Origin: Bdellovibrio sp. KM01 | GTDB lineage: Bacteria > Bdellovibrionota > Bdellovibrionia > Bdellovibrionales > Bdellovibrionaceae | DNA: 64,000 nt | NCBI RefSeq assembly: GCF_013752535.1 | Contig: NZ_CP058348.1 | Coordinates: forward strand, 3,782,001-3,846,000 | Reading direction: 5' to 3' | Shown here: one piece after another, positions 1 to 64,000 of the stretch | Layout: each line of letters opens with the position of its first letter | How positions within the stretch are numbered: position 1 is the first letter of the stretch | Made by a program: the position numbers and the translations under genes | Notes under the pieces: model-generated | Database searches by the model: none | Seen by the model: only the letters and a program-made list of their open reading frames with translations | What the model was told of the DNA's origin: nothing

Positions 1-323
1 AAGACTGTGGATATGATCCATACGAAAATCATCGCTCCGCCGCGCATGATAGAATACGCTTTACCCAGCTGACTTTGTTTTAAAGACCACGCAAGAGTTA
101 CAAAGTATGCACCCTCTGACAATCCGGAGAGTATTGCCCAACCCACTGGGTTTCCGGCCGAGAATTCATCTGGAAAGAGTATAAGAGAAATTGCAATGAC
201 CAGATTGCTGACAGTCATTGCAACAAATAGAAATGCTTCCTTATCCTTGGTGGTTTTCGCGATAGCGTTCCAGCTGGCATGAAGAAAAGCAGAAGTTAAA
301 AGTAAAAGGGCACTTGAATTCAT
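1..323 (-). CDS. EamA/DMT-type membrane transporter, N-terminal part (cut by window edge)
   Basis: The reading frame opens at the ATG complementary to 321-323 and runs off the left edge with no stop, giving about 107 residues. The peptide begins MNSSALLLLTSAFLHASWNA, then has hydrophobic stretches separated by short loops with charged residues (TTKDKEAF, KQSQLGKAYSI). The early HASWNA followed by further helices and a SLKQSQLGKAYSIMRG-like loop resembles the EamA (drug/metabolite transporter) fold, whose members have ten membrane helices in two repeats. Substrate unknown. It lies 24 bases upstream of the next minus-strand gene's stop, so that gene is transcribed toward it. Family call is from recognition only. 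Confidence 0.6.
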   Translation of the reverse strand, partial: MNSSALLLLTSAFLHASWNAIAKTTKDKEAFLFVAMTVSNLVIAISLILFPDEFSAGNPVGWAILSGLSEGAYFVTLAWSLKQSQLGKAYSIMRGGAMIFVWIISTV

Positions 324-347
324 CGGTGCCCATCATACGAAGTAAGA

Positions 348-1283
348 TTACTTACGAGAAGAAATTTGTTTATCCATCTGGATTTTCTTTTCTTCCAGAC
401 GTGCAAAAATCTGATCGACTTCACGCTCGAACTCTTTTGGGGGCTGCTGAAGTCCATTTAAGAAGGTACTCCAATGACGAGTAAGCCCCGCCATCGCGAC
501 TGTTTCTCGCAGCTGCTCTTCATTGGCTCCATGAAGTTTTGCAAACTCGGTATAAATGTAAACACAGTAAGGACATGACGCCTGGGCTGACACTGCCACG
601 CTCAATAGATCAATAGTCGCCGGTGCTAAAGGGGCCTTGGAGTTCATGCTCAGCATTTTGTGTTCATTCCAGGCGCCCGCAATTCCCTTAGCCGCATAGG
701 GTTTTACGAATGCAGGCGTAAAACCCAGAGTACTTTCCATGTCACGATAGGCACCATCCGCATCCCCTATCAAGGGAGTTGTCTCGTGCTCAACGACGGT
801 TCCAGGTTTCTTGTTTTTAAGATTCGCGATCATTTTGTCGACGTCCATTTTAAATTTTGGAAATGCAATCGGAGAACCTTCCCAAAATGTCGCCCACTTG
901 CGAGTGTCCGCCGCAATAGCGATAGCAAAATTTATTTCTTCAGGAGAGGCACCATTGAACTTGGCTGCACGCTTATGAAAGTAGATACAGTATGTGCAAG
1001 GAATCTGTGCAGCGACCGCCAACCCAATCAGCTCCTTGGTTTTCGGTGTCAGTGCCGTCGTGGGATTTAGCTGCACATCGCGAAATTCCTGCCACGCACC
1101 GGAAATCCCCTCTTGCGGAAACTCTTTTAGAAATGTTGGAACCATACCCATGGTATTTCGAATTTCATCGTAGGCTTTCTGAGCCTCCGGATTTTGCGCC
1201 ACAACTTTTTCTGAAGGTCTTTGCGCCGCAAAGGCGACAAAAAAGAACAAAAGCGGTGCAAGCAAAGGCAAAAAGAACTTCAT
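348..1283 (-). CDS. Secreted protein with two AhpD/carboxymuconolactone-decarboxylase-like domains
   Basis: The 311-residue product starts with a hydrophobic signal sequence (residues 1-20) and so probably works outside the cytoplasm. Two repeats follow, each with an AhpD-type helical motif: C96-T-Y-C99 followed by H103, and C237-P-Y-C240. In AhpD the CxxC pair and a downstream histidine support peroxidase or disulfide chemistry. The second repeat has tyrosine (Y244) where the first has histidine, so only the first may be fully active. The start is supported by GGAG just upstream of the ATG. It ends before the partial transporter. Family members also include gamma-carboxymuconolactone decarboxylases; the exact reaction cannot be told. 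Confidence 0.75.
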   Translation of the reverse strand: MKFFLPLLAPLLFFFVAFAAQRPSEKVVAQNPEAQKAYDEIRNTMGMVPTFLKEFPQEGISGAWQEFRDVQLNPTTALTPKTKELIGLAVAAQIPCTYCIYFHKRAAKFNGASPEEINFAIAIAADTRKWATFWEGSPIAFPKFKMDVDKMIANLKNKKPGTVVEHETTPLIGDADGAYRDMESTLGFTPAFVKPYAAKGIAGAWNEHKMLSMNSKAPLAPATIDLLSVAVSAQASCPYCVYIYTEFAKLHGANEEQLRETVAMAGLTRHWSTFLNGLQQPPKEFEREVDQIFARLEEKKIQMDKQISSRK

Positions 1284-1347
1284 AGACTACTCCAGTGTGA
1301 ATACCTAAATCCTATTCACACCAAAGCTATCCGTTGAGCCACCCCAC

Positions 1348-1381
1348 AAAAAAACAAAGGGCCAGTCTTGCGACCAGCCCT
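1348..1381 (-). terminator. Rho-independent terminator of lon
   Basis: On the minus strand a 10-bp stem (AGGGCTGGTC pairing with GACTGGCCCT, two G-T pairs) closes a GCAA tetraloop and is followed by TTTGTTTTTTT. It lies about 50 bases past the lon stop codon, so it most likely ends the lon transcript. Confidence 0.9.
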
Positions 1382-1431
1382 CAGTAAATCTATTTTCGAT
1401 TTTCTATTTTCGCAAAATGCCGCTTACCACG

Positions 1432-3951
1432 TTAGTGGTGAGCAACATTCTGTTGTCCTGTGTACTGAGCCTTGATACCAAACTCGCGTTCCTTTTGGAT
1501 TTTGAAGATCTCTTTTGGATTTTTAACATCCAAAGCATTGATCAACACTTGATCCACATGGTCCACAAGGATGACTTTCAAGTCTTTCATCACTTCCTTA
1601 GGGATGTCCTTAAGATCTTTTTCATTCTCTTTAGGACAGATGATCATCTTGATGCCACCACGGTGAGCTGCCAGAGTTTTCTCTTTCAAACCACCGATCG
1701 CCATCACACGACCACGAAGGGAAACCTCACCCGTCATCGCAACTGTGCGTTTAACCGGGATCTTAGTGATTGCTGACACGATTGAAGTCGTCAATGCGAT
1801 ACCTGCTGAAGGACCGTCCTTAGGAACTGCGCCTTCTGGTAAATGGATGTGCACGTCGATGTTCGCGAAGTATTCTTTGTCCAAACCGAACAAAGGACCT
1901 CTTGAACGTACGTAGCTCATCGCTGCCGCACAAGATTCTTTCATCACGTCACCAAGTTGACCCGTCACCGTGAATTTACCTTTACCAGGTACGACACTTA
2001 CTTCGACAGCCAACAAGTCACCGCCCACTTCTGTCCAAGCCATACCGTTGGTAAGACCGATTTCATTTTCAGCTTCGATTTGACCGAATTTGAATTTATG
2101 AGGTCCCAACAACTCAACCAGTTTTTGTGAAGTTACAACGTAACCTGCATTTTTACCGGTTTCAGCTTTCGTAGAAGTCTTAGCTCCCTTAGCACCTTTT
2201 TTAGCAGCAGCTGTTTTACCAGTCGCTTTCTTAGCAGTGCTTTCACCTTTAAAGTCATTCAAAGTTTCGTTCATCACGATATCTTTAGCGACTTTACGGC
2301 AAACGTTCGCAACTTGTCTTTCAAGGTTACGGACGCCCGCTTCACGAGTGTAGAAGCGGATGATGTCGCGGATAGCTTCATCTTTAACCGTAACTTTGTG
2401 ATCTTTCAGACCATGGTTTTCCAATTGTTTTGGAACCAGATAGTTTTTCGCGATGTGGAATTTCTCCTGCTCGATATAACCTTCAAGCTGGATGATTTCC
2501 ATACGATCCAACAATGGACGTGGGATTGTATGAAGGCTGTTCGCCGTCGCGATAAACATTACTTTTGAAAGATCGTATTCAACTTCAAGATAGTGATCTT
2601 GGAACGTAGAGTTTTGCTCTGGATCCAAAACTTCAAGCATTGCTGCTGAAGGGTCACCTCTGAAATCGTTCGCCATTTTGTCGATTTCATCCAGAAGAAC
2701 CAGTGGATTGCCTTTATCAACCTTGCGCAAAGCTTGGATGATTTTACCTGGCATCGCACCTACGTACGTTTTTCTGTGACCGCGGATCTCTGCTTCGTCT
2801 CTCACGCCACCCAAAGAGATACGTGCGAAAGAACGATTCAAAGATTCAGCGATTGATTTCGCCAACGATGTTTTACCTACGCCCGGAGGACCTGCAAGGC
2901 ACAAGATAGGGCCCTTCATGTCTTTCGAAATCGAAAGAACTGCCAGGTACTCAAGGATACGGTCTTTAACTTTTTCAAGTCCGAAGTGCTCGTCATCCAA
3001 AATGCGCTGAGCATTTTTGATGTCATGTTTCTCTTCGGAATAATCCTGCCATGGAAGTGACAAGATCCAGTCGATGTAGTTACGAACAACTGTCGCTTCA
3101 GCTGACATCGGTGACATAAGCTTCAATTTCTTGATCTCTTTCATCACTTTGTCTTTAGCTTCTTGAGACATTTTCTTGTTCTTACATTTGATCTCTAGAT
3201 CTTGAAGCTCAGCTTGGTAGTCGTCTTTCTCGCCAAGTTCTTTTTGAATAGCCTGCATTTGCTCATTCAAATAGTACTCTTTCTGAGAGCGCTCCATTTG
3301 CTTCTTCACGCGAGTGCGGATTTTTTTCTCCACTTCAAGGATTTCGATCTCGCCCGTCATCAAGTTCAACAAATGTTCCAAACGCTTGCTGGCATCGATG
3401 ATCTCAAGAACTGCCTGCTTGTCTTCAAGCTTCAAGTTCAATTGAGCCACGATAATGTCAGCCAACTCACCCGGGTTCTCGATAGTCGAAACTCTCATCA
3501 AGATTTCAGGTGGAATGCGTTTGTTCAATTTCACGTACGTTTCGAAAGTTGTTTTCACAGAGCGAACAAGCGCTTGTGCTTCAACTACGTTCGTACCATC
3601 TTCGTCCAGGGACTCCACAGCCACCATGAAGAAGTTGTCGTTGTTTACGAAATTCTTAATCTTTACGCGACGTTTACCTTCAACCAAAACCTTCACAGTT
3701 CCGTCCGGCAAGCGAAGCAACTGAATGATCGTACCTACGGTACCAATCGCAAAGATGTCCTTGGGTTCGGGATTGTTCGTTTTAGCGTCCTTTTGTGCCG
3801 CCAAAACGATATCTGTTTGTTTGGCCATCGCTTCTTCTAGAGCGTTGATACTCTTTTCGCGACCTACAAACAAAGGCATCATCATATGTGGAAAAATGAT
3901 GAGGTCTCTTAGGGGCAAAAGCGGTAGTTGTGTTACTTTTCCCTCGCTCAT
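1432..3951 (-). CDS. lon: ATP-dependent protease Lon (La)
   Basis: Lon is a cytoplasmic hexameric protease that unfolds and degrades damaged or regulatory proteins with ATP. The 839-residue product shows the N-terminal substrate domain (about 1-200), a coiled-coil stretch (about 205-275), the AAA+ domain with Walker A GPPGVGKT (354-361) and Walker B LLDEID (419-424), and the protease domain with catalytic Ser715 in PKDGPSAG and Lys758 in GGLKEKT, 43 residues apart as in E. coli Lon. It is longer than usual (about 780-800) because of a Lys/Ala/Thr-rich insert at about 568-602 between ATPase and protease domains. A strong purine-rich ribosome site (GGGAGAGGAT) precedes the ATG. It is a single-gene unit with its own terminator, and other Clp genes lie 3 kb away. 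Confidence 0.97.
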
Positions 3952-4271
3952 ATCCTCTCCCTCCCTTGGGTTAACGAGCTTCTTGCACTATTAGAACAAG
4001 AGGATCTTCATTCAGGTTAATTAATCCGTTAAAAACCTTAGCGAATCCTTCACTTATTTTAACTATGGTAACGATTGCTGGGAAGTAAATATGTGAGACT
4101 GAAATATAAGTCTGGCCCCTTACAGTTTTTGGCCTGTCAGATACCTGCTTATCTTTTAAGCATATCGTATAAAAAGCTGACCCGAAAATTTATCTAAATA
4201 TCGAGCAGAATTGAGATTCTTTCCTAATTGTAATACCCCCGAAGCAGATTTTAATCCCCTTTTTAAGCGAC
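3952..4271. other. Intergenic region between divergent lon and histidine kinase genes
   Basis: This 320-base AT-rich gap must hold the promoters of both lon (leftward) and the kinase gene (rightward). I found no CIRCE-type inverted repeat, no convincing -35/-10 pair and no small reading frame with a ribosome site. Apart from the lon Shine-Dalgarno at its left edge I see nothing I can name. Confidence 0.5.
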
Positions 4272-5813
4272 TTGATCGATAAGTGCTATGTGACACGCGA
4301 ACAATCCAAATGGGCTCATACCAACTCACTGAGCCTCAAGTTGCTTATAGCGACTTGGGCAGTCAGTTCTTTCGCCACGTTAGTTTTAACGGCGGGCCAG
4401 CTTATTTTGGATTATCAGAAAGACTTCGACAAGCTGCAGAATAACTTCTCCATCATCAAGAACTCCTACTTGGATTCCATGGCCGAACACTTATGGTCTT
4501 ACGACACTCGCCTTTTGGAAATCCAACTGGATGGTTTAAGTCGTTTGCAAGGCGTGAGCTATCTGAAACTGGTTGCAGATAATAAAACGATCTATGAAAC
4601 CGGCGTCACGGACCCAGCCGAGGAAAGCCACCGCAGCTTCGAGATTTTGCATAAAAATACCAACGAAGTTTTAGGAACACTAGACGTCGAATTGGATGTC
4701 AGAAATCTGCGCGAAAAGTACTTCCACGAGGCCATTTGGATTTTCATCCGACAAGCTGCCAAAACCATGATTGTGGTTTTCTGTTTGTACTTTATCTTTA
4801 ATCGCATTGTGGTTGTGCATATCAAACGTATCGTCGAGCATTTAACGTCTGATGAGCGCACCCGTGGAGAACTACGCCTGAACCGCCCACACAGCGAGGT
4901 TAAGGACGAACTTGATATCCTGGTCGATTCCATCAACAAGTTTAAGATTGAACTTCTGGAAGCCAATCAGCAGCTGGAACAGCTGAATCAGGCCCTTGAA
5001 CACAAGGTCATGAATCGTACCCGCGAACTTACGACGAAAAATCAAAGCTTGGAAAAAGCCATGTTGCAGATCAAGCGTATGCAAGCCACCTTGGTGGCTC
5101 AAGAAAAACTGGCATCCCTGGGTAGCTTGACAGCCTCTGTGGCGCATGAGATCCGCAATCCACTGAACTTCGTTTTGAACTTCAGTGAACTTTTAAGTGA
5201 GTCTGAAGACACCGAAGAAATTAGAGAAATCAGTCGTGTTATTCTTAAGCACAGCCAGCGTATCGATCAGATTGTTCGCTCCATGCAGATCCTATCTGGT
5301 TACGATAGCGACATCTTAGAGGCGACTGATGTAAATGAAGTTGTAAAAAAATCTTATCAGCTAACTATTGCCAATCGTGCATTAGGTTCTGCTTACATCC
5401 CGCCCAAGGTGAATTATCGCCTGGCTGACTCTGTGCAAGCACAAACATACTCGGCTTCACTAAGCAGAGCTCTGTCAAACATCATCGATAATTCGATTCA
5501 TGCTCTTGAGAAAAAAGTTTTAACTGAGAAGAACTTTGACCCTGAATTGACAATCTCCACTGCAGTTCGCGGGGACAATGTGGAAATTTCTATTCGTGAC
5601 AATGGCATCGGCATTCCATCAATTTTGGGAGAAAAGGTATTTGATCCTTTCCTAACTACCAAAGCACCTGGAGAAGGAGCTGGACTTGGGTTGACTGTCG
5701 CATTTAACATTGCCCAAAAGCATGGCGGCACATTAAAGTACTCGAGTGAGTTCGGTCAGTGGACTGAATTCGTAATGTCGTTGCCAATGGTACACGAAAG
5801 AATTCATGCATGA
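4272..5813 (+). CDS. Membrane sensor histidine kinase
   Basis: The 513-residue product has two membrane helices (about 22-44 and 157-182) bracketing a sensory region of about 110 residues that probably faces the periplasm, then a coiled coil (about 220-275), a HisKA dimerisation domain with phospho-accepting His292 in VAHEIRNPL, and an HATPase domain with N-box Asn407 (NIIDNS), DNGIGIP (443-449) and GEGAGLGL (467-474). The signal sensed is unknown. The stop codon overlaps the start of a receiver gene (ATGA), so the two form a two-component pair. The start is uncertain: TTG at 4272 or GTG at 4290; neither has a clear Shine-Dalgarno. Confidence 0.9.
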   Translation: MIDKCYVTREQSKWAHTNSLSLKLLIATWAVSSFATLVLTAGQLILDYQKDFDKLQNNFSIIKNSYLDSMAEHLWSYDTRLLEIQLDGLSRLQGVSYLKLVADNKTIYETGVTDPAEESHRSFEILHKNTNEVLGTLDVELDVRNLREKYFHEAIWIFIRQAAKTMIVVFCLYFIFNRIVVVHIKRIVEHLTSDERTRGELRLNRPHSEVKDELDILVDSINKFKIELLEANQQLEQLNQALEHKVMNRTRELTTKNQSLEKAMLQIKRMQATLVAQEKLASLGSLTASVAHEIRNPLNFVLNFSELLSESEDTEEIREISRVILKHSQRIDQIVRSMQILSGYDSDILEATDVNEVVKKSYQLTIANRALGSAYIPPKVNYRLADSVQAQTYSASLSRALSNIIDNSIHALEKKVLTEKNFDPELTISTAVRGDNVEISIRDNGIGIPSILGEKVFDPFLTTKAPGEGAGLGLTVAFNIAQKHGGTLKYSSEFGQWTEFVMSLPMVHERIHA

Positions 5814-6199
5814 TTCATATTGTGGTCGTCGATGATGAAGCAGACACACATCTGCTTTATAAATTGAAATTCAAAAAATTTTTCGCTGCCTTGGGTGGCG
5901 TGAAATTGGTTTCATTTTTAAGTGCCATCGATTGCCTCAACTATCTTCGCGTTGCAGATACTCCCAAAGTTGACCTAATTATGTCTGATATCAACATGCC
6001 AGAGATGGACGGATTTGAACTTCTTCAGGAAGTCCGCAAAATGCATCCGAATATGTTGTTTTATGTGGTTAGTGCCTACGAATCTTCTGAATTCCGCAGC
6101 CGTGCTGAGCAACTTGGTGCGCAACGCTTCTTAAGCAAACCCGTCGATTTCCACGCACTTGGCGAAGCTCTTAAAATCGATCTCAATCTTTCTTTGTAA
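5810..6199 (+). CDS. Stand-alone response regulator receiver (CheY-like)
   Basis: The protein has 129 residues, just a receiver domain without an output domain. The acidic pocket is D8/D9 (VVVDDE), the phospho-acceptor is D60 (LIMSDINMPEMDG), the switch residue is S88 (VVSAY) and the conserved lysine is K110 (LSKP). Translation is coupled to the histidine kinase by a 4-base ATGA overlap, so that kinase is its likely phosphodonor. With no DNA-binding domain it must act by protein contact, as CheY does, or hand phosphate on. The target cannot be told from the neighbourhood. Confidence 0.92.
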   Translation: MIHIVVVDDEADTHLLYKLKFKKFFAALGGVKLVSFLSAIDCLNYLRVADTPKVDLIMSDINMPEMDGFELLQEVRKMHPNMLFYVVSAYESSEFRSRAEQLGAQRFLSKPVDFHALGEALKIDLNLSL

Positions 6200-6275
6200 T
6201 CCAACGTAAATTGCTTTTAACTTTGATCCTGAGGAAATTAGTTTCGTATAACTACGAAATCACGGAGGGATTCCT

Positions 6276-6725
6276 ATGAAAAAGTTAGTTTTAACAGCGT
6301 TTTTGCTGATCACGGGAAGTGTTCCAGCGTTCGCATCACCAATCACTGCAGACAATATCGTGGGCCGCTATAATGTCGAAGCATCCTATATGTTTCAAAA
6401 GGCTTACTTGAAATTCCGCGTTCTAAATAGCCAGGAATTCGAAATCCAACGTTACTATAAAGACGGCCATGCTGATCCGACTTGCCAAGGCACGTTCGTC
6501 GTCACAAACAGCTTTTATTATGATCACACAGGCACCCTGAGCTCGGGTGGACGTTACTTTAAAGGCGTTTTCACTTGTCCTGACGACCGCTCCAAGAAAA
6601 TCGATTTCAACATCGACTACAAAGGTACTCAGGTTGAGGAGCTGCCAAGAGGCGTGAACGTGACGGCGACCACGTCAATGGTGCCAGGCGCGAAACTAAA
6701 AGCCTACGTCATCAAGCTTCCTTAA
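6276..6725 (+). CDS. Small secreted protein of unknown function
   Basis: The product is 149 residues with a clear signal peptide (MKK, hydrophobic core, cleavage near AFA-SP around residue 20). The mature part is rich in aromatic and beta-prone residues and contains two cysteines (in DPTCQG and FTCPDD) that could form a disulfide. I do not recognise a family. GGAGGG precedes the ATG. It stands alone between the kinase/receiver pair and a terminator, in a 76-base gap that carries a small dyad (TTTCGT, six bases, ACGAAA at 6242-6259). The spacing allows its own promoter. Confidence 0.75.
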   Translation: MKKLVLTAFLLITGSVPAFASPITADNIVGRYNVEASYMFQKAYLKFRVLNSQEFEIQRYYKDGHADPTCQGTFVVTNSFYYDHTGTLSSGGRYFKGVFTCPDDRSKKIDFNIDYKGTQVEELPRGVNVTATTSMVPGAKLKAYVIKLP

Positions 6726-6750
6726 GGTTTAAAAACAGACTCAAAAAAAG

Positions 6751-6785
6751 AAAAAACCCAGAGATCAAATCTCTGGGTTTTTTTA
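6751..6785. terminator. Bidirectional intrinsic terminator
   Basis: A 10-bp perfect stem (ACCCAGAGAT and ATCTCTGGGT) with a CAA loop is flanked by A-tract on the left and T-tract on the right. It can therefore end both the rightward secreted-protein transcript (stop at 6725) and the leftward clpP-clpX transcript (stop at 6819). Confidence 0.92.
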
Positions 6786-6818
6786 TACAGCGCATCCCCG
6801 AAAGGTACGGCGTACCTT

Positions 6819-8111
6819 CTAAGCGGAACTTTTCTTAGCTTCTGCTTCTGCTTCAGCTTTCATTTCCTCTTCGGTTTTGTAAACCAACATTGGCTGGCCG
6901 CCATCGTTGATCACGTTTTCATCGATGATCACTTCTTTCACGTTATTTTTAGATGGGATGTCGTACATGATGTCGAGCATCGCCGTCTCAAGCACTCCAC
7001 GCAGACCGCGGGCACCTGTTTTACGTTTCAAAGCCATTTGTGCCACTGCACGAAGTGCTTTATCAGTGAACTTCAATTCAACGCCCTCGAAAGAGAACAA
7101 TTTTTGGTATTGCTTAGTGATCGCGTTTTTAGGGCGAACCAAGATATCCATCAATGCGTCCTCGTCCAATTGACCAAGAACCGCGATCGCCGGAAGACGA
7201 CCGATGAACTCTGGGATCAAACCGAACTTAGACAAGTCATCCGGTTCCACTTTCGCAAGTAGATCTGCAGATGCCGCTTCTTTGGCCGTGCGGATTTCCG
7301 CAGCGATACCAAGAGTTTTATTTGTCGTTCTGTTTTCGATGATTTTATCCAAACCAACGAATGCACCACCCACGATGAAAAGAATGTTCGTTGTATCCAC
7401 TTGGATGAATTCCTGTTGTGGATGCTTACGACCACCTTTCGGAGGCAGATTTGCGACAGTACCTTCCAGGATTTTTAGAAGTGCTTGTTGCACACCCTCA
7501 CCCGATACGTCACGAGTGATGGATGGGTTTTCAGACTTACGGGAAATCTTGTCGATCTCGTCCACGTAGATAACGCCTTTTTGTGCTTTTTCCACGTCGT
7601 AGTCAGAAGATTGAAGAAGGTTTAGGACAACGTTTTCAACGTCTTCACCCACGTAACCCGCTTCAGTCAATGTCGTCGCATCCGCCATAGCGAATGGAAC
7701 GTTAAGGATTTTTGCAATTGTTTGCGCCAACAATGTCTTACCGGAACCCGTTGGACCGATCAAAAGGATGTTGGATTTTTGCATTTCAACTTCTGCAGAT
7801 TTTTTACCACCAGACATCGCGTTGACACGCTTGTAGTGATTGTGAACTGCTACTGCCAAAGTTTTCTTGGCTTGAGTTTGGCCAATGACGTAATCATCAA
7901 GGTAAGTTTTGATATCAGCTGGTTTAGGGACTTTGAAAGTGCCCTTAACTGCTGTCTCTTTCTCTTTTTCCTCGTCGATGATGTCATTACAAAGGTCAAT
8001 ACACTCGTCGCAGATATACACGCCAGGACCAGCAATAAGTTTTTTAACTTCTTTTTGGCCTTTACCGCAGAAACTACATCTCAATGTGCCGTTGGTGTCT
8101 TTAGTCGTCAT
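6819..8111 (-). CDS. clpX: ClpX, ATPase subunit of the ClpXP protease
   Basis: ClpX is the cytoplasmic AAA+ unfoldase that recognises tagged substrates and threads them into ClpP. The 430 residues begin with the zinc-binding domain (C12, C15, C34, C37), followed by the AAA+ module with Walker A GPTGSGKT (119-126) and Walker [10 protein letters not shown] (180-188). The C-terminal tail is Glu/Ala/Lys-rich. Length is normal for the family. It is six bases downstream of clpP on the same strand and ends at a shared terminator, so clpP-clpX is an operon. Confidence 0.97.
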
Positions 8112-8117
8112 CGCTGA

Positions 8118-8723
8118 TTACCCTTTTTTCGCCTTACGAGATTCTACTACGTGGTCAAGCAAACCGAACTCTTTAGCCTGGTAAGGGTCCATGAAGTTGT
8201 CCCTTTCCATTTGTGCTCTCAAGAATTCATAATCACGGCCCGTGTGAGTTTCATAAATTCGAGTCAATTTTTCTTTGGTTTTCAAAAGCTCTTTAGCATG
8301 GATTTCGATATCCGTAACCTGACCAGACAAGCCACCACCAGAAAGAAGTGGTTGATGGATCATGATACGAGTATTGGGAAGGCTATAACGCATACCTTTA
8401 GTTCCCGCTGTCAAAAGCAAAGAACCCATGGATGCTGCCATACCCATGCAATATGTCGCCACATCGCACTTCACAAACTGCATCATGTCGTAAATCGCCA
8501 TCCCGGCAGACACGCTGCCCCCTGGGGAGTTGATATACAAGTGAATTGGTTTCTCTGGATTATCAGATTCCAGGAATAGGAATTGCGCGATAAGAGCATT
8601 AGCTACTTCATCCGTAACCGCTGTACCAAGGATGATAATACGGTCCTTAAGAAGGCGGGAGTAAATATCGTATGATCTTTCGCCTTTGGAAGTTTGCTCG
8701 ATGACGTAAGGAATTAGTGCCAC
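8118..8723 (-). CDS. clpP: ClpP, proteolytic subunit of ATP-dependent Clp protease
   Basis: ClpP forms the double-heptamer serine peptidase chamber used by ClpX. The 201-residue sequence has the catalytic triad Ser98 (GMAASMGS), His123 (MIHQPL) and Asp175 (ERDNF), and the handle-region and INSPGG segments of the family. Only a short propeptide, if any, is present. It is the first gene of the clpP-clpX operon. Its leader contains a perfect 17-base hairpin 27 bases before the start, which is repeated before two other genes in this window. AGGAG lies before the GTGGCA-proximal start region, with the ATG at 8721-8723. Confidence 0.97.
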
Positions 8724-8750
8724 TGGTGTCTCCTAATAGTTGTCTGTACC

Positions 8751-8767
8751 CTTCGGCCGTGCCGAAG
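8751..8767 (-). promoter_or_regulatory. 17-base leader hairpin of clpP
   Basis: On the minus strand CTTCGGC-ACG-GCCGAAG forms a perfect 7-bp stem with a three-base loop, separated from the clpP start by 27 bases. A CATAAG hexamer lies about ten bases upstream and could be a -10 element, which would place the hairpin at the 5' end of the mRNA. Hairpins of the same size and placement are at 50858-50874 and 61495-61511. Confidence 0.6.
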
Positions 8768-8899
8768 TAGCTGAGGTCTTATGCTGTGCTACCTATCGGA
8801 ATACTCCAGCAAGACTTTATGAAAAAGCCTTTGACCCCCCGGAGTGCTATGTTACATCTAACAAAGCCCGAATTACACAATCATTTTAAGAGGTTTACT

Positions 8900-10411
8900 A
8901 TGGCTTTTAACTTACTGAACAAAGATATTGATACTTTGACTTGCCCGGCTTTGGTCGTGTTTTCAAAGTCTTCTTCACAAAAAGACAAGCTTGCAAAAGT
9001 GACTCATAATGAGCTGAACAAACAGCTTGTCGATTCAATCAATGAAAAAACGATTACTGGGAAACATCAGGAAGCGATTACTTTCCGTGAATTCAATATC
9101 TCTGGCTACCGTCATCTTATTGTTGTCGGTCTTGGTAAAGAAAACGAAATCACTCACGAGTCTGTTCGCCAATCCGTAGCTTCTGCACTTGAAGCGATCA
9201 AAGCTTTGAACGTGAAAGAAGCGGCTTTGCATTTTGACGGCATCACTGCTGGTAAAAAAGACGCAGCTGATTTCGCAAAAGCTGTTGCTGAAGGCTTGGT
9301 TCTGACTTCTTACGTATTCGACGAATTGAAATCTTCAACTAAAGCTAAAAAAGCTGAAGATGAACTGAACGTTCACGTTGTTACTAAATTGGCGTCTGAC
9401 AAAGCTGTTAAAGCGGCTTTCAACGAAGGCGCAGTTTTGGGTAACGTGGTTAACTTCTCTCGTCGCCTTGGTGATATGCCAGGCAACTTGATGACGCCAA
9501 CAATCCTTGCTGACTCTGCAGTGGCAGCAGCTAAAGGTATCGCGAACTTGAAAGTAACAGTTTGGGATAAAGCTCGTATTAAAAAAGAAAAAATGGGCGG
9601 CCTCTTGGGTGTTGCTGCTGGTTCTGATCAAGAGCCTCGCTTCATCATCATGGAATACAAAGGTGCTGCTGCTTCTAAAAAACCAGTTTGCTTCGTAGGT
9701 AAAGGTCTTACTTTTGACTGCGGTGGTATCTCTATTAAGCCAGGCGCAGGCATGGAAGAAATGAAATACGACATGTGCGGTGGTGCAAACGTCATCGGTA
9801 CTTTGCTGGCAATCGCTCAATTGAAATTGAAAGTAAACGCAGTTGGTTTGGTAGCTTCTACTGAAAACTTGATCAACGGTTCTGCAACTAAGCCAGGTGA
9901 TGTTCACACAGCTCGTAACGGTAAAACGTTCGAAGTGAACAACACAGATGCTGAAGGTCGTTTGATCCTTGCAGACGCTTTGTCTTACGCAACTGAGTTG
10001 GCTCCACAAGTTATCTGTGATGCTGCAACTTTGACTGGTGCGATGGTTATCGCTTTGGGTAACACACACACTGGTTACTTCACTCGTAACTCTGCTTTGA
10101 AAACTAAAATTGAAAAAGCAGCCGTTCAATCTGGTGAGTGGGTTTGGAACATGCCTCTGACAGATTACCACGTGAAAGACATGAAAGGCGTTTACGCTGA
10201 TCTTTCTAACATCTCTTCTGGCAAAGGTGCTGGCTCTGCAACTGCGGCTGCATTCCTTGAGCAATTTGTTGGCGAAGGTATCCCTTGGGCTCACTTCGAC
10301 ATTGCGGGTACTGGTTGGGCTGTTGGAAATCGTCTTCCATACGCTCCTAAAAAAGGTGCCTCTGGCGCGATGATCCGCACATTCGTTGAAGTTGCTAAAC
10401 AATACGTTTAG
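8900..10411 (+). CDS. pepA: Leucyl aminopeptidase (cytosol aminopeptidase, M17)
   Basis: M17 aminopeptidases are cytoplasmic two-metal enzymes that remove N-terminal residues from peptides. From the ATG at 8900 the product has 503 residues, the usual family length, with an N-terminal non-catalytic domain (about 1-165) and the catalytic domain containing the signature NTDAEGRL (348-355) and metal-site region GLTFDCGGISIKP. An in-frame ATG at 8786 would add 38 residues, but the ATG at 8900 has AAGAGG upstream and gives a normal N terminus. It is transcribed away from clpP and has its own terminator. Codon use is biased to a few codons, as in highly expressed genes. Confidence 0.95.
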   Translation: MAFNLLNKDIDTLTCPALVVFSKSSSQKDKLAKVTHNELNKQLVDSINEKTITGKHQEAITFREFNISGYRHLIVVGLGKENEITHESVRQSVASALEAIKALNVKEAALHFDGITAGKKDAADFAKAVAEGLVLTSYVFDELKSSTKAKKAEDELNVHVVTKLASDKAVKAAFNEGAVLGNVVNFSRRLGDMPGNLMTPTILADSAVAAAKGIANLKVTVWDKARIKKEKMGGLLGVAAGSDQEPRFIIMEYKGAAASKKPVCFVGKGLTFDCGGISIKPGAGMEEMKYDMCGGANVIGTLLAIAQLKLKVNAVGLVASTENLINGSATKPGDVHTARNGKTFEVNNTDAEGRLILADALSYATELAPQVICDAATLTGAMVIALGNTHTGYFTRNSALKTKIEKAAVQSGEWVWNMPLTDYHVKDMKGVYADLSNISSGKGAGSATAAAFLEQFVGEGIPWAHFDIAGTGWAVGNRLPYAPKKGASGAMIRTFVEVAKQYV

Positions 10412-10435
10412 TTCTTTCTGACTAGAATGAATCCG

Positions 10436-10470
10436 AAGGCCTTGGGGAGACCCGAGGCCTTTTGTTTTTT
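10436..10470 (+). terminator. Intrinsic terminator after pepA
   Basis: AAGGCCTTGGG pairs with CCCGAGGCCTT (one T-G pair) around a GAGA loop, followed by TTGTTTTTT. It lies 25 bases after the pepA stop. Confidence 0.92.
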
Positions 10471-10516
10471 GTCATCTGGCCTTCGACTTTTGTGGCGGCA
10501 AAACCATAATATTCGT

Positions 10517-12064
10517 ATGAAAAGTCGCTTCTATTTTGCCATTCTATTCTTGGCATTTTTAATGTGTTCGTGTGCGACTTTGCCAAAAGACGTGCAGCGC
10601 AGTCCCAGCAGCACTTTAGATCCCGATCCAACCACAACTCTTTCAAAACGCGTAAAAGAAAAACTTCAAGGCCAGCACAATCTCTCCGGCTTTCATCCCC
10701 TATTCTCCGGTGAAGATGCCTTTGTTGCCAGAATAGCATCCATACGCGCCGCGGAGCGGTCGTTGGATATGCAGTACTACATCTGGAATAACGATCTTAC
10801 CGGAAACATCATGACTGCTGAAACTATGAAGGCAGCCGATCGGGGCGTGCGCGTGCGCATCCTGCTGGATGATTTGAATCTTGGCCAGTACGAGAAAGCC
10901 TTACGGATCATGTCCTCGCATCCCAATATACAAGTGCGCATGGTAAACCCATTCGCCAATCGCAGCTTTCAGATTTTCGATATCACTCGTTTAAGTGAGG
11001 TGAATCGCCGGATGCACAATAAAGTTTTTATTGCCGACAGCGAAGTCGCGATCGTGGGTGGTCGCAATATCGGGAACGAATACTTTTGGGCAAGTGACGG
11101 AATTAACTTCGGGGATCTTGATTTGTGGGCAATTGGGCCCGTCGTATCAGGACTGTCCAAGGAATTCGATGCCTATTGGAACAGCGAAATTTCCTATCCG
11201 ATTTCTTCGCTGACAGCCTCTCAGACTGTCAGCGACGGCGATCTAAAAGAGTTTCGGGAAAAACTAAACGATGCCTACGAAAAAGCTTTAGACACCCCTT
11301 ATACCAAGGGCCTTCGCAACGACAAACTGCTTGCGGATTTTGCCGCTGGAAATATTGAAAAATATTGGGGTGACGCCCATGTGCTATACGACTCCCCTGC
11401 AAAATTTAAAGAAGAGCCCAAAGATCAGGTGGACAATCTTCAATCACAACTTCAACCCTATATGAACGGCGCCAAAGAGGAAATCATGATGATCTCTCCT
11501 TACTTTGTCCCCGGCGATCAGGGCGTAAATAAACTTTCTGAAAAAGTTAAAAAGGGGGTCCACGTCACCGTACTTACAAACTCACTGGCATCAAGTGATG
11601 TTAGCAGTGTCTTTGCCGGTTATAAGGGATATCGAAAAGATTTGATTCGAAGCGGAGTAGAACTTTATGAACTGCGCCCTCGCTTTCACAAAGATCTGGT
11701 AAAACAAAAAAAATCCCTGGGTTCAAGCGGCTCTCATGCCGGTCTTCACGGAAAAACTTTGGTGTTTGATCGAAAGTATATTTTCGTGGGGTCGATGAAC
11801 TTGGATCCCCGCTCGGTGCATATAAATACAGAAATGGGAGTGGTTGTTGAAAGTGCCGAAATGGCAGGTAAGTTTTCCGCTCGATTTAAAGAAAATCTCC
11901 CTGAAATTGCGTATGAACTTAGTTTAGATATCGATGGCGATCTGCAATGGACCACGTTCGATGACGGACAAAAAAATACCTTCACTTCTGAACCAGAATC
12001 CAGCTGGTGGCAAAGAGTGAAGGCATCATTTATGTCGCTTTTTATTCCTGAAAGTTATCTTTAG
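10517..12064 (+). CDS. Phospholipase D / cardiolipin-synthase-like lipoprotein
   Basis: The product (515 residues) has both HKD motifs of the PLD superfamily in HxKxxxxD form: H167-N-K with D174, and H411-G-K with D418, each followed by the usual VGGRN or VGSMN segment. Such enzymes transfer or hydrolyse phosphatidyl groups, for example in cardiolipin synthesis. The N terminus is a lipoprotein signal (hydrophobic run ending MCSC, probable lipidated C19), so it is likely membrane-anchored on the periplasmic side, unlike inner-membrane ClsA. The start at 10517 is preferred because an earlier in-frame start would fall within the pepA terminator. Its stop overlaps the stop of the convergent gene by four bases. 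Confidence 0.88.
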   Translation: MKSRFYFAILFLAFLMCSCATLPKDVQRSPSSTLDPDPTTTLSKRVKEKLQGQHNLSGFHPLFSGEDAFVARIASIRAAERSLDMQYYIWNNDLTGNIMTAETMKAADRGVRVRILLDDLNLGQYEKALRIMSSHPNIQVRMVNPFANRSFQIFDITRLSEVNRRMHNKVFIADSEVAIVGGRNIGNEYFWASDGINFGDLDLWAIGPVVSGLSKEFDAYWNSEISYPISSLTASQTVSDGDLKEFREKLNDAYEKALDTPYTKGLRNDKLLADFAAGNIEKYWGDAHVLYDSPAKFKEEPKDQVDNLQSQLQPYMNGAKEEIMMISPYFVPGDQGVNKLSEKVKKGVHVTVLTNSLASSDVSSVFAGYKGYRKDLIRSGVELYELRPRFHKDLVKQKKSLGSSGSHAGLHGKTLVFDRKYIFVGSMNLDPRSVHINTEMGVVVESAEMAGKFSARFKENLPEIAYELSLDIDGDLQWTTFDDGQKNTFTSEPESSWWQRVKASFMSLFIPESYL

Positions 12065-12690
12065 AACGTCACTACAATCGGATGACCCAAGTAACGAGCC
12101 ACTTCATTGCTTTGGATAACCAAGTCAGAGTTATTCAGGTTCTTCATGCGAACTGATTTTAGCAACCAAGTTTTCGGCCAGTGATCTGGAAGATTTGCAA
12201 AACGAACAACGGTGCCGGCACCTTCGTTGAATTGGAATTCCCCATCTGCTGGTCTTTCTCCTAAAATTTTTGCGATTGGTAGCCAAAGAGGATTAATTTT
12301 CGCCATGTCTTTTGAATATTCACAGGTGCCTTCAACTTCCATTGATGGTTTATCACCAGAAACGGAAACGCCTTCTGCTTCGAATACCAGACTTACTTTA
12401 GAGAATTCCTGGCAAGCAAGTTTTCTTTGGCCGTTTTGATCAACGAAAACAAAATGACCTAAGGAAAAGCCAGAACCCTCTGGAGTTTTCTTTAGTTCAA
12501 AGCCCGTTACTAAACGTTGCTTTACGGCATCTTGAAGTTTGTCGCCAGAAAGATGAGAAAAATCAAAGCCGGTTCTTACTGCGGCTGGATCACGATCGAT
12601 GTAAGTACTTGCGGTGTTATAGTGAACAACAGAATAGCCCACGCCAAAGCAAACAAATAAAAGCCCGAAGACTCCCACAAATTTCTGCAT
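12061..12690 (-). CDS. Envelope protein of unknown function
   Basis: The 209-residue product has one N-terminal hydrophobic segment (about 3-24), either an uncleaved membrane anchor or a signal peptide, followed by a soluble domain rich in beta-prone segments (GSGFSLGHFVFVDQNGQ, FEAEGVSVSGDKPSMEVEGTC broken by charged turns). Two cysteines (in KLACQEF and EGTCEYS) could pair. I do not recognise a family. GAGGAAAA lies ahead of the ATG. The gene is convergent with the PLD lipoprotein and their ends overlap by four bases. The next minus-strand gene upstream is about 85 bases away, so they may be co-transcribed. Confidence 0.7.
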   Translation of the reverse strand: MQKFVGVFGLLFVCFGVGYSVVHYNTASTYIDRDPAAVRTGFDFSHLSGDKLQDAVKQRLVTGFELKKTPEGSGFSLGHFVFVDQNGQRKLACQEFSKVSLVFEAEGVSVSGDKPSMEVEGTCEYSKDMAKINPLWLPIAKILGERPADGEFQFNEGAGTVVRFANLPDHWPKTWLLKSVRMKNLNNSDLVIQSNEVARYLGHPIVVTF

Positions 12691-12775
12691 ATAGTTTTCC
12701 TCTTATATGCAGAATAGCATGGGCTTTCGCGGAACTCGCTGTTTCTGTAGGCAGTCCGGCCTATCGTCTAGGGCC

Positions 12776-13258
12776 CTAGTACGAAATGATCAAACTTTGC
12801 ACGGGAACGGTCTGGCTCCCAATCTGCATATAGCGCACTTGCGGGTCCAGAGTCATTTGCGGTACGGGAGCGTTTTTGCGTGAACGGTAAGCGGCTTGTA
12901 TAACTTGAACTTCGCGGCCCTTGGATTGAAGGCTTAAGTTTACTTGGCTCGTATCTTTAGCATTCACCGCAAAGTTAATCACACCTTTATTGGAAACTGC
13001 CGATGCGACCTTCTGGCCATTCAAATATATCCCAACAGTATCACCATCACCAGCCGTGGTAAGGGCACTAATATAGCGACCACCTGTATAGTCCGTCGGA
13101 TTAGAAGAAAACCCTTCGGCCGTGGATTGCCCGACATCGATGATAGTAAGGGAAACGGCGATAGAGCCCGAAGTAGAAGCCGCGCTGGCATTTGAAGAGG
13201 CCACTAAAAGTGCCAATACTGACAAACTTACAGTCCAAAACTGCTTAGAGATATTCAT
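12776..13258 (-). CDS. Small secreted protein of unknown function
   Basis: The product has 160 residues. It starts with a typical signal peptide ending near SNASAAST (about residue 27). The mature part is Ser/Thr/Gly-rich, predicted mostly beta strand, with no cysteine. An early SGSIAVSLTI strand is faintly like secreted coat or pilin-type beta proteins, but I would not assign a family. AAGGAG-type bases (GGAGCCCC) precede the ATG. A hairpin and the gshA gene lie upstream on the same strand. Confidence 0.7.
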   Translation of the reverse strand: MNISKQFWTVSLSVLALLVASSNASAASTSGSIAVSLTIIDVGQSTAEGFSSNPTDYTGGRYISALTTAGDGDTVGIYLNGQKVASAVSNKGVINFAVNAKDTSQVNLSLQSKGREVQVIQAAYRSRKNAPVPQMTLDPQVRYMQIGSQTVPVQSLIISY

Positions 13259-13348
13259 CGGGGCTCCTTATCTGGATTTGCAATCGCAGACTTAGGAGCA
13301 ATAGGTGTTCCCGACTCAGATGTGTTTATTTGAAGTTAGATGGAACAT

Positions 13349-13373
13349 CCCCTGTCTAAAGCTATGACAGGGG
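13349..13373 (-). terminator. Hairpin downstream of gshA
   Basis: CCCCTGTC and GACAGGGG form an 8-bp stem with a nine-base loop, 16 bases past the gshA stop. No T-tract follows on the minus strand, so it may be an mRNA 3' end stabiliser or a weak terminator rather than a classic intrinsic one. Confidence 0.5.
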
Positions 13374-13388
13374 ACAAAAACGGGAGTT

Positions 13389-14624
13389 TTACTTATAGCC
13401 TTTGAATTCAGCCTTTAGTTCGCGGGCTTCATGGGCAATAGCCAAAAGGCCCAATTTCGCAGTCCAACCATAGACGTTTTCTTGCGGGCAACCTGGCGTA
13501 TTGATCGCCAAATCAGAGACACAAAGACGCTTATAAACTGCACCGGGGCTGTTTAAACTTTCCGTAGAACTTTTCTCGGAGTGAGTTCTTAAAAAACCAC
13601 CCGCCAATTCAGAGCCGATCATGTAAATTACGGGCTCTGCACTCGCACCGTCAGATTCAACGATCGAAGGAATGCCTTCTTGAATGATCACTTCCTCAAC
13701 ATCACGGCCGCCTTTGGCAGCTTTCATTTTTTTACGGGATTTATAGCTCCACTCTTTTACTTCTGCCCCAGAACCGACTCGAATAACTGCGAGTCCATAA
13801 GTACCCGCATTGTTTTTTACGAATACAAACGGCTCTTGAGTGATTCCGCGTTTTTGGTATTCTGTTTTCAGGTGCGCGAGCATGGCATCCACACGAGCAG
13901 CTAATGCGGCCCGACTGTTTTCATCACCAATATCAAAATGCTCGAACAATTCCGTTTCAACGGTCATCAGGAATGGATCGATTTTTGCGATCGCACTGAA
14001 TTCTTCGACAAGCTGATTGTAGTATTTGAAGTATGTGCTTTTTTTACGTTGATACCAACCCAGCTCACGCGGCGGGTTCATCGGAAATTCAGTAACTGTC
14101 TTTGCCCACTCTTCATAAGCTTCAGAGAAATCGTTATTGCTGATAATCAAATCTGGCTTAAACTCTTTCATCAGGCTTCCGCTCATCAAAGCAGAATGAA
14201 CAGTAATTTCATTTCCAGCAGAGCTGGTAATTTGCATGGGCTGTTCAAGTTCACGAGGAATCGCCACTTTCACTTCAATGCTGGAGGCTTCGATAAGTGA
14301 TTTAATCGTGAAGACATTTTCCCAATAGAACGCGTTGTTCGTATGCTCTTCCGTAACCAGCAGGATTTTTTTAATTTTTTCGCCATAGTGCTCGATGATG
14401 TATTTGTTCATCAAACTAACGGAAGTCTCTTTATCCGTTGGGCAGATGTTGTTAAAGCCGGCCGGAAAAATATTCGCATCCACGTTTGAAATCTTGTAAC
14501 CGGAGTCACGGATATCATAGCTGGAATAAATCGGATGTTGGAATTCATTGGACTTGGCTTTGAACCAAGAACAGATTTCCTGCATGTTGGCGAGTGTTTG
14601 TTTGTGAAGGGTAAGCTTCGCCAT
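13389..14624 (-). CDS. gshA: Glutamate-cysteine ligase, Thiobacillus ferrooxidans type
   Basis: This enzyme would join glutamate and cysteine, the first step of glutathione synthesis, in the cytoplasm. The 411-residue sequence contains the SSYDIRDSGYKISNVDANIF and PAGFNNICPTD region that I recognise from the non-canonical GshA family described from T. ferrooxidans, which is unrelated to E. coli GshA; later segments (FVKNNAGTYGLAVIRV, EEVIIQEGIPS) fit an ATP-binding fold. AAGGAG lies before the ATG. It is separated from the upstream TPR lipoprotein by 21 bases on the same strand and may be the last gene of the ArsA operon. gshB is not in the window. Confidence 0.85.
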   Translation of the reverse strand: MAKLTLHKQTLANMQEICSWFKAKSNEFQHPIYSSYDIRDSGYKISNVDANIFPAGFNNICPTDKETSVSLMNKYIIEHYGEKIKKILLVTEEHTNNAFYWENVFTIKSLIEASSIEVKVAIPRELEQPMQITSSAGNEITVHSALMSGSLMKEFKPDLIISNNDFSEAYEEWAKTVTEFPMNPPRELGWYQRKKSTYFKYYNQLVEEFSAIAKIDPFLMTVETELFEHFDIGDENSRAALAARVDAMLAHLKTEYQKRGITQEPFVFVKNNAGTYGLAVIRVGSGAEVKEWSYKSRKKMKAAKGGRDVEEVIIQEGIPSIVESDGASAEPVIYMIGSELAGGFLRTHSEKSSTESLNSPGAVYKRLCVSDLAINTPGCPQENVYGWTAKLGLLAIAHEARELKAEFKGYK

Positions 14625-14645
14625 TAATTCTCCTTAAAATCTCAA

Positions 14646-15782
14646 CTACAAATTTGGATCGACGCCTTCAGCAGCTTTTGGAGCTGCCTTTTTTTTAGGA
14701 AGCGATTGTATAGAAGAACTTTCTTCTCCCGGCAACAACGCATCCGCTTTTGTGCGACCTGATCTTTTGATGCTGTTAAGTTTCTTAGACTCCTCCGTCA
14801 GACCCATGGATTCATGGCCCTGATACAGAAGTCTCTCTGTTTTAGTACGTACTTCGTTCGTTAATGTGAAAAACTCAATCTGGTAACTGTTTTGAGTTTG
14901 TCCAGATACGGGTTTATATAATTCTGCACGATCAATCAATCCAATCAACGCCCCACCCAAGTGGGCCTGTTGACTCGGGTTTTGCTTTACCGCTTCAACC
15001 TGCAGATACAATTCACTGTATGTTGTTTTAAGTTGTTTGAGGGCCTTAGGAGACCAGCGGCTGTCATTCAACTCCATAGTTTTCAGCAGATAGACTTGGA
15101 CAAACTTTTGCGAGGCCACGAAGGAATCAAAGTTTTCTGGCGAAAGCTGATTGGTTGTAACGCTGCCCATCTGGTAATAGGTTTTTGCGAGCCAATCTTT
15201 TTCAAGCTTACTTAAATCGGATTCAGCGCGAATTTTCGCAATGCCTTTTTCCGCCTCATTCAGATATTGAACAGCTTCTTTTTCACGACCCATGCGGCTG
15301 TATGCCGCCGCTAAACGCGCTGGAATTTCCGCATGCCCCACAGTTAACGGCAAAGTGTTGCGCAAACTTTGAGCATCCAAAAGATCTGCGACTGTTTTTT
15401 GATCATCACCTAAAGCTTCATCACAAAAAGACATGCGATATAAAGCCATCGCTGCGATATCGGGCTGAAGATTTCGCGTCTTTAAAACGACATCACGATA
15501 AATTGCCGCGGCCTCCACCCACTTGCCCTGACCTTCCAAGGCTTGGGCCTGACCAATACGGGATGCCTGGAAAAAGTTCGAACGCGGATACGTTTCTTGA
15601 AATGTTTGATACTGTTTTTGAGCTTGGACATAACTGCCTGCGGTCAGATTATCTTGGGCAGAATTTAGATCGCGTTCTTCGATCAAGCGCTGATTTTGCA
15701 AAGACTGATCGCCACGATTCATCTGAATAAAGCTGCAGCCCGCAAGAAACGAAAAACACAACAGGCTGATCACTTTTTTCAT
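14646..15782 (-). CDS. TPR-containing lipoprotein
   Basis: The 378-residue protein has a lipoprotein signal with lipobox LAGC (lipidated C16), then helical repeats with the spacing of tetratricopeptide repeats (for example AQKQYQTFQETYPRS, KWVEAAAIYRDVV, AAAYSRMGREKEAVQYLNEAEKG). It ends in a Lys/Ala/Pro-rich tail. TPR lipoproteins usually scaffold envelope complexes. The start overlaps the stop of the upstream ArsA-like gene (ATGA-type, four bases), so its expression is coupled to two ArsA-like ATPases. This suggests a membrane partner for them, but that is inference. Confidence 0.8.
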   Translation of the reverse strand: MKKVISLLCFSFLAGCSFIQMNRGDQSLQNQRLIEERDLNSAQDNLTAGSYVQAQKQYQTFQETYPRSNFFQASRIGQAQALEGQGKWVEAAAIYRDVVLKTRNLQPDIAAMALYRMSFCDEALGDDQKTVADLLDAQSLRNTLPLTVGHAEIPARLAAAYSRMGREKEAVQYLNEAEKGIAKIRAESDLSKLEKDWLAKTYYQMGSVTTNQLSPENFDSFVASQKFVQVYLLKTMELNDSRWSPKALKQLKTTYSELYLQVEAVKQNPSQQAHLGGALIGLIDRAELYKPVSGQTQNSYQIEFFTLTNEVRTKTERLLYQGHESMGLTEESKKLNSIKRSGRTKADALLPGEESSSIQSLPKKKAAPKAAEGVDPNL

Positions 15783-16858
15783 TTGGATTTCTCCTCCTCA
15801 GTAATGAGGGCGCTAATTTCTTCCAAGCCTGAAAGATCAGAAACATCTTTGACCAAATCAGGAATCCGCAGAACACGTGCTTCTATCGACATCTTTTTTT
15901 CAAATTGGCGATAGATCGCATCCCTATGATTGTAATAGGTCTTCATTTGCATGTACAAGTCCGCGAGCCCTTGCTCTGCTGTTCCACCTTCATAACCTAC
16001 CCGGAGGTCCAGCCAGTGGGGAAACACACGGTTCAAAATTACTGTGTCCAGATTGTATCCACCCTTACGAATCTCGCGGGAAAAGTATTCGGCTTCTTTA
16101 AGCTTCGCCTGATCAAAACTTGTGACCAAAAAGAATTTGGTCGTCGGCGCGACCAACATGCGCTGAACTTCCGTTGTTCGCTGCAAAAGTTTACCCTGCC
16201 ATTGCTCGATATTGATAAAGAAGTCACCCAATTCACGAATGAACTGCGAGCCCGTCAAAGTTTCTAAAACTTTTAATACCTGACGGGTTCCTGCTTGAAT
16301 CAAATGACCCAAGATACCGGATTTTTTACCCTCGGGATCGCGGAACCATTTCGCCACGCCTTCACTAAATAGTGCCGAAAGCTTTTGAGGTGCTTTCAGG
16401 AAATCCAAAGCGTGCTTCGTCGGTGGAGTATCCAGAATAATCAAATCAAACTTGCCGGACTCATAGACCGAATAGAGTTTTTCCAACGAAGTGAATTCTT
16501 GGGAGCCACTAAGGTTTGTGGAAAGTTGTTTGTAAAGACTGTTGTCGAAAATGCGACGAACGGCTTCTGATTTTTGCGCGGCTCTTTCGACGAAATCATC
16601 AAAGGTTTTTTTGTGATCGATAACCGAAGCCCACAATTCTCCTTTGAAGTTTTGACCGGGAACTTTCGTCAAATCGTTAGTGCCTTCAATGCCCAAAGTT
16701 TGCGCCAAGCGCTTGGCCGGATCGATGGTCAGAACTAAAACTTTCAGACCCTGCTTAGCCGCCAGAACCCCAACCGAAGCGGCAACCGTGGTTTTACCCA
16801 CTCCCCCACTGCCGACACAGACTAAGACTTTGGTGTTTTTTAAAAAGTCATGGCTCAT
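15779..16858 (-). CDS. ArsA/GET3-family ATPase (second of a tandem pair)
   Basis: The 359-residue protein has the deviant P-loop GSGGVGKTT near residue 17-25, a switch region around LTIDPAKRLAQTLG, and LIILDTPPTKHALDFL, all typical of the ArsA/GET3 branch of the SIMIBI ATPases. These couple ATP-driven dimer changes to anion export or tail-anchored protein targeting. It overlaps the gene before it and the TPR lipoprotein after it by four bases each. No arsenic resistance genes are near, so an arsenite pump role is unlikely. Confidence 0.87.
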   Translation of the reverse strand: MSHDFLKNTKVLVCVGSGGVGKTTVAASVGVLAAKQGLKVLVLTIDPAKRLAQTLGIEGTNDLTKVPGQNFKGELWASVIDHKKTFDDFVERAAQKSEAVRRIFDNSLYKQLSTNLSGSQEFTSLEKLYSVYESGKFDLIILDTPPTKHALDFLKAPQKLSALFSEGVAKWFRDPEGKKSGILGHLIQAGTRQVLKVLETLTGSQFIRELGDFFINIEQWQGKLLQRTTEVQRMLVAPTTKFFLVTSFDQAKLKEAEYFSREIRKGGYNLDTVILNRVFPHWLDLRVGYEGGTAEQGLADLYMQMKTYYNHRDAIYRQFEKKMSIEARVLRIPDLVKDVSDLSGLEEISALITEEEKSK

Positions 16859-17727
16859 GGAAGTTTCTCCACAGCTTTTTCAACAAGCGTCCACGGATTT
16901 GTTTCAAAAAATAAGGGGACTTTCAGAATTTTTTTAAATTTTGTTTTCGCTTGATCCATCATTTGCGACTGACGATCCAGTTGTTGTTCCAGATACTGTG
17001 CAAATAAACCCAAATCCGACGTCGTGAGTGATTCTGCATTTTGCAAAGAAGCACGCGGAATGTTCACGTCTAAAACTTTATTCATCACCAGTGTTGGCTC
17101 GACAGAAAATTCTTTCTGCAGCATTTCAGCAAGCTCGGTCGATTCCTTCAGCGGCAATTCTTCCGGAAGCGAAACAATGTGATATTTTGAAACTTCAGGG
17201 TCCGTCAGCACACGAATGATGCTGCGACTTTGCTCGCCCATGGGACCAATTTGTACAGCTTGCGCCATTCCCGCGGGCGCTTCCATCAAAGCCTTAAAAT
17301 GTCCCGTTGCAAAAGCGTCGACCACGACACAATCAAAAGGCATCGGTGGACCATATTTACGGGGACCCGACGTGATTTTTCCCAGCATCGCAAGTTCAGG
17401 CAGTCCCGGAGCGATATTGATAAATGCCCTCATAACGGCATTATCAAAGAAAAGTTTGGCCAGGCTTTCCACTTTCACCAGGTATTGGGCGTACTCACGC
17501 AAGCAGCTTTCCCCGGTCCATAGCGCCAGGGAGAGATTCGGCTTTATTAACTGAGGATGAAAGGTGACATCTGCTAACTCAAAGAAATCCTTGAAGAAGC
17601 TTTGATCTCCAAGTTCTACCAGGAGGACTTTTTTCCCCTGACGGCTGAGTTTTAGTGCGAGAGCGGCAGCCACAACGGACTTCCCTACGCCCCCTTTTCC
17701 AGTCACAAAATGAATCTCTTGCTTCAT
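16855..17727 (-). CDS. ArsA/GET3-family ATPase (first of a tandem pair)
   Basis: This 290-residue protein carries VTGKGGVGKSVVAAAL at residues about 8-23 and a central FDCVVVDAFATGHFKALMEAP segment where typical members read DTAPTGHTL. The altered switch motif suggests a subunit that differs in hydrolysis from its neighbour. The pair could form a heterodimer, comparable to the two halves of ArsA. It is the first gene of a coupled operon (ATPase, ATPase, TPR lipoprotein, possibly gshA) and is divergent from tig with 117 bases between. Confidence 0.83.
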   Translation of the reverse strand: MKQEIHFVTGKGGVGKSVVAAALALKLSRQGKKVLLVELGDQSFFKDFFELADVTFHPQLIKPNLSLALWTGESCLREYAQYLVKVESLAKLFFDNAVMRAFINIAPGLPELAMLGKITSGPRKYGPPMPFDCVVVDAFATGHFKALMEAPAGMAQAVQIGPMGEQSRSIIRVLTDPEVSKYHIVSLPEELPLKESTELAEMLQKEFSVEPTLVMNKVLDVNIPRASLQNAESLTTSDLGLFAQYLEQQLDRQSQMMDQAKTKFKKILKVPLFFETNPWTLVEKAVEKLP

Positions 17728-17844
17728 AGATGCTTAAAGTGTCTCTGAGCTTGGAAATATAGGCATTACGCAAAGCATTATGGGGTGCCTTCAGAGAGGG
17801 CATAACCTAGTATCCGACGGTTTTAAACGCGTAGGAGTAATCGT

Positions 17845-26213: not shown

Positions 26214-26241
26214 TTGACTCTTCAGGCAAGACACATACTAA
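26214..26241 (+). promoter_or_regulatory. Sigma-70-type promoter for the DUF481 gene
   Basis: TTGACT (26214-26219) and TACTAA (26236-26241) are 16 bases apart. The implied start is about 26248, just before GGAGG, giving a very short leader and excluding an upstream ATG at 26242 as the start codon. Confidence 0.65.
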
Positions 26242-26262
26242 ATGTCTATGGAGGTAACTATT

Positions 26263-26997
26263 ATGAAGTTCGTTTCTGTTCTATTTATTCCTATTGTTGT
26301 AGCTCTATCTTTGGTCGCAAAAGCACAAACACCTGCGCCAACTGAGCCTCCACCATTTTCTGGCGAAGCTGAAGCCGGAGCCATTATGGTAACTGGCAAT
26401 TCTGATTCAGAGAATTATGCGGCCAAAGGAAAAGCGGCTTATAAAGCAGGCAAAAATATCTATACTTTAAGTGGTCAATATATTCGCACCGAAGCCAATT
26501 CAGTCGAAAGCGTACGCAACTGGAATGCAGGAGCTCGTTATGATCACGAGTGGACTGATTATCTTGGCTTTTTTGGTAGCCAAAAAATCGAGAGCGATAT
26601 TTATTCTGGATACTTGCAACGTGATTCGACAGATATCGGTTTGAAGTACTGGCTGACAAAAACAGACAGCTTCGACTGGACCCTTGAGGCTGGTTATCGT
26701 TATTCAAAAACTCAAAATGTTTCAGTTGGCACTACATATGACCAATTGCTCCGTATTTATACCGAGATCAACGCGAAAATCGACAAAGAATTTTCCTTCA
26801 AGTACTGGATCGAATATTTGCCAAATATGACTCGCGCTGATGCTTATCAGGTAAATACTGAAGCCTCGATCAATGTTATGTTAAATTCCATCTTCTCATT
26901 GAAGCTAGCTTACTTGCTACAATATCAAAACGAACCTGCTCCTCCGGGAGAATACAGCACAACCACGACAACATTGAATCTTGTCGCGAAATTCTAG
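26263..26997 (+). CDS. DUF481 outer-membrane beta-barrel protein (YdiY-like)
   Basis: From the ATG at 26263, supported by GGAGG at 26250-26254, the product has 244 residues: a signal peptide ending near AKAQ, then alternating beta strands with aromatic girdles (YTLSGQYIRTEA, DYLGFFGSQKIES, FDWTLEAGYRYSKT) and a C-terminal phenylalanine after VAKF, typical of outer-membrane barrels. The SGEAEAGAIMVTGNSDSEN opening is the mark of the DUF481 (salt-stress-induced YdiY) family. Precise role unknown. MscL, an osmotic safety valve, follows 13 bases later, which suggests a shared response to osmotic change. Confidence 0.85.
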   Translation: MKFVSVLFIPIVVALSLVAKAQTPAPTEPPPFSGEAEAGAIMVTGNSDSENYAAKGKAAYKAGKNIYTLSGQYIRTEANSVESVRNWNAGARYDHEWTDYLGFFGSQKIESDIYSGYLQRDSTDIGLKYWLTKTDSFDWTLEAGYRYSKTQNVSVGTTYDQLLRIYTEINAKIDKEFSFKYWIEYLPNMTRADAYQVNTEASINVMLNSIFSLKLAYLLQYQNEPAPPGEYSTTTTTLNLVAKF

Positions 26998-27010
26998 AAA
27001 GGATTTTGTC

Positions 27011-27478
27011 ATGATGAAGGAATTTAAGGCCTTTTTAATGAGAGGGAACGTTTTAGATTTGGCAGTCGGTATCATCATCGGTGCCGCCTTCACTAAAATC
27101 GTTGGCTCATTTGTCAGCGATATGTTGATGCCCGTTTTAAGTTTGGGAATGGGCAAGATCGATTTTTCGAATCTGTTTGTCGCACTGAATGGTGAATCTT
27201 ACGCAACATTGGCAGCAGCGAAAGCAGCCGGCGCAGCCACCCTTAATTATGGTGTATTTCTGAATGCGGTTATTGATTTCGTGATTGTCGCATTTGCAAT
27301 TTTCATGATCATCAAAGCTGCAAATCGCTTCAAAAAGACAGAGGAAGCAACGGCATCAACGAAGCCCTGTCCCGAATGTCTGACGACGATTCCACTTGCG
27401 GCACGCAAATGTTCTGCTTGCGGAAGTTTGCAAACGAGTGGCGCGATAAATGGAAAAACGTCCTCGATGAACGTCTAG
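27011..27478 (+). CDS. mscL: Large-conductance mechanosensitive channel MscL with C-terminal zinc ribbon
   Basis: MscL is an inner-membrane homopentamer that opens under membrane tension to release solutes. The 155-residue product has the conserved N-terminal helix and TM1 (MMKEFKAFLMRGNVLDLAVG, then GAAFTKIVGS), a periplasmic loop and TM2 (about 80-102). The ATG at 27011 is chosen since GAAAGGA precedes it. The C terminus carries two CxxC pairs (CPECLTTIP and CSACGS), a likely zinc ribbon not found in E. coli MscL. It probably shares a transcript with the DUF481 gene. Confidence 0.93.
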   Translation: MMKEFKAFLMRGNVLDLAVGIIIGAAFTKIVGSFVSDMLMPVLSLGMGKIDFSNLFVALNGESYATLAAAKAAGAATLNYGVFLNAVIDFVIVAFAIFMIIKAANRFKKTEEATASTKPCPECLTTIPLAARKCSACGSLQTSGAINGKTSSMNV

Positions 27479-27524
27479 TGTTTCATATTGAGACGTAAAC
27501 TTTCCCCCGAAAAGTGACGATAAT

Positions 27525-27540
27525 AGGCACTGCAATTGCA
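27525..27540 (+). promoter_or_regulatory. Sigma-54 (-24/-12) promoter
   Basis: AGGCAC-TGCAA-TTGCA matches the TGGCAC-N5-TTGCA consensus at all but the first base, with exactly ten bases between the invariant GG and GC. Transcription would start near 27551, about 19 bases before the ATG of the downstream coiled-coil protein gene. Confidence 0.7.
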
Positions 27541-27569
27541 TCCATATATAGTCATCAGGGGGAAAGACA

Positions 27570-29024
27570 ATGTATTCCAAATCACAGACGACGAAGAAGA
27601 CATCTGTTAATCTTTTTATCAGCATCATATCTTCTTTAGTTATGATGGGTTACACAGCCCATGCGCAAACTTCCGGGACCTCATCGGGTTCTGCAAGCTC
27701 TACTTCTTCAAATAATCAAAACTCACAGCAGCAATATCCCTACCCAATGATGACTTCTTATTCCGAAGGGCAAACGTGTAATGACCTACGCTCCAGATAC
27801 AGCTCTGCCCGCAGAGATATGTTGAGACTTTGCAAAGATGCAGGCGCCGGTGCAAGTTGCGTGGATAAAATTGACTCCTGTAATACTGAGGCCAGTGATA
27901 CTGGCGGCATCAATCTCTATCAAACTTTAGGTACCGCTGTAGGCGCGGATAATGCATTGGGAACGGCACTTGGGGTTATGGGTCAAAGCAGTAATGTGGG
28001 CGGTGGTTGCCCTCAATTCTCGTTTCAAGATTACTTCAGCAAAAAGAAAGAATATCAAGAAGACCTTGATAAAACTGAAGAAGACTTAGCAAAACTATCT
28101 GATGATAAAGCAGATATTCAAGCCGACTTTAATAAAAAGATTTCTGACCTTCAAGAGGACCTGAACAAAGCGCAAGAAGATCTGGAGAAAACCAAAGATC
28201 AAATCTCTAAGGACAAATTGGAGAACACACAGAAGCTTCAAGAAGCACAAAATGCTGCTAAAGATTCAATGCGCTCTCAAGCTACAACTTTACTTGATCT
28301 GCACGGTAAGCTGATCACTTCCCAACGTGATAAATCGCTCAATATGATTGCCCTGACAGAGGCATCCGCAAAAAGAGCCTGTATGAAAACTGTGAATGAA
28401 ATGAAGTCGCAGTGGCAAAAAGATGGCGCATTAAGCGGATTCAGCTCTGGTACTATGATCGCCAAAGCTAAGCGCTTAAAGCAAGATTTGATCGATACAT
28501 GGAACGATTGCATGACAGTTTACGATCAGAAAAAGCAAGCTTTACTTGAATCCAAGAAACAAGAAGAAGACATGCTTAGAAAGCAAATTCAAGACACGAC
28601 TGAGTCTATGGCTCAAACAAAAGATTCTATGGATTCTGCAGAAGCCAATATGGCGCAAATGAATGCCTTGGCAGACAAGCAACAAACTCAGGCCGAAACG
28701 AATATGAAGAACACCCAAACTGCGATCCAAACTAAAATGACAGCAGCGAAACAAGAGTTGGAGCAAAAACTTCAGACATTGGCGACCAAAACTACGAACT
28801 ACAGTCAAAAGATCAATCGCTTGAACACTCAATTATCAAGTCTGGGTGCTGTCCCGCCTTCCGGAGCGACAACGACTGCTCCGCAAGTAGCGGATGAAGT
28901 ATCTGGTCTTCAAGAAGAGATGAATGAAATCATCGCACAGGCGAAAGATTTGACCCAAGTGAACTGTTCAATTGGGAAAAGTGCCTCCAGTTCCTCAAGG
29001 TCCTCATCTGGACTTAAGGAATAG
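27570..29024 (+). CDS. Secreted coiled-coil protein of unknown function
   Basis: The 484-residue product has an N-terminal signal (hydrophobic about 15-30, cleavage near AHAQT), a Ser/Gln-rich linker, a cysteine-containing section (CNDLRSRY, LRLCKDAGAGASCVDKIDSC), then long coiled-coil segments (about 150-235 and 310-430) rich in Lys, Glu, Gln and Asp, and a Ser-rich tail. AGGGGGA precedes the ATG. I recognise no family. It looks like an extended surface or periplasmic rod. It is preceded by a good sigma-54 promoter, so it may be switched on under specific conditions. Confidence 0.8.
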   Translation: MYSKSQTTKKTSVNLFISIISSLVMMGYTAHAQTSGTSSGSASSTSSNNQNSQQQYPYPMMTSYSEGQTCNDLRSRYSSARRDMLRLCKDAGAGASCVDKIDSCNTEASDTGGINLYQTLGTAVGADNALGTALGVMGQSSNVGGGCPQFSFQDYFSKKKEYQEDLDKTEEDLAKLSDDKADIQADFNKKISDLQEDLNKAQEDLEKTKDQISKDKLENTQKLQEAQNAAKDSMRSQATTLLDLHGKLITSQRDKSLNMIALTEASAKRACMKTVNEMKSQWQKDGALSGFSSGTMIAKAKRLKQDLIDTWNDCMTVYDQKKQALLESKKQEEDMLRKQIQDTTESMAQTKDSMDSAEANMAQMNALADKQQTQAETNMKNTQTAIQTKMTAAKQELEQKLQTLATKTTNYSQKINRLNTQLSSLGAVPPSGATTTAPQVADEVSGLQEEMNEIIAQAKDLTQVNCSIGKSASSSSRSSSGLKE

Positions 29025-29102
29025 GTGACCAAAGACCAGTATCCCTAGACCCTCACCTTTTCGACTGATAGAATGGGGCTTCGTTTAAAGGAGCCCCAAA
29101 CA

Positions 29103-31781
29103 GTGTTAAAAAAAATCATCCTGGCATTCGTCGCTCTCTGCGTTCTTGGTGTTGTCGGCGCCGTTCTTGCCTATCAATCTGTTAAAGCAAGTCTTCCGCA
29201 AATCATCACTGTTCAAGATTATAAACCGCAACTGGTAAGCCAGGTTTATGATCGCAATGGCAAAAAAATTGGTGAGTTCCTTAATCAGAAACGCACACTG
29301 GTAACTTACGATAAAATTCCCAAAGATCTGGTGCATGCATTCTTAGCGGCTGAGGACGATCAGTTCTTCCAACACAAAGGCATTAATCCCCAGGCGATAT
29401 TCCGTGCGGCTCTTGCCAATCTTCGCGCAGGCCGCTCGGTGCAAGGTGGTTCTACGATCACACAGCAGGTTGCTAAAACCCTGATGCTGACTTCGGAAAA
29501 AACACTGACCCGTAAACTTCGCGACATCATGCTTGCGATGGAGATGGAAAAAAACCTTAAGAAAGAAGACATCCTATTTCTTTACCTAAATCAGATTTAC
29601 TTCGGTGAAGGCGCTTACGGTGTTGAACAAGCGGCACAAACTTATTACCGCAAACCCGTTTCCAAATTGACTTTGCCAGAGATGGCCATCCTTGCAGGTC
29701 TGCCTCAAGCTCCGAGCGCTTACAGCCCGGTTCGTAATCCCCTGCGCGCTAAAGAAAGACAAACCTACGTGCTTCGCCGTATGGCTGAAGTAGGCTTCAT
29801 CACGAAAGAGCAATCAGATAAAGCAATCAAAGAACCCGTTAAGGTTTTTGTTCGCGAGAATTACGAAGAGTATGCTCCGTTTTACCTGGAAACTGTTCGC
29901 CAGATGCTGGTTGCACAAATTGGCGCGGACATGGTTTTAAATAAGGGTCTTCGTATCTACACCAGCCTTGATCTTCAAAAACAATTAGCGGCGCAAGATT
30001 CTGTGATGGCTGGACTTAAGAGTTTGGATAAGCGTCAGGGCTTCCGCGGTCCGATCAAGAATCTTTCTTCTGAAGACGACATAGAAAAATTCCTGACAGA
30101 TGAACGTAAAAAACTTATCGGGGAATCAACTCCTGAACGTACGATTCTTCCCGATGGTAAATTTGCAGACCTTGTTCCTAAAGTGGATGAAAAAGCCGCG
30201 AAGGAACATCCGCTTCTGCCTTCATACATCAAGCTTAAGGACTCTGTTCAAGGTGTTGTTCAAGCTGTAGATGACACTGCAGGCTTGGTTTACGTTAAAA
30301 TTGCCGACACTCAGGGTTTGATTGATTTCGATTCGATGACTTGGGCACGCAAGCCTGACTCCGATAAGCGCTATGATTTAAATACCATTAAAAAACCGTC
30401 TGATGCTTTAAAAAAGGGCGACGTGATCTTAGTTAAGGTGACCGCTGATAAGTTCTCTCCTTCTAAAAACGTGACGCCGAAAAAAGGCGCTCCTGACGTA
30501 AAACTTCCAGATTTCAACAAGTACGTGGACTTGGAGTTAGATCAGGAACCGTTGGTAGAAGGAGCACTTCTTTCCTTCGATCAGGATTCTCAAGACGTGT
30601 TAGCAATGGTGGGTGGAACAAGCTTTGCGAAAAGTGAATTCAACCGTGCGATTCAAGCTCCTCGCCAAACGGGTTCTTCATTTAAATCAATCGTCTATGC
30701 TTCCGCACTAGATAAGGGTTATAACCCAGCAACTCCGATTATGGATGCTCCCCTGGTGTTTGAAGGCTCTGCCGGTGATGAAGAAGGTCAGGGTGATGCC
30801 AAGGAATCCAAAGCCTGGAAGCCAGCGAACCACTCGAAAAGTTTCGGTGGTGATATCATCGTTCGAAATGCGCTTTCTCAGTCTTTGAATATTCCGGCTG
30901 TAAAAGTGATCGAAGACGTTGGTGTTCCTTGGGCCATCGAATACTCTCACCGCCTGGGACTTTTCAGTCCACTGAATCCTGACTTTACGTTGGTTCTGGG
31001 CTCTTCAAGTGTGACCTTGTACGAAATGACCAAAGCCTTTTCAGAATTGGGTCGCTTGGGCAAACGCACTCGCCCGATGCTGATTCACAAAGTGACTGAT
31101 GCTGATGGCAAAACGATTTTGGAAAACGTGTCTTTGGATGCCCGCTTTGAAAAAGAGATGAAACCATACGATGACGATTTTGAAAACCGTCGCAAAGAGT
31201 ATCTGCAACTTGTTGCTGAGCCCGCGAAACTGGAAGAGTTTAAAAAGAAAGATCCTAAGAAAGCAGCTTTGGCTGAAAACTTGTTCTTCCAGGATCCTGA
31301 TCAATTGATCAAGCCCACAACAGCATTCGTCATGACATCACTTCTGCGTGGAGTGGTTGAAGACAAGAACGGCACGGGCGCAAGAGCTCGTGCTTTGGGT
31401 CGCGAAGTTGCTGGTAAAACCGGAACGACGAACAATTATTATGACGCGTGGTTCATTGGCTATACTCCACAAATCGCAACTGGTGTGTGGGTGGGTTTTG
31501 ACAAAGAGAAAAGTCTAGGCAAAGGCGAGGTGGGTGGCCGCTCCGCATTGCCAATTTGGGTAGATTACATGAAAGCAGCCCATGAAGGACTTCCACAAGT
31601 GACTTTCCCAGTACCAGATGGTATCGTGTTTGCGAACATTGACAGTGAAACTGGCAAACTTGCAAATGCATCAACAAAAAATATTCTGCGCCAGGCCTTC
31701 GTTGAAGGAACAGAACCGACTGCTGCTTCCAGCAAGCAAGAAGAAGCAACAGACTTTTACAAACAGGATTTGTCTGAGTGA
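29103..31781 (+). CDS. mrcA: Penicillin-binding protein 1A, bifunctional transglycosylase/transpeptidase
   Basis: Class A PBPs build glycan strands and cross-link them on the periplasmic side of the inner membrane. From GTG at 29103 (AAAGGAG 9 bases upstream) the product has 892 residues: a membrane anchor (about 5-24), the GT51 domain with catalytic Glu84 in AAEDDQFFQHKG and GGSTITQQ, an OB-like insertion, and the transpeptidase with S525-S-F-K528, SLN (in SQSLNIP) and KTG (AGKTGTT). The length suits PBP1A. An ATG ten codons earlier lacks a ribosome site. A 7-bp dyad (29074-29098) overlaps the ribosome site. The stop overlaps the uvrA start. Confidence 0.94.
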   Translation: MLKKIILAFVALCVLGVVGAVLAYQSVKASLPQIITVQDYKPQLVSQVYDRNGKKIGEFLNQKRTLVTYDKIPKDLVHAFLAAEDDQFFQHKGINPQAIFRAALANLRAGRSVQGGSTITQQVAKTLMLTSEKTLTRKLRDIMLAMEMEKNLKKEDILFLYLNQIYFGEGAYGVEQAAQTYYRKPVSKLTLPEMAILAGLPQAPSAYSPVRNPLRAKERQTYVLRRMAEVGFITKEQSDKAIKEPVKVFVRENYEEYAPFYLETVRQMLVAQIGADMVLNKGLRIYTSLDLQKQLAAQDSVMAGLKSLDKRQGFRGPIKNLSSEDDIEKFLTDERKKLIGESTPERTILPDGKFADLVPKVDEKAAKEHPLLPSYIKLKDSVQGVVQAVDDTAGLVYVKIADTQGLIDFDSMTWARKPDSDKRYDLNTIKKPSDALKKGDVILVKVTADKFSPSKNVTPKKGAPDVKLPDFNKYVDLELDQEPLVEGALLSFDQDSQDVLAMVGGTSFAKSEFNRAIQAPRQTGSSFKSIVYASALDKGYNPATPIMDAPLVFEGSAGDEEGQGDAKESKAWKPANHSKSFGGDIIVRNALSQSLNIPAVKVIEDVGVPWAIEYSHRLGLFSPLNPDFTLVLGSSSVTLYEMTKAFSELGRLGKRTRPMLIHKVTDADGKTILENVSLDARFEKEMKPYDDDFENRRKEYLQLVAEPAKLEEFKKKDPKKAALAENLFFQDPDQLIKPTTAFVMTSLLRGVVEDKNGTGARARALGREVAGKTGTTNNYYDAWFIGYTPQIATGVWVGFDKEKSLGKGEVGGRSALPIWVDYMKAAHEGLPQVTFPVPDGIVFANIDSETGKLANASTKNILRQAFVEGTEPTAASSKQEEATDFYKQDLSE

Positions 31782-34723
31782 AGGATATCCACCTCTGGGG
31801 TGTGAAACAGAACAATCTTAAGAACATCGAGGTCAAGGTCCCAGTTGGCAAAATGACTGTGATCTGTGGCCCGAGTGGTTCAGGGAAATCCTCTCTGGCG
31901 TTTGAAACTTTATTCGCTGAAGGTCAACGCCGCTTTATCGAGAGCATGTCAAACTATGCTCGCCAGTTTCTAAATAAAGCACCAAAGCCTGACATCGAAG
32001 GCATTAGCAATATTCCTCCAGCAATTTCGATTGAACAGAAAAACACGGTGAAAAGTTCCCGCTCTACGGTGGGAACAACAACTGAGATCATCGATTACTT
32101 GCGCCTGCTTTATGAAAAAATCGGTAAGTCCTATTGCCCAACACACGGGTGTCCTACCGAAAAAGAAAGTGTCACCGAGGCCACTTCCAAGGTGATCAAA
32201 GAGTTCACTGGCAAACGTGGATATATTCTAGTCGAAATTTCTGAAAACGGTCGTGTGGCGCAAGCCAAGAAACTGCACTCCTTGCTTTTGCAGGACGGTT
32301 ACTTGCGTATTTATATTCCTAAGGTTCAACCTTCGATAAAACCTGTCGCGACCAAGAAAGCCACTCTTAAGAAAACCAAAACTAAGGGTGCGGTTAAGAA
32401 AACTGTCGAAGAAGTTATCAGCATTCCGATCAGTCCGTCTGGCTTAACCAATGAGGAAATGGGAACTGTTGTTGAGATCGGCGATCCGGCAGCAATTAAA
32501 AAAAGACTTCCTAAAGAGACGTTCTATCTGATCATTGATCGTATGAGCTTCAACGAAGACGAACGTGGTCGTATTGCAGACTCGATGACTCAGGCTTACG
32601 AGGCGAGCATCAAATACAATTCAAATTTGATTTCTCGCAAAGCCACAATTCTTACGACTGAAGGCCAACGCCTGCAAGTCAGCGAAGAGTCCTCGTGCCC
32701 AATTTGTGGTTATACTCCCCCACCTTTGACTTCTCGCTTGTTCAGCTTCAATTCACCGATTGGCGCGTGCCCAACTTGTAAAGGTTTTGGAAATATTTTG
32801 GATGTCGACGAAGCCAAAGTAGTTCCAAACCCTGCGATGAGTTTAGCGCAAGGAGCTCTTTCTCCTTTCTGGATGCCCAGTGCGGCCCATGAAAAAAAGC
32901 AGCTTCTGGCTTACTGTAAAAAGGCTAAAATCGATATTCACACACCTTGGCAGGATTTGCCGAAAGCTCACCGTGAAGTGATCTGGAATGGTGACGACGA
33001 TTTCTTTGGTGTGCGGGGATTGTTCGAGTACTTGGATCAAATTAAATACAAAATGCATGTGCGCGTGTTTATTGCACGTTTCCGCAGTCCTTTCTTGTGC
33101 CCCACTTGCAAGGGCGCTCGTCTGCGTGAAGAAGCGAATCATGTTTTGGTGGGTAGCGCGAACATCACCGAGCTGTCTTCGATGATTATCGAAGATCTGA
33201 ATGCGTTTTTCCAAAAAATTGAACTTCCTCCTCATCAGGTTGAGGTTGCTGGTGAAATTCTTAAGCAAATCCGTTCGCGTCTGGAATTCCTGATGCGTGT
33301 GGGTGTGCATTACTTGTCATTAAATCGTGAAACCAGAACTCTGTCCGGTGGCGAATACCAACGTTTGATTTTGGCAAATCAGCTGGGTATGGGATTATCA
33401 CAGGCACTTTACGTGTTGGATGAACCCACAGTTGGTCTTCACCCACGTGACAATGATCGCCTTATTTCAATTCTTAAAGACCTTAAAGAGCTCGGCAATA
33501 CTCTGGTCATCGTTGAACATGATCATGACGTGATTAAAGCCAGCGAAAATATTATCGAGATGGGTCCTGGCTCTGGATATCTTGGTGGAGAAGTCGTTTA
33601 CTCTGGACCCACTAAGGAATTTTACAAATACGACAAATCCAACACGGTTCCATATTTATTAGATAATAAACATTCTGCAAATTTACGCACGATTCGTCCC
33701 GTCGACATCGATACTTACAAAGTAAAAATCGAGCTTAAAGGCGCTAAGGGACACAATCTAAAGAACCTAGATGTGGTCTTTCCTTTGAATCGTCTGGTGA
33801 CTGTGACTGGCGTCAGTGGTTCAGGTAAATCAACACTGATTTCAAAAACACTGTATCCTGCTTTAGCACGGGCTCTGGATATTGAATATCTTCCGGCCCA
33901 AGAGTACGGCGGCATTGAGGGTGTTGATCACATCAAGAATGTCTTGTTGATCGATCAATCTCCTATTGGTAAATCTGCACGCAGTTCGCCGATCACTTAC
34001 CTTAAAGCTTTTGATGCGATCCGTACGATTATGGCGACAACGCCTGAATCTCAAGCCCGTGGTTACACTCCAGGAACGTTCAGTTTGAACGTCGATGGTG
34101 GTCGTTGCCCTGCATGCAAGGGAACAGGCTTTGAAGAAATCGATATGATGTTCATGGATAACGTCGTGATTCCATGTGACGTTTGCGATGGTAAAAAATA
34201 TCGCAACGAAATCCTGGAAGTTCAGTACAAGAACAAAAACGTCGCTGAAATTTTGGCAATGACTGTCAATGAAGCGATGAATTTCTTTGTGGCTCATCCG
34301 AACATTCGTAAGCCTTTGTCGGTCTTAAAAGAAGTGGGTTTGGATTACCTGCAATTAGGACAGCCTGCGAACTCCCTGAGCGGTGGTGAATCCCAACGTC
34401 TAAAAATCGCTAAAGAGCTGTCTCAGGTCCAACAAAAGGCCACCCTGTATATTTTGGACGAACCAACTACAGGTCTTCATTTCCGCGAAGTCGATTTGCT
34501 AATGAAAGTCTTAAATAAGCTTATAGAATCAGGCGGCAGCGTCGTTGTGGTAGAGCATAACTTAGATGTGATCCGTGGCTCTGATTATGTTATTGACCTC
34601 GGCCCTGAAGCGGGTAAAAAAGGCGGTAATATTGTTGCCCAAGGGTCCCCTGATGACATCATCAAGGCCAAAAAGAGTCTGACGGGCCAATACTTAAAAC
34701 GCTATATCGACGGGAATGCATAA
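31778..34723 (+). CDS. uvrA: Excinuclease ABC subunit A (UvrA)
   Basis: UvrA is the damage-recognition ATPase of nucleotide excision repair. The 981 residues contain two ABC ATPase halves with Walker A GPSGSGKSS (31-39) and GVSGSGKST (about 678-686), signatures LSGGEYQR and LSGGESQR, and zinc modules (CPICGYTPP...CPTCKG and CPACKGTG...CDVCDGKKY). It begins with GTG overlapping the PBP1A stop (GTGA). A Lys/Thr-rich insert (about residues 188-210) makes it slightly longer than the usual 940. If the genome has another UvrA this could be a paralogue. It is coupled to a wall gene, not to other repair genes. Confidence 0.92.
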   Translation: MKDIHLWGVKQNNLKNIEVKVPVGKMTVICGPSGSGKSSLAFETLFAEGQRRFIESMSNYARQFLNKAPKPDIEGISNIPPAISIEQKNTVKSSRSTVGTTTEIIDYLRLLYEKIGKSYCPTHGCPTEKESVTEATSKVIKEFTGKRGYILVEISENGRVAQAKKLHSLLLQDGYLRIYIPKVQPSIKPVATKKATLKKTKTKGAVKKTVEEVISIPISPSGLTNEEMGTVVEIGDPAAIKKRLPKETFYLIIDRMSFNEDERGRIADSMTQAYEASIKYNSNLISRKATILTTEGQRLQVSEESSCPICGYTPPPLTSRLFSFNSPIGACPTCKGFGNILDVDEAKVVPNPAMSLAQGALSPFWMPSAAHEKKQLLAYCKKAKIDIHTPWQDLPKAHREVIWNGDDDFFGVRGLFEYLDQIKYKMHVRVFIARFRSPFLCPTCKGARLREEANHVLVGSANITELSSMIIEDLNAFFQKIELPPHQVEVAGEILKQIRSRLEFLMRVGVHYLSLNRETRTLSGGEYQRLILANQLGMGLSQALYVLDEPTVGLHPRDNDRLISILKDLKELGNTLVIVEHDHDVIKASENIIEMGPGSGYLGGEVVYSGPTKEFYKYDKSNTVPYLLDNKHSANLRTIRPVDIDTYKVKIELKGAKGHNLKNLDVVFPLNRLVTVTGVSGSGKSTLISKTLYPALARALDIEYLPAQEYGGIEGVDHIKNVLLIDQSPIGKSARSSPITYLKAFDAIRTIMATTPESQARGYTPGTFSLNVDGGRCPACKGTGFEEIDMMFMDNVVIPCDVCDGKKYRNEILEVQYKNKNVAEILAMTVNEAMNFFVAHPNIRKPLSVLKEVGLDYLQLGQPANSLSGGESQRLKIAKELSQVQQKATLYILDEPTTGLHFREVDLLMKVLNKLIESGGSVVVVEHNLDVIRGSDYVIDLGPEAGKKGGNIVAQGSPDDIIKAKKSLTGQYLKRYIDGNA

Positions 34724-34744
34724 TACCCGCGAGACGGAAGTGGA

Positions 34745-36463
34745 ATGCTACCTGAAATCAAAAAGTTAGTTGCCGAAATTAAACCCCACAAAAGCAGAAT
34801 GACCGTGGTTGCCATCACGGGAATTTTGAATGCCCTGGCAACAGCCCGTGTGGCCTTACTAACCAAAGTACTTTTCGACGCACTTTCCGCAAACAATCAG
34901 CAAGAATTGATGAAACAGGTTCCGATTGTTATTGGTCTTGGCTTCATTCAAGCGATCTCTCGTTATTATCATATCTATAACATGAATTATATTTCTGAAG
35001 CCGTGGTCACTCGTATCCGCGAAAAGCTTCAATACAAATTCATGCGCTTAAACTTGTCATTCCATAACAACTACGCAGCAGGCTCTGGTGGTTTGATCAG
35101 CCGTATTTTGAATGACATCAAAACGATTCAAGATGGCTTGCGCGTTATCGCCGATATTTTCCTGTATCCGTTATTGCTAGTCGGTTTACTGATCAACTTG
35201 ATCATCATCGACTGGAAGCTGACTCTTTCAGTTCTTATCATCGCACCGGTTATCGGAATTATCTTAAAGTCCATCGCACGAAGCATGCGCAAGTACATTC
35301 CCCGCGAACGTGAAGCTTTGGAATACATGACTTCCACAATTAAAGAAAGCCTGGACGGAGTTCGTGTCATTCAGTCGTTCAATCTTGAAAGAGACATGGC
35401 TAAGAAATTGGAAGATCAAGGTGCAAACTATCTTTCCATCCGAAAAACCGTCTATAAACGTCAAGAGGCTTCAGGCCCTGCGACCGAGTTTATCGCAACA
35501 GCCCTTATACCGATGATCTTAATCTATAACAGTTACGAAATCGCTGCGGGTCGTGGTACTGCGGGTAATATCATTGGTTTCATCGCTTCGTTATTGATGA
35601 TCAATGCTCCGATTAAGAAAATTCAAGAAGCTTACGTACGTATTCAAGAAGTCGTCATTTCAGTTCGTCGTATTTTTGAAATCATCGACAATCCTTCCGA
35701 GGTTCCACAAACTGCAAACCCAGTTCCGTTCCCTAAGGATTGGAAAAAGATCGTCTATAAAGATGTCAGCTTTGCCTATGGCAAGGACATGATTCTTAAG
35801 AACGTAAACCTTGAAATCAATCGCGGTGAAGTTGTTGCCTTAGTCGGCGCCAGTGGCAGCGGTAAATCCACGATCGTAAACTTGTTGGAAAGATTTTTTG
35901 ATGCCACTTCCGGCGAAATTCTGATCGATGGCGTGAATATCAGAGATATCGGGTTGGTTGAACTTCGCCGCAATATCGCCTTGGTAACTCAAGATGTGTT
36001 CTTGTTCAGCGATACAATCGAAAAGAATATCTGGGCCGGTGATTACAATCGCGATCGCGAAGATGTTCAAAAAATGGCAAAACTTGCTAACGCCCATGAC
36101 TTCATCATGAAAACTCCTCAGGGCTATCAAAGCCGTGTGGGTGATCGTGGAAACTTGCTTTCTGGTGGTGAAAAACAACGCGTAAGCATTGCGCGCGCGA
36201 TGTTTAAAGATGCACCCGTCTTGATTCTGGATGAAGCAACAAGTGCATTGGATACTGCGAGTGAAATCGAAGTTCAAAAAGGACTTGATCACTTGATGGA
36301 AGGTCGTACGGCTTTGGTGATTGCTCACCGTCTGTCGACAATCCAAAAAGCAGATAAGATCGTCGTCATGAGATCCGGCGAAATCGTGGAAATCGGCACT
36401 CATGCGAGCCTTCTTTCACTTAAGGGCGAGTACCACAATTTCCATAGTCTTCAGCATAACTAG
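34745..36463 (+). CDS. MsbA-type ABC exporter
   Basis: The 572-residue half-transporter fuses a six-helix membrane domain (about 1-310) to an ATPase domain with Walker A GASGSGKST (368-376), signature LSGGEKQR, Walker B VLILDEATSALD and the switch histidine in VIAHRLST. This architecture and length match the lipid A flippase MsbA and related exporters; the substrate is not proven by sequence. GGAAGTGGA precedes the ATG, 21 bases after the uvrA stop, so PBP1A, UvrA and this exporter probably form one operon. It ends one base before a convergent gene. Confidence 0.87.
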   Translation: MLPEIKKLVAEIKPHKSRMTVVAITGILNALATARVALLTKVLFDALSANNQQELMKQVPIVIGLGFIQAISRYYHIYNMNYISEAVVTRIREKLQYKFMRLNLSFHNNYAAGSGGLISRILNDIKTIQDGLRVIADIFLYPLLLVGLLINLIIIDWKLTLSVLIIAPVIGIILKSIARSMRKYIPREREALEYMTSTIKESLDGVRVIQSFNLERDMAKKLEDQGANYLSIRKTVYKRQEASGPATEFIATALIPMILIYNSYEIAAGRGTAGNIIGFIASLLMINAPIKKIQEAYVRIQEVVISVRRIFEIIDNPSEVPQTANPVPFPKDWKKIVYKDVSFAYGKDMILKNVNLEINRGEVVALVGASGSGKSTIVNLLERFFDATSGEILIDGVNIRDIGLVELRRNIALVTQDVFLFSDTIEKNIWAGDYNRDREDVQKMAKLANAHDFIMKTPQGYQSRVGDRGNLLSGGEKQRVSIARAMFKDAPVLILDEATSALDTASEIEVQKGLDHLMEGRTALVIAHRLSTIQKADKIVVMRSGEIVEIGTHASLLSLKGEYHNFHSLQHN

Positions 36464-36464
36464 T

Positions 36465-37397
36465 TTACTTAAACTGTTCTGAAAGCCACTTCATCACATG
36501 CGGCATACGGCAACTCCAATAGGCCGTCGCGTGTGAGTTGTCCGTACCACAATCCTTGATGCCAATTTCAAACTCTGGATGAGCTTTCTTAAGCTCTTCG
36601 ATGAACTTCTTGGTATCCGGAGTGTCAGTTAGAAACGGATCTTTGGAGCCAATCTCCAGACGGAAGTTTTTAAACGGCAGACAGCGGTCACTGCCGGGTT
36701 TTTTTAACTTCTCACAGATATGACGTGCGCTGCGCCCTTCAAAGTCTTTTCCCACACCATAGGAGTAATAGTCTTCTTTAGGTTGCGAGCTGTTACTATT
36801 GGGCGTCCAAATTTCTGCTGGCGTTCGAAATACCGGGCTCATTGAATAAACGGTGCATATGAGCTGGGGGTTGCTTAATCCCAACTGCAAAGCCCCGTTG
36901 CCACCCATGGAAATTCCAAACAAAGCACGATCACAAGGCTCGTTCTTAATGACCGGATACTTTTCTTCAATATGTTTAATCAGATCCTTGGTCACCATGT
37001 CAGCCATCTTCACTTTGGAAATAGCACCATTCATCCAATAGTGACTTTGTCCATTTGGAGCAAAGATTAAAAATGGTCTGCCACCATCGCGTACGACTTT
37101 GTCGTAGGATTCAAGTCCCCCTGTATAGATTAGTGAATCCCTGTCGCCACCCCTGCCATGCAAAAAGATCGCATAAGGGTAACGTGATCCCCCATCCTGG
37201 ACGTATCCAGGAGGAACGATGACGTTGTAATCGACGTTATTTTTTAAACTTTGTGAATAAAAACTATTCGAAAAACAGCGCGTGATAAATATCCGTTGGT
37301 TCAAAATCTTTTCATCGAATGGCTGACATTTGTCCGAGTTGGCGAATCCAAAAGATGAAAACAGAAAAATTGAAGTAACAAGAAATAGACATTTCAT
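36465..37397 (-). CDS. Secreted esterase (esterase D/PHB-depolymerase-like)
   Basis: The 310-residue product has a signal peptide (about 1-19) and an esterase fold with HGRGGD (oxyanion region), the nucleophile motif GISMGG, an acidic residue in IGSKDPF and a histidine near the C terminus (DNSHATAYWSC), in the order Ser, Asp, His. Four or more cysteines suggest disulfides. Relatives include S-formylglutathione hydrolase and feruloyl esterases; substrate unknown. It is convergent with the ABC exporter (one-base gap) and divergent from the sigma-54 activator. Confidence 0.83.
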   Translation of the reverse strand: MKCLFLVTSIFLFSSFGFANSDKCQPFDEKILNQRIFITRCFSNSFYSQSLKNNVDYNVIVPPGYVQDGGSRYPYAIFLHGRGGDRDSLIYTGGLESYDKVVRDGGRPFLIFAPNGQSHYWMNGAISKVKMADMVTKDLIKHIEEKYPVIKNEPCDRALFGISMGGNGALQLGLSNPQLICTVYSMSPVFRTPAEIWTPNSNSSQPKEDYYSYGVGKDFEGRSARHICEKLKKPGSDRCLPFKNFRLEIGSKDPFLTDTPDTKKFIEELKKAHPEFEIGIKDCGTDNSHATAYWSCRMPHVMKWLSEQFK

Positions 37398-37621
37398 ATC
37401 CGTCTACGATACCACATCACATTTTCGTTTCAATTTGGGGCAGCAATTAAACATCGGAAATTACGAAGATATTCAGTTTGCTTTCGTTTTCCCGTCTCAG
37501 AATGACCTGGACAAAAGACTGAATTGCATGATGTTTCGACACAACCCTCAAGTCCGTCTAGTTTCTTGACGATAAAAATATCGACAGTTTGAAAGTTACA
37601 GAAATTGAAAGGGAGTTTGAA

Positions 37622-39181
37622 ATGATTAATTGGGATGAGTTTGAACATATACATGTTATTAAAAAACTCAAACATATCCTTAGCGCATGGTGGAACATTG
37701 ACGTTGTATTCACTGATGAGCGCGGGACACTAAGAGGGTTCGACTCCGGCAAAGCTGGCTTCAACAATCCTGCTATTGCAGCTTTGATGAACAAAGAAGC
37801 GGGCCAAGCTAGCGTTGCTGAGCTTGTAACTAAATCACTTGATGATCTTCGTACTTCTCAAAACCGCTTTTCCCTTCGCAAATGGGACATGGTCGGTTTT
37901 GACGTAGGTGTCTTCCCAATCATGATCGAAAATGATTGCGTTGGTACAGTTGTGGCGATGGGTTTTTTCCGTGAAGCAAACTTCTCTTCTCGTATGACGG
38001 AAATCCGCGAGCGTCTAGCAGCTTTCGGTATGTCTGGCGAAGTGATTGAAAAATGCTTGGGTAAATTGAAATTCATGGATGACCATGAACGCACACACTT
38101 CACTGAAGTTTGTGAATTGGTTGCTCAAGAGATCGTGACTCTTCACCTTGAGATCTCTTCTCGTGAAGATCGCATCAAAGAATTGAATAAAGAGCTTGGT
38201 AACAGATTTAAGTACGACAACATGATCGGTAAATCCAAACCAATGCAATCTTTGTACGCTTTGCTTGATAAAATCAAAGGTGCAGATTCAACAGTTCTTG
38301 TTCAAGGTGAAAATGGTACGGGTAAAGAGTTGATCGCTAAGTCGATCCACTATAACTCTCACCGCAAAGACAAACCATTCGTTATCCAAAACTGTTCTGC
38401 GTTCAATGACAACTTATTGGAATCAGAACTATTCGGTCACGTGAAGGGTTCATTTACCGGCGCTTTGAAAGACAAAAAAGGTCTTTTCGAAATGGCCGAC
38501 AAAGGAACATTCTTCCTGGATGAGATCGGTGATACATCTCCACAAATGCAAGTTAAGCTTCTTCGCGTATTGCAAGAAGGCACTTTCACTCCAGTGGGTG
38601 CGACTGAAATGAGAAAAGTCGATGTTCGTATCGTTGCAGCGACGAACAGAAACCTTAAAGAGATGGTTGAGCAAGGTACATTCCGTGAAGACTTGTACTA
38701 CCGTTTGAATGTTATCAACATCCGCGTTCCGCCTCTTCGCGAGCGTAAAGAAGACATCCCGTTCTTGACGGATTTCTTCTTGAACAAAATCCATGAAGCT
38801 CAAGGTGGTGTAAAACACCAATTGACGAAACGTGCTCTTGAGAAATTGTACGACTATCCATGGCCAGGTAACGTTCGTGAATTGCAAAATGAAATCGAAA
38901 GACTTTGTGTTCTTTCCGGTGAAGAATCAAAATTGATGGGCGAATTGCTTTCTCCAAAAATTTTGGAAGCTGGTGAGAAAAATAAAGTTCAAGGTTCCCG
39001 CTTGCAAGGTAAGTTGAAAGACGCTTTGGAAGATCTAGAGCGCGAAATGATCCGTGAGGGTCTTCGCCGCACAGGTTGGAATAAATCGAAACTTGCTAAA
39101 GAATTGGGTATCAGCCGTGCAGGTCTTATCATGAAAGTCGAAAAATACGGCTTGGATAAGCGTAAGATCGCTCGCGCCTAA
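37622..39181 (+). CDS. Sigma-54-dependent transcriptional activator (NtrC-type, Fis HTH)
   Basis: From the ATG at 37622 (GGGAG six bases upstream) the product has 519 residues. The N-terminal sensory domain (about 1-180) is PocR/GAF-like and lacks a receiver, so it probably binds a ligand or partner. The AAA+ domain has Walker A GENGTGKE (229-236), GSFTGA (276-281; usual form GAFTGA) and Walker B FFLDEIGD (297-304). A Fis-type helix-turn-helix (RRTGWNKSKLAKELGIS) is near the C terminus. It drives open-complex formation at -24/-12 promoters; one such promoter is in this window at 27525. A TTG start 11 codons earlier is less likely. A terminator follows. Confidence 0.93.
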   Translation: MINWDEFEHIHVIKKLKHILSAWWNIDVVFTDERGTLRGFDSGKAGFNNPAIAALMNKEAGQASVAELVTKSLDDLRTSQNRFSLRKWDMVGFDVGVFPIMIENDCVGTVVAMGFFREANFSSRMTEIRERLAAFGMSGEVIEKCLGKLKFMDDHERTHFTEVCELVAQEIVTLHLEISSREDRIKELNKELGNRFKYDNMIGKSKPMQSLYALLDKIKGADSTVLVQGENGTGKELIAKSIHYNSHRKDKPFVIQNCSAFNDNLLESELFGHVKGSFTGALKDKKGLFEMADKGTFFLDEIGDTSPQMQVKLLRVLQEGTFTPVGATEMRKVDVRIVAATNRNLKEMVEQGTFREDLYYRLNVINIRVPPLRERKEDIPFLTDFFLNKIHEAQGGVKHQLTKRALEKLYDYPWPGNVRELQNEIERLCVLSGEESKLMGELLSPKILEAGEKNKVQGSRLQGKLKDALEDLEREMIREGLRRTGWNKSKLAKELGISRAGLIMKVEKYGLDKRKIARA

Positions 39182-39226
39182 TTGGGCAAGCACCCTAAAT
39201 TATTTACCTATTTGAACTAAAAATAG

Positions 39227-39263
39227 AGGGCTTTGAAGGTGATCTTCAAAGCCCTTTTTCTTT
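39227..39263 (+). terminator. Intrinsic terminator after the sigma-54 activator gene
   Basis: AGGGCTTTGAAG and CTTCAAAGCCCT form a perfect 12-bp stem with a five-base loop followed by TTTTCTTT. Confidence 0.93.
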
Positions 39264-39312
39264 CCCCAAAAGCCATTCAAGTACTTGATTTCACAAATAA
39301 TTACTCCCTCCC

Positions 39313-39340
39313 CTGACAGTTGGTATTGTTCTTGTATATT
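39313..39340 (+). promoter_or_regulatory. Sigma-70-type promoter
   Basis: CTGACA (39313-39318) and TATATT (39335-39340) have a 16-base spacer and each differs by one base from consensus. It lies 28 bases before the ATG of the activator-like gene and after a terminator, so this gene has its own promoter. Confidence 0.65.
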
Positions 39341-39368
39341 AGGGTTTCTGTTAAGGGGTGTTCGTTAT

Positions 39369-40241
39369 ATGCAAACTACAACTTTGGATTCGTCATTTGT
39401 ATCTCGTCTTAAGCATCTGGTTGAGACTCGCTATGGAAAAGAGCTGCTGATCCGTCAATTGATGGATATGTCTGCAGTGCAACCACACGAAGATACATAT
39501 TTGCGTGGGGTGGATTTTCACGTACCTATCAAGGTGAATGGTGCTCTGCTGGGTACCGCCATCGTTCCGGGTGCTGATGATTTAAATGCTGAAAAACGTC
39601 AGGGCGTTACCCAGTTGATTCGCATGGTATTAGAACCAGCACTTTATAAATGGTATCTTGAACAAAAAGAATCCAACTTAGTTGAAATCAGCAAAGCCAA
39701 TTTCGAAACTGAAAACCTTCATGTGTTCGGCGATGACAAATTGCCAAGCATTGATGAGTTGCTGGAAGACTCTTCCAAGGACCTGGCCAAAGGTCTGTCG
39801 AAAGAGCTATTATCTCACCTAATCCATCTTGAAGGTCAAACGCCGACAACCAATAAGAAAGTCGCTTTGCAGTTGCATGAACTGACCGGCCGCTGGGCAT
39901 TTGTTCCCTTCAACGACATCAAGGGGCAACTTCACTCCAGTTTCGATATCGCGAAAATGGGTGAAATGACAATTTTCATCGAAAACATCGAATCATTGAA
40001 CGCCGCCGAGCAAGAGCTTTTGCTGGAGTATTTGGGTGAAGAACATTCGCCAGATGAACCACTGATTATCACAAGTTCTGCTATGAATCTTGAAGAACTC
40101 GCAAAAATAGAAGGTCTTGCATCCAATTTGATCGATGAAGCCTCTGTGAATTGCTTTGAAGTGGACCGCGCTCCATTAACAACTCAAGGCCTGAAAGAAG
40201 TCCTGGAGCTGTTCTTTATGAAAGATCCGGCATCGACATAA
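39369..40241 (+). CDS. Degenerate sigma-54-activator-like protein (pseudo-ATPase)
   Basis: The 290-residue product has a GAF-like N domain (about 1-100) and a C-terminal part that lines up with the AAA+ domain of the activator just upstream. EGQTPTTNKKVALQLHELTG (155-174) sits where that protein has GENGTGKELIAKSIH, and MTIFIENIESL (200-210) where it has TFFLDEIGD. ENSLKS-type loop and GAFTGA are missing, as is any DNA-binding domain. It therefore probably cannot hydrolyse ATP or contact sigma-54. It could dampen or modulate the upstream activator by forming mixed oligomers; that is inference. The start ATG follows AAGGGG. I know no named family. Confidence 0.7.
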   Translation: MQTTTLDSSFVSRLKHLVETRYGKELLIRQLMDMSAVQPHEDTYLRGVDFHVPIKVNGALLGTAIVPGADDLNAEKRQGVTQLIRMVLEPALYKWYLEQKESNLVEISKANFETENLHVFGDDKLPSIDELLEDSSKDLAKGLSKELLSHLIHLEGQTPTTNKKVALQLHELTGRWAFVPFNDIKGQLHSSFDIAKMGEMTIFIENIESLNAAEQELLLEYLGEEHSPDEPLIITSSAMNLEELAKIEGLASNLIDEASVNCFEVDRAPLTTQGLKEVLELFFMKDPAST

Positions 40242-40266
40242 GTTCTTGAATTTACTTGGAGTGTCT

Positions 40267-41304
40267 GTGAGAATTTTTCTTATGGTCACTCACGATGAAT
40301 TTCTAAATTCTTTTTTAAGCCGCTCATTATCTACAGATGCATTCAAGGTATTTTCTCTTGCAGGAGATGCCTCGAATCGTCGCTATTACCGCGTGGTACA
40401 TGACAATCAATCATGGGTTCTGATGCGCTGGGAACCATTTGATCCCGCCAACTACCCTCTGATGAGTGTTCTCAATCATTTTGCTAAGAACGGTATCCAC
40501 GTCCCTAAAATCGTCGCGATGTCACCAAGCGAAGGATTGATCCTTCAAGAAGACTTGGGCGATTTGATGCTTGAAAGAAAATTCTGGGAAAGTCAAAGCC
40601 ACGAGTCCTCTATGGAGTGGTACAAGCTGACAGTCGATGAGGTTGTTAAGATTCATCACAAGGCAACGCTTGATCACGATCCGAACTGCTCTGCCTTTAA
40701 GATGAAATTTGATACAGAAAAATTTCTTTGGGAAATGAACTACGGCAAAGATAATTTGTTAGCTGGTGTTTTAAAGTTTCCTTTCAATGACAAATCCAAT
40801 AAAGAACTTTCTGATATCTTTTTGGATATCTGCTCGCGCCTGGATGCGGAACCGAAACGCATCGCTCACCGCGATTACCACTCACGCAACGTGATGATCA
40901 AACTTGATAAAGTTCATGTAATCGATTTCCAGGATGCGCGCCTGGGACCGATCCAGTATGACTTGGTAAGCCTGATGCGTGACTCTTACGTAGATATGAG
41001 CGATGAAATGGCCGCGAAGCTGATCAATTACTATTTGGAGCAATCTAAACAGTATTTGCCGAAAGATTTCTCGCGCGAACATTTTGATCGCATGTATGAA
41101 CTTCAATCCATTCAGCGCTGCTTTAAAGCCTGTGGCAGTTTCGCCAGCTTCTTCCACCAACGTGAAGATCGTCGTTACTTGAAGTATCTTTCCGGCACTC
41201 TTCGTCGCGTAATGAAAGCGATTAATGAGTTCCCAGAGTACAAGGTGTTTGCTGATATATTGATTGATTCAGGGGCTCTTGAAAGAAAGTACGAATCTCT
41301 ATGA
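40267..41304 (+). CDS. amgK: AmgK-like sugar 1-kinase (aminoglycoside phosphotransferase fold)
   Basis: AmgK phosphorylates the anomeric position of MurNAc and GlcNAc for direct salvage into UDP-sugars. The 345-residue product has the AmgK-like features AGDASNRRYYRV (near 25-36), LQEDLGDLML, the catalytic loop IAHRDYHSRNVM and the metal site VIDFQDARLGPIQYDL. It is followed by an overlapping MurU-like gene, as in the known pathway. GTG at 40267 has GGAG five bases upstream; ATG at 40282 is an alternative. Related phosphotransferases act on other substrates, so the sugar specificity is inferred. Confidence 0.8.
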   Translation: MRIFLMVTHDEFLNSFLSRSLSTDAFKVFSLAGDASNRRYYRVVHDNQSWVLMRWEPFDPANYPLMSVLNHFAKNGIHVPKIVAMSPSEGLILQEDLGDLMLERKFWESQSHESSMEWYKLTVDEVVKIHHKATLDHDPNCSAFKMKFDTEKFLWEMNYGKDNLLAGVLKFPFNDKSNKELSDIFLDICSRLDAEPKRIAHRDYHSRNVMIKLDKVHVIDFQDARLGPIQYDLVSLMRDSYVDMSDEMAAKLINYYLEQSKQYLPKDFSREHFDRMYELQSIQRCFKACGSFASFFHQREDRRYLKYLSGTLRRVMKAINEFPEYKVFADILIDSGALERKYESL

Positions 41305-42293
41305 ATGTAATGGTCCTTGCAGCGGGTGAAGGAACTCGGCTTCGCCCTTATACAACTCAACTTCCAAAGCCTGCCATTCCGTTTTTGACTTTGCCTTTGG
41401 CCGCGCACGCTTTGGGATTTCTGCAGGGAATTAAGATTAACAAACTTGTGGTAAATACTTATCACTTGCCTGAAAAGATCCACACTCTATTTAACAAGAT
41501 TAATCACCAGGCAAATGAACTTATATTTTCAGATGAAAAAGGTAAGATTCTCGATAGTGGTGGCGGGCTGAACAAGGTTCACAGTCACTTCAAAGACGGC
41601 GGAGACTTCATCTTGATGAACGCCGACACCGTGATCCTTCCAAAAGACTCCGAGATTCTTAAAAAAGCGATCTCTCACCACCGTTCTACAGGAGCCGTGG
41701 CGACGGTACTTGTGATGTCACATCCCGGCCTTGGTACACAGTTCGGCGGAATCTGGGCCGACGGCAAAAATGCCATTAAAGGCTTCGGAAAAGGAAAAGT
41801 CGAAGGCGCCGAAACAGCTTGGCATTATATCGGAGTTCAGATTTTTTCGGAAAAAATATTCAACTATCTGCCTAAGCAAGATGTTTCGCATATTTTCTAT
41901 GACGGTGTCATGGCTGCAGTTAACAGTGGCGAAACAGCACAAGTCTATCCAATAGAATGTACTTGGTTTGAAACTGGAAACCCTACTGATCTTATTGAGG
42001 CCTCGAAATACTGCGTGAATGCTTTGTTAGGGGATGACGGCCATGAAAAACAAGCGCTGGAAAAAACCTTCGCTCAATATTCATCATCAAAAGTCATCAC
42101 TCAAAAATTCAATGAAGCAAACCTGCAGTTTTCTTCTGAAGCCATCATCGATAACGAATCTAAATTTTCTGGATTTGTAAGTGCCGGGCCAGGAGCTGTG
42201 ATTGGTAAGAATTGTAAGTTGGAAAACGTGATCATCGGAGACGGTGTCCATGTTGCTGACGGCACCACCGTCAACAACACGATTTTGCTTTAA
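41301..42293 (+). CDS. murU: MurU-like nucleotidyltransferase with beta-helix tail
   Basis: The 330-residue protein starts with the NTP-transferase signature VLAAGEGTRLRPYT followed by LPKPAIPF, and has a DxD-like NADTV site. In the AmgK-MurU pathway MurU turns MurNAc-1-phosphate into UDP-MurNAc. Known MurU is about 220 residues; this one has extra sequence ending in hexapeptide-repeat-like turns (SAGPGAVIGKNCKLENVIIG), resembling the left-handed beta-helix of GlmU or mannose-1-phosphate guanylyltransferases. It overlaps amgK by four bases (ATGA). A GDP-mannose-type or other sugar substrate cannot be excluded. Confidence 0.75.
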   Translation: MNVMVLAAGEGTRLRPYTTQLPKPAIPFLTLPLAAHALGFLQGIKINKLVVNTYHLPEKIHTLFNKINHQANELIFSDEKGKILDSGGGLNKVHSHFKDGGDFILMNADTVILPKDSEILKKAISHHRSTGAVATVLVMSHPGLGTQFGGIWADGKNAIKGFGKGKVEGAETAWHYIGVQIFSEKIFNYLPKQDVSHIFYDGVMAAVNSGETAQVYPIECTWFETGNPTDLIEASKYCVNALLGDDGHEKQALEKTFAQYSSSKVITQKFNEANLQFSSEAIIDNESKFSGFVSAGPGAVIGKNCKLENVIIGDGVHVADGTTVNNTILL

Positions 42294-42294
42294 A

Positions 42295-43260
42295 CTATTT
42301 TTTCAAATCAACATCCGAGGCGCCAAAGAATGAATCTTGGCTCTCTTTGACTTTATAACGACGAGACATCATCAGGAAAATACTATCTGCCGCAACACCA
42401 ATCGGCTCGCCGTTATAGTTCTTACTCATGCCTGCAGCCAGTCTTGAATTGTCTTTATCCAACAAACTTGATGACCCACGAGCACCCGCATAGCCTGGAT
42501 AGGCACCACTTCCACTGCTGCCATCACCACTTGGATAGCGACTGCCGCCTCCGCCACCAGAGCTTTCGTCATAACCCTGCGCCTTCGTCAACGCGCCGAT
42601 TTTTACTTTCTCTAAGGCTTTCTTTTCGATGTCCTTAGAAGTCGCCATCGCTGCATCAATAGCACCTTGAGGAATCCCCGCAGATGCCATTCCAGCCGCT
42701 GAACTTAGATCAGACACGTTATAGGATTTTCCATCTGGAGAAGTAATTTTCGTCGCAGAGCTATTTACCAAACCTTGTGCTTTCAGACTGCTTAAGCCGG
42801 CTTCCGCTTTTTTCATATAACTTGAGCCGACTGATGCATTTGATTGATAGTCAGGATCAGAGCTTGATGCCAACCCGGAGTTGTAATTCCCAGAACCGTA
42901 AGCATCCGACAGGTCCGCTGTATTGTAAGATTCGCCAGCTTTTTGTCCATTCGCTTTTGACTGCTTCATGGACATAATTCCCATTGCTGTAAATAGAGCA
43001 GCTACAGCACAGGCACTACCATCCTCGGGACAGCGTGACCAGTTTTGAGCAGCTACCGCAAACTCTGTGGCACTTGCAACAGCATTGAACGCTTGCGCCG
43101 AATTATTTTTACTCGCATTGTTATTCGCGGAGCTGTTAACAGCAGGAATCGATGAAGTTTTGCTGCTTTCCACTCCCGTTTCTGCCGCGAAAGAATACGC
43201 AGGAGACAACGCGATGCTAAGACTGCAAACCGATTTAGTAATCGTTTTAAATACTGTCAT
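42295..43260 (-). CDS. Secreted Ser/Gly/Ala-rich protein of unknown function
   Basis: The 321-residue product has a signal peptide (about 1-25), low-complexity Ser/Asn/Ala regions, a hydrophobic segment with two cysteines (SRCPEDGSACAVAALF), and a Gly/Ser-rich stretch (about 230-265). A short C-terminal charged part follows. I recognise no family. It ends one base after the convergent murU stop and follows the next gene by eight bases, so the two are co-transcribed. Its composition suits an exported, surface-associated or scaffold protein. Confidence 0.75.
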   Translation of the reverse strand: MTVFKTITKSVCSLSIALSPAYSFAAETGVESSKTSSIPAVNSSANNNASKNNSAQAFNAVASATEFAVAAQNWSRCPEDGSACAVAALFTAMGIMSMKQSKANGQKAGESYNTADLSDAYGSGNYNSGLASSSDPDYQSNASVGSSYMKKAEAGLSSLKAQGLVNSSATKITSPDGKSYNVSDLSSAAGMASAGIPQGAIDAAMATSKDIEKKALEKVKIGALTKAQGYDESSGGGGGSRYPSGDGSSGSGAYPGYAGARGSSSLLDKDNSRLAAGMSKNYNGEPIGVAADSIFLMMSRRYKVKESQDSFFGASDVDLKK

Positions 43261-43268
43261 GTTGTCTC

Positions 43269-44756
43269 CTAGTTATTTAGTAAAGAAGATTTATTATCCT
43301 GGTAGCGATCACGAACTTTTTCCCAGTTCGATTTACCACCCTGACCGGTTACTTCTTTAACCCAATTCTGTTGCGCGCCACCCATCTTTTTTGGATCTTT
43401 TGCTCCACCTGGCAAGTAACCACGAAGACCTGACTTATCACTGGAGGAATCACCACCACCCCAGCCTCCGCCACCTCCGCCGCCGCTAGAGCCAGCTAAG
43501 ATATTAGTGTCGAGAGCTTTATGACCTGATTTATCTTCACCACTAGCTCCGGAGCCACTGCCGCCTCCGCCACCACCAAGGTTTGCGCCGCCACCGCCAA
43601 CGGGAGCACCAACACCACCACTGCCTGAATCATTGGATGGTGAGCGACCTGTTGTTGAAGGAGTATTGCCCGTTGCCAAATCAGCTGCCGTCAACCCATC
43701 TTTGCTTGATGAAGCTGGTGTCGCAGAAAGTGCTGACAAACCACTGCCAGCAGAACTCATTGAAGATTTCGCAGCAATAGAGCCGCAACCTTCAAGCATT
43801 GGATTTTTTAAACAGATACATTCTGGAAGATTTGCATTCGCTTCAATCTTACAAGTTTCCGCAGTCGTCGCCACGTCAGTTCCCGCAGAAGAATCCGTCG
43901 CTTCCTCGCAGCTCTTACCTTGTTTCAAAGCATTCACCACGCCATAAATACCGGATGCCGCTGAAGCAATTAGCTGCGGATATTTACTTGTACATACTTG
44001 CGATTTTCCAGCGATAGATTGAATGTCGCCAGTCTGAAGTTCTTTACCGATAAGATTCAAAATCGTAGCCTGCAAATCTTTGTAACGTGCCACTTGGGCA
44101 GAACAGTTCGGATCTTGGGGATTTCTGCACACAGGCGTCGAAGCTTTCACGGCCTTCTGCATGTTTGCAACGGCTTCTTTAGTGCTGGAACAATACCATC
44201 CACAGTGACCCTTAGCTGCACCACAAGCTGCCGTATAAGCTGTCAAAGCTGCTTGGGCAATACCCATACCTTTACCAAAAGCACTGCATGAATCACTCAC
44301 TCCAGATGCGCCTGCGACTGTCCCCAAGACGTTCAGTGCCGCTACGGCATCCTGAATTTTAGGACTCAAATTGGACAGACAGGCATAGGCCGCCACTGAT
44401 TGACCTTTTACACAAGTATCCCAGTTGCCAATATACTCGTTGTACGCGGCCTTTTCGTTTTTGATCTGATTGTCTTCGATGAATGCGCCGTTCAATCCCA
44501 CCAACTCACTGAAGTTTTTTTCGAATTGTTTTCTAACGGCTTCCAAACCACCAGCTGTCGCTTCGTTGGTATCGGCAGCAACACTTGAATCAAGTGATGT
44601 AACTGGCGCAGAAGCAGACTTAGCACCTGCAATTTGCTTCGGCTTAGCGAAACCTACTTCACTTGCTGGTACCGTTTCTTGTTGTGCGTAAACGTTCCCA
44701 CCTGCAAATGAGATCGCAAAAAGAATAGTAAACACGCGAGTTATCGCATTTCTCAT
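43269..44756 (-). CDS. Secreted cysteine-containing protein with Gly/Ser-rich tail
   Basis: The 495-residue product has a signal peptide (about 1-24, ending VYAQ), a helical N half with many cysteines (about ten between residues 110 and 310, for example CGAAKGHCGWYC and CKIEANANLPECIC), and a C half dominated by Gly/Ser low-complexity sequence (about 360-450). It is the first or second gene of the 42295-47030 group. A FliA-like promoter may lie in its leader (44778-44804). No family recognised. Confidence 0.78.
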   Translation of the reverse strand: MRNAITRVFTILFAISFAGGNVYAQQETVPASEVGFAKPKQIAGAKSASAPVTSLDSSVAADTNEATAGGLEAVRKQFEKNFSELVGLNGAFIEDNQIKNEKAAYNEYIGNWDTCVKGQSVAAYACLSNLSPKIQDAVAALNVLGTVAGASGVSDSCSAFGKGMGIAQAALTAYTAACGAAKGHCGWYCSSTKEAVANMQKAVKASTPVCRNPQDPNCSAQVARYKDLQATILNLIGKELQTGDIQSIAGKSQVCTSKYPQLIASAASGIYGVVNALKQGKSCEEATDSSAGTDVATTAETCKIEANANLPECICLKNPMLEGCGSIAAKSSMSSAGSGLSALSATPASSSKDGLTAADLATGNTPSTTGRSPSNDSGSGGVGAPVGGGGANLGGGGGGSGSGASGEDKSGHKALDTNILAGSSGGGGGGGWGGGDSSSDKSGLRGYLPGGAKDPKKMGGAQQNWVKEVTGQGGKSNWEKVRDRYQDNKSSLLNN

Positions 44757-44777
44757 AGATATTCCCCTACCTGTCTC

Positions 44778-44804
44778 TTTTCGGACAAAAGTCAGAGAAT
44801 CTTA
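44778..44804 (-). promoter_or_regulatory. Possible sigma-28 (FliA) promoter
   Basis: On the minus strand TAAG, 15 bases, TCCGAAAA resembles the FliA consensus TAAA-N15-GCCGATAA (three of four and six of eight bases). It lies just ahead of the 495-residue secreted protein gene. Such matches can arise by chance. Confidence 0.35.
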
Positions 44805-44834
44805 ACTGTCTCAAGTTGAGAATTTACGAATGAG

Positions 44835-47030
44835 CTAGAAGTCTGAAGGCGGCGGATTTTTGATTTTAGCCTTGCCGGAGTTATCTCCACCCAGTTGCAG
44901 CTCAGAATTCAAATAATCAGAGGAGATCATTTTAACCGAATAACCCGAGGTACCGCCCACAATACAATTGCCAGAAGTTGGCGGAACGGGAGTTTCACCA
45001 TCGTATTTTGGCTCTACTGTACACTTACCCAGCTTCTCCGTATTCAGGGAGTAGTCCAATAAGCCGTTATCAGCCCAACCCGTAAGTACGTTTTTCCAGT
45101 CCTTGGAAAGGTATGTCAGCTTTTGGTCAATATCTAAAGATAGAGTTTGAATCTCTTTGCTCTTTAAAACTTTATATTGGTCTTTCACGCTGAACTCTTC
45201 CAAGTTCACATCACCCTGCTTGTAGTCTTTGTGATAGCCAATGTCGGGACGAATGGATTTATCAAAACCAGGATTCGCCTTAGGCATAAACTTTTCTTTA
45301 ATGCGCTTATAGTAGTTATGATAAAAATCTGGCTCGATAGAGTAATAAGCCATATCAAATTGGTCAGGCAGAATTGCTAAAAGTTCCAAGGCGCGGAATC
45401 GCGAGGGACCTTTTACTTCCTCGCTCCAAGCCAATAGATCTCCATTGCCATTACTTTTCCTGGCAAAATCAAACGGCAATTGATTCCAGTGACCGAAGTT
45501 AGGAGCCGTATCTTGAAAATCAGGATTATCCTTCGTTCGTTTGTCCCATGTTGGATCCAATTTAAAAATCGCGCGACCAAACTGATATAAAAGGTTTCGA
45601 CTTTTCAAACCATATTGATCACCAACGAAGCGGCTGTAATTTCCTGCCCGAGTTGGATCTTTGGGATCGCCGATATTGCCAGTATCATAAATTCTTGGGG
45701 GAAGATTTGCATCGATCTTACCACCACCTGCAGAACGTTCGGAACCGCTGGGCCATTGCGATTCATACCAAGGGCCCATTCTGCCTCCGAATGGTTTAAA
45801 AAATGCGCGCGCTTTTAAATCAACGGCACCCAATGGAGAGAAGGGAATGTTTGGACGAGTGACAGCCGAAACACCAACATACGCCATACACCATGGGTTT
45901 TTCTCGACGCCCATTGAGTAGTTATAGGGATCCTCAATCTGACTGCGAAGACCGACGAACTGAGAAAGCTCCGAAATATCTCTCCATAATGGATGCCCTT
46001 GGTTTTTTACAACTTCGGCAGGCCAGTTATTGCGATCCGAGGCAAGTTCTCTTGGCACGCGCTCAATATTGTTTGCATCAACATTACAGACCGTATCCAC
46101 ATAACTAAATGCAGGAGCTATACGAATGGGAACCAGCCATTTTGCCGGCAATTCATCTTTTGCAGGATTATTGCAACCATCAGCACCCAAAGAGTTATAA
46201 ACTTTAAATGACTGCATCCCATCTTTATTTGCAGCCGTCAGATTGTTATCTAAAGTTGCTTTGATGCCTTTTTTTACTGATTCTCCATCTAGATCAAAAA
46301 AATCTTCTGTCTCGTTACTCATGGATCTAGAAATTGTTGAAATAAGCAGCATCCTATCTGCTTGATCCATATTGTAACCCACCACCCACTGCGCCAGCAG
46401 TCGATAATTGAAGGCTCCAAAATATCGACAACGCTCGAACGCCAAGTTTCGAAATGTTTCCGATATATTTGTCATTGCAACGTTCACACTGTGAAAACCA
46501 GCGATCGTTGGGGTTGGTCCGAATACCTTGACTCCGCTCATACCTTTTAAGTCTCTGCAGGTATTCTCGTTCGGCATCGGTTTGAATGGAACATACGTAG
46601 CACAAAAAGATGGTGCATCATAAAAGTCTTTGGCCGCCGGATTGATATCATCAGTATCCGCGCGCCCTGGATAAATTTGTAAATTATTAGCTGGGATTTT
46701 GTCGAGCGGATGTTCCGACATATCCCCCGCCGATCCAACCATACGATATCGCCACGCCAGCAGTTTCCAACTTTGACGAATCTGATAATTGATATGTGCG
46801 ATCGCATTCATGTTCTCCGCTTGCTTCATTGCACCGTAATAGGCAGCAAGATCAACGGAGTTCTGTAAGTTGATTTTGTGATGGACCAACAAGCCAACGT
46901 TGATGACCATAGCAAAGAAGATAAACAGAATTTGAAATATCAAGGCGACAAATAGCGCGACCTGACCCTGAGGGTTTTTGAGTCTTCGAATAAGTTGGTC
47001 ACGCAGTTTCATCATGTGGTTAAAAAACAT
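44835..47030 (-). CDS. TadG/TadE-like exported protein
   Basis: The 731-residue product begins with a short basic cytoplasmic part, a GQVALFVALIFQ-type hydrophobic helix (about 20-48) and LQNSVDLAAYYGA, the pattern of Tad/Flp minor pilins and TadG-like proteins that are anchored by one N-terminal helix. The long remainder is polar, with aromatic and proline-rich segments and several cysteines, and faces the exterior. There are no other tad genes in the window. It lies upstream of two more exported proteins on the same strand. Function may be adhesion or assembly of a surface structure. Confidence 0.65.
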   Translation of the reverse strand: MFFNHMMKLRDQLIRRLKNPQGQVALFVALIFQILFIFFAMVINVGLLVHHKINLQNSVDLAAYYGAMKQAENMNAIAHINYQIRQSWKLLAWRYRMVGSAGDMSEHPLDKIPANNLQIYPGRADTDDINPAAKDFYDAPSFCATYVPFKPMPNENTCRDLKGMSGVKVFGPTPTIAGFHSVNVAMTNISETFRNLAFERCRYFGAFNYRLLAQWVVGYNMDQADRMLLISTISRSMSNETEDFFDLDGESVKKGIKATLDNNLTAANKDGMQSFKVYNSLGADGCNNPAKDELPAKWLVPIRIAPAFSYVDTVCNVDANNIERVPRELASDRNNWPAEVVKNQGHPLWRDISELSQFVGLRSQIEDPYNYSMGVEKNPWCMAYVGVSAVTRPNIPFSPLGAVDLKARAFFKPFGGRMGPWYESQWPSGSERSAGGGKIDANLPPRIYDTGNIGDPKDPTRAGNYSRFVGDQYGLKSRNLLYQFGRAIFKLDPTWDKRTKDNPDFQDTAPNFGHWNQLPFDFARKSNGNGDLLAWSEEVKGPSRFRALELLAILPDQFDMAYYSIEPDFYHNYYKRIKEKFMPKANPGFDKSIRPDIGYHKDYKQGDVNLEEFSVKDQYKVLKSKEIQTLSLDIDQKLTYLSKDWKNVLTGWADNGLLDYSLNTEKLGKCTVEPKYDGETPVPPTSGNCIVGGTSGYSVKMISSDYLNSELQLGGDNSGKAKIKNPPPSDF

Positions 47031-47138
47031 TGTCTCGTATCAATTGCACAGAGGCAATAACTCGACCTTGAAAACTTTGACTTGTTCTATAGTGAGATGA
47101 CAGACTTTTAGCCATGATAACTAAGGGGAATCTCGACG

Positions 47139-48014
47139 ATGGTCCGTAAATACTTCTCTGCCCTTATTGGCTTCTCAATTTTTACTGCTCCGCTGGTTTC
47201 CAACGGTGCCGTTTTGTTTGAGGGATATTCAAAGATTAACGCGAACGACGCCCATATCGGCTACGTGGTCAGCCGCTACGAGTTTGACGACAAGAAAAAG
47301 CAATTTATCTCTACGTACTTTATTAAAACCGGAAAAGGTCCCACTGAAACCACAGAAAGTTTGAAAGCTTTCGCGGACGCGGAGCTGGCTCCGATCTCTT
47401 ACGAATACACATCGCTGTCTGGCAAAGAATCCAAAACGATCGATGCCAAGTTTAAGGCTGGCGCAATGACTGCGATCGTCAGCAACAATGGCAAATCATC
47501 AAAAATTGAAAAGAAAATTCCCAAAGGAACTTTCTTGTCGACGTTTCTGGTTTATTTGATGCTGAAAAGTAAAGACGGTCTTCGTTCTGAAACAAAATAC
47601 GAATATCAAGCCATTGCTGAGGAAGATGCCAGCATCTCCAAAGGCCAAGCTCTGGTTGGTAAAGAGCAGATTTTTAATGATTTCAAAGTATTCAAAATTC
47701 TGAACACCTTTAAAGACGCCAAATTCCTTAGCTACGTAAATGACCGTGGCGAAGTCATTGCGACGAATGCAATGGGTACGGGAATTTCAACGGAACTGGT
47801 TTCCACTGCCGCAGAAGCGACGAACGGGCAATCTTTCAGTACAACTATTTTGAAAACATTGTTTGCGGGTGTTCCAGCGGGCACTCAAAATGTTGTTGCT
47901 CAGGGTAAGAAAGCAAAACCAGCGACACTACCAACCACGACAATTAACGCTCCAGTAACGGCACCAGCGAATCCCGCTCCTGCCACTCAACCAGAAAACG
48001 AACCGGGTCAATAG
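47139..48014 (+). CDS. Secreted protein of unknown function with Pro/Ala/Thr-rich tail
   Basis: The 291-residue product has a signal peptide (about 1-23, ending SNGAV). The middle is beta-rich with repeats of charged strands (SKINANDAHIGYVVSRYEF, KFKAGAMTAIVSNNG) and reads like a DUF-type periplasmic domain binding lipids or peptides. The last 30 residues are Pro/Ala/Thr-rich, as in surface-exposed tails. AAGGGGA precedes the ATG. It ends one base before the nagZ start, so the two genes are co-transcribed. Confidence 0.75.
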   Translation: MVRKYFSALIGFSIFTAPLVSNGAVLFEGYSKINANDAHIGYVVSRYEFDDKKKQFISTYFIKTGKGPTETTESLKAFADAELAPISYEYTSLSGKESKTIDAKFKAGAMTAIVSNNGKSSKIEKKIPKGTFLSTFLVYLMLKSKDGLRSETKYEYQAIAEEDASISKGQALVGKEQIFNDFKVFKILNTFKDAKFLSYVNDRGEVIATNAMGTGISTELVSTAAEATNGQSFSTTILKTLFAGVPAGTQNVVAQGKKAKPATLPTTTINAPVTAPANPAPATQPENEPGQ

Positions 48015-48015
48015 T

Positions 48016-49128
48016 ATGGGAATCAATCAAATTATCGGACAGCACATGTTTATCGGTATTCAAGGTCACTCTTTGACTGCCGACGAAAAGAAATTCATCG
48101 TCGATAACAACATCGGTGGTATCTGCCTGTTTGGTCGAAATGTCGCTGATCCAAAGCAGGTTCATGACCTGTGCGCCGAAATCCAATCTTTGCGTCATAA
48201 GCAAGCTGACAAGGCTCCCCTATTTATCGGGATAGATATGGAAGGCGGCCGAGTCCACCGCTTGAAGCCGCCATTTACAGTTTGGCCAGCACTTCGCAAA
48301 TTGGGCGATCTGGATGCCCCAACTGTTTCCTTTCACTTTGCAAATCGTATGGGTCAGGAATTGAAGGCCGTTGGTATCAATTTGGATTTTGCGCCGTCGG
48401 TTGACGTCTTTACTAATGAAGCAAACAAAGTTATCGGCGATCGTTCGATAAGTTCTGATCCTGAATCTGTCGCTAAACATGCCTCTGCCCTGGTTCGCGG
48501 TTACATCAAAGCTGACGTGATCACTTGTGCAAAACATTTCCCTGGCCACGGAAACACTTTGGTTGATAGCCATGAGGATCTTCCTGTGGAAAACCTGGAC
48601 AGAGAACGCCTGGAAAGTTGCGAACTGATTCCGTTCAAAAAAGCATTCAAGTCCCGCGTCGACATGGTGATGACTTCCCATATTATGTTCCCAAAAATCG
48701 ATCCAGATTGGCCAGTGACGTTGTCAGAAATTTTCGTAAAGAAAATGATCAAAGAAGAACTTCGCTACAGAGGCTTAGTGATCACTGACGACTTGGGAAT
48801 GAAGGCTATGTCTTCTCACTATGGTGTTGATGAAATCCCGGTTCGCGCTCTTCAAGCTGGTTGCGATCTTCTTTTGTATTGCAATGAATTCGACGTACCT
48901 CCGCAAGCTGTGGAAGCAATCTTAGGTGCTGTGGCGCAAGGCACTTTGGATCAAGCACAACTAGAGTCATCTTACAGAAGAATTTTGGATCTGAAAAAAG
49001 CCAAAATCACCAATCCAGATCCACTGGATATGAGTGAAGTTGTGAAGATCGTTGGCCACGCGGAACATCTTAAGATCGCTGCTGCCATCAACAGCGGCGT
49101 CTCCCCAGACGGGTTACTGCCAGAGTAA
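48016..49128 (+). CDS. nagZ: Beta-N-acetylhexosaminidase (NagZ, GH3)
   Basis: NagZ removes GlcNAc from anhydro-muropeptides in the cytoplasm, a step in wall recycling. The 370-residue protein has the GH3 signature elements GIDMEGGRVHRLKPPF, NLDFAPSVDV, the KHFPGHGNT and DSHEDLP loop carrying the catalytic His/Asp pair, and VITDDLGMKAM with the nucleophile aspartate. There is no signal peptide, matching a cytoplasmic enzyme. It would feed GlcNAc and anhydroMurNAc into salvage, including the AmgK/MurU-like pair 6 kb away. Confidence 0.92.
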   Translation: MGINQIIGQHMFIGIQGHSLTADEKKFIVDNNIGGICLFGRNVADPKQVHDLCAEIQSLRHKQADKAPLFIGIDMEGGRVHRLKPPFTVWPALRKLGDLDAPTVSFHFANRMGQELKAVGINLDFAPSVDVFTNEANKVIGDRSISSDPESVAKHASALVRGYIKADVITCAKHFPGHGNTLVDSHEDLPVENLDRERLESCELIPFKKAFKSRVDMVMTSHIMFPKIDPDWPVTLSEIFVKKMIKEELRYRGLVITDDLGMKAMSSHYGVDEIPVRALQAGCDLLLYCNEFDVPPQAVEAILGAVAQGTLDQAQLESSYRRILDLKKAKITNPDPLDMSEVVKIVGHAEHLKIAAAINSGVSPDGLLPE

Positions 49129-49145
49129 CAGTCATGAAAAAATTA

Positions 49146-49196
49146 CCCAGGCCACCTGCCCCAGCTTAAACAGGGGCTCCCACAAGCTGGCCTGGG
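49146..49196. repeat. Large inverted repeat between nagZ and the TonB-like gene
   Basis: CCCAGGCCA (49146-49154) and TGGCCTGGG (49188-49196) pair as an outer 9-bp stem; inside, GCCCC and GGGGC form a second stem. The AATT bases flanking each arm can extend it. There is no T-tract. It may be a structured RNA 3' end or a repeat. Confidence 0.5.
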
Positions 49197-49203
49197 AATT
49201 GAT

Positions 49204-49232
49204 AATACTCCCCCTATAGTCAGAGGAGTATT
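49204..49232 (+). promoter_or_regulatory. Dyad that covers the ribosome-binding site of the TonB-like gene
   Basis: AATACTCC (49204-49211) is exactly complementary to GGAGTATT (49225-49232), with a 13-base loop, and the right arm includes the GGAG ribosome site before the ATG at 49234. If transcribed in full it would hide that site; if transcription starts near 49213 (a GATAAT at 49201 could be a -10) it would not. It could also be an operator. Confidence 0.45.
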
Positions 49233-49233
49233 T

Positions 49234-50622
49234 ATGGGTTTTGATAAAAACAGCGAAGAACTAAATTCCGAGAATCAGCTCGATTTGTTTTCGTATAACA
49301 CCTCAAAACTCGATTTTATTCCCGACCTGAAAATCCCGGCTCCTCGCCCGCCAGAAGCAAATAAATCCCCGCGCTTTATGACTTTGTCAGTGGCTCTGCA
49401 TATCGCTGCAGCTGTCGCGGTTGCCGTCATCAGCGTGCCGTTGGTGAATGAGATCAAAACCGAATCAATTACGATCGAACTTGAAGAGCCAACAGTTCAC
49501 GAAGTGACCAAGGGTTCTCCGGTGGAGCCCACTAAAGGTGGCGCAGCAGCAGCTCTTCCGGAAAAATCTCCTGTTAAAGAATCTCAAGAAGTTGCTGCCG
49601 CTCCTGTTGAAACGGCTCCGGCTCCAACAGAGGCCGCAGTCGTAGCTGCTCCTGAAGTCATTGCAGAACCAGTTCCTGTTATCGAAAAGCCAGCACCTAA
49701 AAAAGCTGCGCCGAAAGCCGTAGCTGCCGCAAAACCATCCAGTCCCAAAGCTGCCAAAGCAGCTCCTGCAAAAACAAACTTTGCCGCAGTTCCCATGTCG
49801 ATTGATGACATCAACTCTCCAGAGCTTGATGAAGGAGAGATCGCCAATCAAAAATCTGAAGCAAAATTAGGTGAAGACTTCAATCAAGACTTCGACGAAA
49901 TCGACAGCAAGCACGCCAACAAACTTGCCGCTGAAGAATCGCAAATGAATGCGATGGCCGAAGCCTTGTCTGCTGATCAAGAAAGTTCTCTTAAATCTGT
50001 TGAAGACCAGAATCAGGCAGATTCTGCAGCTCTAGCAGAGTCTCAAAAGAATCTTCGTCATAAAAATGCCAAAGCGATTGCTTCTGCTTTGGCTGCCGAG
50101 AAAGCAGCTGCTGAAGCTGCCGCTCGCGAGAAAGCCGCACAACGTGCAGCTGCGATTGCCGCTGCAACTGCTGCAAAAGGTGCTGACGGCGCTGGTGGCG
50201 AAGGCTCAGGTAAAGGTGAAAAACAAGGTGCCGGTGCAGGTAACAACGGACTTGAAAAATCAGGTCAAGAAGTTGCGGGTGCTGCTGAAGGTGTCAGAAG
50301 TTTAGATCAATTAAAACAGATGCCTGGAAACCCACGCCCTCAATACAGTGAAGAGGAACGCCTGAAAGGCAATCAAGGTCGCGTAAGTTTTGAAGCTTAC
50401 ATCACTAAAGAAGGTACTCCTGTGAACTTCCGCATGAAGCAATCCACAGGTTTCAGAAACCTGGATGCTAAAACATTGGCAGCTCTTAAAAAGTGGAGAT
50501 TCTATCCAGGCCAAGAAGGCTGGGTGGAAATGCCATTTAGCTGGGATTTAAAAGGTGGCGTTCAAGAAGTGAAAGGTCGCTTAAGAACTTCGGTAGGGCA
50601 GTTACAAGGTAACGGCTACTAA
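49234..50622 (+). CDS. TonB-like energy-transducing protein
   Basis: The 462-residue product has a cytoplasmic N-terminal part, one membrane helix (about 50-70, LSVALHIAAAVAVAVISVPL), then a long Ala/Lys/Pro-rich and Glu-rich spacer (about 85-330), and a C-terminal domain (about 360-455) with the TonB pattern GRVSFEAYITKEGTPVNFR, LDAKTLAALKKWRFYPG. TonB spans the periplasm and passes proton-motive force from ExbBD to outer-membrane receptors; no exbB or exbD is in the window. The spacer is longer than in E. coli TonB. It has its own terminator. Confidence 0.8.
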   Translation: MGFDKNSEELNSENQLDLFSYNTSKLDFIPDLKIPAPRPPEANKSPRFMTLSVALHIAAAVAVAVISVPLVNEIKTESITIELEEPTVHEVTKGSPVEPTKGGAAAALPEKSPVKESQEVAAAPVETAPAPTEAAVVAAPEVIAEPVPVIEKPAPKKAAPKAVAAAKPSSPKAAKAAPAKTNFAAVPMSIDDINSPELDEGEIANQKSEAKLGEDFNQDFDEIDSKHANKLAAEESQMNAMAEALSADQESSLKSVEDQNQADSAALAESQKNLRHKNAKAIASALAAEKAAAEAAAREKAAQRAAAIAAATAAKGADGAGGEGSGKGEKQGAGAGNNGLEKSGQEVAGAAEGVRSLDQLKQMPGNPRPQYSEEERLKGNQGRVSFEAYITKEGTPVNFRMKQSTGFRNLDAKTLAALKKWRFYPGQEGWVEMPFSWDLKGGVQEVKGRLRTSVGQLQGNGY

Positions 50623-50648
50623 TCTCTTGTAACAAATTGTACAAACGC

Positions 50649-50680
50649 AAAAAGCCTTTGGTGAACCCAAAGGCTTTTTT
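50649..50680 (+). terminator. Intrinsic terminator after the TonB-like gene
   Basis: AAAAAGCCTTTGG and CCAAAGGCTTTTT form a 13-bp stem with a five-base loop and a trailing T-run. The A-tract on the left could also end the leftward transcript of the small basic protein gene. Confidence 0.93.
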
Positions 50681-50701
50681 ACTTTTAAAGACAGAGGCTA
50701 A

Positions 50702-50830
50702 TTAGTCTTTGAAAAGAACTTTAGCAGATTTAGTAGTACCGTTAGTACGTACTGCTGCTTTACGTTTTTTACCGCTAGTAGTTTTTTTCTTTTCGCGAAT
50801 GTATTCAGTTTTTTTAGTTTTAGAAGCCAC
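50702..50830 (-). CDS. 42-residue basic protein
   Basis: On the minus strand a GTG at 50828-50830, with GGGGG six bases upstream, opens a 42-residue frame starting MASKTKKTEYIREKKK and ending AKVLFKD, followed by TAA. About 35% of residues are Lys or Arg, which fits a nucleic-acid- or ribosome-associated protein. Similar short Lys/Arg-rich proteins with an MA-x-K-T-K-K start occur in related bacteria as far as I recall. The leader has a 17-base hairpin 27 bases before the start, the same as in clpP, and a GATAAT six bases before that hairpin. Confidence 0.75.
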   Translation of the reverse strand: MASKTKKTEYIREKKKTTSGKKRKAAVRTNGTTKSAKVLFKD

Positions 50831-50857
50831 GGTTTACCCCCGGAATATTTATTAAAA

Positions 50858-50874
50858 CTCCGGCCGTGCCGAAG
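50858..50874 (-). promoter_or_regulatory. 17-base leader hairpin of the small basic protein gene
   Basis: On the minus strand CTTCGGC-ACG-GCCGGAG forms a 7-bp stem with one T-G pair and the same three-base loop as the clpP hairpin. It lies 27 bases before the GTG start. GATAAT at 50881-50886 (minus strand) could be the -10 element, which would put the hairpin at the mRNA 5' end. Confidence 0.6.
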
Positions 50875-50926
50875 TGCGCCATTATCCCATCAAAGCCGGG
50901 ATAGGCTAGACGGAACGAGTTAACTA

Positions 50927-51757
50927 TCAAAACGGAATAATCAAGTCAATCGAATGCCTATAATCTGATGATTTTTGTGTATTTCCGAAATAGGCATAGT
51001 TTAAACGGAAGCGAGGACCGCTAAACCCGACACCGGCGGAAACCAGGGGTCTGGAGTCGTCAAAATCGTCTGAATAGCCGAATCTGAAGACTATAAAGCG
51101 ATTTATGAAGGTTTCAAGGCCCAAACCAGCGTATCCCTCGGAATCGCCATCCACGCGAACACGGAACATTCCCTTATAAATATAGTTAAATCCCCCGCCA
51201 ACCTTGGTTTTATAGCGGAGCTCCTCAGGAGCCGTATTATTGTTCTCACCGAAAACATTATAGACCACCAGACCCAAACCCATGTCTGACATCGGCGTAT
51301 AAAGAAGGCCCAAATCCCCGTTTACGGAGTGATAGCTGCCCTGTTCAAGAGTCTGCTCAAGGTAATGTCCCGTCAAACCCACGGACCATTTATCTTTAAA
51401 GAACTCCGCCAATGTGATGCCGATATCGTGTTCGTTCAGCTCGCCAAGAGTTTTTGTCATCTTGGATTTTTGCACATACGCAGCCGCTGCAGGAAGCGTA
51501 CTTTCTTTTGTGTTATCACTCAAAAAAGCTGCGAACTCTTTATCTGCGAAAGATGTGAAAAGAAAACGTCCCCCTAGATGAGCCATGGATGCAGGATTCA
51601 GGAAACTAGCATCACCGGGCTCCACAGCCGCACGTCCAGTTCCACCCGCTGCTACTGACGCCGAAGAATTATAAACTTGGGCCAGTGCTTGGTTCGAGCT
51701 AACATAAATGAGGAGAAAAACAGAAAGTTTTTTTGCAAAGCTCAAAGGATGGAGCAT
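50927..51757 (-). CDS. Outer-membrane beta-barrel protein of unknown function
   Basis: The 276-residue product has a signal peptide (about 1-26, ending ALAQ), a hatch-like N terminus (SASVAAGGTGRAAVEPGDASFLNPAS broken by turns) as in FadL/PorV-type barrels, and alternating beta strands to a C-terminal phenylalanine (DLIIPF). Such barrels transport hydrophobic molecules or act as secretion partners. Its start codon overlaps that of the divergent M23 peptidase gene. Function is not clear. Confidence 0.8.
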   Translation of the reverse strand: MLHPLSFAKKLSVFLLIYVSSNQALAQVYNSSASVAAGGTGRAAVEPGDASFLNPASMAHLGGRFLFTSFADKEFAAFLSDNTKESTLPAAAAYVQKSKMTKTLGELNEHDIGITLAEFFKDKWSVGLTGHYLEQTLEQGSYHSVNGDLGLLYTPMSDMGLGLVVYNVFGENNNTAPEELRYKTKVGGGFNYIYKGMFRVRVDGDSEGYAGLGLETFINRFIVFRFGYSDDFDDSRPLVSAGVGFSGPRFRLNYAYFGNTQKSSDYRHSIDLIIPF

Positions 51758-52862
51758 GAATCAATACCTCGCACGCATCGTGTGCACGTTCATTTTAGTG
51801 CTCACATACTATCAATCAGTTCATGCTGGCGCCAACAACTTTACGGCCAAACAAATTCGTTCCGGTGATAATCTTTTAAATATTTTGCGCCAACAGGGTT
51901 TTTCCACCCGTGAACGTGAAAAAGTTCTGGCATCTGATCTCGGCCTGCGTCGTCTGTTTCTGACTTTAGATACACGCTACCTGGTTCGTCGCGATAAGAA
52001 CGAAGTAGAACTTCGTGTTTTCGACTCTCAAACTTCTGATGCCTTTCGTATTTTGAAAAAGAATGGTGCGATTCAGGCGGCACCCTACAAACCGCAATTT
52101 AGGACAACAGTGCTTAGAATCGACGGGAAAGTTCACGGATCTATTCTGGGCTCCATTCTTCCCAAAATTAACAGCAACTGGGTGGCAACTCGCTTCACTG
52201 ACGCTTATGTATTTGATATCAAATCTGCAAAAGAACTGCGCCGAGGAGCACCTTTCTGGTTCACAGTTGAAAAGAAATATGAAAATGGTTTGTTCGTAAA
52301 ATACGGAGAGATTCTACAAACTTCACTAGAGATCGATGGCGACATAGTTCGCAAAAAATTCGTTCGCTCCAAAGACGGTGGCGTGTTCTTTAATGATCAG
52401 GATTTGCAGGAAAAGCGCGCTTTCTATTCCCCGGTTAATTACATCAAAATCGCCAGCACCTTTCAGCCAAATCGATTGCATCCCATCACTCGCAAAAGAG
52501 TTCCGCATTTGGGTGTCGATTTTGAATTGCCGATTGGTGACCCTGTCTTAGCCGCACGCAAGGGCCAAGTGGTTCGTTATGGAAACAATCATGCGGCGGG
52601 GAATTTCATCGTGCTTCGCCATTCAAATGGCATCGAATCCTCGTATAACCATCTTTATAAAATTGATCGCAGAATTCGCGAGGGCTTGATGGTAAATGCG
52701 GGAGATAAAATCGCTGAGGTAGGTTGTACAGGTTATTGCACTCGCGCTCACTTGCACTTCGCCTTAAAAATAAAGGGCCGAATGGTCGACCCTTTGAAAT
52801 ATATTAAACCTTATCCACAAAACATGCATCAGCTCTTAGCTTCGCAAGTGGCGTCTAATTAG
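51756..52862 (+). CDS. Secreted M23 (LytM-type) peptidase
   Basis: From the ATG at 51756, the 368-residue product has a signal peptide (about 1-24), an unassigned middle part and a C-terminal M23 domain with all zinc ligands visible: HLGVD (HxxxD) and HLHF (HxH), so it is probably an active endopeptidase that cuts peptidoglycan cross-bridges in the periplasm, or in a predator possibly acts on prey wall. An in-frame ATG 16 codons earlier would destroy the signal peptide. The start overlaps that of the divergent barrel gene. Its stop overlaps the next convergent gene by four bases. Confidence 0.88.
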   Translation: MNQYLARIVCTFILVLTYYQSVHAGANNFTAKQIRSGDNLLNILRQQGFSTREREKVLASDLGLRRLFLTLDTRYLVRRDKNEVELRVFDSQTSDAFRILKKNGAIQAAPYKPQFRTTVLRIDGKVHGSILGSILPKINSNWVATRFTDAYVFDIKSAKELRRGAPFWFTVEKKYENGLFVKYGEILQTSLEIDGDIVRKKFVRSKDGGVFFNDQDLQEKRAFYSPVNYIKIASTFQPNRLHPITRKRVPHLGVDFELPIGDPVLAARKGQVVRYGNNHAAGNFIVLRHSNGIESSYNHLYKIDRRIREGLMVNAGDKIAEVGCTGYCTRAHLHFALKIKGRMVDPLKYIKPYPQNMHQLLASQVASN

Positions 52863-54130
52863 AATTTTGTACAGATCGTTGCATAGTTTGCGCAACGTTT
52901 TGTCGGAATAACACTGTTCGGATAAGAAGCCGCGGAAGTACCAATCAATGGGTTGTAACAAGCAGCACCCGCACTGTATTCCACACCCTGAGCCACACCA
53001 TTCACCAAATTTTCAGTATAGCATGACGGCACTGTTGCTTTAGGAACCAAGCAACCTTGTGTCACATTAACATCCCACTGGTGAGCCGGGAACTGGCGGC
53101 GAACAATGTCGATTTCCGCACGCAAAGCCGCGCTGGCAGTAATTTGTGCCTCGGTGTGAGGGGCACATGAAGCCAGGTCGCGATTCAAATAAACTTTATA
53201 AACACGGTTACAATTCCAGTTCGCAATCACATTACCGGAACTCAGATCAACTTCTTGCAGAGTTTGCAATACATTCAGAGGAGAGAAACCATTGGAAACA
53301 CCCGCTGCCTGACCGAAGGAAAAACGGTAACCGCGACCGTAAGCCAATGCTTTATTTGTGGTACTAGCCGAAACCACGCTTCCAATATTTGTGGAATCAT
53401 TCAGATATGTCATCGTCATCTGACCTTGCACTTGCAAGATATCACGCAAGCTTTGGGAGATACTTTGATCCGAGTTGAACTTCATATTGGCTTCAAGAGT
53501 ACGAGTATTCGTGGAGAACGGGAAATAGCGAACCGAAGCCCCACGATTGTTCAACAACGTATCCATGATATATGTCGAAGACAAAACATCAGCCATCGGA
53601 ATCACATCTGTATTCAAGGCCAAAGAACCTGTTGCAGAATAAACGCTGTTCAAATTTGAGCGGTCACGAATCGCCATCGTCGGCATCACATTGATGTTCG
53701 TCGGCGAGTCACCCAGATATTCAGCATACTGGGCTTTAGAAACGGCGTTCGCTGGATAGATCGGGCTAAAATTAGCATCAACATAGGAATAGAAACTTGC
53801 AGGGATCGTGATGCCTGCAGTTTGGTAAGCACCCGCGCGGATTGAATAATAAGCGCTGCTGCTCGGTAGAGTTCCTGGCTCAGCGCAAGAGTTATAGGCG
53901 ATTTGGTCAAATCCACCGTCAAACGCAAATGGGATCGCAGAAATTTTTCCCGCCATTTGTGAACCGTACTTTGAAACGAGCGCCGCGTCCAAGCTGGAAT
54001 AGTCAGCTACGTCGTCAAGGGATGAGTCAAACCCGGCTTTGCCGCAGTTTTGAAAAGAAACAACAAGAGCCAATGAGGCAGCTATGACCCCAGCAACCTT
54101 CAACGTTGTTGGCTTGTTTGGCATTTTCAT
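52859..54130 (-). CDS. Putative lipoprotein of unknown function
   Basis: The 423-residue product starts at the ATG with GGGGGAATTTCC before it; an ATG ten codons earlier has no such site. The N terminus is a lipoprotein-like signal in which a hydrophobic run ends VVSFQNCG, with lipidated C29 likely. The rest is polar with several cysteines near the C terminus (CYTENLV, CYNPLIG, RCANYATICTKF), suggesting disulfides. No family recognised. It overlaps the M23 gene at the stop codons and is divergent from galU. Confidence 0.75.
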   Translation of the reverse strand: MKMPNKPTTLKVAGVIAASLALVVSFQNCGKAGFDSSLDDVADYSSLDAALVSKYGSQMAGKISAIPFAFDGGFDQIAYNSCAEPGTLPSSSAYYSIRAGAYQTAGITIPASFYSYVDANFSPIYPANAVSKAQYAEYLGDSPTNINVMPTMAIRDRSNLNSVYSATGSLALNTDVIPMADVLSSTYIMDTLLNNRGASVRYFPFSTNTRTLEANMKFNSDQSISQSLRDILQVQGQMTMTYLNDSTNIGSVVSASTTNKALAYGRGYRFSFGQAAGVSNGFSPLNVLQTLQEVDLSSGNVIANWNCNRVYKVYLNRDLASCAPHTEAQITASAALRAEIDIVRRQFPAHQWDVNVTQGCLVPKATVPSCYTENLVNGVAQGVEYSAGAACYNPLIGTSAASYPNSVIPTKRCANYATICTKF

Positions 54131-54260
54131 GGAAATTCCCCCGTTCTTAAACCTTACCACGACGTAGGGAACTTCTCTGGTAAAAAACAGATTTGGGCCC
54201 CATTTTCAGCACGGTTTATTATAGCTTGTCTTAGAATGAAACGTTTGCGATTTTAAGAGG

Positions 54261-55145
54261 ATGTCTAAAGTAAAAAAAGCCATAATTCCAGCCGCAGGTC
54301 TAGGTACCAGATTTCTTCCAGCAACGAAGACAGTTCCGAAAGAAATGCTAACCATTGTGGATGCACCCATCATTCTTTATGTGGTGGAAGAAGCGATCAA
54401 AGCCGGTATTGAAGATATCGTGCTTATCGCCGGCCGTAACAAGCATGCTATCGAAGACTTTTTTGATACGTCTTACGAACTGGAAGATAAACTTCATAAA
54501 GATGGAAAAGAGAAGCTTTTAGAGCGCGTTACCAAGGCACGCGATGCTGCGAACATCATCAGCATTCGTCAGAAACAAGCCCTGGGCTTGGGGCACGCAG
54601 TCCTTTGCGGCCTGCCGATCGTCGGCAAAGATCCATTTGCGGTCCTATTGGGTGACGAAATCACGATGGAAGCCAATGGTCAGGACAACGTGACATCTCA
54701 GTTGGTAAAATCTTTTGAAGAAACTCAAACTTCCACGATTTCGATCATGAAGGTTTCTGAAAAAGACGTTTCCAAATACGGTATCGCTGAAGTTGAAGAA
54801 AAATCTCCGGGCTTTTTCAAAGTGACTTCACTGGTGGAAAAACCGAAACCAACAGAAACTAAAAGCCGCTGGGCTTTGCCAGGTCGCTACGTTTTTGACA
54901 ACGCCATTATGGACCTGTTGGCAAATGCAAAACCTTCTTTGAATGGTGAAATCCAATTAACCGACAGCATGAAGATTTTGTGCGAACAAAAAGGTCTTAA
55001 TGCGATGACTTTTACTGCCGATCGCTACGATGCTGGTGATAAGCTGGGCTATCTGCAGGCGAACATTGAACTGGCTTTAAAAAATCCAGAACTCAGCACG
55101 GATCTAAAGGCGTACATTGTTGAGTTGGCAAAAACTCTTAAGTAA
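54261..55145 (+). CDS. galU: UTP-glucose-1-phosphate uridylyltransferase
   Basis: GalU makes UDP-glucose for LPS, capsule and other glycans. The 294-residue sequence has the family start VKKAIIPAAGLGTRFLPATK with TVPKEMLTIVDAPI, then LLGDEITM (metal-binding aspartate), VEKPKPTETKS and DRYDAGDKLGYLQANIELAL. Length is typical. AAGAGG lies directly against the ATG, so the ribosome site spacing is short. The next gene follows after 45 bases that contain a 7-bp dyad. Confidence 0.95.
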   Translation: MSKVKKAIIPAAGLGTRFLPATKTVPKEMLTIVDAPIILYVVEEAIKAGIEDIVLIAGRNKHAIEDFFDTSYELEDKLHKDGKEKLLERVTKARDAANIISIRQKQALGLGHAVLCGLPIVGKDPFAVLLGDEITMEANGQDNVTSQLVKSFEETQTSTISIMKVSEKDVSKYGIAEVEEKSPGFFKVTSLVEKPKPTETKSRWALPGRYVFDNAIMDLLANAKPSLNGEIQLTDSMKILCEQKGLNAMTFTADRYDAGDKLGYLQANIELALKNPELSTDLKAYIVELAKTLK

Positions 55146-55152
55146 AATCTGC

Positions 55153-55171
55153 ATTCCGACTAAATCGGAAT
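55153..55171 (+). promoter_or_regulatory. 7-bp dyad in the leader after galU
   Basis: ATTCCGA and TCGGAAT pair around CTAAA, 19 bases before the next start codon and 7 bases after the galU stop. There is no T-tract, so it is not a classic terminator. It may be a processing or stabilising element. Confidence 0.4.
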
Positions 55172-55190
55172 CGCGTGAACCGGGGACTGT

Positions 55191-56045
55191 ATGAGAAAAG
55201 TATTAATCGCATCACTTGTTGGAATTTTAAGTCCGGCGCTGGCTTCAGCTTTCATTTTGCCAACCAGAACTATTTTGCAGAAAACTTCTGATAATGCCGG
55301 CAGCGGTATCTACGCCATCGAACAAGAAGTTCAATTTGCCAATGGGGATGACACAATTCACGTGCGCGAAACTTGGTTGATCGATAACGATCGCACCATG
55401 CGCCTGACAGTCACTGGTACCAAAGAGCTTCAAGGTAACTTCCGCATGCAATTCCTGTATGCAGGTGGACAGCGCTACACGGTTCTTAACGGCGCCAAGA
55501 AAAGCGAGAAAACTCCAGACGACTTTTTGGAAAAGTATTTAAATTTCCGCAGCCCTGAAGTTTTCGCCAACAACCTGGCACAGCTTAAAATTATTCCTCA
55601 CGGTGGCTACTCAAAACGCATTCTTGCTAAAAAAGGTGAAGATGTGAAATACGAGCCAGAATCCTGGGTTCGCTATTCCCGCACAGGCGGAGTTGTGAAC
55701 TATGCCTTTGGGACACCAACACCTGAAGATGATAAAAATGGCAATCCGGGTCTGTGGATCGAACAAGATCAATTCGTCATTCGTAAAATCCGCCTGCCAA
55801 GCCAGGTTGAAATGACGGCTGATAACTACAATCAATTCGCCAAGGGTTTATACTACCCTCGTTCGCGCACAATTCGTTGGGGCAACAACACGGCGACTAT
55901 TCGACTGATCAGTGCTTCTGCCCGCCCGGCAACTGCTGTGACACAATTCCAACCAAGTTCTTTGGATATCAACACCAAGCTTGACGGTTTGGAAAAACTG
56001 GCCGCCAAAGACGCGATCATTGAGTTCTATTCGAGGTTTAGATGA
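55191..56045 (+). CDS. Secreted protein of unknown function
   Basis: The 284-residue product has a signal peptide (about 1-20, ending LASAF). The mature part is basic, with beta-strand segments (IYAIEQEVQFANGDDTIHV, MRLTVTGTKELQGNFRMQFL) and an aromatic-rich middle, resembling periplasmic lipid- or LPS-binding proteins in general form, though no family is recognised. GGGGA precedes the ATG. Its stop overlaps the priA start (ATGA). It may share a transcript with priA and galU. Confidence 0.75.
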   Translation: MRKVLIASLVGILSPALASAFILPTRTILQKTSDNAGSGIYAIEQEVQFANGDDTIHVRETWLIDNDRTMRLTVTGTKELQGNFRMQFLYAGGQRYTVLNGAKKSEKTPDDFLEKYLNFRSPEVFANNLAQLKIIPHGGYSKRILAKKGEDVKYEPESWVRYSRTGGVVNYAFGTPTPEDDKNGNPGLWIEQDQFVIRKIRLPSQVEMTADNYNQFAKGLYYPRSRTIRWGNNTATIRLISASARPATAVTQFQPSSLDINTKLDGLEKLAAKDAIIEFYSRFR

Positions 56046-58081
56046 GTGAGGCTCTTCTCTGGAAGGTTGCAGTTGATGCTCCCCTTCCAGAGGCTTTGAC
56101 ATACAGCTACGCTGAGCCTCTGATTCGCGGCCAATTGGTTAACGTTCCTCTGGGAAAAAGAAAAACGAAGGGCCTTGTTCTTGGGCCCACGACGGAAGTT
56201 CCCGAATTTAAAGTTAAAGCCATTGATTCTATCGACCAGGAGTACGCTCCCCTTCCGGACGCTTTCGTAAAGTGGCTGGAGTGGCTGGGTAATTACTACC
56301 TGCACCCTGTGGGTCAGGTGGTTCAATCGGCTTTTCCTCCGCTTAAAAAAACGGAAAAACAACGGGCAAGCAAACGTGCTCCCGTCATTCCGCAACTTGA
56401 AAGCGATAAACTTCCTGAATTAACTCCGGAACAAAAAACCAGCATTGATGGCATCGCTGCCCACCAGGGTTTTTCGACACATTTGTTATTTGGTGTGACA
56501 GGTTCCGGAAAAACTGAAGTTTACCTGCGCCTTTTGGATAAGGCGTTAAAAGAAGGAAAACGCGGCCTGGTGTTGGTTCCAGAGATTTCTTTGACGCCAC
56601 AATTAATTCAACGATTCGCTCGACGCTTTGGTGATAAAATCGCAGCGTTACACTCGCAACTAACCGACCGCGAACGCACCAATCAGTGGTGGGATGTTGT
56701 TGAGGGTCGCAAATCTATTTTGATTGGCGCAAGGTCTGCATTGTTCTGCCCGGTTCCCGATTTAGGAATCATTATTGTCGACGAAGAGCATGAGCCATCT
56801 TACAAACAAGACGAAAAATTAAAATACAATGGTCGCGATGCTGCCGTCATGATGGGAAAAATCATGAACTGCCCTGTCGTGCTTGGTTCAGCCACTCCAA
56901 GTTTGGAGACCTGGAAAAATGCACAAGAAGGCAGATACTTTCTGCATCCATTAAAAAATCGTGTCGCTGGACGGGCACTACCCGATGTTGAAGTCATCGA
57001 TTTAAGAAAATTGAAAGCCGATGACGATCATCAAAAACTGCTGATCGAAAAATACTCGCACCTTCCTTATTGGATGAGTCCGCAACTATTTGAACGGATG
57101 CGCGAAACGTTGGATCGCGGCGATCAGAGCGCGCTATTTTTAAATCGTCGTGGGATTGCCCAAATGGTGGTGTGCCCGGCTTGCGGTCATACTCGCGAAT
57201 GTCCCAACTGCGATATCTCATTAACTCTGCACGCGGGCTCGCATCTGGTTTGTCATTATTGCGACTATCACGAACAGATGAAAAAGAAATGCCCTGACTG
57301 CAAAGAGGGCGAACTGGAAGCGATTGGACTGGGCACAGAGCTTTTAGAAACTGATCTTGCGCGACTTTTCCCAGGGAAAGTTATCGCTCGAGCTGATCGT
57401 GATGAAATTCAAAATCGCGCCGATCTGGAAGATCTCATCGCCCGCATGGAAAGTGGCGAGATTGATATTCTCGTCGGAACTCAAATGATCGCCAAGGGTT
57501 TAGATTTTCCAAAATTGAAACTTGTCGGTCTGGTGCTTGCTGACGTGGGTTTCAACCTGCCCGATTTCCGCGCCACAGAGAGAAGTTTTCAACTGATCAC
57601 TCAGATGAGTGGTCGCAGCGGACGTCACGTGAAAGAAGGCGAAAGCCCGGGCCTTGTAATCATTCAAACTTTCAACACTGAACACGACAGTCTGACTTTC
57701 GCTCAACATCATGACTTCGAAGGTTTTGCCACTAACGAATTAAATGTGCGCGCAGCTTTGAATTATCCACCGGTGGGTCGACTGGTCAGTTTCCGAATTC
57801 AAGGAACGCATTTAGGAAAAGTCGAAGAGACAGCTCGACTTTTAGCTAGACGTGCACACAGCCTAAAGGCTCAGATTGAGAAGTATAAATCTATTGAAAT
57901 TTTAGGTCCAGCAGAGGCCGCACTTGCGAAGTTGCGAGGACAATTCCGATATCATCTCCTCGTAAAATCGTCTCAAGGCGCGATCACGAATCCGTTTTCA
58001 CGCCAACTCCTGGGGGACCAGGAATGGGTTCCCTCAGGCGTAAAAATTGTCGTCGATATTGATCCAATGAATTTGCTTTAA
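56042..58081 (+). CDS. priA: Primosomal protein N' (replication restart helicase PriA)
   Basis: PriA reloads the replicative helicase at stalled forks. The 679-residue protein has the N-terminal DNA-binding domain (about 1-110), Walker A GVTGSGKTE (near 155), the DEEH box in VDEEHEPSYKQ, the zinc-binding cysteines (CPACGHTRECPNC and CHYC...CPDC around 375-420), and the later helicase motifs QMIAKGLDFP and QMSGRSGR. Length fits the family. It starts at the ATGA overlap with the preceding gene. Confidence 0.95.
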   Translation: MSEALLWKVAVDAPLPEALTYSYAEPLIRGQLVNVPLGKRKTKGLVLGPTTEVPEFKVKAIDSIDQEYAPLPDAFVKWLEWLGNYYLHPVGQVVQSAFPPLKKTEKQRASKRAPVIPQLESDKLPELTPEQKTSIDGIAAHQGFSTHLLFGVTGSGKTEVYLRLLDKALKEGKRGLVLVPEISLTPQLIQRFARRFGDKIAALHSQLTDRERTNQWWDVVEGRKSILIGARSALFCPVPDLGIIIVDEEHEPSYKQDEKLKYNGRDAAVMMGKIMNCPVVLGSATPSLETWKNAQEGRYFLHPLKNRVAGRALPDVEVIDLRKLKADDDHQKLLIEKYSHLPYWMSPQLFERMRETLDRGDQSALFLNRRGIAQMVVCPACGHTRECPNCDISLTLHAGSHLVCHYCDYHEQMKKKCPDCKEGELEAIGLGTELLETDLARLFPGKVIARADRDEIQNRADLEDLIARMESGEIDILVGTQMIAKGLDFPKLKLVGLVLADVGFNLPDFRATERSFQLITQMSGRSGRHVKEGESPGLVIIQTFNTEHDSLTFAQHHDFEGFATNELNVRAALNYPPVGRLVSFRIQGTHLGKVEETARLLARRAHSLKAQIEKYKSIEILGPAEAALAKLRGQFRYHLLVKSSQGAITNPFSRQLLGDQEWVPSGVKIVVDIDPMNLL

Positions 58082-58135
58082 GGCAGTTCTGAGACGTAAA
58101 ATACTTAGGTATGCCCTCTTTGGGTAAGGATGCCT

Positions 58136-58969
58136 ATGATTCAATGCCCGCGTTGCGGAATTCAAGTAACAGAATTACACCCGATAGAAGCAGATCTATC
58201 GGCGAAGCTTGCACAAGCTGGCGAAGCACATTTGCCAGCGGAAGTGTGTGCGGGTTGTATTTCTGATTTACGCAGAACCGCTGCAACCAGCAGTGGTGGT
58301 GTGTTGATGGCGCAAGAGCGCGCCCGCGAACAGCACCGCCTGGCACTTTGGAAAAGTCGCGTGATGTTGATCAAGCAAGCACGCAACTCCATGGGACAAA
58401 AGCTTTACGCGGAAGCCGCGATTGCTTATGAAAAATATCTGAAAATTTTGGATATCGTTTTTGAAGTAAAAAAAGGCGAAAAACTTCGCCCTGAAGCCTT
58501 CAAAGAAAGCGCCCGTCATACCGAGCTCACAGTTGTCGCGTCGGTATATTGGGATTTAATGCGCATCTATGACACTCATGACAAGTATCACGAGCGTATG
58601 CAGAATTCCGCTAAGCAACTGGCCATCTTCGTTCAGTTCACGCCGATTTATCCAGATATTATTAAAAAGGCCGAATCTTTTGTCCGCTCTGCCAAAAATC
58701 CAAATATCGTTAAGAACTTTTTGAAATTGGCTGACAAAGAAAGACCACGCTGTTTTATTGCAACTTCTGCGTTCGGTCCTCAAGCTCTTGAGGTGCAAAC
58801 GTTGCGAATGTTCCGTGATGATGTTTTAAAAGAAACGTTTTTGGGTCGTAAATTCGTTTACTTCTATTATAAATTGTCTCCTTCAATTGCTTGCTTACTC
58901 GATAAGCACTCCTGGCTCAAACCCGCTGTGAGAGCCGTCCTGCGCACATTGATTAAATGCGTTAGCTAA
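58136..58969 (+). CDS. Zinc-ribbon protein with C-terminal CFI box
   Basis: The 277-residue product has an N-terminal metal-binding module (CPRCGIQV, then CAGC about 35 residues later), a helical middle (about 65-195), and a C-terminal CFI box: CFIATSAFGPQALEVQTLRM, then FRDD, a motif found in many bacteria at the ends of otherwise different proteins and of unknown function. The last part has hydrophobic residues that could contact a membrane. AAGGA is five bases ahead of ATG 58136; another ATG is at 58130. Not known whether it relates to priA. Confidence 0.8.
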   Translation: MIQCPRCGIQVTELHPIEADLSAKLAQAGEAHLPAEVCAGCISDLRRTAATSSGGVLMAQERAREQHRLALWKSRVMLIKQARNSMGQKLYAEAAIAYEKYLKILDIVFEVKKGEKLRPEAFKESARHTELTVVASVYWDLMRIYDTHDKYHERMQNSAKQLAIFVQFTPIYPDIIKKAESFVRSAKNPNIVKNFLKLADKERPRCFIATSAFGPQALEVQTLRMFRDDVLKETFLGRKFVYFYYKLSPSIACLLDKHSWLKPAVRAVLRTLIKCVS

Positions 58970-59024
58970 AAATTCATGCCCTTCCTTCTTGCAAAGTCCC
59001 GGTCTTCTAGGGGATTGTATTTGC

Positions 59025-60164
59025 ATGGCTCATATTTATGATTACGCAATTGTCGGTAGTGGTTTAACAGGTCTTAGCATCGCAGCAGCTCTCAGCCGCG
59101 AAACTAAGAACGTCGTTTTGTTGGAAGGACTGGATATTTCCTCTGGCGCCAACAAACAAATTAATTTCCCCACGGGCCCGATCAACAATGGTATCCGTTT
59201 TGTTCCTGATTCAGTTTTGTCTGAAAAAGCTTTGGGTTTCCTGGAAAATCTTCTGGGTCAAAAAGTGATTGCTGATGTTTCGGACGAAGCCCCTATCACC
59301 TACGATTCTGGGAACTTTAAAACTTTCCTGGGCTTCGGCGAAAATCCCCCGGCGTTCTGGGAAGAATTGTCTTACTTCACTTCCAGCAAACGCATTGATT
59401 TGCATTTGCAGCCTTTTCAATGGGCGCAAATGTTGATGGCAAAATTCACCGGCGATTTCATGCCGCGCTCTTATGTGACAAAGTTCCATCACGAAGGCGA
59501 TCGCGTACACTCTGTGACTGTGAATGGCTCTAAGACTATTCACGCCCAGAACTTTATCTTTGCCGGTAGTGTTCGTGATCTTGCACTGTTGTTGCCAGAA
59601 GATACGATCTCTGCACGCGCTCGTGCAAAACTTAGCAAAAATGCTTATTGGACAGCTTTGTGTATTGATATTTGCCACGGCAAAGCAGTGACTGATTCCA
59701 CGGCAATGCACATCCTGAACGGCACGACTCAAGATGAAATCGGTCCTTGTGCTGGCCGCTTCCTTCCAGCTGTGGAAGTTGACGGCAATATGATCCAAGC
59801 TTCGCAATGGATCACTTTCATTGAATCGGAATCCACTGACGACAGCGAAGTCGTGGGCATGGCTTTAAAGAAAATCAAACGCCAAGTAAAACGCGCTTAC
59901 CCAGAAGCTTTGGATAACTTGAAAAGTGAAAGAATCTTCGTCTCCCCCTACATCGCCGGAAATGGCGATTTGAAGCTAAGCGCAAATCAGACAATTCCAA
60001 GCCTGGAAAACCTATGGATTTCTTCCGCTACTTTGAACGAGCAAAAGAACCTTGTGGGCGCACTTTTACAGGCAGAAATGATCGTGGCTTCCTTGGGATT
60101 CAAAGTTGAAGGGGCTGTTGCTTCTGAGGCACCAACTGAAGAGTTCTCTGAGGCATCGCTGTAA
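59025..60164 (+). CDS. FAD-dependent oxidoreductase
   Basis: The 379-residue protein starts with a Rossmann FAD site (YAIVGSGLTGLSIAAAL, then VVLLEGLD) and has an acidic, mostly beta remainder resembling protoporphyrinogen-oxidase- or amine-oxidase-like flavoproteins. A later GNGDLKLSAN-x-TIPSLENLWISSA segment could hold the second FAD contact. The substrate is unknown. AGGGGA precedes the ATG; a start 12 codons earlier (TTG) is less likely. A terminator follows. Confidence 0.8.
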   Translation: MAHIYDYAIVGSGLTGLSIAAALSRETKNVVLLEGLDISSGANKQINFPTGPINNGIRFVPDSVLSEKALGFLENLLGQKVIADVSDEAPITYDSGNFKTFLGFGENPPAFWEELSYFTSSKRIDLHLQPFQWAQMLMAKFTGDFMPRSYVTKFHHEGDRVHSVTVNGSKTIHAQNFIFAGSVRDLALLLPEDTISARARAKLSKNAYWTALCIDICHGKAVTDSTAMHILNGTTQDEIGPCAGRFLPAVEVDGNMIQASQWITFIESESTDDSEVVGMALKKIKRQVKRAYPEALDNLKSERIFVSPYIAGNGDLKLSANQTIPSLENLWISSATLNEQKNLVGALLQAEMIVASLGFKVEGAVASEAPTEEFSEASL

Positions 60165-60195
60165 GTTACTGAAATAATTAGATCTTTTATGGCGC

Positions 60196-60225
60196 CGCCG
60201 CAGAAATGCTGCGGCGTTTCTTTTT
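60196..60225 (+). terminator. Intrinsic terminator after the flavoprotein gene
   Basis: CGCCGCAG and CTGCGGCG form an 8-bp GC-rich stem with an AAATG loop, followed by TTTCTTTTT. Confidence 0.92.
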
Positions 60226-60323
60226 GGCGGTTTTCATTCTTAAAAACATGCTACCAGACTGAGCAAAAGATCCTTGCTCTTCTGTGCCACGCTATGATAT
60301 CCCGTGAGTCCAACAATAACACA

Positions 60324-60408
60324 CTCTAGAGCACTAACTGGTCCCCGAGTACTGAAAAAGGGGTCTTCCGGCGAATCAAAAAAAGCTGGCTCTGCACTAG
60401 AGGAGGAT
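60324..60408 (+). promoter_or_regulatory. Possible structured rpsB leader
   Basis: CTCTAG (60324-60329) is complementary to CTAGAG (60397-60402), and between them GTCCCC and GGGG (near 60341 and 60360) can form a second stem. The lower arm runs into GAGGAGG, near the rpsB ribosome site (AAAGGA at 60416-60421). S2-regulated leaders exist in other bacteria, but this fold is by-eye only. Confidence 0.4.
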
Positions 60409-60430
60409 TAACCAGAAAGGACGTACTACC

Positions 60431-61360
60431 ATGGCACAAGTTACCATGAAAGAAATGCTAGACGCTGGAGTTCACTTCGGACACCAAACACAGCGTTGGA
60501 ACCCAAAAATGAAACCTTACGTATACACAGCTAGAGGCGGTATCCATATTATCGACCTTCAAAAGACTGTTGTTCGCGCTAATAAAGCTGCTGAATACGT
60601 AAAAGAAATCGCTGCTAACGGTGGTCGTATGATCTTCGTTGGTACTAAAAAACAAGCTATCGAGCCTGTTCAAGAAGCAGCAGCAAAATGCGGTCAATAC
60701 TACGTTACTAAACGTTGGTTGGGCGGCATGATGACTAACTTCGAAACGATCAAATCTTCTATCGATCGTCTTCGCAAAGTTGATGCTATGAAAGAAAAAG
60801 GCGAATTCAACTACCTTACTAAAAAAGAACGCGCAAAAATCGAAAAAGAATACCTTCGTTTGTCTGAGTTCTTGAACGGTATCCGCGACATGAAAGAAAT
60901 GCCTTCTGTTATGTTCGTAGTAGACCTTCCTAAAGAACACATCGCAGTTGCTGAAGCGAAACGCTTGGGCATGACTGTTGTTGGTATCGCTGATACAAAC
61001 TCTGATCCAGAGTCTATCGATTTCCCAATTCCAGGGAACGACGATGCTATCCGTTCTATCAAATTGTTCGCTAACCTAGTTGCAGACGCTTACCTTGAAG
61101 GTTCTAAAACTTGGGAACAAAAACTTCGCACAATGACAGACAAACAATCTGACGTTGCTAAAGAAGCTAAATCTGAAGGTAAAGAAGACGCTCCTAAACG
61201 TCGCGCTCCTGCAAAAGCTGGTGCTAAAGAAGCTCCTAAAAAATCTGCAGGTCCAGCGGTTGTTAAAGCCAACAAAGGTCGTAAACTTGTTGCTGCTGGT
61301 ACAGCAGAAGAAGTTGAGATCCAAGCTGAGCTTGAAAACAAAGACGAATCTGCAGAGTAA
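60431..61360 (+). CDS. rpsB: 30S ribosomal protein S2
   Basis: S2 is an essential small-subunit protein. The sequence starts MAQVTMKEMLDAGVHFGHQT, the standard S2 opening, and continues through the S2 signatures (GGMMTNFETIK, FVVDLPKEHIAVAEAKRLG, IPGNDDAIRSI). The 309 residues exceed the usual 230-260 because of a Lys/Ala-rich C-terminal tail (about 240-309). AAAGGA lies nine bases before the ATG. It heads the cluster rpsB-tsf-pyrH-frr-uppS. A hairpin after the gene may reduce read-through to tsf. Confidence 0.97.
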   Translation: MAQVTMKEMLDAGVHFGHQTQRWNPKMKPYVYTARGGIHIIDLQKTVVRANKAAEYVKEIAANGGRMIFVGTKKQAIEPVQEAAAKCGQYYVTKRWLGGMMTNFETIKSSIDRLRKVDAMKEKGEFNYLTKKERAKIEKEYLRLSEFLNGIRDMKEMPSVMFVVDLPKEHIAVAEAKRLGMTVVGIADTNSDPESIDFPIPGNDDAIRSIKLFANLVADAYLEGSKTWEQKLRTMTDKQSDVAKEAKSEGKEDAPKRRAPAKAGAKEAPKKSAGPAVVKANKGRKLVAAGTAEEVEIQAELENKDESAE

Positions 61361-61378
61361 TTTCTGTCAGATCTCTGA

Positions 61379-61409
61379 AGAAAGGGTGGCTTGACCACCC
61401 TTTCCTTTG
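61379..61409 (+). terminator. Hairpin between rpsB and tsf
   Basis: AAAGGGTGG and CCACCCTTT form a 9-bp stem with a CTTGA loop, followed by CCTTTG, so only a weak T-tract. It may be a partial terminator or attenuator. Confidence 0.65.
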
Positions 61410-61494
61410 TCCCGCCTTCGCTGAAGCTTCGGTGTGACAAGTCCCCCTCGGTATCATTGAGGGAATTTTATATAAGTCTTATTTAATTGCCCTA

Positions 61495-61511
61495 CTTCGA
61501 CGATGTCGAAG
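61495..61511 (+). promoter_or_regulatory. 17-base leader hairpin of tsf
   Basis: CTTCGAC-GAT-GTCGAAG is a perfect 7-bp stem with a three-base loop, 29 bases before the tsf ATG. TTTAAT seven bases upstream could be a -10 element, which would put the hairpin at the mRNA 5' end. It resembles the hairpins of clpP and of the small basic protein gene. Confidence 0.6.
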
Positions 61512-61540
61512 TGTAAATTAGAATTGAAGGAGTCTTCCTA

Positions 61541-63182
<1,642 letters not shown>

Positions 63183-63203
63183 GGCACCACAAGGAGATTC
63201 AAC

Positions 63204-63770
63204 ATGGCAATTGCTGAGATTAAAAAGAACGCTCAAGCTCAAATGGATAAATCTGTTCTTGCTTTGGGTGAAGAACTTAAAAAAATCCGTACTGGCCGCG
63301 CGCAAGTTTCTATGCTTGATGGCGTTCGTGTAAACTACTACGGAAATCCATCTCCACTTTCACAAGTCGCTTCCATCTCTACACCAGATGCGAAATCTTT
63401 CCTTATCGCGCCTTGGGAAGTATCTATTCTTAAAGACATCGAACAAGCGATCATCAAATCTGAGTTGGGCATGGCTCCAATGAACGATGGTAAAGTGATT
63501 CGTTTGAAAGTTCCTGACGTAACTGAAGAGCGTCGTAAAGACCTTGCTAAACAAGTTAAGAAAATCGCTGAAGAAGCACGTGTAGCTGTTCGTATGGCTC
63601 GTCGTGATGCCAACGAAGCTATCAAAAAAATGAAAGCTGACAAAAAAGCGCCTCTTAGCGAAGACGAAGCTAAAAAAGGTGAAGCTGACATTCAAAAAGT
63701 GACAGACGATATGATCAAAAAAGTTGATCAAATCGCTGAAGAAAAAGAAAAGTCAATTTTGACAATCTAG
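63204..63770 (+). CDS. frr: Ribosome recycling factor
   Basis: RRF splits post-termination ribosomes with EF-G. The 188-residue sequence starts [20 protein letters not shown], has the signature [23 protein letters not shown] broken into LKKIRTGRA and [10 protein letters not shown], and ends in the long helical hairpin (about 100-180). Length is standard. AAGGAG lies before the ATG. Confidence 0.96.
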
Positions 63771-63784
63771 GTTTTGGGAGCCCG

Positions 63785-64000
63785 GTGACTCTACCTAAGC
63801 ATATTGCAATCATTATGGATGGTAACGGTCGTTGGGCTCAGCTCAAGCGAAAGCCTCGTACTTTTGGTCACATCAAAGGTACTCGTGTCGCTAAGAAAAT
63901 CATTACTGCATGTTCTCGTAAGGGCATTAAAAACCTTACTCTATACGCATTCTCGACTGAAAATTGGTTCCGTCCTCAAGCTGAAGTTTCCTTCCTGATG
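63785..64000 (+). CDS. uppS: Undecaprenyl diphosphate synthase, N-terminal part (cut by window edge)
   Basis: The GTG at 63785, with GGGAG upstream, opens a frame of 72 codons to the window edge. It starts [18 protein letters not shown], the catalytic aspartate and DGNGRWA motif of cis-prenyl transferases, and continues [19 protein letters not shown] and STENWFRP. UppS makes the C55 lipid carrier used by peptidoglycan and other polymers. It follows frr by 14 bases in the standard order. Confidence 0.93.

Follow-up and report, generated by a model that had tools for sequence, protein, structure and literature searches.

A conserved pseudo-activator gene at the head of a predicted sigma-54-dependent amgK-murU operon in Bdellovibrio and its probable origin from a neighbouring activator

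Why does a bacterium keep an intact gene for an activator-like protein that has lost its ATPase and DNA-binding motifs, next to a sigma-54 activator that has all of them? This question is raised by gene X (39369..40241, + strand), which encodes a pseudo-activator of 290 amino acids in Bdellovibrio sp. KM01. The window denotes the whole stretch of 64,000 nucleotides that was analysed. An earlier note on this DNA had proposed that X is a decayed paralogue of the upstream activator, that it is transcribed from its own sigma-70 promoter, and that it has a regulatory role such as the formation of mixed oligomers with the active protein. Parts of this proposal stand and parts are replaced below.

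Gene X and its degenerate AAA+ domain

The upstream activator, EBP (37622..39181, + strand), is intact, as the earlier note had read it. EBP consists of a PocR-like N-terminal domain, an AAA+ domain, a lid, and a Fis-type helix-turn-helix (HTH), it matches Pfam Sigma54_activat, AAA_lid_14, and HTH_8, and it exhibits the motifs GENGTGKE, GSFTGA, and LDEIGD. X consists of a GAF-like domain with a long helix (residues 8-115; 39390..39713, + strand) and a pseudo-AAA+ domain (residues 146-266; 39804..40166, + strand). Residues 153-265 match Sigma54_activ_2 (E=5e-7), which is the sole Pfam family above its curated cut-off, and X has no match in NCBIfam.

The alignment of X with EBP confirms the lost motifs that had been pointed out before. 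The Walker A position reads EGQTPTTNKK in X against GENGTGKE in EBP, and Walker A is lost in all relatives from the order that were aligned with X. The Walker B position reads TIFIENIES against TFFLDEIGD and is not conserved among relatives. X and every aligned relative have a deletion in place of the GAFTGA segment (GSFTGA in EBP), and this holds for the copies of families f15 and f16, which lie outside the class, as well. The arginine-finger segment reads LASNLIDEA in X against FREDLYYRL in EBP. X terminates at the start of the lid, and both alignment and Pfam indicate that the lid and the Fis-type HTH are absent. The first strand, the EIH helix, and the second strand are conserved. Since these motifs are lost, X is expected neither to hydrolyse ATP nor to contact sigma-54 by way of a GAFTGA loop, and DNA binding by an HTH is not expected either.

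The by-eye alignment of the C-terminal half of X with the AAA+ domain of EBP was correct although the similarity is too weak for pairwise comparison. BLASTP of X against EBP finds nothing significant (E=1.3), whereas the profile-profile comparison of the C-terminal part of X with the AAA+ part of EBP gives a probability of 94.6% (E=1.4e-8). The AlphaFold2 model of X, built from six sequences, has medium confidence (pLDDT 68, pTM 0.62). Its residues 146-266 match the AAA+ domains of FleQ, DmpR, NtrX, NtrC1, and PspF with Z scores of 10-12, the highest (11-12) being those for FleQ, DmpR, and NtrX. The predicted fold is thus AAA+ of the sigma-54 activator type and not an unrelated fold. The N-terminal 115 residues were also modelled separately (pLDDT 76), and this domain has weak resemblance to GAF domains, among them that of KdpD (Foldseek probability 0.99, TM 0.55, E=0.02). 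The comparison of the N-terminal domains of X and EBP using hhalign gave 1%, then 62% with a larger set, where the aligned part is only a short hairpin.

X is present in 24/24 Bdellovibrio genomes. A profile search at E<=0.001 finds it in 109/117 genomes of the order, some of the weakest of these matches being to generic activators. The dN/dS values for X between the window and three members of the genus are 0.009, 0.034, and 0.058; synonymous sites are saturated in further pairs. Strong purifying selection acts on the X protein. Together with the near order-wide presence, the low dN/dS rules out that X is a pseudogene or a relic, and the view that a degenerate paralogue is kept intact for a plausibly regulatory role is retained.

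The domain that is kept differs between lineages and none is universal in X. The copies from family f2 and from f11 of the sister order consist of the N-terminal domain alone (134-151 aa), some f4 copies lack the N-terminal domain and keep the pseudo-AAA+ domain, and the f15 and f16 copies consist only of AAA+ and HTH. X also evolves much faster than EBP (identity of 72% against 94%). These observations bear on the suggested mixed oligomers, in which X would enter the AAA+ hexamers of EBP and poison or tune them. The pseudo-AAA+ fold kept in Bdellovibrio, with its conserved strands and EIH helix, would suit such hexamers, but the ring interface is lost on both the arginine-finger and the P-loop sides. 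Mixed rings are disfavoured as a general mechanism because the f2 and f11 proteins have no AAA+ domain and because X changes so much faster than EBP. We regard this explanation as improbable overall, and mixed hexamers may still form in Bdellovibrio itself.

Other features of this protein family were also observed. A C-terminal histidine, often preceded by a hydrophobic residue, occurs in 23/46 X homologues outside family f1 (for example, L050, L059, L085, and L086), N-domain-only versions included. A short SNVIPLRR-like motif recurs in the linker after the N-terminal domain in homologues outside f1 (for example, L056, L086, and L092). It lies between the N-terminal and pseudo-AAA+ domains, and in the truncated f2 proteins it lies just before the end. 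A second degenerate activator of 280 aa (G000:C1:3492165-3493007, - strand; L087 5626-6468) exhibits a partial AAA+ domain with intact lid and HTH_8, and similar ORFs are found in most of the genus members searched.

The promoter of X and the amgK-murU operon

The promoter of X is, on its sequence, of the sigma-54 type. The element TTGGTATTGTTCTTGTA (39320..39336, + strand; GG-N10-GT) is followed by AAGGGG and by the ATG of X at 39369. A -24/-12 element of the form [CT]TGG[CT]A[CT]-N4-[CT]TTG[TA]A precedes X in 24/24 Bdellovibrio species, where TGG, A, TTG, and the last A are invariant. The -12 dinucleotide in Bdellovibrio is GT (GA in one species) and not the canonical GC, while TTGC is found at this position in other families (L052, L084, L093, L105, L144, and L145). 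The sigma-70 promoter that the earlier note had assigned to X was rejected, as the -35 element of the match CTGACA-16-TATATT changes in relatives and this match is one of 3 where 2.4 are expected by chance.

The order-wide enrichment was obtained using a weight matrix whose values were chosen by hand to follow the known consensus. In 68% of 63 loci outside the genus, the top-scoring site ahead of X reaches >=10, compared with 3.1% of the 449 upstream regions of other ORFs from the same loci that served as controls (Mann-Whitney p=1e-24). The order-wide claim rests on this matrix, since the strict pattern finds no match outside the genus. The sigma-54 element precedes X even at loci that have no adjacent activator gene (L064, L088, L098, L099, and L105).

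Two further features lie between EBP and X. An intrinsic terminator with a 15-pair stem and a T-run (39225..39257, + strand) is predicted to set the EBP transcript apart from X. Terminators found overall are not above the level of chance, but this one is long and has counterparts in several members of the genus. A candidate upstream activator site, CTAAA-N2-A-N-TTACC-N4-TGA-N-C-N-AAA (39195..39221, + strand), was identified from the genus alignment about 100-125 bp upstream of the sigma-54 promoter. This conserved block stays with X in L023, where the EBP gene is 5.6 kb away. The block was given little weight and no regulon can be read from it, because the search of its own genome with <=2 mismatches yields 1 match and the reversed control likewise yields 1.

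X is followed by an AmgK-like MurNAc/GlcNAc sugar kinase gene (40282..41304, + strand; Pfam APH; NCBIfam AmgK E=7e-40) and a MurU-like sugar-1-phosphate nucleotidyltransferase gene (41301..42293, + strand; Pfam NTP_transferase; NCBIfam MurU E=2.5e-20). Both NCBIfam matches are clear but fall short of the cut-offs. The gap between X and amgK is 40 bp, and amgK and murU overlap by 4 bp. By this arrangement, X is the predicted first gene of an X-amgK-murU operon. The earlier note did not mention the operon. X is tied more closely to amgK than to the activator. Across the loci surveyed, amgK immediately follows X in almost all that could be judged; the exceptions are L089 (amgK on another contig), L100 (a 79-aa ORF in between), and L104 (X inverted). 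In contrast, EBP lies within about 0.4 kb of X in roughly two thirds of the loci, and in the others it is further away or, in several, on another contig.

Some arrangements beside this operon were recorded as well. The inverted X of L104 (4467-5336; G110) sits between EBP and amgK. One genome (G118) has two X-amgK pairs on different contigs (L111 and L112), one adjoining EBP and the other not. Three genes at 42295-47030 on the - strand of the window, one of them with a Tad pilus domain (PF13400), remain neighbours of the operon in a large part of the order but diverge quickly.

The operon-head position is the one constant of X, which has no universal protein domain, and X could accordingly be read as a leader gene, translated for the sake of amgK expression, with a dispensable product. 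This is very improbable, as the low dN/dS reveals selection on the X protein itself. Strict translational coupling is also unlikely because the gaps between X and amgK range from -25 to over 200 bp.

The tight bond to amgK would also fit a role of X as a sensor or accessory protein in the AmgK-MurU pathway. Its GAF-like domain would then bind a muropeptide sugar, X would modulate AmgK or MurU with no contact to the activator, and the pseudo-AAA+ domain would be a leftover scaffold. The adjacency of X and amgK is almost unbroken even where EBP lies elsewhere, the genomes that have EBP and lack amgK (G033, G103, and G112) have no clear X, and f2 and f11 keep the N-terminal domain alone. The context of murein recycling also fits, with a NagZ-like hexosaminidase gene at 48016 in the window and an ORF in L144 that we read from its sequence as AnmK-like. 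On the other side, X of f15 and f16 immediately follows EBP, has a sigma-54 promoter to itself, and has no amgK in its vicinity, and some f4 copies have no N-terminal domain yet keep the pseudo-AAA+ domain. We consider this explanation unlikely on balance, and the most serious of the alternatives.

Ancestry of X and its relation to EBP

X as a simple recent copy of EBP was rejected, since pairwise BLASTP finds nothing, and the claim of ancestry rests on outgroup intermediates for the same reason. In f15 and f16, EBP is directly followed by an activator-like protein of 310-376 aa without GAFTGA. The P-loop of these copies is intact (GEMGTGKK in L146 of f16) or nearly so, and their HTH is almost identical to that of EBP. 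The HTH scores of these copies are 107-162 against EBP and 55-95 against the other activators of the window genome, with 62-95 for the best of these; for L146, the score is 162 against its own EBP and 95 against the best other activator. The L058 copy (f5) still has the lid and HTH_8, its Walker A is ruined, and its HTH is a weaker case (91-95 against EBP, 70 against others). In total, an HTH is present in the X copies of L058, L146, L153, L154, and L159.

In the tree, the X copies form a clade (99/99) that joins next to EBP. The branches are long, so the closer relation of X to EBP than to other activators is of moderate strength; the position relative to other activators is informative and the root is not. 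Copies that adjoin EBP, keep the HTH, and in one case keep an intact P-loop indicate a tandem duplication. Together with the N-domain-only copies of f2 and f11, they make duplication followed by differing dismantling the most economical history. On these sequences, a tandem duplication of EBP, the probable parent, is the most likely origin of X, which was then dismantled in a lineage-specific manner.

EBP is also probably the activator of the X promoter. Orthologues of EBP (E<=1e-140) occur in 230/242 genomes across the phylum. Weak generic matches and contig ends aside, the genomes of the order that lack EBP gave no clear X, while EBP without X does occur. The genome holds at least 13 intact activators and the gene bond between X and EBP is breakable, so the target of X might instead be another activator or RNA polymerase. 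We find this doubtful, as the ancestral-type copies lie directly behind EBP and share the HTH of EBP and of no other activator, and as X in the order is not clearly found without EBP.

EBP exhibits further properties. Its codon bias is strong (effective codon number of 40, the second lowest of 23 genes in the window) and substitution at its synonymous sites is slower than in its neighbours (in one pair, dS is 0.38 for EBP and 1.87 for X). Both are unusual for a regulator, and EBP may be highly expressed. Outside the class, acyl-CoA carboxylase-like genes are repeatedly found near EBP (L153, L154, L159, L160, L163, L165, L167, and L168), hinting that EBP has a different or wider role there.

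A proposed feedback and its comparison with known systems

We propose, with a probability of about 0.45, that X is a pseudo-activator encoded in an EBP-driven sigma-54 operon and feeds back on EBP. A tandem duplicate of EBP would have become the ancestor of X, losing first the loop that contacts sigma-54 and then, in most of the order, the ATPase, the lid, and the HTH. The sigma-54 promoter, probably switched on by EBP, would transcribe X as the first gene of the X-amgK-murU murein-recycling operon. The X protein may then contact EBP through its GAF-like domain, signalling helix, and, where present, pseudo-AAA+ domain, and cap or tune expression, presumably with a negative effect. A ligand sensed by the GAF-like domain, possibly a murein sugar, may set the level of expression.

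This feedback is suggested by the sigma-54 promoter beside the probable parent, and it is consistent with the AAA+ kinship of X, the purifying selection on it, its place at the operon head, the HTH kinship of the outgroup copies, and the lack of a clear X without EBP in the order. The persistent link to amgK suggests either a murein sugar as the fed-back signal or a direct action of X on behalf of the enzymes. Against the feedback, the adjacency to amgK is almost exceptionless while that to EBP is not, the fast change of X is unexpected for a protein packed against EBP, and the promoter could be driven by other activators of the genome. The lack of a universal domain speaks against a single fixed AAA+ ring mechanism and is the chief unexplained point. 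The broader claim that a paralogue dead in catalysis and DNA binding is kept order-wide as a sensor or feedback subunit that is encoded in the operon and serves the intact parent, with different domains kept in different lineages, is slightly more tentative. The probabilities of the feedback reading and of its alternatives do not sum to one because the readings partly overlap.

Sigma-54 activators are controlled in trans by unrelated inhibitors such as PspA and FleN, and regulation around these activators is already well known. We know of no AmgK-MurU operon described with a pseudo-activator as its first gene and a sigma-54 promoter. The literature search found no paper on Bdellovibrio AmgK, on EBP, or on the X family. 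As far as could be searched, a lineage-wide, serially dismantled activator paralogue that heads a sigma-54 operon is undescribed. If the proposal is true, such a paralogue shows how bacterial regulatory pseudoenzymes arise, with the intermediates kept in living lineages. The findings also point to sigma-54 control of murein-sugar recycling in predators that eat the cell wall of their prey, and they single out EBP, a phylum-wide activator for which X appears to be an inbuilt brake or a partner in sensing.

X shares the AAA+ fold, an N-terminal GAF-like domain, and common ancestry with sigma-54 activators (Pfam Sigma54_activat and Sigma54_activ_2), and its outgroup orthologues keep the HTH and lid. 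Unlike these activators, X of Bdellovibrio has no ATPase motifs, GAFTGA, arginine fingers, lid, or HTH. The genes downstream of X resemble amgK and murU of the murein-recycling operons reported in Pseudomonas and Caulobacter (PMC5371407, PMC13046382). Activators without GAFTGA, namely NtrC of Caulobacter and Rhodobacter and VspR, keep DNA binding and regulate sigma-70 promoters (PMC10274813). Their sigma-54 contact loop is deleted as in X, whereas X has no DNA-binding domain and its nucleotide site is predicted to be inactive. Two systems are precedents for the proposed feedback. VnfA1 and VnfA3 are interacting paralogous activators that share promoters and are co-expressed with the accessory protein VnfZ (PMC9542535), which is a precedent for the control of activators by a paralogue or partner; both VnfA proteins bind their target promoters, whereas X lacks an HTH for DNA binding. 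PspF is an activator restrained in trans by another protein, PspA (PMC3791423), and is analogous to the model proposed for X and EBP, but PspA is a coiled-coil protein of unrelated sequence whereas X is derived from an activator.
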